From the NCBI GenBank assembly GCA_937128235.1, contig CAKZMG010000005.1, positions 1 to 35,008 of the forward strand: a DNA stretch of 35,008 nt. Reading direction: 5' to 3'. The position numbers and the translations under genes are program-made. Origin of the DNA: an uncultured Verrucomicrobiales bacterium. GTDB lineage: Bacteria > Verrucomicrobiota > Verrucomicrobiia > Verrucomicrobiales > Akkermansiaceae. The number at the start of each line of letters is the position of its first letter. Position 1 is the first letter of the stretch. This document shows positions 1 to 35,008 of this stretch, one piece after another. Below the pieces are notes generated by a model. That model worked only from the letters and a program-made list of their open reading frames with translations. It was not told where the DNA came from and made no database searches.

Positions 1-1741
1 AGCCATTGAATGTGCTGCTGTTGTCAGGGTCATGCTCATTTACAGTGTAGCTATCTAACAGAACCTTCTTACCCGCTAACAATGTCTTCAAAGCCTCGCT
101 ATCTGGCAAACAGTTGAAATCCCCCAATAACACCACGCGCTCCCCTTTGTGGCTCTTGATTCTACTCAGTATCAATGCCGCTGACAGTTGCCTAGATTTC
201 TCTGATCTATGATCAAAGTGAGCATTATAGACACGCAACGACTTTCCTGATTTATCCTTCAGCCGAACCCAAGTGCACATCCTAGGAATACCGTTCCCCC
301 ATGATTTAGAACCCGGTTTTTCAGGCGTATCGGACAGCCAGAAATGGCCATGATCCACTTTCTCCCATTCATCCCTACGGAAAAAAATCGGCACATGCTC
401 ACCACTCGATTTCCCATCATTGCGTCCCACCCCCACGTAAGCATATGCATGCATCACCGCCTTCAAGTCGTCGAGCTGACTGGGCAACACTTCTTGAAAA
501 CCTACGATGCTAGGCTTCTTAATTTCGGCCGACATGATCGGCAACCGATTCGACCAATGCCTACTTTTATCTTTATCCCCACCCTCATAACGAATGTTGT
601 AGCTCATGATGTCTACCGAGCCTTTTTCAGACTTCTTTTCTCCGGGAAACAATATCCACATCGGGCTCTCTAACTCAACGGCATGAGCTGTCTTAGCCAG
701 CAAACCAGTCACAGCATCACGCGAATGCACCACCACTTGGTTCGCTTTCTGACCCGCTACCAACAACCATTTCCCACTAGGAGAAATCCCAAAATGCCTA
801 GGAATCCAGACACCTGTTGGCTGTTCTTGGATGATGCTGAGATCGGCAGTCTTGAGGACTGAAATGACATCGCGTTTCTTGTTCTCCAAGTCTCTGCAGG
901 CCGCATAGATATATTTCCCCTCCGCTGAAAGTTGGATTTCCGAACACGTCATGCCTCCTCCACCTTCGGCTATTTCAGCCATCACTGGCTTGGTGGTTTC
1001 TAATGCCAACGCACCTGATTTCTCATCCCTAGCGAACTGCGAGATAGTGAGCGTGAGTTCATTGAGCACATAGATTTTTTTAGCATCATGCGAGAGCACC
1101 ATGTGACGGGGACCACTACCTGGAGGCAAGTCCGCAGAGCCGCTAGAGGTAAGTTTTCCGGAGTCGGAATCTAGTTTATAAATCATCACCTTATCGATCC
1201 CGAGATCTGCTGCGTAAACAAATTTCCCATCAGAAGTGCCATAGATAGAATGCGCATGAGGCTTCTTCTGGCGCGTAGGGTGGACACTGGCTCCCACATG
1301 CTGATGCATACTCGCGGTTGGTGATATCTTACCACCCGCATCTATTTTAAAACTAGCAACGCTCCCGCTCGAATAATTAGCGACAAACAAGTTTTCTGAT
1401 TTCGCATCCAGAGAAACATGACATGGTCCAGCACCCATCGAGCTTTGCTGGCTGAGTAACTCTAAGCCACCATCTGCTTGCCTAGCAAATGAAGCCACGA
1501 AACCGGTTTTCTCCCCCTTTACTCTTCCTGTAGCGAAGATCACTTTCTTATCCTTAGAAATTGCCAGCGAGCCTGGACTAGGAGTTTTCACCGCAATTTT
1601 CAGTCCCGTGAGTTCCCCTGTTTTAGTATCTAACAGAGCATAGGAAATACCCTCCTGAGATCCGCTCCCTAAATATACCGGTATCTTCTCAGCATATAAC
1701 TGTGATACTAGGAGAGTGCTGATGAATGTTGTTTTTATCAT
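1..1741 (-). CDS. Lactonase-type beta-propeller fused to an endonuclease/exonuclease/phosphatase domain (3' end outside window)
   Basis: This is an open frame of 580 codons on the minus strand. It starts at ATG 1741-1739 and runs off the window edge, so it has no stop here. It begins with a signal peptide (MIKTTFISTLLVSQLYA). Residues about 20-360 read as a 6-phosphogluconolactonase-like seven-bladed propeller, with blade motifs such as PGSLAISKDKK, GPCHVSLDAKS, PHAHSIYGTSDGK, GPRHMVLSHDAKK and PRHFGISPSGKWLLVAG. From about residue 370 a metal-dependent EEP hydrolase follows, with MSYNIRYEGG, VGFQEVLPSQ (metal-binding Glu), NAHFDH and GDFNCLPDSEAL (Asp/Asn). I checked the frame across the junction (603-685) and it is continuous. 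The substrate is unknown; sugar or phosphoester hydrolysis in the periplasm is inferred. The EEP domain should end soon beyond position 1. Confidence 0.85.
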   Translation of the reverse strand, partial: MIKTTFISTLLVSQLYAEKIPVYLGSGSQEGISYALLDTKTGELTGLKIAVKTPSPGSLAISKDKKVIFATGRVKGEKTGFVASFARQADGGLELLSQQSSMGAGPCHVSLDAKSENLFVANYSSGSVASFKIDAGGKISPTASMHQHVGASVHPTRQKKPHAHSIYGTSDGKFVYAADLGIDKVMIYKLDSDSGKLTSSGSADLPPGSGPRHMVLSHDAKKIYVLNELTLTISQFARDEKSGALALETTKPVMAEIAEGGGGMTCSEIQLSAEGKYIYAACRDLENKKRDVISVLKTADLSIIQEQPTGVWIPRHFGISPSGKWLLVAGQKANQVVVHSRDAVTGLLAKTAHAVELESPMWILFPGEKKSEKGSVDIMSYNIRYEGGDKDKSRHWSNRLPIMSAEIKKPSIVGFQEVLPSQLDDLKAVMHAYAYVGVGRNDGKSSGEHVPIFFRRDEWEKVDHGHFWLSDTPEKPGSKSWGNGIPRMCTWVRLKDKSGKSLRVYNAHFDHRSEKSRQLSAALILSRIKSHKGERVVLLGDFNCLPDSEALKTLLAGKKVLLDSYTVNEHDPDNSSTFNG

Positions 1742-1839
1742 TCTTGGAGATTGTCAGAAATTGCATGACATACCAAACATAAAAAAATCATACTTCTATG
1801 CTTTTATCCTCTCACCTTTACGCTATAGATTCCCTTGAT

Positions 1840-3114
1840 ATGAAAAGAGAAACATTATGCCTCCACGGTGGCCAGCAGCCAGACCCTACTACCAACTCAA
1901 GAGCAGTTCCCGTTTATAGAACCGCATCTTACGTTTTTGACTCCACAGAACACGCGGCTAATCTCTTTGCCCTTAAAGAGCTGGGAAATATCTACACCAG
2001 ACTCATGAACCCTACCACTGATGTGTTAGAAAAGCGCGTGGCTCTTCTGGAAGGCGCACATGAGCTAGGCGGACTCGCAGTTGCATCTGGGACATCAGCC
2101 ATTTTCTACGCTATCATTAATCTAGCGCAAGCTGGCGATAACATCATTTCATCTGCTAACCTCTACGGAGGAACCTACACTCAGTTCAATGACATCCTCC
2201 CAGCGCTCGGCATCAAGGTGAAATTTGTCAACGCGAATAACCCAGATGAAATCAAAGCTGCGATCGATGATAAAACTCGTGCCGTATTTACGGAAACTAT
2301 TTCTAACCCAGCTTCTGAAGTCATGGATCTGGAGATGATGGCAGACATTGCACACGCGCACGGGCTTCCGCTTATCGTGGACTCCACATTCTCTACTCCA
2401 CACCTCTGCCGCCCTATCGAGCACGGTGCAGACATCGTAGTTCACTCGCTTACCAAGTGGCTCGGTGGTCATGGCACAGCCATCGGTGGCATCGTCATTG
2501 ACTCTGGGAAATTCAACTGGGCAGCTGGCAAGCATCCACTCTTTGACACCCCAGACACCTCCTACCACGGACTCCGCTGGGGGCATGATCTACCAGAGCC
2601 ACTCGCCCCACTGGCATACATCCTGCGCATGAGAACAGTGCCGCTCAGAAATCTCGGAGCATGTATCTCACCAGACAACTCATGGCATGCCCTCCAAGGC
2701 ATAGAAACCCTCCACATCCGCATGGACAGACACTGCGAAAACGCACTCGCAGTAGCTAAGCACCTCCAGAGCCATCCGTCCGTGGAGTGGGTGAAATTTC
2801 CAGGACTAGAAGGCGATGCCGAATATCAACGAAACCAGAAATACCAAGCCGGAAAAGGCGGATCAGTCGTCACCTTCGAGATCAAAGGCGGGCAAGAATC
2901 AGGCAAGAAATTCATCGAAAGCCTCAGCCTATTCTCACACCTCGCAAACGTAGGTGATGCAAAATCACTCGCCATCCACCCAGCCTCCACCACTCATTCA
3001 CAACTCAACCCTGAGCAGCAAGCATCAGGAGGAATCAGCCCAGGACTCATCCGTTTATCCATCGGCATCGAGCACATCGATGACATCATCGCAGACATAG
3101 ACTCTGCCCTCTAG
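1840..3114 (+). CDS. metY: O-acetylhomoserine sulfhydrylase (PLP-dependent Cys/Met metabolism family)
   Basis: The product of 424 aa makes homocysteine from O-acetylhomoserine and sulfide. The N-terminus (ETLCLHGGQQPDPTTNSRA) and the YRTASYVFDSTEHAANLFAL segment are typical of MetY rather than the shorter MetB/MetC enzymes. The family length is about 425-430 aa. The PLP lysine is K206 in SLTKWLGGHGTAIGG, and SGTSAIF sits at 83-89. An upstream in-frame ATG at 1798 would add 14 unconserved residues, so I chose 1840. The gene is divergent from the lactonase-EEP gene. The partner gene metX lies near 30.4-31.6 kb. Related gamma-lyases of this fold cannot be fully excluded. Confidence 0.88.
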   Translation: MKRETLCLHGGQQPDPTTNSRAVPVYRTASYVFDSTEHAANLFALKELGNIYTRLMNPTTDVLEKRVALLEGAHELGGLAVASGTSAIFYAIINLAQAGDNIISSANLYGGTYTQFNDILPALGIKVKFVNANNPDEIKAAIDDKTRAVFTETISNPASEVMDLEMMADIAHAHGLPLIVDSTFSTPHLCRPIEHGADIVVHSLTKWLGGHGTAIGGIVIDSGKFNWAAGKHPLFDTPDTSYHGLRWGHDLPEPLAPLAYILRMRTVPLRNLGACISPDNSWHALQGIETLHIRMDRHCENALAVAKHLQSHPSVEWVKFPGLEGDAEYQRNQKYQAGKGGSVVTFEIKGGQESGKKFIESLSLFSHLANVGDAKSLAIHPASTTHSQLNPEQQASGGISPGLIRLSIGIEHIDDIIADIDSAL

Positions 3115-3126
3115 TTCAAGCAATTT

Positions 3127-3168
3127 CAAATTACCAATCTCAAATCTCAAATCTCAAATCAAAATCCA
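3127..3168. repeat. Short heptamer repeat tract (CAAATCT-type)
   Basis: About six 7-bp units lie in register between metY and the DAHP synthase gene: CAAATTA, CCAATCT, CAAATCT twice, CAAATCA and AAATCCA. The tract ends a few bases before the aroG start. A second heptamer tract with AAATAAC units lies at 21527-21561. The function is unknown; the tract could be a slippage product or an A-rich translation leader. Confidence 0.6.
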
Positions 3169-3173
3169 AACTC

Positions 3174-4211
3174 ATGCAAGTATCCGACCTACACATCACC
3201 AAAAACGTTCCCCTCCCCGCTCCTGCATTTCTTCAATCAGAAGTAGCACGAAACGATAAGCAAGCCGCCTTCATGGCTGAGTCTCGTTCGGTCATCCGCA
3301 ATATCCTCAACGGAACCGATTCCAGATTCCTCCTCATCGTGGGACCATGCTCCATCCATGACACCAGCGCGGGCATCGAGTATGCGAAGCGTCTCGCTAA
3401 GCTCGCGGAAGAAGTCCAAGACAAAATCTACATCGTCATGCGTGTTTACTTCGAGAAGCCACGCACCACAGTGGGATGGAAAGGTCTTATCATGGACCCA
3501 AATCTCGATGGCACAGACGACATCGCAGCCGGGCTTAAAGTAGCTCGCACATTCTTGCGCGAAGTCATAGACCTCGGACTCCCAACAGCCACCGAGCTCC
3601 TAGACCCTATCACTCCGCAATACATCGCGGATCTCATCTCGTGGTCAGCCATCGGAGCACGCACTACCGAGAGCCAGACGCACCGCCAAATGGCATCCGG
3701 ACTCTCCATGCCGCTAGGATTTAAAAACACCACCACCGGTGACCTCATCGCGGCAGTAAACGCCATCAATGCCGCCACTCAACCACAAACATTCTTAGGA
3801 GTTTCTGAGCAAGGCGTGGCTTCTGCCGTGACCACTTCTGGAAATCCGGACTGCCACATCATTCTCCGTGGCGGTGACACTGGGCCGAACTACTCAGCCG
3901 AGCATGTGGCTGACACCGTGGAAAAACTTACCTCTAAGGGAGCGTGCAGCAGCATCATGATCGATGCCTCACACGCAAACTGTGAGAAGAACCACGAGCT
4001 CATGCCAGATGTTTACCGAGACATCGTTAAACAACGTGCCTCAGGAGATAATAAGATCATCGGAGCGATGTTAGAAAGCCATCTCGTAGCTGGAGCGCAG
4101 AAATTTCCACAACCTCTAACAGATCTCATCTACGGTCAGTCCATCACCGATAAATGCATAGACTGGGACACCACAGAGCAGCTTGTGAAAGAAACACAAG
4201 CCGCACTTTAG
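3174..4211 (+). CDS. aroG: 3-deoxy-7-phosphoheptulonate (DAHP) synthase, class I (AroF/G/H type)
   Basis: The product of 345 aa condenses phosphoenolpyruvate and erythrose-4-phosphate in the first step of the shikimate pathway. Family motifs are present: GPCSIH at 57-62 (metal-binding Cys), EKPRTTVGWKG at 93-103, GARTTESQTHRQMASGLSMP, ILRGGDTGPNY and MIDASHANCEKNH. The length matches AroG/F/H of enterobacteria (about 350 aa). An N-terminal extension with potential for aromatic amino acid feedback is present, but which amino acid inhibits it cannot be read from the sequence. The gene is co-directional with metY, 59 bp downstream, and separated from it by the heptamer tract. Two hairpins follow the stop codon. 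Confidence 0.95.
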   Translation: MQVSDLHITKNVPLPAPAFLQSEVARNDKQAAFMAESRSVIRNILNGTDSRFLLIVGPCSIHDTSAGIEYAKRLAKLAEEVQDKIYIVMRVYFEKPRTTVGWKGLIMDPNLDGTDDIAAGLKVARTFLREVIDLGLPTATELLDPITPQYIADLISWSAIGARTTESQTHRQMASGLSMPLGFKNTTTGDLIAAVNAINAATQPQTFLGVSEQGVASAVTTSGNPDCHIILRGGDTGPNYSAEHVADTVEKLTSKGACSSIMIDASHANCEKNHELMPDVYRDIVKQRASGDNKIIGAMLESHLVAGAQKFPQPLTDLIYGQSITDKCIDWDTTEQLVKETQAAL

Positions 4212-4218
4212 TCAGTAG

Positions 4219-4265
4219 CTGTGGCTTCCAGCCACAGTCCGTCCCTGCTGCATCTTGCAGCAGGG
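4219..4265. repeat. Double palindrome between convergent aroG and ald
   Basis: Two perfect hairpins lie back to back. The first has an 8-bp stem (CTGTGGCT/AGCCACAG, 4219-4226 with 4230-4237) and a TCC loop. The second has a 9-bp stem (CCCTGCTGC/GCAGCAGGG, 4243-4251 with 4257-4265) and an ATCTT loop. No T-tract follows on either strand, so these are not classical intrinsic terminators. They could stop both converging transcripts or be a REP-like interspersed element. Confidence 0.7.
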
Positions 4266-4275
4266 TCACCTCCAA

Positions 4276-5382
4276 CTAAAACAGCGTAGTAGGATCCACA
4301 TAATCCATCCCATGCGCAGACGCTACAGGCTCACAAGTCACCTTGCCAGCCATGCAGTTGATCCCGCCAATAAGTTGCTCGCGTTTAGCACTAGCCTCCT
4401 GCACTCCTGAGTCCGCGATCAAAGCTGTCCAGTTATGTGTCACATTATTCAGAGCCTGAGTAGCCGTTCTGGAATAGGCACCTGGCATATTTGCCACACA
4501 GTAGTGCACCACACCTTCCTCGATATAAGTAGGCTCTTCATGCGTAGTCGCTCTCGTTGTTTCTGAGCATCCACCCTGATCCACAGCGATGTCCACAAAC
4601 ACAGAACCCGGCTGCATTAGCTGAAGCATCTTGCGGTTTATCAATTTAGGCGCAGCAGCACCCGGTACCAAAACAGCCCCTATCACCAAGTCCACACGCG
4701 GTAAAAGCTCAGCCAAATTTGCCTCAGTAGAAAATACAGTTCTTGCACCTTCCATCGTAATATCGAGGAATCGCATTCTATCAAAATCTACTTCTAGAAT
4801 CGTCACATCAGCACCTATACCTTTAGCTACACGAGCAGCGTTCACACCAGCCGTCCCACCGCCTATCACCACCACGCGCCCGGGCAAAACACCAGGAACT
4901 CCACCTAGGAGAATCCCGCGTCCATCATTATGCTTCGCTAAATGATATGCACCTACAATGGCAGACATACGCCCTGCTATCTCGGACATTGGCTCTAACA
5001 GAGGTAAGGTTTTATTCACCTTGATCGTCTCGTAGGCGATGCATGTGGCACCAGTCGCTGCCAGAGTTTCTGTTAGATGCTTATCAGCCGCTAAATGCAG
5101 ATACGTGAAGAGGATATGGTTTTCATTGAGCATCGCCACCTCAGAGGCTTGCGGCTCTTTCACCTTCACGATGAGCTGTGCTGCCGCAAAAATTTCCTCT
5201 GCCGTATCCAGCATCATAGCACCACATGAGACATATTGCTCATCACTATAGCTAGAGCCTTCGCCAGCAGATTTTTGAACGAACACCTCATGCCCGCGCC
5301 TCACTAAGTCCTGCACACAAGCAGGGATCATTGCCACTCTGTGCTCCTGATTCTTTATCTCTTTTGGAATTCCTATTTTCAT
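4276..5382 (-). CDS. ald: Alanine dehydrogenase
   Basis: The 368-aa product catalyses NAD-dependent interconversion of L-alanine with pyruvate and ammonia. The N-terminus MKIGIPKEIKNQEHRVAM is characteristic. The catalytic Lys75 (VKVKEP) and His96 (YLHLAAD) are in place. The Rossmann motif GGGTAG is at 174-179, and VDIAVDQGG plus HYCVANMPGA complete the active site. The length equals the usual 370 aa. The gene lies downstream of rex on the same strand with a gap of about 90 bp. Because Ald uses NAD(H), control by Rex is plausible, but I did not find a clear Rex operator in the gap. Confidence 0.95.
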   Translation of the reverse strand: MKIGIPKEIKNQEHRVAMIPACVQDLVRRGHEVFVQKSAGEGSSYSDEQYVSCGAMMLDTAEEIFAAAQLIVKVKEPQASEVAMLNENHILFTYLHLAADKHLTETLAATGATCIAYETIKVNKTLPLLEPMSEIAGRMSAIVGAYHLAKHNDGRGILLGGVPGVLPGRVVVIGGGTAGVNAARVAKGIGADVTILEVDFDRMRFLDITMEGARTVFSTEANLAELLPRVDLVIGAVLVPGAAAPKLINRKMLQLMQPGSVFVDIAVDQGGCSETTRATTHEEPTYIEEGVVHYCVANMPGAYSRTATQALNNVTHNWTALIADSGVQEASAKREQLIGGINCMAGKVTCEPVASAHGMDYVDPTTLF

Positions 5383-5472
5383 ATTGAGTTAAATATTGGC
5401 AGAATTCACCCAGCGATAAACAAAAAATTCATTTTAAGCTAAATCTACATACTGGCACTACAAAGATGCACA

Positions 5473-6099
5473 TTATTGATCAATAAAGTAACTCAAACTC
5501 TCAAGCTCCATCGCCAAATCCACTCGCGTCACCACCACATGATCTGGCACCTGCAGAATCGTAGGTGAGAAATTTAATATCCCCTGAACCCCAGCATCAA
5601 CCACCACATTCGCCACCTCTTGACCATACTGCGCAGGAACACAAAGTATCGCCATCCTCACCCCATTTTTCTTAATAAATGGAATCATCTCATCATCATG
5701 CATCAGCGGAACCGAGACCTCCTTCTGCTTTAACACCTCTGGATTCGTATCAAACGCCGCCAACACCTCGAAGCCCTCCTTCTTGAAGCCATCATAGTGT
5801 AAAAGCGCACGCCCCAAATTTCCCACACCCACCAGAATCACCGGCTGCAAGGTCGCGCGTCCCAGCACATCACGGATCGTCTCTAACAACAGCTCCACTG
5901 GATAACCCAGCCCCCGCGTCCCCAGCTGCCCGAAGTAAGCCAGATCTTTTCGCAGCTGAGCCGGCTTCACATTCGCAGCCTGAGCCAGCGAGTTAGAACT
6001 CACCGTCTCCATCGCATTCTCATGCAGACGCTGCAAGCACCTACTATAAGTCGACAACCTATAAATCGTCTTCTTTGGAATATCTACTTTACCATCCAC
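5473..6099 (-). CDS. rex: Redox-sensing transcriptional repressor Rex
   Basis: The 208-aa product is a repressor that senses the NADH/NAD+ ratio and normally controls fermentative and respiratory genes. Residues about 7-80 form the winged helix with the KDLAYFGQLGTRGLGY recognition region. A Rossmann domain follows with GVGNLG at 91-96, FDTNPE, and the C-terminal domain-swap helix ending DLAMELESLSYFIDQ. The length is typical (about 210 aa). It sits 44 bp downstream of lpxI on the same strand, so it may be cotranscribed with it, and upstream of ald. Confidence 0.95.
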   Translation of the reverse strand: MDGKVDIPKKTIYRLSTYSRCLQRLHENAMETVSSNSLAQAANVKPAQLRKDLAYFGQLGTRGLGYPVELLLETIRDVLGRATLQPVILVGVGNLGRALLHYDGFKKEGFEVLAAFDTNPEVLKQKEVSVPLMHDDEMIPFIKKNGVRMAILCVPAQYGQEVANVVVDAGVQGILNFSPTILQVPDHVVVTRVDLAMELESLSYFIDQ

Positions 6100-6143
6100 A
6101 TTAACAACTTGCCCTGTTCAGCTCAATCGTCAATGACCAAAAC

Positions 6144-6953
6144 TTATAACGCCACAATCGTGACTCCTTTATCCTTACAGATTTTCTCCACATCACCCTT
6201 GCCTAAAATAAGCGTCCGCTTCGCTTCACAAGCTATTACCTTCACCCCAGCCTCACTACACGCCTCTATCGTTCGCGTGCCTAGACACGGCACATCAAAT
6301 CTGAAATCTTGATTCGGTTTACTCACTTTTGCCAGCGTGCAGCTCTTTCCTCTCCCTAGTTTCCCACCACGCTTAATACACTCATCCGTGCCCTCAAACG
6401 CCTCAACTGCCAGCACCGTGCCATGCCGCACCACCACACTCTGACCTATATCTAATCTGCTGCTCTCCTTCGCTATCTCGAACCCATACTCAGCATCCTC
6501 CTGCTGACGTTTCTTCAATTTCGGTCCACACACATGCCCTGGCTCAGGCAATAAATCATCCAGATAAGTCGTCGCATTGATCAGCTCTATTCCATCCTTA
6601 TCCAGCTCATCCGCTATCGCTCCGAAGAGCGTCTCCGCATTCCTCTTCTTCACCCTAGCCAGCATCAGCAAGATCCGCATATCTGGCCTCAGATCAAACA
6701 AATTCTTAGGAGCAATCTGCCCCACCATGATCGCACGCGTCACACCCTCGCGTTTAAAAAACTTAATAATCTTACTCAGCTGCCCGACCCGAAACCACTC
6801 TATCTCATCCACCTTCTCGCCCAGATCCTCTTTCGTCTCACCATTAAAAGCAGCAGCCACCAGCTTACACCCCGGCTCATTCTTCCTAGCCGCAGCCGCA
6901 AACGTCTCTGGGTAAATCCCATTCCCTGATATAATCCCTATTGTTTCCCTCAT
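6144..6953 (-). CDS. lpxI: UDP-2,3-diacylglucosamine diphosphatase LpxI
   Basis: The 269-aa product hydrolyses UDP-2,3-diacylglucosamine to lipid X in lipid A synthesis and replaces LpxH in many bacteria. The N-terminus IGIISGNGIYPETFAAAARK is the LpxI nucleotide-sugar-binding region. FKREGVTRAIMVGQI, LDDLLPEPGHVCGPKLKKR, GQSVVVRHGTVLAVEAFEGT and DVPCLGTRTIEACSEAGVK all match the family. I placed the start at ATG 6953, because the longer frame to 7001 adds 16 unconserved residues. It indicates a lipid A-containing outer membrane. It lies upstream of rex and divergent from the PEP-CTERM gene. The 261-bp divergent spacer is very A/T-rich with several A-tracts, and I saw no convincing promoter or RNA motif in it. 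Confidence 0.93.
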   Translation of the reverse strand: MRETIGIISGNGIYPETFAAAARKNEPGCKLVAAAFNGETKEDLGEKVDEIEWFRVGQLSKIIKFFKREGVTRAIMVGQIAPKNLFDLRPDMRILLMLARVKKRNAETLFGAIADELDKDGIELINATTYLDDLLPEPGHVCGPKLKKRQQEDAEYGFEIAKESSRLDIGQSVVVRHGTVLAVEAFEGTDECIKRGGKLGRGKSCTLAKVSKPNQDFRFDVPCLGTRTIEACSEAGVKVIACEAKRTLILGKGDVEKICKDKGVTIVAL

Positions 6954-7214
6954 CTGCACAGAGGATAATTCATTCGCTCTCAGTCCTGCAATGCAAAACA
7001 ATTTACTTAAGAATATTTAACCAAAATAATCTGTATTACCCTCTAAAATTACTTCACAGAAAAAACACCAACTCAAACTCAACTCATTATCTACAAGCAA
7101 GTTAAAAAATATCAAACCCAAAAAAACCACCTTACATAATACTACTTATTAAAAAAAGATTTACTATCAGGCTTTCACAGCAATAAAATTTGGTTCAACC
7201 CCAATAATAATAAT

Positions 7215-8087
7215 ATGAAAAATAAATTAATTATCTCCCTAATTACAAGTCTTGTTATTACAAGCACTTCCTCAGCCCAATGCCTCGGACCAGGAGAAGC
7301 TACATCTATAAGTTCCAATAGAGCATTTAATGGTACAGGCACTCTAAGAGACACTTCTGCTAATAGTCCTTACAATGGAGGTGCTTCCTTCCAAGGAACT
7401 TACAGATACACAGGAGCAAGTGTTAGAACTAACACTTGGAACACTACCAATGATGCTATAAACATCAATCAAACTTGGGATACTACAGTTAACTTTAGCC
7501 CCACTGGTGGTTTAGCTGAATTCACAACCCATGTCGGAAACGCTAACAGAACATCTTGGTCTTGGAGGGATAACACATCAGGCAATTTCTTCACTATTGC
7601 GCTAAGGCAAGCAAACGCAGCCAACCCCACACTTCAATTTAGTTGGAATGATGGAACCACTACAAACACCGTCGATGTTGCCTCGTTCACTAATGGACAA
7701 GCAGAGTCTCTCACCTTTGAATTTGGGCCTTCTGCAAGTAATACCAACGGTTTCGACATTACATGGAATTCTACTGGCAACTTGTTAAATAGCACTTACA
7801 CATCTACATTCACGCATGTTGACGCAACGCTTGCAAACGCTTCTGACATTTCCCACTCATACTCAAATCTATCACAAGCAGCTTGGTTTGAAGTAATAGA
7901 TCCTGTGACGGGGGCTAGAACAACTGCAATACGTAACGCTTCTCTCGGCTTACAAGGCTTTGTTGATCCAGATAATCCTAATGGTCCTACAATAAAAAAC
8001 TATGGTCCTTGCCCTACACCAGAGCCTTCATCTAGTATGCTAATCATGCTTGGAGCCTTCTTTGGAGTATTTCGAAGAAGACGCTAG
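7215..8087 (+). CDS. PEP-CTERM sorting-domain protein (exosortase substrate)
   Basis: The 290-aa secreted protein has a signal peptide (residues 1-21, ending TSSAQ) and a long Ser/Thr/Asn-rich, probably beta-rich body. The C-terminus is a PEP-CTERM signal: PEPSSS, a hydrophobic segment (MLIMLGAFFGVF) and RRRR at the end. Such proteins are cleaved by an exosortase and delivered to the surface or an extracellular matrix. The exosortase gene is not in this window. Codon use is more A/T-rich than in ruvB next door. The gene is flanked by an A/T-rich divergent spacer and a strong terminator, so it is probably a single-gene unit. The body shows no domain I recognise. Confidence 0.9.
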   Translation: MKNKLIISLITSLVITSTSSAQCLGPGEATSISSNRAFNGTGTLRDTSANSPYNGGASFQGTYRYTGASVRTNTWNTTNDAININQTWDTTVNFSPTGGLAEFTTHVGNANRTSWSWRDNTSGNFFTIALRQANAANPTLQFSWNDGTTTNTVDVASFTNGQAESLTFEFGPSASNTNGFDITWNSTGNLLNSTYTSTFTHVDATLANASDISHSYSNLSQAAWFEVIDPVTGARTTAIRNASLGLQGFVDPDNPNGPTIKNYGPCPTPEPSSSMLIMLGAFFGVFRRRR

Positions 8088-8112
8088 TATATAGCAGAAT
8101 AACTACAATTTT

Positions 8113-8143
8113 AAAATAGCTCTCAATTGAGAGCTATTTTTTT
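8113..8143 (+). terminator. Rho-independent terminator after the PEP-CTERM gene
   Basis: A perfect 12-bp stem (AAAATAGCTCTC at 8113-8124 with GAGAGCTATTTT at 8129-8140) surrounds an AATT loop. It is followed by a run of T residues to 8143. Confidence 0.92.
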
Positions 8144-8199
8144 GTCCTTTTATAAACACATCCTTGTAAAAAAAACTCACTCCCCTAAAGCTCTAAGAA

Positions 8200-9216
8200 A
8201 TGGATGACTCCACATACGATAAAACCTCTCAAGTCCACGATGCTAACTACGAGCAATCCCTCCGCCCGCCCGCCTTCAGCGAGTTCCACGGTCAGGATAA
8301 AATCAAAGAACGCCTCACCCTCATGGTCGAGGCCGCACAGCAGCGCGATGACGTCCTAGAACACATCCTCCTCTCTGGTCCTCCAGGACTAGGTAAGACC
8401 ACCCTTGCCAACATCATTTCCGGAGCAGCCGGCACCCAGCTCCACACCACCTCTGGTCCCCAGATAGAAAAGGCTGGTGACCTCGCTGGCATCCTCACCA
8501 ATGTCCAAAAAGGCGACATCCTATTCATCGATGAAATTCACCGCCTCCACCCAGCCATCGAGGAATACCTCTACCCCGCCATGGAAGACTTCCGGCTAGA
8601 CATCATCATAGACTCCGGCCCATCCGCCCGCTCCATCCAGCTCAACCTACCCAAATTTACCCTAGTGGGAGCCACCACGCGCGCGGGCATGCTCACCGCT
8701 CCCCTGCGCTCGCGTTTCGGACTAGTGAACCGTCTCGACTACTACACCAAGCAAGAACTCGCAGTCATCATCGAGCGTTCCGCTGGGCTGTTAGAGATAG
8801 AAATCACAGCCGATGGAGCACTCGAAATAGCATCGCGTTCCAGAGGCACCCCCCGCATCGCCAACAACCTCCTCCGCTGGGTCAGAGACTTTGCTCAAGT
8901 CAGAGCAGACGGCACCATCAGTGCAGACATCGCCAACCAAGCACTCGCCATGATCGAGATAGACGAAGACGGCATTGATGAAATGGACAAGCGCATCCTA
9001 GAAGCCGTCATTTACAAATTCAACGGAGGTCCAGTAGGTCTCTCATCCGTAGCCGTAGCCGTAGGCGAAGATGCATCCACCCTAGAAGAAGTCCACGAGC
9101 CATTTCTCATTATGCAAGGCTTCCTAAAGCGCACCCCCCGAGGCCGCGTAGCCCTCCCCAGCGCCTACACCAAGATCGGAGTAACACCACCTAAGAACAC
9201 AGAGGAATTGTTTTAA
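8200..9216 (+). CDS. ruvB: Holliday junction branch migration ATPase RuvB
   Basis: The 338-aa hexameric AAA+ motor drives Holliday junction branch migration with RuvA. Walker [10 protein letters not shown] is at 60-68 and Walker [11 protein letters not shown] has its DE at 111-112. Sensor and arginine-finger regions ([15 protein letters not shown]) are present. The C-terminal winged helix reads [15 protein letters not shown] and [11 protein letters not shown]. The length is normal for the family. ruvA is not adjacent, and ruvC lies about 14 kb away at 23024. Codon use is noticeably more GC-rich than in the PEP-CTERM gene. Confidence 0.97.
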
Positions 9217-9402
9217 AAACAGTGTATGCTTCGCACACACAAGGCGTAGATCAACGCTCTGCCAGACGCTAGTAGAACTTTCAATGAACGCTTTAACCCT
9301 CGAGCTGATTTCGGATCGTGCTCTATGCAGTGCGTGAATAAACTCGGACGTTATTCTAAAAACTTCCTTGTGTTACACCTCATCCAAGTCTAATATGATT
9401 CT

Positions 9403-9606
9403 ATGAACATAGCTGAAATTAATAGTATGAGTTCAAGTGAGCGCTTAGAGACAATGGAACGTATCTGGGACGCTCTTTGTCACGATGCCGTTGAGCCTAG
9501 TTCACCAGCTTGGCATGAAGACGTATTGAACGAAAGACTCCGCAGAATAGAATCAGGTGAGACCAAGTTTTATACATTAGATCAGGTTAAGTCACATTTT
9601 GCATAG
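9403..9606 (+). CDS. Addiction-module antitoxin component (TIGR02574-like)
   Basis: The 67-aa product resembles the short addiction-module component family that accompanies RelE/ParE toxins. It has an N-terminal helix with RLETMERIWDAL and a C-terminal toxin-wrapping part with WHEDVLNERLRRIESGETKFYTLDQV. The toxin follows immediately in the same frame after one TAG. The 186 bp between ruvB and this gene hold no gene or structured element that I can see. Confidence 0.82.
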   Translation: MNIAEINSMSSSERLETMERIWDALCHDAVEPSSPAWHEDVLNERLRRIESGETKFYTLDQVKSHFA

Positions 9607-9609
9607 ACA

Positions 9610-9915
9610 CTGCTCAGGGAAGTTTTCATCTCAGGCGAAGCTAGAGACGATATAGAAGAAGCTAGAGATTTCTACGACTCTTGTGAATTTGGTGTTGGTG
9701 ATTATTTTTCAAGCTGTATATTAACCGACATTTCAGCACTACGGATCTATTTTGGATTACACCGAAAGCACTTTGGATTTCACAGATTACTATCTAAGCG
9801 GTTTCCGTATTCCATCTATTATTATGTGGTTGATGAAGTAGTCATGGTAGTTGCGGTTCTTGATATGCGTATGAACCCAACAACCTTGAAAGGCATTATG
9901 AATAACCGCAACTAA
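9610..9915 (+). CDS. RelE/ParE-family toxin without a canonical start codon
   Basis: Directly after the antitoxin stop (TAG 9604-9606), and in the same reading frame, about 100 codons read as an intact RelE/ParE toxin. Segments include EVFISGEARDDIEEARDFYD, GLHRKHFGFHRLLSKRFPY, SIYYYVVDEVVMVVAVLDMR, ending in TAA at 9913-9915. No ATG, GTG or TTG lies before the conserved N-terminus. CTG at 9610 (as annotated) is the most likely start, giving Leu-Leu-Arg-Glu-Val-Phe. Alternatives are a silenced toxin that lost its start, or amber readthrough producing an antitoxin-toxin fusion. The partners are expected to form a growth-inhibition module; the RNA or gyrase target cannot be told. Confidence 0.75.
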   Translation: MLREVFISGEARDDIEEARDFYDSCEFGVGDYFSSCILTDISALRIYFGLHRKHFGFHRLLSKRFPYSIYYYVVDEVVMVVAVLDMRMNPTTLKGIMNNRN

Positions 9916-10046
9916 CAAAAAAGAAAGAATCGGGTAGGTCACGGGTTCTAGCAGTCACGTTCACACCTTCGCTCATACGGTCATACGTATTTGCCTTTGT
10001 TTTTTAGTGCTTTCTTGCGCAATCAATAAGGCTGCGAAGTAACCAT

Positions 10047-10301
10047 TCATTTATCCTTCTTAGGCGTTTTTAGTTCCTTGGGTTCTTTAGGTTCAAGGCC
10101 TAGGTGAAATCTATATAGATCTTCTACTTTAGCTCTCGCCCAGAAGGTTTTTCTGAGGAATTTGAGGCTCGACTTGATGCTGGGATCGCGGCTGAAGCAG
10201 TTAATTCTGATCCGGAATGCCAGATCATCCCAGCCATATTCATTGACCAGCTCAGTCAGCATTCGCTCTAGGGTGATTCCGTGTAGTGGATCATTACTCA
10301 T
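10047..10301 (-). CDS. VF530 family (DUF2132) small protein
   Basis: The 84-aa product matches the VF530 family of small, possibly DNA-binding proteins: [20 protein letters not shown], then [20 protein letters not shown] and [20 protein letters not shown] placed the start at ATG 10301, which gives the usual MSNDPLHG N-terminus; an upstream ATG at 10373 adds 24 hydrophobic residues not seen in the family. The C-terminus is a Lys/Pro-rich tail. The gene is divergent from the thioredoxin-like selenoprotein gene. The 131 bp between the toxin gene and this one contain nothing I recognise. Confidence 0.85.
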
Positions 10302-10450
10302 AGGGATTTCTTTATAGTGGATAAAATTTAAAAGCGATAAAATACCGATTCTAAAAAGAACTTTCATCACCAACTTTAACCTCTTATATACGCACTTACA
10401 TGAAATTTCTATTTGCCAAGAAGTGGTATAGGCAGCAGAGTATTGGCGAT

Positions 10451-11023
10451 ATGAAATATAAATTATTCACTCTGCTCGCTGCCTCATTTACGATGGTGGT
10501 AAGTGGACAAGACACAAAAGAGAAAGCACCTGAGGCTGACGCTAAGAAAGAAGCTACTGCTGACGCTAAGACAGAGGATGCTAAAGAAGTAGCTGCTTCG
10601 GCCGTTGCTAAAAGCATCGCACCGGTGATTCAAAAGTTTGATGGTGAGAAGTATGCCGCGACCAAGCTTGCTGGTAATCCAGACTACTACATCATGTATT
10701 TTACTGCAAGTTGGTGACCACCTTGCCGTAGATCAGTTCCACAGTTAGTGGAAAAGTACAACGACAAAATTTCTAAACTAGGTAATCTCGAACTCGTTCA
10801 GATCAGTGTGGACAGAGATGGAGCTAAGGCTACAGCATGGGCAAAGAAAGAGTCTTTCCCATGGCCTACCATCTTGATGGCAGATATTGAGAAGACGATG
10901 GTGAAGGACATCAAAACCAACGCTGTGCCTACCTACGTGCTCATTGACAAAGATGGAAAGGAAATAGCGCGAGCTCATGATTCAGCTACAGTAATGACTA
11001 AATTTGAGGAAATCACCAAATAA
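10451..11023 (+). CDS. Thioredoxin/TlpA-like probable selenoprotein with Sec at the active site (UGA 10715-10717)
   Basis: Read through the single TGA at 10715-10717, this is a 190-residue secreted thioredoxin-fold protein. ATG 10451 gives a signal peptide ([19 protein letters not shown]); an in-frame ATG at 10400 would add 17 residues before it. A Lys/Ala/Glu-rich linker follows, then the redox site TASW-Sec89-Pro-Pro-Cys92-Arg. In TlpA/ResA relatives this motif is WCPPC. The fold continues normally after the [30 protein letters not shown], the cis-proline loop [14 protein letters not shown], and a stop at 11021-11023. A SECIS-like hairpin follows the UGA and a strong terminator closes the unit. 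The inferred role is periplasmic thiol-disulfide or peroxide chemistry. The alternative is a nonsense mutation (TGC or TGT to TGA), but a random stop exactly on the nucleophilic cysteine, with both halves intact, is unlikely. No selA, selB, selC or selD is visible in the window. Confidence 0.8.
10718..10753 (+). promoter_or_regulatory. Candidate bacterial SECIS element
   Basis: Downstream of the UGA there is a perfect 6-bp stem TTCCAC (10737-10742) with GTGGAA (10748-10753) around the loop AGTTA. The loop starts 25 nt after the UGA. This fits the general bacterial SECIS pattern, in which the loop lies roughly 16-37 nt downstream, is small, and has a G in one of its first two positions. The element lies inside the coding sequence, as bacterial SECIS elements do. 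A folding or bSECISearch run was not possible here. Confidence 0.7.
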
Positions 11024-11073
11024 TCTCATCATAGAAAGACCAGATTTAGATTAGATTCTAACGAATCACCTCC

Positions 11074-11109
11074 AATAGAAGCGGCAAATTTTGTCGCTTC
11101 TATTTTTTT
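11074..11109 (+). terminator. Rho-independent terminator after the selenoprotein gene
   Basis: A 10-bp stem AATAGAAGCG (11074-11083) pairs with CGCTTCTATT (11095-11104) and is followed by a T run to 11109. It shows that the part of the gene after the UGA belongs to a maintained transcription unit. Confidence 0.9.
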
Positions 11110-11238
11110 GCCCTCAATTTTGGTTTTTCATCCTCTACGATTGCGCATGTTCCAAATCCGTGCCATAAAATGAACTGTAACCATCTGAGCGGTCTAAGGA
11201 CTGTGATAGAAATCATTAAGCAAATAAATTTCAACTAC

Positions 11239-12264
11239 ATGAAAGCACTCGTAAAATCTAAAGCAGAAGAAGGTCTATGGCTAGAAGACGTACCTGAACC
11301 AGAAGTAGGACCAATGGATGTTCTGATCAAAATCAAGAAAACTTCGATCTGCGGAACTGATGTCCACATTTATAAATGGGACAAGTGGGCACAGAAAACC
11401 ATCCCAGTACCAATGACTGTAGGGCACGAGTTCTGCGGTGAGATCGCTGCCGTGGGAGATGGTGTTACGGATTTTGAAATAGGTGAGCTAGTCTCAGGTG
11501 AAGGTCACATCGTCTGTGGACATTGCCGAAACTGCCTAGCAGGACGCCGACACCTCTGCCCTAACACACTGGGAGTGGGAGTAAACCGCACAGGTGCCTT
11601 TGCTGAATATCTATCTATTCCCGCGACGAATGCCTACAAGGTAGATCCTTCCATTCCAGAGGATGTCATCTCTACGTTTGATCCCTTAGGGAATGCGGTG
11701 CACACTGCCCTCTCCTGGGATCTGGTTGCTGAAGACGTTCTCATCACAGGTGCAGGACCGATCGGATGTATGGCTGCTGCTGTTGCTAAATTTGCCGGTG
11801 CCCGCCACGTAGTAGTCACAGATGTGAATCCTTACCGCCTTGCGCTGGCTGAAAAGCTCGGTGCTACGCGTGTGGTAAACGTCGCCACGGAATCTCTAAC
11901 AGATGTCAAAAAAGAACTCAAAATGAATGAGGGATTTGATGTTGCTCTTGAGATGTCTGGTCATCCAAGTGGGCTGAATGACATTTTACAGAATACTTCA
12001 AACGGAGCTAAAGTTTCACTCCTAGGGATCTTCCCAGATAACGTTGCTATTGACTGGGACAAGGTCATCTTCAAGGGGCTCGTTCTGAAAGGAATCTATG
12101 GCAGAGAGATGTATGAGACTTGGTATAAAATGACCTCGATGATCCGCGCTGGCATGGATACCAGCGGAGTCATCACGCACAAATTCCACTACACAGACTT
12201 TGAGGAAGGTTTCCAGACCATGCTCTCTGGCGAATCTGGTAAAATCGTCCTCGACTGGGCTTAA
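11239..12264 (+). CDS. tdh: L-threonine 3-dehydrogenase
   Basis: The 341-aa zinc-dependent medium-chain dehydrogenase oxidises L-threonine to 2-amino-3-ketobutyrate with NAD+. The catalytic zinc ligands are C38 (SICGTD), H63 and E64 (GHEFCGE). Structural zinc cysteines are C93, C96, C99 and C107, the same numbering as E. coli Tdh, and the length is also identical (341 aa). The NAD site [16 protein letters not shown] is present. The start was moved to ATG 11239; the longer frame from 11170 has no family support. The usual partner gene kbl is not adjacent. The next gene begins 29 bp downstream. Confidence 0.94.
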
Positions 12265-12293
12265 TCTGAATCACAACTTTATCTTATTTTATC

Positions 12294-15017
12294 ATGAAAA
12301 ACTTACCTCTAACTTTACTCATCACACTCACTTCATCGCTCCAACCTTTGGTTGCGATGCCCGCTGTCACTCCACCCGTATCTGTTGCTGCAGCGCAGCA
12401 GATTACAGATGCAGATTTAGCTAAACTAAAATTAGAGGACACTCTAACAGATGCACAGTTCGATAATTTCAAACCAGAAGGTCGCTGGATAGGTCCTACC
12501 TGGTGGGCTAACCGCATGGCTGACTGGGGAGTGAATGGTGATGACCGCGACTCAATCCTCTGCTCACCAAATCGCCCTTTCCTAGGCTGGAGAGTCGCAG
12601 TGGACATGACTAGAAATATAGATCTCACTCAGGGCGATCTAGATCTCAGTGTCGATTTAAACTTAGTTCCTAAAGGCGATGATAATTCCAGACTCGCACC
12701 AGATGCTCTTGCTGGGGTATTACTCGGCTCTGGGCACTCAATGCCAAATTACAAGTCTCGTGCGTTGATCTTTGATTTCGCCACGAAAAAAGGAGGCAAA
12801 AAAGCCTATCCTGCAGTCCCTGGATCTGGGTATGCGATAGGCGTATCTGGCGATGGATTCTTGAGAGTCATCGATCTCGATCACGGTAAAGTTCTCAGCG
12901 CACTCGATCTGAAGCCTGCTATAAAAGGAGAATTCGGACCACCACGAGGAACTCTCAGGATCACTTCCAAAAAGAAGACAGATGAGCTCACAGCCATGAC
13001 CCTCACGCTCACAGAACCAGGGGCAAAAACATCAACTACGATCACTATCCCTACTGAGCGCATGAAAGGCGGCATAGGTCTGCTCTCTCATCCGGGAGCA
13101 AAACCACTGAAGGGAACGGGTAAAAACATCCGTACAGCAGAGTCTCTTTTTTCAAACTATCAAGTGAAGTCTGGCGCACCAAGGGTAAACTCCCAAGCTG
13201 TAGGACCCATCGTTCTGGCACAATACACCATTAACCGTGGCGTGCTCAAACTCACTGCTCAATGTATGCCAAACGCAGGAAAAGAGGGGACACTTTCATT
13301 TTACAGAGATGGAAAATGGCAGGTAGCAGGTAAGGCGAAGGTTACTAAAATCGATGAAATGCTTAGCTTCCGAGTGGAGAACTGGAATTCAAAAGAATCT
13401 GTAGCTTATAGAGTATCGCTCCCACTGAACGGCTCAGAGAAGCCAGCTACTTACACTGGTAAAATAGCAGCAGAACCTACCTCAGGGAAAGTTAGGCTGG
13501 CGGCTCTAGGCTGTGTGATTCACCGCCCATGGGGACAGGTTAGAAACTGGAATGAAGTGAACTACTATCCGCACCAAGACATCATTGATCGCACCCTAGA
13601 GCAGAAGCCGGACCTCGTTTTCTTCTATGGTGACCAGATGTATGAAGGCACTCCTTCTTATGTAGATAGAGCTAACATCCATGAAGACTATCTTTATAAA
13701 TGGCTCTTTCATTGCTACGCATTTAATGAAGTAGTGAGAGACGTTCCAAGTGCCACCATCCCAGATGACCATGATGTTTACCAAGGCAATCACTGGGGAG
13801 CTGGCGGACGCAAAGCCCCAGATGGAAACTGGAATAATGGCGGTTACAAATTCCCGGGAGCATTTATCGCTCAAGTGCACCGCACACAGACAACACATTT
13901 ACCAGACTGCCCAGAACCAAACTCAATGGAGCAGAACATCCCTGCCTATTTCTGTGATTGGAACTGGGGCGGAATGAGCTTCGCCATCGTGGGAGACAGG
14001 CTCTTCAAGAGCGGCCCCGCAAATAACGGACTCCCATCCAGCAAGACTAAGCGACCAGATCACTACAACAACCCAGAGTTTGACACTGCTGGGCTAGACC
14101 TCCCACACCTAGAACTACTGGGTAAGCCTCAGGAGAAATTTCTAACAAAATGGGCACAGGACTGGAGCGAAAATGCGCAAATGAAAGCAGTGTTGAGTCA
14201 GTCACCATTTGGAAATTTCGCATCGCATCATGCTGGTAGCTACCTCATTGCGGATCTAGATTCTAATGGCTGGCCACAGAGCGGGCGCAACCGTGCAGTC
14301 TCTACCATGCGTGCAGCCAGAGCAGTCCACATCGCAGGAGATCAGCACCTCTCTACGCTGGTACAACACGGAGTAGAGAACCATGATGATGCGGTGTTCG
14401 GCTTCACTGCCCCTGCTGTATCCAATGCCTACGCTCGCGCATATTACCCAGCACTTAAAACCAATTATTACAGATCACCCGTGCCTAAACCTGAACAATA
14501 CCTCGGTAAGCGGCTCGATGGATTCAAGAACAAGGTGACATTCCATGCAGTAGCGAATCCGAATACCGATCCCAATGGCCCCTATCATCAAGATCTACAA
14601 AGCAACCTAGGCTACCAGGTTCCAGGGTTTGGTATTGTGGACTTTGATACAGTGAAACGAACGATCACATTCAACAGCCATCCACGCTCGGGAGTGATAG
14701 CCAAGCGCCTGCCTACTGGTCAATACCCAGGCTGGCCGAAGACAGTGAAGCAAACTGATAACGAGGGTAGAAAAGTAGTCGGTTTACTAGCAAACGTCAC
14801 TGTGACAGATACTGAAAAGCCGGTAGTCACTGTGCACACTGCTGATGGGAAACTCTCTTGGTCTCAGCGCATGAATTCTAACAAGTTTTCCATTCCTGCC
14901 TATGCAGATGGCGAGCAAACTGTGACCATTTCAAGCAACGGTAAATCTCACACACTCAAGGTGGCACCAGCTGACCCAGATGAGGAATTGCCTCTGACTG
15001 AAATTGAACTGAAGTAA
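12294..15017 (+). CDS. PhoD-like metallophosphatase, large secreted
   Basis: The 907-aa exported protein (signal peptide residues 1-22, ending LVAMPA) belongs to the PhoD/alkaline phosphatase D-like superfamily. The N-terminal ~380 residues are beta-rich (probable lectin-like and Fn3-like parts). The catalytic domain starts near residue 400 with RLAALGCVIHRPWGQ. It has metal-site motifs DLVFFYGDQMYEG, ATIPDDHDVYQGNHWG, and VHIAGDQHLSTLVQHG. The family hydrolyses phosphomono- or diesters, using Ca/Fe in PhoD. Much larger than B. subtilis PhoD, it resembles the long versions common in Planctomycetes and Verrucomicrobia. The MITE-like element begins exactly at the stop codon. Confidence 0.85.
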   Translation: MKNLPLTLLITLTSSLQPLVAMPAVTPPVSVAAAQQITDADLAKLKLEDTLTDAQFDNFKPEGRWIGPTWWANRMADWGVNGDDRDSILCSPNRPFLGWRVAVDMTRNIDLTQGDLDLSVDLNLVPKGDDNSRLAPDALAGVLLGSGHSMPNYKSRALIFDFATKKGGKKAYPAVPGSGYAIGVSGDGFLRVIDLDHGKVLSALDLKPAIKGEFGPPRGTLRITSKKKTDELTAMTLTLTEPGAKTSTTITIPTERMKGGIGLLSHPGAKPLKGTGKNIRTAESLFSNYQVKSGAPRVNSQAVGPIVLAQYTINRGVLKLTAQCMPNAGKEGTLSFYRDGKWQVAGKAKVTKIDEMLSFRVENWNSKESVAYRVSLPLNGSEKPATYTGKIAAEPTSGKVRLAALGCVIHRPWGQVRNWNEVNYYPHQDIIDRTLEQKPDLVFFYGDQMYEGTPSYVDRANIHEDYLYKWLFHCYAFNEVVRDVPSATIPDDHDVYQGNHWGAGGRKAPDGNWNNGGYKFPGAFIAQVHRTQTTHLPDCPEPNSMEQNIPAYFCDWNWGGMSFAIVGDRLFKSGPANNGLPSSKTKRPDHYNNPEFDTAGLDLPHLELLGKPQEKFLTKWAQDWSENAQMKAVLSQSPFGNFASHHAGSYLIADLDSNGWPQSGRNRAVSTMRAARAVHIAGDQHLSTLVQHGVENHDDAVFGFTAPAVSNAYARAYYPALKTNYYRSPVPKPEQYLGKRLDGFKNKVTFHAVANPNTDPNGPYHQDLQSNLGYQVPGFGIVDFDTVKRTITFNSHPRSGVIAKRLPTGQYPGWPKTVKQTDNEGRKVVGLLANVTVTDTEKPVVTVHTADGKLSWSQRMNSNKFSIPAYADGEQTVTISSNGKSHTLKVAPADPDEELPLTEIELK

Positions 15018-15220
15018 TACCAGTCTGCAAAACAAAAGAGACGATAGTGTTTATTTTTGATGCTTTAAGATTGTGCTTCGCAATTAGAAAAACAGCCAGG
15101 CGTATCTTTATAAAATCTGCGTTGTTCTTCGGTCATGATGCTCGCATCACTCCCTCATCACGCCTTGATTTAATAAAGATCCACTCTGTCTATCGTCTCA
15201 TTTGTTTCACAGACTGGTAT
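15017..15220. mobile_element. MITE-like element with 31-bp imperfect terminal inverted repeats
   Basis: The left end 15017-15047 (ATACCAGTCTG ... GAGACGATAG) and the reverse complement of the right end 15190-15220 agree at 28 of 31 positions. A second nested inverted pair lies inside: ATCTTTATAAAATC at 15104-15117 against GATTTAATAAAGAT at 15167-15180 (13 of 14). A central TGATG-CTCG-CATCA hairpin lies at about 15137-15150. The element is about 204 bp, encodes nothing convincing, and touches the last base of the phoD-like stop codon. I saw no clear target-site duplication. It could be a non-autonomous transposon or a long structured 3' RNA. Confidence 0.72.
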
Positions 15221-15235
15221 CAATCCTGCACATTC

Positions 15236-15276
15236 AAAAAAAAGCCTGAATCTGACAGTTATCAGATTCAGGCTTT
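15236..15276 (-). terminator. Bidirectional-looking terminator between phoD-like and retropepsin genes
   Basis: A perfect 15-bp stem AAAGCCTGAATCTGA (15241-15255) pairs with 15262-15276 around a CAGTTA loop. On the minus strand it is followed by a T run (A run 15236-15243 on the plus strand), so it mainly serves the minus-strand retropepsin gene that ends at 15299. Confidence 0.9.
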
Positions 15277-15298
15277 ATGAATTTTCTAGTAAGTAAGC

Positions 15299-16684
15299 TT
15301 ACTTCACACCTTCTTGCTTCATGAACATACGCTGTTCACGGTAAGTGATCACTGCATTACACTCGCGCATGAAGTCCGCTCCGAAGAGGCCCACATAGTC
15401 GAGTCCTTGGTCAAAGCGATCTAAGTCGGTAGCCATAACACGACGCTTCTTGAAGACTGCCGTTCCGAGAGTAACACTCTCAACTGTGCAACCAGCAGCA
15501 GGTGCTTCACCACCCACTCCGTAAACTTTCTGATCCATTGGACCAACTTCTACATTGTTTTTCTTAGCAGCATCTAGGTGTAATAATGAGCTATCAGCAC
15601 CTGTATCGATCATCCAAGTTACCTTGTTCTCGTTGAGTGTTCCATCAACGAAAATGTGGTTTCCTCTACGCTCATACTTGAAGCTCTGGTATGCTCTGAG
15701 CTCTAACAGCTCCTGGATGGTCAGACTACGGCAATGCTGCAGGAATAAGGCTCCTTCTGGCGTCCAGCTCTTCGCATACTCTGCATCTTCTGGAGATAGC
15801 TGAGTAATAGGCAGCTGAAACTTTTTACCACTAGGTGATTTCAGAGTGAGAACTGTAGCTGTCCTCTTAACGATAGTTCCACGGTAGGTTTTTCCTGATT
15901 TAGATTTAAAAATTCTAAATGTAAGTGCATCTGCATCTGCCTGCTCGTCACCTGTGGTCTTCACCTTAGCACTATCAGACTTATCTGGACGTAAGAATAA
16001 TTTTCTCTCTTGGTAGGAAATAACAGCATCTAACTCAGAAAGCATCTCAGCTCCGAATAATCCATCATCCTTGCGCTTTGCTCCCTTAGGCATATCCTTC
16101 ATGAGGTCAGTTGCCATGATCTGTCTGTCTTTAAATACTGACTCACCGATCTGTAGAGTATCCACTTGTGCGAGCGCAGCTGGAACCTCTCCAGAAACTC
16201 CATACACCTTATGCTCAAATGGTCCCAGCTCACAGCCTGTGCGCGTAGCTGATCCTGTGTGGAACAATGACGTGCCCGCTCCTGTATCTACGACAAATCT
16301 AGCTGGCTTGCCATTGATCTTAGCTTCTACCATGATAGAATTTCCATCTAACTTGACAGGGATAGCTTCATAACCCCGAAGTGTGAGTAGTGCTCCTACT
16401 GAGAGGCTTCTGCACTTAGAGAGAAAGTAAGCTTTCGCCTTATTCCAGCCTTTTACATACTCTTGGTCTTCAGCACTCAGAGCTGAAATATCCACCCTGC
16501 TACGTCTTCCATTCTGCATTAGGAATACAGCTTTCGTATCAGTCTTGTCCACTAACACCGCCTTGATTACTTTTCCCGCAGCGTTCTTGAAATCACGGTA
16601 TTCAATTACTTCTTTGGCACTTAGCGAAGAGATGCTCAGCCCCATTCCGAGCATTAACATCGTCATATATTTGATTGGTTTCAT
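15299..16684 (-). CDS. Secreted tandem SHD1-retropepsin protein (two aspartyl protease lobes)
   Basis: The 461-aa protein has a signal peptide (residues 1-23) and an internal duplication. Each half has an SLA1-homology-like (SHD1) domain (about 26-80 and 255-308; VDISALSAEDQEYVKGW against LPITQLSPEDAEYAKSW). Each is followed by a retropepsin-type lobe with its own catalytic triad motif: VVDTGAGTSLFH (DTGA 133-136) and MIDTGADSSLLH (DTGA 360-363). Both lobes carry YGV-GGE/SGE-type flaps and end in GLFGA, as in PerP/gag-like bacterial proteases. Single lobes normally dimerise, so this chain could fold as a pepsin-like intramolecular pair. It lies 24 bp downstream of another SHD1 protein, probably in one operon. 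The substrate is unknown. Confidence 0.87.
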   Translation of the reverse strand: MKPIKYMTMLMLGMGLSISSLSAKEVIEYRDFKNAAGKVIKAVLVDKTDTKAVFLMQNGRRSRVDISALSAEDQEYVKGWNKAKAYFLSKCRSLSVGALLTLRGYEAIPVKLDGNSIMVEAKINGKPARFVVDTGAGTSLFHTGSATRTGCELGPFEHKVYGVSGEVPAALAQVDTLQIGESVFKDRQIMATDLMKDMPKGAKRKDDGLFGAEMLSELDAVISYQERKLFLRPDKSDSAKVKTTGDEQADADALTFRIFKSKSGKTYRGTIVKRTATVLTLKSPSGKKFQLPITQLSPEDAEYAKSWTPEGALFLQHCRSLTIQELLELRAYQSFKYERRGNHIFVDGTLNENKVTWMIDTGADSSLLHLDAAKKNNVEVGPMDQKVYGVGGEAPAAGCTVESVTLGTAVFKKRRVMATDLDRFDQGLDYVGLFGADFMRECNAVITYREQRMFMKQEGVK

Positions 16685-16708
16685 AATAATAATTATTTAA
16701 TTCGTTCG

Positions 16709-17959
16709 TTATTTAAAATCTCTAGACTTGATGAATTCCACCCAGTCTTTCTCAAATGCTTCGATCGTTTCAAAACCAAAGAACTTTACTAGCTCAGATG
16801 GTGCTGGCACTTGGTCTGAGGTGTTAATTCTTCTGCATAGCTTAGCATAGGCAGAGATTCTAGGCTGTGTGCTCTGCAAGTAGCATGAGAGTGCATACAT
16901 TGTAACTAGCTTCTCAGGGTCTAAATCTTGAGCAGTTTTCAGGTTCAATGTCTGTTCGAGTCTTGGCTTCACTTTGCCTTTCTTCACGAGTTTCTGAAGC
17001 GTTTTCGCCCAAGCTGTGCCGTCATCAAATCCTTTCTTAGAACCGATTCCAGTATCATACTCTTTACTCAGTAGGTTCGTCTCAGTCTTTTTGGTAAGTT
17101 GGATTTCCTTGTAGTAAGCATGTCCAGTAGAGAGTGCGAAGTATCCATTTCCACTAATAGAAGAAACACCACCTAGCTGCTCGCTAAGCAAGTCTGAACA
17201 CATCACATGCGTCTGAAAAGGATTCCAGTCCTTGCGGAAATCCTTCTTATCTCTCGTGTTAAATGCCATTCCATACTCCTTAAGGTTGTATTTCTTCATG
17301 ACTTCTTCTTTCACTCCGAGATCTCCTACTCCTAGACGAGACCAGATAGCAGCCACATTATTTGCTCTCTCGTTTTGACCAATCGATGCAAGTCTTGCAC
17401 TTTCATATTTTCCTAGTGAGTTATAAATATCTGAATCTGCTGGTACGATGACTAACTTACGAGTAGTTCCCCAGTTCTCAATAAACTCAAGGTGCTGGAA
17501 TGACATTCCATGCCAACATGCTTCAGCTGTCTCCGCAAGTCCATGTGGCTTAATGCCCTTAGAACAAGCAAACAAGTAGTGCTTAGTCTCATAAAGTTCA
17601 TACTCATGCTCAGTACCATCAAACAACATAGTTTCTTCTAGCTTCTTAATGAAATCTTTTGGCTTCTTCCAAGCGTGCTCAGGAACTGCTGGATCACCTT
17701 TCATCAGAACATCTTTATCCGCTTGCGCAAACTCGATAAGATATTGTCTATCAGCTAAGCTTAGATCAGCCACCTTGATCTGCATTTCCTTAGGCTCTTT
17801 CGTAGTGAGATAAGCTATACCATTAGCATACCTTAAAATTTGGGCTTCAATCGTGGTTCCCTGCTTGGAGGTCCAGATACGGAAATCAGCCGCGCTTGCA
17901 CATAGAGTAGTGGCAAGCGAAACGATTATTGCTAGTATTGATTTTTTCGTTAGTTTCAT
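16709..17959 (-). CDS. Secreted SHD1-domain protein, possibly a degenerate peptidase MA-like domain
   Basis: The 416-aa product has a signal peptide (ends CASAA, residue ~23). A SHD1-like N-terminal domain follows (FRIWTSKQGTTIEAQILRY to VADLSLADRQYLIEF). The rest is a mixed alpha/beta domain with KHYLFACS, LVIVPADSDIYNSLG and THVMCSDLLSEQLGG. That layout resembles DUF1570/peptidase MA-like proteins, but the HExxH site I would expect is absent, so enzymatic activity is doubtful (inference). It is the first gene of a two-gene unit with the tandem retropepsin and shares its N-terminal domain type. The 150-bp spacer to the divergent gene at 18110 should hold the promoter. Confidence 0.75.
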   Translation of the reverse strand: MKLTKKSILAIIVSLATTLCASAADFRIWTSKQGTTIEAQILRYANGIAYLTTKEPKEMQIKVADLSLADRQYLIEFAQADKDVLMKGDPAVPEHAWKKPKDFIKKLEETMLFDGTEHEYELYETKHYLFACSKGIKPHGLAETAEACWHGMSFQHLEFIENWGTTRKLVIVPADSDIYNSLGKYESARLASIGQNERANNVAAIWSRLGVGDLGVKEEVMKKYNLKEYGMAFNTRDKKDFRKDWNPFQTHVMCSDLLSEQLGGVSSISGNGYFALSTGHAYYKEIQLTKKTETNLLSKEYDTGIGSKKGFDDGTAWAKTLQKLVKKGKVKPRLEQTLNLKTAQDLDPEKLVTMYALSCYLQSTQPRISAYAKLCRRINTSDQVPAPSELVKFFGFETIEAFEKDWVEFIKSRDFK

Positions 17960-18109
17960 TGGTTTATAGATTACCTACACAAGTAAGAACTATACTTTCT
18001 CATGTCCAGCTTATAAGTCTAGTTTGGTTATATGTTTATTACTCTGAATTGAGCGACACACTTAGCGAAGATTGTCTTACTCAAAACAATATGTTAAAAT
18101 TGATAGATA

Positions 18110-18544
18110 ATGAATCATAAATGGACTATTTTTTGCGTAATCATCGTCAGTATGATGATAGGCACCATTCTCACCATACACCTGAGACGCCACCAAGACG
18201 GCAGATTTATATTCACTCGTGAGTTTTCTGATGATAAAATTGAAGCTCTAAGAAAGAATAATGTTCATTTAAAGAACCTTTTGAACTCAGAGAATAAGAT
18301 AAACTTCATCAACGTGACCATTCGCTCAGATGTCGAGATGGCAGGATCTACTGGGGAGCAGATAACATCAGGGTTTCTAAAAGAATTACGTATTCACAAA
18401 AACATTCTCTGGGCTTATCATTTATCAGGAAGATACAGACCCACTAGAAAAGAATTCATCATCCCTTTGGAAAACGGAACCTATATCAAGTTCAATCAAA
18501 CAAGCGAAAATACATACCAGATCACATCTGTGGTTCGCTATTGA
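18110..18544 (+). CDS. Small membrane-anchored protein of unknown function
   Basis: The 144-aa product has one N-terminal membrane segment (about residues 7-25, WTIFCVIIVSMMIGTILTI) and a basic stop-transfer (HLRRH). The remaining ~115 residues are outside or periplasmic, with FINVTIRSDVEMAGSTGEQI and a beta-rich C-terminus. The DNA is A/T-rich compared with neighbours such as fabH. I recognise no family. It is convergent with the cyclase gene at 18584. Confidence 0.6.
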   Translation: MNHKWTIFCVIIVSMMIGTILTIHLRRHQDGRFIFTREFSDDKIEALRKNNVHLKNLLNSENKINFINVTIRSDVEMAGSTGEQITSGFLKELRIHKNILWAYHLSGRYRPTRKEFIIPLENGTYIKFNQTSENTYQITSVVRY

Positions 18545-18583
18545 AACTCTCGTATTTAGATAAATGAATTCAAGAAGCTTCGT

Positions 18584-19762
18584 TTACTTAACCACCACAG
18601 AATCATTTGCGCTTTGATAAGCGGCATTGTGCTCAATACAAACATCTAACAGGCATTCATCCAGTTGATGAACATCTTCGCCTTTGCCTAAATCTCTCAG
18701 TAATAACACAGTAAGTTCACCACCCAGATGCTCGCGGAACTCTTCTAAACCGGCTAAAACTTCGCGTTTTCCATTCTCATCTCTGCGCTCGAAAGCCTCA
18801 TCGTACAGTGGCAAGCCAAGCTTCAGTAAAATATCTAACACTCGGTGAGCATCTTGCTCAGAAATCCTCCCCGTTTTCCATGAATAAACGGTATCCAGAG
18901 CTACCCCCATGCTCACTGCCTCTGCGTGGCTGAGTGCGAAATCTGTAATCTGCTCCAACTTATGCGCAGACCAATGACCAAAATCTAACGGTCTGCTGCT
19001 CCCTGTCTCAAAAGGATCTCCCCCCTCTGCAATGTGCTCAGCATGCTGAATGGCAGATCTCTCCACCGCCTCCTCTAGCACAGCTGGCTTTAGCTCATAC
19101 AGAAACTGGGCATTATCTTCTAGCCAGCTAAAGAATGCGGCATCTCGCACAAGCGCTACTTTCACCGCCTCCACTAGCCCTTCTCTACGGATATTTTCAG
19201 GCTGCGTATGTAGGAAGGCAAAATCATTTACCACCGCATAGGGAACAGCAAAGGACCCGATCCAGTTTTTCTTGCCAAAAGCATTAATCCCATTTTTCAC
19301 CCCTACCCCGCTGTCATCTTGGGATAGTGTGGTGGTGGGAAACCTCACTAGCCTCACGCCACGATGTGCAGTGGCTGCGCCAAATCCCACAACATCTAAA
19401 AATGCTCCTCCTCCGATAACTAGCACATAAGAATGGCGATCCACCTTTTCCTCTTCAATTCCGTCCCAGACCCTACGCAGCACCTTCTCATTGCGCTTGC
19501 ACTCCTCCGCACCTACATCCACCCTCACACCACGGAAATCAAACCCCGGAATACCTGAGAAATAATTTTCTATCTGCTCCGTGAGTTGAGGAAAAGCTAT
19601 TGCTACTGCCTGCTCTAGATACACTAGCACCTTGGCAACTTTATTCTCACCTTCATTCGATAGAAGCGTGGCGAGCGTGCGGTTGCCGTGATCGAACGCG
19701 CCGCGCGTAAATCTAATCCGATGCTGAATCTCTAGTGAAATGGTGTAATCTGTTCCGTTCAT
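18584..19762 (-). CDS. EboD-like sugar phosphate cyclase (3-dehydroquinate synthase superfamily)
   Basis: The 392-aa product belongs to the 3-dehydroquinate synthase-like sugar phosphate cyclases. It has VLVIGGGAFLDVVGFGAATA (NAD site), the signature DDSGVGVKNGINAFGKKNWI, EAVKVALVRDAAFF, and the metal site PLDFGHWSAHKLEQIT and LSHAEAVSMGVALD. The GVGVKNGINAFGKKN form and the ~390-aa length differ from canonical AroB (DSSVGGKTGVN, ~360 aa). I judge it closer to EboD of the ebo clusters, a presumed 2-epi-5-epi-valiolone synthase type. No other ebo gene is in the window, so it stands alone here. The product and pathway are inference; a plain AroB role is the alternative. Confidence 0.72.
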   Translation of the reverse strand: MNGTDYTISLEIQHRIRFTRGAFDHGNRTLATLLSNEGENKVAKVLVYLEQAVAIAFPQLTEQIENYFSGIPGFDFRGVRVDVGAEECKRNEKVLRRVWDGIEEEKVDRHSYVLVIGGGAFLDVVGFGAATAHRGVRLVRFPTTTLSQDDSGVGVKNGINAFGKKNWIGSFAVPYAVVNDFAFLHTQPENIRREGLVEAVKVALVRDAAFFSWLEDNAQFLYELKPAVLEEAVERSAIQHAEHIAEGGDPFETGSSRPLDFGHWSAHKLEQITDFALSHAEAVSMGVALDTVYSWKTGRISEQDAHRVLDILLKLGLPLYDEAFERRDENGKREVLAGLEEFREHLGGELTVLLLRDLGKGEDVHQLDECLLDVCIEHNAAYQSANDSVVVK

Positions 19763-19851
19763 AAAAAACTTACCTGTAATTCTCAGTTGTCGTGAAATTT
19801 TGAATAAAACTTACCTCTATCGCTCAAAAGGCAACTACTAATTCCCCAACT

Positions 19852-19968
19852 ATGAGATTAATCTACGTCACAGGGACCTCAATTCTTAGCTTTTTCTCTG
19901 TCTTACCACCAGTTTTATTCCTCACCGTGCTTATGGAAACTGTTGACCATCGTCATCTGATCCGCTAA
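19852..19968 (+). CDS. Possible 38-aa membrane peptide upstream of fabH
   Basis: ATG 19852 opens a short frame ending TAA 19966-19968. The peptide starts MRLIYVTGTSILSFFSVLP and contains one hydrophobic segment long enough to span a membrane, then a charged end (ETVDHRHLIR). It ends 12 bp before the fabH ATG, so it could be a leader or small membrane protein. It is short enough to be chance, and I found no homolog from memory. Confidence 0.35.
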   Translation: MRLIYVTGTSILSFFSVLPPVLFLTVLMETVDHRHLIR

Positions 19969-19980
19969 TAATTCACACAA

Positions 19981-20991
19981 ATGAGCGCAAATACGTCTAA
20001 TACGTCTAAGATACCCGTTACCATCGCAGGAACTGGAAGCTATTTACCAGAGAGAGTGATGACCAATAAGGATCTCGAAAGCATCGTGGATACTACCGAT
20101 GAGTGGATCACAAGCCGCACAGGGATTAAGTCCAGACACATCGCCGCTGAAGGCGAAAGCACATCAGACCTAGCGACGGCTGCAGCTAAAAACGCACTAG
20201 ATAACGCCGGCATAAATGCCACTGATATAGACCTTATCATCGTAGCCACTATCACCCCGGATACGCTCACACCTGCCACAGCCTGCTACGTACAGCATAA
20301 TTTAGGCGCCAAATCTGCACTAGCATTTGATGCCTCAGCGGCTTGCTCAGGCTTTCTCTACGCCATGGAGATAGCTCAGCGCATGATCTCAGATGGAGCA
20401 TTTAAAAACGCACTCATCATCGGTGCTGAGAAACTCTCCGCATTCACCAACTGGTCAGACAGAAACACCTGCGTTCTATTTGGTGATGGAGCTGGAGCCG
20501 CAGTCCTCACCAGGGGCTCAGCAGACACGGGGCGCATTCTCGCCACTGAAATAGGTACAGATGGCTCTCAATCATCCATTCTCAACATTCCAGGAGGTGG
20601 ATCTGCCTGCCCTACCACCATCGATAACGCTGATCAGAAACTCGCATCGCTCGCCATGCAGGGCAGAGAAGTCTTCAAGCTCGCAGTCAATGCCATGAAA
20701 CGCTCCGCAGAATCTGTCATCGAGAATGCTGGACTCAATGCTGACAGCATTAAGCTCGTCATCCCGCATCAAGCAAATCTCCGCATCATTGATGCCATCG
20801 CAGACCGTCTCACTATCCCGAATGAAAAAGTATTCGTGAACCTCCATAAATACGGCAATACCTCCGCAGCAGCGGTAGCCATCGCGCTCGATGAAGCACA
20901 CCGTGAAGGAAAATTTATGCGCGGCGACAATATCGTACTCGTAGGATTCGGGGCAGGACTCACCTGGGCGGCAGTTGCCATCGAATGGTAA
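19981..20991 (+). CDS. fabH: Beta-ketoacyl-ACP synthase III (FabH)
   Basis: The 336-aa product condenses acetyl-CoA or other acyl-CoA with malonyl-ACP to start fatty acid synthesis. The catalytic triad is complete: C122 (DASAACSGFLYA), H263 (VIPHQANLRI) and N293 (KYGNTSAAAV). The N-terminal GTGSYLPERVMTNKDLE and EWITSRTGIKSRH motifs are typical. The length is normal (about 320-335 aa) with a short Ser/Thr-rich N-terminal extension. plsX and fabD, often adjacent, are not here. It is followed 27 bp later by a GNAT gene on the same strand. Confidence 0.95.
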   Translation: MSANTSNTSKIPVTIAGTGSYLPERVMTNKDLESIVDTTDEWITSRTGIKSRHIAAEGESTSDLATAAAKNALDNAGINATDIDLIIVATITPDTLTPATACYVQHNLGAKSALAFDASAACSGFLYAMEIAQRMISDGAFKNALIIGAEKLSAFTNWSDRNTCVLFGDGAGAAVLTRGSADTGRILATEIGTDGSQSSILNIPGGGSACPTTIDNADQKLASLAMQGREVFKLAVNAMKRSAESVIENAGLNADSIKLVIPHQANLRIIDAIADRLTIPNEKVFVNLHKYGNTSAAAVAIALDEAHREGKFMRGDNIVLVGFGAGLTWAAVAIEW

Positions 20992-21018
20992 GCTATCATT
21001 GGTAGAAATTTTCACATC

Positions 21019-21495
21019 ATGCCAGACCAAGAATTAACTAGCGATACACCTCGCATCGAGACCGCGACCATCGAGGATCTCGATGAGATCACGGAGCTAG
21101 TCATGGAACTGTTAGAAATTCAAGGAGACTTCACCCCCATACGCGAGAACCAGATGAATGGTCTAAGACTCATCCTAGAGGCACCCAACCGAGGCAGAAT
21201 ATTCATCCTCAGAAATGATCACAGCATCATAGGCATCGTTAATTTACTCTTCACCATCTCTACGGCAGTTGGCGGCATGGTCATACTACTCGAAGACTTC
21301 ATCATCCACCCTACTCACCGAGGACAAGGATACGGAAGCAGGCTTCTCAAGCACGTTTACAAATTCGCCCATGACAAGAAATTCATGCGCATCACACTAC
21401 TCACAGACAAGATCAGCTCAGACTCCCAGAAGTTCTTTCAAGCACAAGGCTTCCACCACTCCAGCATGATCCCGATGCGCAAGATGGTGGAATAA
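21019..21495 (+). CDS. GNAT-family N-acetyltransferase
   Basis: The 158-aa product carries the GNAT fold: an N-terminal IETATIEDLDEITELVMELL helix, a beta hairpin, then the acetyl-CoA motif A, LEDFIIHPTHRGQGYGSRLL (R/Q-x-x-G-x-G/A as RGQGYG). It ends in a typical strand (FFQAQGFHHSSMIPMRKMV). The substrate is unknown. It lies 27 bp behind fabH and likely shares its transcript. The terminator-like hairpin at 21555-21580 follows. Confidence 0.88.
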   Translation: MPDQELTSDTPRIETATIEDLDEITELVMELLEIQGDFTPIRENQMNGLRLILEAPNRGRIFILRNDHSIIGIVNLLFTISTAVGGMVILLEDFIIHPTHRGQGYGSRLLKHVYKFAHDKKFMRITLLTDKISSDSQKFFQAQGFHHSSMIPMRKMVE

Positions 21496-21526
21496 CCACC
21501 ACAGATTTTACGAAGTAACACACCCC

Positions 21527-21561
21527 CAATAACAAATAACAAATAACCAATAACGAATCTC
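21527..21561. repeat. Short heptamer repeat tract (AAATAAC-type)
   Basis: Five 7-bp units in register, CAATAAC, AAATAAC, AAATAAC, CAATAAC and GAATCTC, lie between the GNAT gene and the helicase gene. The architecture resembles the tract before aroG at 3127-3168. Confidence 0.55.
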
Positions 21562-21588
21562 CACTGGGGATTCTTCCGTTTTTCCTTT
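21555..21588 (+). terminator. Probable terminator after the fabH-GNAT unit
   Basis: An 8-bp stem with one G-T pair (GAATCTCC 21555-21562 with GGGGATTC 21566-21573, ACT loop) is followed by a T-rich stretch. It overlaps the end of the heptamer tract and precedes the helicase start by about 30 bp. Confidence 0.6.
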
Positions 21589-21620
21589 TAAATTCTGCAT
21601 TTCCAGCCTACCACCACCAC

Positions 21621-22877
21621 ATGCTATTTAATGAACTAGGACTTTCAGAGCCTATCCAAAAGGCGGTCACCGAGGCTGGCTACGAAAAACCTACCCCCAT
21701 CCAAGCACAAGCCATCCCGCTTATCCTAGATGGGCGTGACCTAGTGGGCGCTTCACAGACAGGCACCGGTAAGACTGCAGCCTTCGCTCTGCCTTCACTC
21801 AGCCAGATCACTAAGCAGGGCAAACCACAGATTTTAGTCCTAGAGCCTACTCGCGAACTCGCGCACCAAGTAGCAGAACAATTTGAAGCCTACGGTAAGC
21901 ACACTGGCATGACCGTAGCTCTCCTTTACGGAGGCGTAGGATACGGAGCACAGATGGATCAGCTGAAAAATGCAGACATCGTCGTAGCCACACCCGGAAG
22001 ACTAGTAGATCACTTCTTCCGTGGCACCATGAAATTCCGCGAAATCAAAATCCTCATCCTCGATGAAGTGGACCGCATGCTCGACATGGGCTTCCTCCCA
22101 GTCGTCAGAAAAATAGTCAACCTCTGCCCATGGAATATGCCCGCTGAGGAAAAAGAAATGAGGAACGGCTCAGTCCGCAGATTCCACAATGGTAGCAAAC
22201 GCCAGACCCTTTTCTTCTCCGCCACCATGCCCCCTGCCATCAGAGGCTTTGCTGATTTCTGTCTATCTAATCCGGCATCCATCGAGATCGCTCGTGCTGA
22301 GGTGGCATCCACCATCAAGCACGCATTCTATCCGGTCTCCATGGATCAGCGAGATGACCTACTACTCGCACTCATCCAGAAAACAGATCACGAGTCACTC
22401 ATGATCTTCACTCGCACCAAAAAAGAAGCGGACTCAGTCTGCTCCATGCTCAACCAGAAGAGTGATGCCCGCGTCATCGCCATGCACTCAGACATCAGTC
22501 AGAAAGACCGTATGAAAGCCCTAGATGGCTTCAAGGACAACACCTACAACATTCTCGTAGCGACCGATGTAGCTGCACGAGGGATCGATATTTCCAGTGT
22601 CTCACACGTCATCAACTACCGCGTCCCAGAAAATGCAGAAGACTACGTTCACCGCATCGGCAGAACAGGAAGAGCAGAATCCGAGGGCGATGCATTCACC
22701 ATCCTCACCGCAGACGAGCTAGACTACGCTCTCTCCGTAGAAGTCTTCATCAAGCAGAAAATCGAGCGTAAAAAGCTAGAAGGATTCGACTACAAATACA
22801 CCGCCATCCTCGATGAAACCCCAGCAAAATCCGTAGTCCGCAAACGCCGCCCAGCCCCCAAACGCCGCCGCAGATAA
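21621..22877 (+). CDS. DEAD-box-type ATP-dependent RNA helicase (RhlE-like)
   Basis: The 418-aa product has the full set of DEAD-box motifs: the Q motif (YEKPTPIQAQAIP), motif I ASQTGTGKT (44-52), Ia PTRELA, TPGRLVD, motif II as DEVD at 148-151 in place of DEAD, motif III SAT at 200-202, and in domain 2 ATDVAARGID and HRIGRTGR. A short basic tail (VRKRRPAPKRRRR) suits RNA binding. A DEVD box is a known variation, so activity should be kept. A likely role is RNA unwinding in ribosome assembly or decay. ruvC starts about 146 bp downstream. Confidence 0.93.
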   Translation: MLFNELGLSEPIQKAVTEAGYEKPTPIQAQAIPLILDGRDLVGASQTGTGKTAAFALPSLSQITKQGKPQILVLEPTRELAHQVAEQFEAYGKHTGMTVALLYGGVGYGAQMDQLKNADIVVATPGRLVDHFFRGTMKFREIKILILDEVDRMLDMGFLPVVRKIVNLCPWNMPAEEKEMRNGSVRRFHNGSKRQTLFFSATMPPAIRGFADFCLSNPASIEIARAEVASTIKHAFYPVSMDQRDDLLLALIQKTDHESLMIFTRTKKEADSVCSMLNQKSDARVIAMHSDISQKDRMKALDGFKDNTYNILVATDVAARGIDISSVSHVINYRVPENAEDYVHRIGRTGRAESEGDAFTILTADELDYALSVEVFIKQKIERKKLEGFDYKYTAILDETPAKSVVRKRRPAPKRRRR

Positions 22878-23023
22878 ATGTGCCAATGTGCTAGATGCGT
22901 CCCCGCCTCTGCCCCCTTAACATTCAGCATGGAGTCATTTACCAGCAAAACACCAGAAATAAGCCCTATAAGACACATAAGACCTATCCCACCAGCCCAA
23001 GCTCCCCCACAACCACCCCAGCA

Positions 23024-23527
23024 ATGAGAATCCTAGCCATAGACCCTGCCGTCAGAAACACCGGCTACGCTGTGCTAGAAGGTGACCAGCACAAACAGAT
23101 CGTCATCGACTACGGAGTCATCTCCATCCCCAATAAAATTTCCCAATCCGGCGCACTCGCCGCCGTTAAAACCGGACTCACCAATCTCATCAACCAATAC
23201 GAGCCAGACGAAGTAGCCGTAGAAGCCATCATCTTCGTCCAGTCCGTGAGAACAGCCATCTCCATGGGAGCCGCCAGAGCCGCCTCCATGATAGCCGCCG
23301 CTGAAACTGGACTATCCATCTACGAATACGCCCCCAAGAAAGTCAAAAAAGCAGTCGTTGGAAATGGTAACGCAGACAAAGCCCAAGTCGCCTTCATGAT
23401 CCGCGCGCTCCTCGGCTTATCAGAAACTCCCCCGCACGATGCCGCAGACGCACTAGCCATCGCCATCGCCCACCTCTCCGCCTCAGACCCACTCAAGGCA
23501 TCATTGTTAGATCGAAAGAAAATTTAA
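23024..23527 (+). CDS. ruvC: Holliday junction resolvase RuvC
   Basis: The 167-aa product is the endonuclease that cuts Holliday junctions moved by RuvAB. The RNase H-like fold shows its acidic residues in order: D7 in RILAIDPAVRNTGYA, a Glu in DEVAVEAIIFVQSV, and the C-terminal PPHDAADALAIAIAHL with two further acids. KKVKKAVVGNGNADKAQV is the family DNA-contact loop. I started at ATG 23024; the frame runs open to 22895 but the extra 43 residues have no family support. The partner gene ruvB is at 8200. Confidence 0.94.
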   Translation: MRILAIDPAVRNTGYAVLEGDQHKQIVIDYGVISIPNKISQSGALAAVKTGLTNLINQYEPDEVAVEAIIFVQSVRTAISMGAARAASMIAAAETGLSIYEYAPKKVKKAVVGNGNADKAQVAFMIRALLGLSETPPHDAADALAIAIAHLSASDPLKASLLDRKKI

Positions 23528-23542
23528 CTATTTTCCATAGTC

Positions 23543-24217
23543 ATGAGCGATCAAAACATAGAAGTAAGACCATCTAACAAATCTGGCTACGTCACTAGCC
23601 TAAATGGCGATCTGTTAGAAATCCCCAATGGCTGGTCACTCCTCCCCCCAGGCGATGCCGCCCTCAGCAGACGCATTAAAAAAGACGGTCCCACCTGGAC
23701 AGTAAAAGAACCAAAAGGCAGAAAGATGTTCTCCAAAGGTATCTGGGCACCTGCTGAGAGAATAGAATTCCTTAGAAACATCCTCATCAAAGAACGCCAA
23801 GACCCATCCTATCAAAAAAAGCTAGATGCCGGCAGAGCCAAACGCGAACGTGATCAAGAAGCTTACAAAAATGAATTCTGCCACGCAATCATCGCCTACC
23901 TAAACTTCCACCCAGACGTAGAAGACCTCGCCACAGACATGGCTACCCGCATCACCGAGCACGCCATCCCCGTAGGTAGCGGAACTGTAGCCAGAACCAA
24001 AACCATACCCATAGAACAAAGAGCTGAAGCTGCTACCATCGCCTGGATGCGACACCAGACCACCGCCTACGACCACATGCACATCTCTCGCGAAAAAGGC
24101 AAACGCCGCGAAGTCCGCAAAACACTCGCCAAACGCTCAAAACACCTCCTAGAAGGATACCGCAACGGACAAGCAGACCTCATGAACTGCCCGCTCTACG
24201 CCGTGCTTCAGACATAG
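23543..24217 (+). CDS. DUF2293 family protein
   Basis: The 224-aa product matches the DUF2293 family. The N-terminal part has GWSLLPPGDAALSRRIKKDG and PTWTVKEPKGRKMFSKGIWA. The C-terminal domain has ITEHAIPVGSGTVARTKTI, QRAEAATIAWMRHQTTAYDH and a basic tail KGKRREVRKTLAKRSKHLL. The family's function is not known to me; conserved Arg/His residues suggest nucleic acid contact, which is inference. It starts 15 bp after ruvC and is probably cotranscribed with it. It is convergent with the membrane propeller gene, only 9 bp apart. Confidence 0.85.
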   Translation: MSDQNIEVRPSNKSGYVTSLNGDLLEIPNGWSLLPPGDAALSRRIKKDGPTWTVKEPKGRKMFSKGIWAPAERIEFLRNILIKERQDPSYQKKLDAGRAKRERDQEAYKNEFCHAIIAYLNFHPDVEDLATDMATRITEHAIPVGSGTVARTKTIPIEQRAEAATIAWMRHQTTAYDHMHISREKGKRREVRKTLAKRSKHLLEGYRNGQADLMNCPLYAVLQT

Positions 24218-24226
24218 CCAGTTTAT

Positions 24227-26068
24227 CTACTCTTCCTCTGTTTTAAAAGGAACACGTAAGACCCAAAACTTGAAACATAACAGACAGCACGACAGCACAG
24301 CCAATCCAATAACTGAGAGTAAACTTAAATTCCAGGTGAATCCATCAAATCTATTTGAAGGAATAATTTCATGATACACATCAAAACTCATACTTGATAA
24401 TTGAACGATAAAGTAGATTAAAAATCCGACGATAATAACCCCAGCGACCAAGCTCAAAAACCGATTAAACTTCCGCCATCCATCACTCTGTAACAGTAAC
24501 CCGATGTAACAACCAATTGGAATACTCAGACCTAGAATCGACCAAAGGCTCACTCCTTCATTATAATACAACCAAATATCAGCTAGTAGTGGTTTGTATA
24601 TGACACTGCTTATTGCAGTGGCTATGGTAATTGCTGAAATACATAGAATCACCCATTCCAGCTTTCTAAATGGTCTCTTTTTCTGAGCCATTGTTCCCCT
24701 TTTCAGCCAGTAAACAGGTAACAATAGTAAAGCAATAAGACACAAATATGAAGCCCCGTATTCCCACAGCACAAAAGCTCCCCACTTACTCGCTTCTCGA
24801 CGTTTCTTCCAGACATGAATTTCTCTAGAATTCAAAACAGTAACGAGCATATCAGATTTCTTATTCTGCAAAATTTGGATCACTCTATTATCCAAAGGCT
24901 CAAATCTAACAGGAGAATAACTCTCATCCCAGTCTTGCATGACAGCACCTCCGCTATACTGAATGATATGATTTCCTTCACCACCCAACGCCATCACCCT
25001 AGTGGGAAACCTGTTGGTCACTTTACTCTCCACTGATGCTAATTTCGACATTGATTTTGCATCATAAATATTGAGCAACGTAGAAAAACCTGGGCACATC
25101 GTGACATAAATTTTGTCCCCTTCATCACTCACCCACATACTGCGTGGTGCCTCTGGGAGCTGGAGAGATTTCAATAACTTTCCACTCTCTACATCAGTAA
25201 ATCGAATCACATTTTCTCGCGGATCTATAGCAGTCATCTTCCAGCCATCTGCGTTATAAATGCTAGCTATTTTACGGTCAGCATCTACGAACTGAGAGTC
25301 CATCAACATCGCTGTCCACTTACGGTTTTCATCTACTGATACCTCAGATTCCTGCTCAGCTTCATTCACTAAATCTAAGTGATCTGTCCTAGCTAAAATC
25401 TCCGTACCCCAAGTATCCGTATTGACTAAAGCAAACACCACAGCATCATTGATGAGTAGTTTCTTTTTATCCTTAGACCACTGAAATCCAGAATTCCCTC
25501 CATTGAAACCCGTACTTGATAATAATAATTGTTTCTGCTCACCTGTTTTAAGAATGATAACATTAGGTCTCAAAAAACCTCCAGCCAGCAACTCCCCATC
25601 AGTTGACACACTAAATCTTCTATAGCTATCCAGCTCATACTCACGTATCAAATCTCCCTCCTGAGAATGAAAAAACAACTTCTCCCATCGGCTCTCAACC
25701 AACTGACCTAGATCATTCACCTCAAGATTCCACGCTCCTTTTAGATGTGCATGTTCTTCATTCGGTTCTGGCTCTCGCTTCATTCCAAAGACATTTTTTC
25801 TCTTCATCGAACCCATATCCCAAACCTCTATCAAACCTCTCGAAGTCGCCACAAACAGCGTTTTATCATCAGGCGAAAAACAAGTCACAACCCTATTACC
25901 CATTGAAGAAGCAGAGTAGCTATCTTGATCAAGACCATTATCGATCTGCAGCACCATCTCCCAAGGATGCGCTTTCTTAGAAACTCTAGTTGCTAAGAAC
26001 GCGAAAACACCCAAACAAACTATAGCGCAAGCACATTTGTATACTATAGATTTAGCTCGTTCTCCCAT
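24227..26068 (-). CDS. Large membrane protein with a WD40/YVTN-like propeller and C-terminal TM bundle
   Basis: The 613-aa product has a membrane segment near residues 8-27, then about 380 residues of propeller-like repeats (VVTCFSPDDKTLFVATSRGL, IEVWDMGSMKR, RFSVSTDGELLAGGFL, SMWVSDEGDKIYVTM, IHVWKKRREA). From about residue 430 there are about five hydrophobic segments (for example YLCLIALLLLPVYWL, WVILCISAITIATAISSV, SLVAGVIIVGFLIYFIV). No enzymatic motif is visible. It may sense or scaffold at the cytoplasmic membrane with the propeller outside. Family not recognised. Confidence 0.72.
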   Translation of the reverse strand: MGERAKSIVYKCACAIVCLGVFAFLATRVSKKAHPWEMVLQIDNGLDQDSYSASSMGNRVVTCFSPDDKTLFVATSRGLIEVWDMGSMKRKNVFGMKREPEPNEEHAHLKGAWNLEVNDLGQLVESRWEKLFFHSQEGDLIREYELDSYRRFSVSTDGELLAGGFLRPNVIILKTGEQKQLLLSSTGFNGGNSGFQWSKDKKKLLINDAVVFALVNTDTWGTEILARTDHLDLVNEAEQESEVSVDENRKWTAMLMDSQFVDADRKIASIYNADGWKMTAIDPRENVIRFTDVESGKLLKSLQLPEAPRSMWVSDEGDKIYVTMCPGFSTLLNIYDAKSMSKLASVESKVTNRFPTRVMALGGEGNHIIQYSGGAVMQDWDESYSPVRFEPLDNRVIQILQNKKSDMLVTVLNSREIHVWKKRREASKWGAFVLWEYGASYLCLIALLLLPVYWLKRGTMAQKKRPFRKLEWVILCISAITIATAISSVIYKPLLADIWLYYNEGVSLWSILGLSIPIGCYIGLLLQSDGWRKFNRFLSLVAGVIIVGFLIYFIVQLSSMSFDVYHEIIPSNRFDGFTWNLSLLSVIGLAVLSCCLLCFKFWVLRVPFKTEEE

Positions 26069-26114
26069 TAAGTTAGAATCTATAGACCCTCTTTCAAACA
26101 GTCAAACACTGAAC

Positions 26115-26155
26115 AAAAAAGGGTAGCCTTTATCTAACAGACAAAGACTACCCTT
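26115..26155 (-). terminator. Rho-independent terminator of the cytochrome b562-like gene
   Basis: On the minus strand an 8-bp stem AAGGGTAG/CTACCCTT (26148-26155 with 26119-26126) is followed by a T run (A run 26115-26120 on the plus strand). The loop region contains one TCTAACAG motif at 26133-26140. Confidence 0.82.
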
Positions 26156-26183
26156 ATAAAAATTGATGCTAACGATATTAGAA

Positions 26184-26618
26184 TTAATCGTCAGTGTATT
26201 TCTTATGTCCTTCTTTTTTGAGTGCTTTCCACTTCTTCGCTAGGTCAGCGATGAGTTTGTCATCTTTCTTGATGTAGGCAATCTCCATTTCACAGAGGAC
26301 AGCATAGGTGAGTCCCATCAGTCTGCGTGAGTCAGCTAGAGCAATGGTCTTCTCATCGCCATCTTTCATTTCCTTCACCAGACTTGGGCTGTATGCCATA
26401 GAGCGGAGCATTGCTTCATGCGCCTTACGCACTGCTGCTGCTCCTGCTGTGTAATCACTCTTATCCATCTTACGGAGAGACTTGAGACTATCACTGACAG
26501 TCTTCATTTCTTTCTCCATAGGAGTATGCTCGTGATCATCATCCGCTAAAGCCGATGCTGTGCCCAAAAAGCCAAATGCGATGGCTCCCAAAAATAATCT
26601 TACTTTTTTGATATTCAT
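26184..26618 (-). CDS. Cytochrome b562-like secreted four-helix protein
   Basis: The 144-aa product has a signal peptide (cleavage after SALA, residue 25), a His/Asp-rich start (DDDHEH), and an all-helical body. It follows the cytochrome b562 pattern: EKEMKTVSDSLK aligns with the N-terminal helix carrying the Met heme ligand (M38 here), and KKEGHKKYTDD aligns with the C-terminal helix carrying the His ligand (H138 here). The 100-residue separation matches b562 (95). Heme binding is inference; heme-free family members exist. It has its own terminator. Confidence 0.62.
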   Translation of the reverse strand: MNIKKVRLFLGAIAFGFLGTASALADDDHEHTPMEKEMKTVSDSLKSLRKMDKSDYTAGAAAVRKAHEAMLRSMAYSPSLVKEMKDGDEKTIALADSRRLMGLTYAVLCEMEIAYIKKDDKLIADLAKKWKALKKEGHKKYTDD

Positions 26619-26724
26619 GTAATAAACAACTACACCAAATTTCCATCATAGCAAAAACTTTTCACAAAAATGTCAGATTTTTTTCTCCTATCGACACTTA
26701 GTGCCTGGCTCTCAGCTCTCAACT

Positions 26725-27261
26725 TTACTTCGTCAGAAAATCATAAACCTGCTTCACACTCGGAACTTTCAGGTCTTTCTTAGCTCCCTCAGCACCCTCC
26801 ACCTCGAACACCACACGTGAAGTCGTCCCGTTTGCCACCACATTCACTAGGTATCTACCAGGCTTAAGCGGCTTACCATCCATCGTTTCCGTGAGTTTCA
26901 CCGCATTCTTTTCCTTCACAAAATAAACCGCAGGTTGCGCTCCAGGCTCCATCACCGCACCATTCTCTTTGACCGCAAAGGCATTCACGATGAGCATAGG
27001 AGCCGCCTTCTCTATCTCCAGCAGCGCATCTGCTTTCACTGGCTTCTCTATCACTGCGAAGAGAATATTCCCCTTCTGCATCACCGCCTTTTGCCCACCT
27101 ATCGTCACATCAAATGGATACAACATCGGGCGCTTCTCCGCTACCTTCTCCAGCACTTTCTCTGAAGCATCCTTCTTACTCTCTTTCTCCGCTACATCCT
27201 GAGCAGATAATTGACATACAGAAAAAATGGCTAGCAGACTAAACTGAGATATAAATTTCAT
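26725..27261 (-). CDS. Secreted protein of unknown function
   Basis: The 178-aa product has a signal peptide (MKFISQFSLLAIFSVCQLSA, residues 1-20) and a Lys/Glu-rich linker (residues 21-45). A beta-rich domain follows (LYPFDVTIGGQKAVMQKGN, MLIVNAFAVKENG, KPGRYLVNVVANGTTSRVVF). The pattern suggests an Ig-like or lipocalin-like periplasmic domain without catalytic motifs. It lies 40 bp downstream of the archaemetzincin on the same strand. Confidence 0.65.
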   Translation of the reverse strand: MKFISQFSLLAIFSVCQLSAQDVAEKESKKDASEKVLEKVAEKRPMLYPFDVTIGGQKAVMQKGNILFAVIEKPVKADALLEIEKAAPMLIVNAFAVKENGAVMEPGAQPAVYFVKEKNAVKLTETMDGKPLKPGRYLVNVVANGTTSRVVFEVEGAEGAKKDLKVPSVKQVYDFLTK

Positions 27262-27301
27262 ACCAACAAACTACACCTCCCTCACCACCAGTTCAACAGA
27301 A

Positions 27302-28258
27302 TTACTTGGCTTCTGCAATCTTATCGATTCTGGCTTTCACCCACTCTGCTTCTTCTTCCAGTTTGTATTTCTTGTAAAATGCATGAAGCTTTTGGTATCT
27401 CTCTACCACATCAAACTTCACCGCATGCTGCATTTTCCTGAGGCACACCGGGCAGAGATGCATCGGAGTCGCGTCCATCTCGTTTAGATGATTCGCTCCA
27501 TTCATGTTACACTGATAAAAGATACAGTGCTTAATACTAAACATATGCCCCGTCTCGTGCGTGAGTATCTTAGCAGCTCTTCTTAAAACAGTCGCTCTAT
27601 TTTTATCACCATAGCGCGCGAAACTAAACACCCCTACGCGCTGACGAAATGACGCCATCCCGAAAACATAATTCCACCTGGGATCTGGATAGAGATCAGT
27701 CATCGTCACTGAGATCATCGCATAAGCATCATCGTTCAGCTGTGGCTTCATCCAGCGCATCACATCTGGTGCTAGCCATTGCTTCACTCTGCCGTTAATC
27801 CTACTTTTCGCCTTTACCTCCGCATCAGCTACCGCCGGCTTCATCAGCACTTCCATAGGATGATAATATGCTCTCGTATAATCTAACAGCATCTGCAAAT
27901 CAGGTGCTGACTCCTCTGGAAATTCACCAATGGGCAGGATATAAATCACACTTCTCACCTTACCCGGCAGATTCGGCGTGCTATTCAGATATGAGACAAA
28001 CGTCTGCCCGGGCTCCTTCTGCTGCGCTAGCCAATCATTAGCACCAGGCTTCGTCTTTGACAAAAATACTCCATCTCCCCTATCTGTAAATGCCACCTTC
28101 TCAGCCGCACTCAGCTTCTTAAGATCCCCTATCGCTATCTTCCTATCCTTTGACGTCTGTTGTTTATAAATGAGACCACCCATCGCCACCACGCTCAGTG
28201 ATAAGCTCAAAATCAACATATTTACTCTAGTAATCTTCATCTTCATAGAACGCATCAC
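27302..28258 (-). CDS. Archaemetzincin-type zinc metalloprotease with N-terminal membrane anchor
   Basis: The 318-aa product carries the archaemetzincin signature HExxHxxxxxHCx4CxMx16CxxC: HETGH at 234-238, H244, C245, C250, M252, C269 and C272. The Met-turn and Cys positions match human AMZ (CNMNGANHLNE against CLMQGSNHLEE). The family glycine in the zinc motif is Ser here (HMFSIKHC). Residues about 10-31 form a membrane segment or signal anchor, so the enzyme may face the periplasm, unlike typical cytosolic archaeal members. ATGs at 28258, 28246 and 28240 are all possible starts; I kept the first. It sits in a same-strand run with the senB-like and two-TM genes. Confidence 0.85.
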   Translation of the reverse strand: MMRSMKMKITRVNMLILSLSLSVVAMGGLIYKQQTSKDRKIAIGDLKKLSAAEKVAFTDRGDGVFLSKTKPGANDWLAQQKEPGQTFVSYLNSTPNLPGKVRSVIYILPIGEFPEESAPDLQMLLDYTRAYYHPMEVLMKPAVADAEVKAKSRINGRVKQWLAPDVMRWMKPQLNDDAYAMISVTMTDLYPDPRWNYVFGMASFRQRVGVFSFARYGDKNRATVLRRAAKILTHETGHMFSIKHCIFYQCNMNGANHLNEMDATPMHLCPVCLRKMQHAVKFDVVERYQKLHAFYKKYKLEEEAEWVKARIDKIAEAK

Positions 28259-28282
28259 CGATGCATTTTCTTAGCCTGGCCC

Positions 28283-28609
28283 TCACCCACCTCCCAAATT
28301 AGTATGCTTCAGGTATCCACGCTTCACATTCCCTTGCTTGAGTTCACCATGCTCCGGATCATCCTCCCACGGAGTATCTATCACATCATGGGTTCCCCTT
28401 ACTCTCCCTTCCAAAACATCTCGCCTCATGCGGTCCGCCACGTAGTCAAACACCACCGCTAACGCCAAACACAACGGAGTGCTCACCAGAAACAGCAGCA
28501 TCCCATAGATAAATTCCCCCTTAGCAAGCATCACCACTCCAAAAGCCAAAGACACTATAGCCCCCAGGAATCCCTGGATCGCCGCTACATTTAATGCTAA
28601 ATTTCTCAT
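28283..28609 (-). CDS. Small two-TM membrane protein of unknown function
   Basis: The 108-aa product has two membrane helices (about residues 7-28 and 34-56, FIYGMLLFLVSTPLCLALAV) and a charged soluble C-terminus (ADRMRRDVLEGRVRGTHDVI). It has no motif I can name. It lies between the senB-like gene (18 bp upstream) and the archaemetzincin (24 bp downstream), all on the minus strand. GAAATTATT immediately precedes its ATG, as also seen before efp. Confidence 0.65.
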   Translation of the reverse strand: MRNLALNVAAIQGFLGAIVSLAFGVVMLAKGEFIYGMLLFLVSTPLCLALAVVFDYVADRMRRDVLEGRVRGTHDVIDTPWEDDPEHGELKQGNVKRGYLKHTNLGGG

Positions 28610-28627
28610 AATAATTTCAGAATACTT

Positions 28628-29578
28628 TTAAAACACCTTTTGGATTAATTTCATCCAACCTCGCTTCTCGTTTTCTCGTAAAAAAATCTTCGCTCGTGCT
28701 CGCACTTGATCACGTAACCTCTCTAAAAACTTACCCCCACTTATCACCCTGCTCATCAAATTCGCAAGTTCTTGTTTGTCATCAGGTGAAAAATACCCGT
28801 CATAGTCTTCACCTAGCATCCCCACATTTCCTTCTATCTTACTAGCTAGAACTGGCACTCCAAGAACGATCGACTCCCCCACCGAGTTAGCACCTCCCTC
28901 CACCAGACTTGTATTGATAGTAGCCACAGAGCGTTGCATCCACTTCAGTGCTTCACGATACTCTCGCCTACCTAGCCATTCAAACCTCGGATCTCTAGCT
29001 TGCCATCCCATCGCCACACTATCGTAATTCAGCGCAACCGCATCACCTAACAATACTAGTCTAACAGAACCATCTAACAACTGCATAGATTCAACCGCCA
29101 TAAAAGGCTGTTTAACCTCTCGGAGATGTCCTACCACTGTGAATAAATTAGTTTCCGTTACCGCAACTGAACTCAGATCTGGGAGGTAAATACTCTTCTG
29201 AACGACGCTAGACTTAAACCTAAATTTCTGCGGTATTGAAGCCAGTGAAGCATCATTAGACACCACCTGAGCATCAGCCAGATTCATACTGTTTTCACAG
29301 ATTTTGCACCCGTTAGGTATATCCCGATAGAGATCGGTGCCTGTCAGATAAACGATGACTTTACCCACAGGATTCATCTTCAAAAAATCATCAATAAAGT
29401 GCGCACTTTTTCTGGCATGAAGCGCGATCAAAACATCTGCTCCACTGACTTGTTCATCCTTGCAAATCATCCCCACATCCATGCCCGACTCTGATAGGAT
29501 AGACACCAACCTCATTGCTGTGACATTATTGCCCTGCAATGAATCTCTCTCATAAGGAGTAGTAACCAGCACCTTCAT
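28628..29578 (-). CDS. senB: SenB-like selenosugar synthase (TIGR04348 glycosyltransferase family)
   Basis: The 316-aa GT-B glycosyltransferase matches the TIGR04348 family, later shown to include SenB, which makes a selenosugar from a UDP-sugar and selenophosphate in selenoneine synthesis. Matching segments: ALHARKSA at 52-59, LTGTDLYRDIP at 78-88, VVGHLREVKQPF at 148-159, LVEGGANSVGESIVLGVPVL and the run ASKIEGNVGMLGEDYDGYF to about 263. I started at ATG 29578; an upstream ATG at 29608 adds 10 residues. senA and senC are not in the window, so selenophosphate would have to come from another SelD-type enzyme. Recognition is from memory of conserved segments; a plain glycosyltransferase role is the alternative. 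Confidence 0.75.
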   Translation of the reverse strand: MKVLVTTPYERDSLQGNNVTAMRLVSILSESGMDVGMICKDEQVSGADVLIALHARKSAHFIDDFLKMNPVGKVIVYLTGTDLYRDIPNGCKICENSMNLADAQVVSNDASLASIPQKFRFKSSVVQKSIYLPDLSSVAVTETNLFTVVGHLREVKQPFMAVESMQLLDGSVRLVLLGDAVALNYDSVAMGWQARDPRFEWLGRREYREALKWMQRSVATINTSLVEGGANSVGESIVLGVPVLASKIEGNVGMLGEDYDGYFSPDDKQELANLMSRVISGGKFLERLRDQVRARAKIFLRENEKRGWMKLIQKVF

Positions 29579-29752
29579 TGGGTAACTTCTAACATCGTAA
29601 TGAGGCATGTACCAATGAGAAAAAATAATACTTAGATTTCATGCATCCATCGCGCCCAAAAGCTAACACATTCACCATCAGAAACTTTCATCACCCACAG
29701 AACACTTCCCACCTTGACAACAAGGATGATTTTTATTACCAACATAAAATCT

Positions 29753-30427
29753 ATGAAACTAAATACTACTGTTTTCAACCTCTCATTTCTCGCTCTCTTA
29801 CTCATAGCCATCACTTCAACCAGCTGCATCTATGATCCTACGGTAGGCTATGCATCACCTCAACACCAGCTACGACCATACGCCCCTCAACACCAACAAC
29901 CCCAGCCAGTTTACCGAGCCACCCCGCCAGCTAGCCAGCCAGCCTATGCATATGGAGCACCTCAACAAGCACCAGTTTACACACAGCCATATCAAGCACC
30001 CATCGCACCACCATCTGGCGGCTCACTCGACTTAGGCTTTAAGAAAATAGTCACTACTCCTTATAATATGTGGGGAGTACGTTACTTTCCCATGTCTCCA
30101 CAGCAAGCAATCCATCACGTAGAAACTGGAGTTGCCAGCTACTACTGGCAAACTCACGAAAACTCAATCGGTGAAAAATCCCCTCCTGGAATCCTCACCG
30201 CTGCTCACAAAACCTTACCCCTACCGTGCGTGGTTAAAGTCACTAACCTTGAAAATGGCAGGAGCTGTGTCGTGAGAGTCAATGACCGTGGTCCATTTAG
30301 AAACAACCGGATCATTGATGTGAATATGGCAGCCGCAGAAGTTCTAGGCTTCACTAAAAAAGGACTCGTGAATTCAAGAATAGAAGTCCTCTCCGTAGGT
30401 GACGGAAGACTGAAAATTACTAAATAG
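29753..30427 (+). CDS. RlpA-like lipoprotein (double-psi beta-barrel, septal lytic transglycosylase family)
   Basis: The 224-aa product has a signal peptide with a probable lipobox (STS-C25). A Pro/Gln/Tyr-rich linker of about 60 residues follows, then a RlpA-like double-psi barrel: GVASYYWQTHEN, GILTAAHKTLPLPCVVKVTN, LENGRSCVVRVNDRGPFRNN and RIIDVNMAAAEVLGF. RlpA cuts denuded glycan at division septa. Here the usual GxxTANGExFD stretch after YY is altered (SIGEKSPPGILTAAHKT), so activity is uncertain. An ATG at 29714 adds 13 unneeded residues. It is divergent from the senB-like gene and convergent with metX (9 bp apart). Confidence 0.87.
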   Translation: MKLNTTVFNLSFLALLLIAITSTSCIYDPTVGYASPQHQLRPYAPQHQQPQPVYRATPPASQPAYAYGAPQQAPVYTQPYQAPIAPPSGGSLDLGFKKIVTTPYNMWGVRYFPMSPQQAIHHVETGVASYYWQTHENSIGEKSPPGILTAAHKTLPLPCVVKVTNLENGRSCVVRVNDRGPFRNNRIIDVNMAAAEVLGFTKKGLVNSRIEVLSVGDGRLKITK

Positions 30428-30436
30428 CCTAATCAA

Positions 30437-31606
30437 TCACTTACCCTCCTCATTAAGGAGAAATGTGATGTGAGGGGAGTAGAGTGCAGGCTCTAACAAA
30501 AATGAATCGTGCCCCTTGTCTGAGTGGACAGTGATGTGCATATTATCTACTCCAGATTTCTCCAGAGCATCCACTAGCACAGACTGCTCCTCTGGAAAAA
30601 AGCAGAAATCCGAATCAATACTGAACACCAGATACTTCTGGTTATTTGCCTTCGCCTCAGCGAAAAGATCTACCTCGTCAGCCGCATCTGCCTCCTTCAC
30701 CGCATCATAGCGCGACCACATATCAATGATCCGGAGGTAAGTATTTGCATCGAAACGCTTCACAAATTTCTTCCCTTGATAAAGCATGTAACTCTGGAAT
30801 GGATCTTTCACCTCATACCATTTGAGTGTCTCCTTGTCCTGATGCACCTTCGTAGTAGCACGACGCTCGATAGCATCTAAATGCACAAATGTCTTATGTG
30901 AAATCATCCTAGCCAGAGCTAATCCATAATCAGGATGCTCACCATCATAATAGTCTCCACCATTAAAATGCTGGTCATTCTCAATCGCTAAAATTTGCTC
31001 AAACAAGATTAGTCGATTCAGAACCGTAGTCTTAAATCCACTCGCTACCGAAATCACCTTTCTAACAGAATCCGGGTGACGCGTAGCATAAGTAAGAGCC
31101 ACTAGACCACCCACCGAAGCTCCCACCACAGCGCACAGCTGAGAAATCCCGAAGGATTTTACTAACTCCAGCTGAATATCCGCCTGATCCGCCACATAAA
31201 CATGTGGGAATGTAGAACCGTAGATTTCCCCTGTATCAGGATTCACCGAGCTAGGTCCTGTAGAGCCGTAGCAGCCTCCGATATAATTTGGACAGATGAC
31301 GAAAAACTTATTGGTATCGATCGCCTTCCCTGGTCCCACTAGTCCTTCCCACCAGCCTTGATGCATCTCTTCCTGCCACAGATCTCCCACCTCTGGGATG
31401 TCAGGATTATAACCCAGCACATGGTGTGAGCCAGAAAGCGCGTGATTGATGAGGATTGCGTTAGACTTGTCCGCATTGAGTTCACCCCATGTCTCATACG
31501 CTATCTTGACATGCGACAACGACTCCCCACAACGAAGCCTCACAGGAGACTCCGCGCTTCCATACTCAAAAAACTGAGTGACTACAGTTGAGGAATTGTT
31601 AGACAA
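30437..31606 (-). CDS. metX: Homoserine O-acetyltransferase
   Basis: The 389-aa alpha/beta-hydrolase-fold enzyme makes O-acetylhomoserine for methionine synthesis. The triad is S164 in VVGASVGGLVALTYA, D333 in IDSDFCFFPEEQ and H366 in DKGHDSFLLE. Other motifs: HALSGSHHVLGY, GPGKAIDTNKFFVICPNYIG and GSTGPSSVNPDTG. The GASVGG nucleophile elbow replaces the more usual GGSMGG. Some MetX family members use succinyl-CoA, and I cannot tell the acyl donor. It starts 16 bp after efp and is probably cotranscribed. Its product would feed the metY enzyme at 1840. Confidence 0.93.
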   Translation of the reverse strand: MSNNSSTVVTQFFEYGSAESPVRLRCGESLSHVKIAYETWGELNADKSNAILINHALSGSHHVLGYNPDIPEVGDLWQEEMHQGWWEGLVGPGKAIDTNKFFVICPNYIGGCYGSTGPSSVNPDTGEIYGSTFPHVYVADQADIQLELVKSFGISQLCAVVGASVGGLVALTYATRHPDSVRKVISVASGFKTTVLNRLILFEQILAIENDQHFNGGDYYDGEHPDYGLALARMISHKTFVHLDAIERRATTKVHQDKETLKWYEVKDPFQSYMLYQGKKFVKRFDANTYLRIIDMWSRYDAVKEADAADEVDLFAEAKANNQKYLVFSIDSDFCFFPEEQSVLVDALEKSGVDNMHITVHSDKGHDSFLLEPALYSPHITFLLNEEGK

Positions 31607-31622
31607 AATTTCTGACTAAGAA

Positions 31623-32183
31623 CTAAGCTCTACCGAGGTAAGAACCGTCCTGAGTGTTCACTTTTAGCACATCACCTGGCTTGATGAAGAGTGGCACGTT
31701 GACTATTTTACCAGTCTCCAGAGTCGCTGGCTTAGTAGGATTATTCGCCGTATCACCTTTGAGTCCCTCAGTAGAATCAGTCACCTTCAACTCCACAGTA
31801 GCAGGAAGATCCACACTCACAGCATTGCCCTCGATGAAAAGAACCTCCACCTCTAAACCTTCGCTGAGATAGTCAGTAGAACCTTCTAACAGCTCTCCAT
31901 CGATAGTGATCGTTTCAAAGGTAGTCAGATCCATGAAGTGATAACCTGATGGATCACTATAGGAGAATTCTAACTTCTGGCGATCAGTCTCTATCACATC
32001 CACCTTATCTGATGACGCGAAACGGATCGACTTCGTCTTCCCAGATGAGAATGAGCGGATAGTCGCCGCGATAAGCGCATTTCCCTTTCCAGGAGTACGG
32101 TGATCTAAGTTCAGAATAACTCCAGTGTCACCATCATGCTTGATGCACTGCCCTCTTTTTAAATTTGTTGCTACGATTGCCAT
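31623..32183 (-). CDS. efp: Translation elongation factor P
   Basis: The 186-aa product binds stalled ribosomes at polyproline stretches. It has the KOW-like N-terminal domain with TPGKGNA, where K33 aligns with the modified Lys34 of E. coli, and two OB domains ending NVPLFIKPGDVLKVNTQDGS. The Lys form suggests beta-lysylation or another lysine modification rather than arginine rhamnosylation, though the modifying enzyme is not in the window. The short A/T-rich sequence GAAATTATTT lies before the ATG. It heads a unit with metX. Confidence 0.95.
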   Translation of the reverse strand: MAIVATNLKRGQCIKHDGDTGVILNLDHRTPGKGNALIAATIRSFSSGKTKSIRFASSDKVDVIETDRQKLEFSYSDPSGYHFMDLTTFETITIDGELLEGSTDYLSEGLEVEVLFIEGNAVSVDLPATVELKVTDSTEGLKGDTANNPTKPATLETGKIVNVPLFIKPGDVLKVNTQDGSYLGRA

Positions 32184-32286
32184 AAATAATTTCTATTAAT
32201 TGTGAAGAAACTACTACCCCGCATTAGCCAAAGGGTCAACCGCTTAGTTTAGTGCAAATTTTAACTCAAAAAACTACTAAGCTAAG

Positions 32287-33258
32287 CTATTCACCCCCAT
32301 CCTCAGCATTCAGCTTCTCATGTGGCGCCCACCGTTCTATAAATCTTTTGCTAGAGATAGGAATTAACGAAGCTGATAGAACATTAGACCAGTTTTCAAC
32401 CTGATTAGACTCAATAATACTTTTCGAGTATTTCAAAACGACAACGTATTTCATTTGATTGGTCTTGAGCCTCGTTGACCATATTTCAAGCGGTGAATAA
32501 GTGTATCCCCGCTGCTTTTTCTCCTTCAGCTTTTTGTGAATCTTTAGAGCTTCCACATTTGCTTCCTTTAAAGTTTCAAAAGATGCCACTTTCAAATAAA
32601 CATCATTCATATTTGCCCACGCATACACCTGCCTCGTCTGCTTAGGACTGAGGCAAATCATTTTGCTACTCACTCCTTCTTCTGATCTTCTCGTCGTGAT
32701 TTTAATGTAAATAGAATTACCGTGATATTGGATTGAGAGAATTTTAGGTGCCGCTTTGCCATGATTAAACGTGATTTTATAGAGCTTATCGATCGCCATC
32801 GTCCCGATCAGAAGATGATTTTTGAATAAGATTCCATTATCTGTGTAGGTGAAGAATTTATTGTAATCAGGCTGCCAGGAACTGTGAATCGGAGAATACT
32901 TTTCATACAAATCAGACATCTTTAATCCCGCATCTTTATGAGTAATCTCAACACCCACTTTGGGAACACTATTCGGATCATTATGCTCAATATCCCTCAC
33001 CATTTTTTTATCGATAAGCAAAGTAGATTTGAGCAATTTTCCAGACACTTTGTTATACTCATCAATGAACACCTTCTCTTGAGAAATGTAGTAGTTACCC
33101 TGATTATTATTCTCCACTCTCCTCACTGCAAAGGCCTCCGAATTCGCTCCAAGCAGAGTTTCCGAAGTGCTCTCTTGATAATCAGGTGTAGCACCTAAAA
33201 AGTTTGATGATACCATCAAAAAGGAGATTAATAAAATAGCTAACAGATAAATCCTCAT
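32287..33258 (-). CDS. Secreted protein of unknown function
   Basis: The 323-aa product has a signal peptide (MRIYLLAILLISFLMVSSNF, residues 1-22). It is Lys-rich and A/T-rich in DNA, with a mostly beta body: VRRVENNNQGNYYISQEKVF, FFTYTDNGILFKNHLLIGT, LSIQYHGNSIYIKITTR. The segment YLKVASFETLKEANVEALKI followed by YVVVLKYSKSIIES faintly resembles a SPOR domain, which is weak evidence. It is divergent from the helical protein at 33405, and the 146-bp spacer between them is A/T-rich with no structured element I can define. Confidence 0.62.
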   Translation of the reverse strand: MRIYLLAILLISFLMVSSNFLGATPDYQESTSETLLGANSEAFAVRRVENNNQGNYYISQEKVFIDEYNKVSGKLLKSTLLIDKKMVRDIEHNDPNSVPKVGVEITHKDAGLKMSDLYEKYSPIHSSWQPDYNKFFTYTDNGILFKNHLLIGTMAIDKLYKITFNHGKAAPKILSIQYHGNSIYIKITTRRSEEGVSSKMICLSPKQTRQVYAWANMNDVYLKVASFETLKEANVEALKIHKKLKEKKQRGYTYSPLEIWSTRLKTNQMKYVVVLKYSKSIIESNQVENWSNVLSASLIPISSKRFIERWAPHEKLNAEDGGE

Positions 33259-33404
33259 CCTATCATTACGATAAAACAGACCTCATTATTTCATATAGAA
33301 ATAAATACTTACCTGATAAAAACATCTGATGATTTTTTCACACCATTTACAAAAACCAAACACTCCAAACTTGTTCTACACACTGAATATGCTATCCTAT
33401 TCTA

Positions 33405-34976
33405 ATGAAGCTATATAAATGTAATCTCTACACCTGTCATGCTATCTACTTACTCATAGTACTCTCGCTCACACTGTCTCCGCTTCAAGCCGAACCTAAC
33501 AGCCCTTCGCTTCCTAAAGCATGGCTAACAAATATTGCAAAGATTAGCGAGCAAGTCATAGCCAAGCCAGATGCACCGAGAGCAAACCAAGCTCAGATCG
33601 ATGCCAGCCTCCGTATCATTAAGGCATCGCTTGCAGCTGAGAACTATCAGCAAGCCATTATCCAGCTACATGTACTGCATAATTACGAACCAATAGCAGC
33701 CAAACCCATTCTAGAACTATCAGAGCAACTAGCCGATATACTGGCAGAAAAATCCAAAAAAGAAATAGCGAGAGCCGAACAACTCTATAAAGATTTTTCC
33801 CAAGCCATTTTAGCAGCCAAAGTACCAGAGGATATAGATCATTGGCTCCACAAGTTTAGCCTGGAAAGACAAAAAAATCAAACTCTGAATCGTCCTTCTG
33901 CTGCACTTCCAATATGGTCGCCCATTAAAGTAAACTCCCCATTTACCGCAAATTACAAAGCCATCAACCACAGTAATCAGTTGTTCAACATAAATACTAG
34001 TAATTTAAGGTATCTACAGAGCAAATCTCGAAATGCCCTTCAGATAGCACGCTACTGGCAAGACTACTTACACTACATCAAACTCGGTTCTGCTTCTGAC
34101 GCCAAAAACTCTATGCGAAGCGTCGCTAATATCATCACAGATTTCAGCTACATTCCACGCTCCAAGATATTAGAATTACAATCTAAGCTAAACGGCAAGA
34201 ATGGAACCGCACCTGAAATAACTAAACATAAGCTAGCCGATCTCAAAAAACGTCTAAACACACAAGAAGATGCGGTAATCTTATATCATGAACTCGCACG
34301 AGATTCATCAACTTACAACTCACCTGCCATTAGTGGATTAAAAAGTAATCTCCAAGAATTCCACCAAGCATGCGAATACCTTGAAGGAGGAAATATTAAC
34401 GAAGGGTTTTATAAGATCAGAAAACTCATCCATCACCCCCTCATAGGACCATTGTGCCGGAAAACCCATGATAAATTTATGATCCACTATCTAAAGGTTC
34501 CTGCAGATTTCAAAAAACTCAAAAACGAACACTGTGAAGAATGGGCTACTCGCTACATCCTCAAACTCTCGGCAGACAAAGACTGGAAGAAATTACACCC
34601 CGCACTACTGTTCATGCACAAATACTACAACCGCTCATACAGCAACTACGAATCTACCATTGGTGAAGATCTAAAAGCTGTGAGGTATCTGCGCTCAGCC
34701 AAAAACTACGAAGCTAACAAACAATACATGCGAGCAATCGTAGCTTACAGACAAGCAATAGGGTCAATCGGTTACTGCACTGAAATAGTTGAAGAAGCAG
34801 GTAAACAAATACTAAAACTCCAGAAAAACCATCCCACTGAGTATGCCCAATCTGAATCACTCCATGCGCACGATGGCACATTCCGCTCATACACCACCTC
34901 TCACCTATTGATCCGAAAAATAGTAAAAGAGGAACTCAGTAAAAAAGATCAGCCAGTTGAAAAAGCAGAAGAATAA
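33405..34976 (+). CDS. Secreted helical repeat-like protein of unknown function
   Basis: The 523-aa product has a hydrophobic N-terminus (AIYLLIVLSLTLSPLQA, cleavage about residue 29). The rest is strongly helical, with TPR-like features, for example IKASLAAENYQQAIIQLHVL, LYKDFSQAILAAKVPEDID and AKNYEANKQYMRAIVAYRQA. Such a fold usually mediates protein contacts, but no enzymatic motif is visible. The C-terminus is charged (KEELSKKDQPVEKAEE). The window ends 32 bases after the stop. Confidence 0.62.
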   Translation: MKLYKCNLYTCHAIYLLIVLSLTLSPLQAEPNSPSLPKAWLTNIAKISEQVIAKPDAPRANQAQIDASLRIIKASLAAENYQQAIIQLHVLHNYEPIAAKPILELSEQLADILAEKSKKEIARAEQLYKDFSQAILAAKVPEDIDHWLHKFSLERQKNQTLNRPSAALPIWSPIKVNSPFTANYKAINHSNQLFNINTSNLRYLQSKSRNALQIARYWQDYLHYIKLGSASDAKNSMRSVANIITDFSYIPRSKILELQSKLNGKNGTAPEITKHKLADLKKRLNTQEDAVILYHELARDSSTYNSPAISGLKSNLQEFHQACEYLEGGNINEGFYKIRKLIHHPLIGPLCRKTHDKFMIHYLKVPADFKKLKNEHCEEWATRYILKLSADKDWKKLHPALLFMHKYYNRSYSNYESTIGEDLKAVRYLRSAKNYEANKQYMRAIVAYRQAIGSIGYCTEIVEEAGKQILKLQKNHPTEYAQSESLHAHDGTFRSYTTSHLLIRKIVKEELSKKDQPVEKAEE

Positions 34977-35008
34977 AATCTATATTCATCTGCGAAAATC
35001 TATGGACT

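Follow-up and report, generated by a model that had tools for sequence, protein, structure and literature searches.

A probable selenocysteine at the active site of a thioredoxin-like protein from one family of Verrucomicrobiota

Gene layout and reading frame

Within a 35,008-nt stretch of DNA from an uncultured Verrucomicrobiales bacterium (hereafter the window), a gene for a thioredoxin-like protein carries a TGA triplet at the first position of its redox motif. This raises the question of whether the triplet terminates a damaged gene or specifies selenocysteine (Sec), as a sequence-only reading of the window had proposed. The gene runs from an ATG at 10451 to a natural stop, TAA, at 11021–11023, and the triplet at 10715–10717 is its sole in-frame TGA, in the context TASW-U-PPC. 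These points agree with the sequence-only reading, as does the breakage of the gene by ordinary ORF calling: in a plain ORF list it appears as two frames, 10400–10717 and 10748–11023. The start was picked by comparison with orthologues, which share it; a second ATG in the same frame occurs at 10400. The terminator claimed after the gene was recovered as a terminator-like hairpin; the region contains two such sites, where shuffled sequence would give 1.1. No match to a sigma-70-type promoter was found upstream of the gene. The features are as follows.

10451..11023, + strand: predicted selenoprotein gene for a thioredoxin-like protein (190 residues, Sec as residue 89), supported by Pfam matches across the TGA and by orthologue starts

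10715..10717, + strand: in-frame TGA, the putative Sec codon, at the same codon in 94/94 relatives' loci examined

10724..10726, + strand: codon for the resolving Cys of the UxxC motif, Cys in 95/96 genes and Ala in 1

10737..10753, + strand: SECIS-like hairpin, with stem 10737–10742/10748–10753, loop AGUUA at 10743–10747 and a conserved G at 10744

11074..11104, + strand: terminator-like hairpin of 14 pairs with a T-run

Selenocysteine machinery in the genome

The genome that contains the window (G000; 94.6% complete, 347 contigs) encodes selA (504.3 bits), selB (267.8 bits, cut-off 242.25), selD (378 bits) and tRNA-Sec, the selC product (62.3 bits, anticodon TCA). All four components for which a check had been advised are thus present. 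They sit on contigs other than the window's; within the window, Rfam gave no match and ARAGORN no tRNA.

The selD gene itself (L018, G000:C15) has its own in-frame TGA near the start (L018 1531–1533, GG-U-ASK). A predicted 8-bp stem follows, closing on a GUU loop; its sequence, A-GUU-U, contains the AGUU that also occurs in the hairpin loop after the thioredoxin-like gene's TGA. Judged by these features, selD is a second predicted selenoprotein gene of this genome.

Conservation of the TGA codon among relatives

Of 195 genomes searched from the same taxonomic family, 174 contained a match. Among the matches listed, 94 contained one TGA; all were read from DNA (30 loci and 64 regions; 96 distinct genes), and in every one the TGA occupied the first position of the redox motif. 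Homologues in genomes lacking selA had Cys there. Unrelated stops scattered among close relatives, which the sequence-only reading had named as grounds for abandoning selenocysteine, are therefore not what the relatives show. Across the 96 genes, the residue at +3 from Sec was Cys in all but one, which has Ala; the residue before Sec was mostly Trp (81 genes), otherwise Thr (11), Phe (3) or Leu (1).

The orthologue L021 (55% identity) comes from a MAG labelled Rubritalea and is probably the same gene as L031. Two matches to the window protein were found in G000, and side-by-side copies occur elsewhere: G037 has three TGA-containing matches in a span of ~1.8 kb and G043 has two in ~1.5 kb. The replacement of Trp before Sec by Thr, Phe or Leu was observed in paralogues L151, L153–L155, L157–L162, L119 and L122. 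The single gene with Ala for the resolving Cys (L136, G060:C76; SSSW-U-PSA) keeps the Sec codon and comes from a genome in which no selA was matched.

Phylogenetic analysis clustered the Sec genes: the Sec label required two changes on the tree, and one change in 63% of bootstrap trees, a result that fits a single origin of Sec as well as more than one. When the search was widened to 387 genomes from the phylum, 111 gave matches at E <= 1e-15. Every match listed outside the family was stop-free, and the TGA-containing ones among those listed came from G000, G011, G014, G024 and G141. As seen here, the Sec-type branch appears to be specific to one family of Verrucomicrobiota and often duplicated.

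In the relatives, purifying selection acts on the half of the gene downstream of the TGA, in keeping with the earlier claim that it is intact. In 90 pairs of relatives filtered for identity of 0.6–0.97 and dS < 1.5, none of which included the window gene, median dN/dS past the TGA was 0.13 (maximum 0.37), and the value ahead of it was 0.24. For the window gene and its three nearest relatives, dS is near or past saturation (1.96 against L029, 1.29 against L030, undefined against L031), with dN of 0.26, 0.29 and 0.26, respectively.

The hairpin following the UGA

A perfect 6-bp hairpin, UUCCAC-AGUUA-GUGGAA, begins 19 nt after the UGA and has a G at loop position 2, exactly as had been described; a hairpin just past the UGA whose small apical loop has G as its first or second base is the pattern sought in a SECIS element. 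The fit to the bacterial SECIS pattern had been part of the sequence-only reading; comparison among relatives supported a role as a SECIS, whereas folding of the window's own hairpin did not. The 48-nt fold containing it was no better than shuffles (z = -0.53). By our own SECIS-like rule, such hairpins follow 220 of the 1514 TGA triplets on both strands of the window (14.5%), or 64 of 1514 when a 5-nt loop is required. The window hairpin by itself proves nothing; the case rests on conservation and covariation in relatives.

This comparison covered 32 genes (28 distinct rows) and, separately, 88 distinct 48-mers, and all its shuffle tests are inflated by kinship among the genes: in the smaller set, the six stem pairs were formed in 89.9% of cells versus 82.6% in shuffles, two-sided changes affected four of the six pairs (reached by 2/500 shuffles), and the covariation score was 0.213 versus 0.092 (0/500 shuffles as high); in the larger set, the paired share was 90.2% versus a shuffle mean of 80.4% and maximum of 83.1% (1000 shuffles). 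Slid versions of the stem reached at most 57.1% pairing and a covariation score of at most 0.129. About 10% of stem cells are unpaired in the relatives, mainly at pair 25-37, where 10 of the 28 distinct rows have a C.A mismatch. Among the 88 48-mers, the innermost pair was C-G in 75 and G-C in 13, and the next-to-innermost pair was A-U in 69, G-C in 4, G-U in 2 and unpaired in 13. The flip of the innermost pair from C-G to G-C was seen in most of the paralogues within L151–L162 that lack Trp before Sec.

The codon beneath the loop shows a similar constraint: TTG in 44 genes, TTA in 40, TTT in 10, GTT in 2 and CTN in none of the 96, so that Leu is encoded by TTA or TTG in 84. The Cys-type homologues have Leu at this codon in 13 of 25 rows, 10 of these 13 as CTN. 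Stem pairing and covariation, together with a loop codon that is TTG or TTA and never CTN, indicate that the RNA is conserved and not the protein alone. A covariance model of this region (R1), built on 48 nt that include coding sequence, scored the window gene at 67.2 bits in its own genome, with the next hit at 14.4 bits and nothing else meaningful; it therefore provides no list of other selenoproteins.

Co-occurrence of the TGA form with selA

For tRNA-Sec the Rfam threshold lacks specificity in this setting: 77 of 195 family genomes pass it, but so do 5 of 14 control genomes. Co-occurrence was therefore evaluated with selA. A selA match was found in 70 of the 195 family genomes (69 above cut-off). 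Considering the matches listed, selA was present in 58 of 64 genomes with a TGA-containing match and absent from 48 of 49 with only stop-free ones (Fisher p 5e-24, a value that ignores descent); the count omits G149, whose best listed match has a TAG, and genomes without matches listed. The sole stop-free genome with selA, G072, is represented by a contig-edge fragment that starts past the Sec position.

The six TGA genomes without a selA match are G060 (96% complete), G087 (83%), G105 (70%), G109 (83%), G114 (86%) and G150 (72%). tRNA-Sec scored 56.5 bits in G060, 54.4 in G150 and 47.2 in G105, and none was above cut-off among the matches listed for G087, G109 and G114. Conversely, 11 of the 70 selA genomes had no row among the matches listed, and 6 of these 11 had no match at all; the protein is therefore not universal among Sec users.

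Interpretation and rival explanations

Together, the conserved UGA, the Sec genes, the covarying hairpin, the co-occurrence with selA and purifying selection past the UGA argue strongly for selenocysteine. With a probability that we place at about 0.95, the gene product is a probably exported oxidoreductase with a thioredoxin fold, in which the attacking residue would be Sec (W-U-P-P-C), inserted via SelB and the hairpin and acting through a selenenylsulfide. During translation, SelB carrying Sec-tRNA-Sec would bind the hairpin 19 nt past the UGA, and Sec would be put in at this codon instead of termination. The protein would then reduce disulfides or related oxidized groups, a selenenylsulfide forming between Sec and the Cys at +3. 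Sec insertion and export are inferred, as are an electron donor and a substrate.

Conversion of a Cys codon to TGA by a nonsense mutation or a sequencing error, which would make the gene a truncated thioredoxin-like pseudogene, would be a small step, since TGA is one base from TGC and TGT, and homologues in selA-less genomes do carry stops. The three such stops examined, however, fall elsewhere (TGA at the Trp before Cys in G141, TAG at Trp in G149, TAG at Tyr in G078), whereas the identical TGA recurs in 96 distinct genes from 94 loci with a median dN/dS of 0.13 downstream. As far as the comparison reaches, this explanation is already refuted, and we regard it as extremely unlikely. The three single-stop homologues concerned (L096 in G141, L097 in G149 and L098 in G078), from genomes with no selA match, are probably decaying genes.

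Two further explanations accept the codon as genuine. Were the UGA read as Trp, Cys or another ordinary residue owing to suppression or an altered code, with no selenium involved, the frame kept across a single UGA would look alike; yet the genome holds the full Sec gene set, a covarying hairpin follows the UGA, the TGA form co-occurs with selA, the codon occupies the position of a redox Cys and the window's other genes end at normal stops, so that this account deserves next to no credence. The UGA might also act in part as a selenium-sensing stop, giving at low selenium a short product with a role of its own. UGA with a SECIS is recoded at 30–40% in vivo according to PMC4513850, and some truncated product is therefore expected; this product would end ahead of the resolving Cys and lack most of the fold, which makes a separate role very unlikely. 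We accordingly retain the reading of the UGA as an active-site Sec codon.

Relationship to known protein families

Pfam assigned the window protein to Thioredoxin_8 (PF13905; 56.6 bits, cut-off 27, residues 78–170) and Redoxin (PF08534; 52.4 bits, cut-off 26.6, residues 64–174), both spanning the redox motif. By profile, the closest solved proteins were tryparedoxins (3s9f, 6.1e-17), followed by thioredoxin-family proteins including StoA and ResA. The similarity to tryparedoxin or nucleoredoxin-like proteins (PF13905) is a likeness of sequence only: tryparedoxins are Cys proteins of trypanosomatids, whereas the window protein is bacterial and predicted to contain Sec. The WxPPC motif of tryparedoxin recurs in the window protein, and a tryparedoxin is defined by being reduced by trypanothione and passing electrons to tryparedoxin peroxidases.

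No NCBIfam model exceeded its cut-off for the window protein or two relatives; a separate scan of 19 members gave cut-offs for the window protein alone. ResA, StoA, TlpA and DsbE are likewise thioredoxin-like and bacterial, are exported as the window protein probably is, and gave weak to moderate profile matches. Membership in any of them was rejected, as the scores lay far below the NCBIfam cut-offs (StoA 40/210, ResA 39.5/170, TlpA 33.5/230, DsbE 32.8/123.15 bits). TsoB (NF045694) and WAxxUGC_long (NF041054) also have a thioredoxin-like region with Sec, but the window protein scored 19.4 of 805 bits against the former and one relative 20 of 300 bits against the latter.

Thioredoxin-like selenoproteins with a UxxC motif are a known kind, as PMC13188914, PMC1088965, PMC12013277, PMC9312934, PMC2398784 and PMC4807772 indicate. 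Among them are 'Trx-like 1' (COG0526) of marine metagenomes, with 321 sequences (PMC2398784), and a 'thiol-disulfide isomerase-like protein' (cd02966) tabulated in PMC13188914. These Sargasso/GOS families resemble the window branch in their thioredoxin-like fold, Sec at the first position and SECIS just past the UGA, the comparison being by description only. A Redoxin family selenoprotein (PF08534; table of PMC13188914) has UxxC and PF08534 in common with the window protein, but the best Pfam match of the latter is Thioredoxin_8; this likeness, too, is by description. The stem 'Verrucomicrob' is absent from PMC12013277 and PMC9312934 and from the main texts of PMC13188914 and PMC2398784. A literature search of partial coverage, combining selenoprotein or selenocysteine with Verrucomicrobia, Rubritalea, Akkermansiaceae, Akkermansia or tryparedoxin, returned nothing that describes this family by title or opening of the abstract, which does not imply that it is unpublished. 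The window protein seems to belong to the known UxxC thioredoxin-like selenoproteins, within a lineage-specific, duplicated branch in Verrucomicrobiota.

Because the ORF list splits the gene and no NCBIfam model exceeded its cut-off for three members, a redox family with active-site selenium is likely to go unnoticed in annotation. The relatives offer a natural data set on permitted variation in bacterial SECIS elements, with the Cys forms of selA-less genera as controls.

Location, function and genomic neighbors

The N-terminus of the window protein resembles an export signal, and the protein is probably exported; the Rubritalea orthologue (L021) has VSCG, which we take to be lipobox-like. 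Our best guess at function is a Sec-activated disulfide reductase outside the cytoplasm. The odds seem about even that a duplicated, probably extracytoplasmic thioredoxin-like branch has kept Sec across this Verrucomicrobiota lineage, each copy with the same sequence-constrained AGUU-loop hairpin. If so, extracytoplasmic disulfide reduction would be a principal purpose for which these bacteria need selenium, and Cys forms found in selA-less sister genera would record the loss of selenium use.

The window neighbors (RuvB, a VF530-type DNA-binding protein, a zinc-binding dehydrogenase and a PhoD-like phosphatase) are unrelated, and no redox partner is visible among them. Since the ORFs beside L021 are, by eye, unlike those of the window, we propose no operon partner. 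Elsewhere in the window, positions 7215–8087 encode a 290-residue protein with a terminal PEP-CTERM sorting motif (PF07589, 24 bits, cut-off 20.7), and positions 15299–16684 encode a 461-residue protein with two stretches of a retropepsin-like aspartyl protease domain (PF13650).
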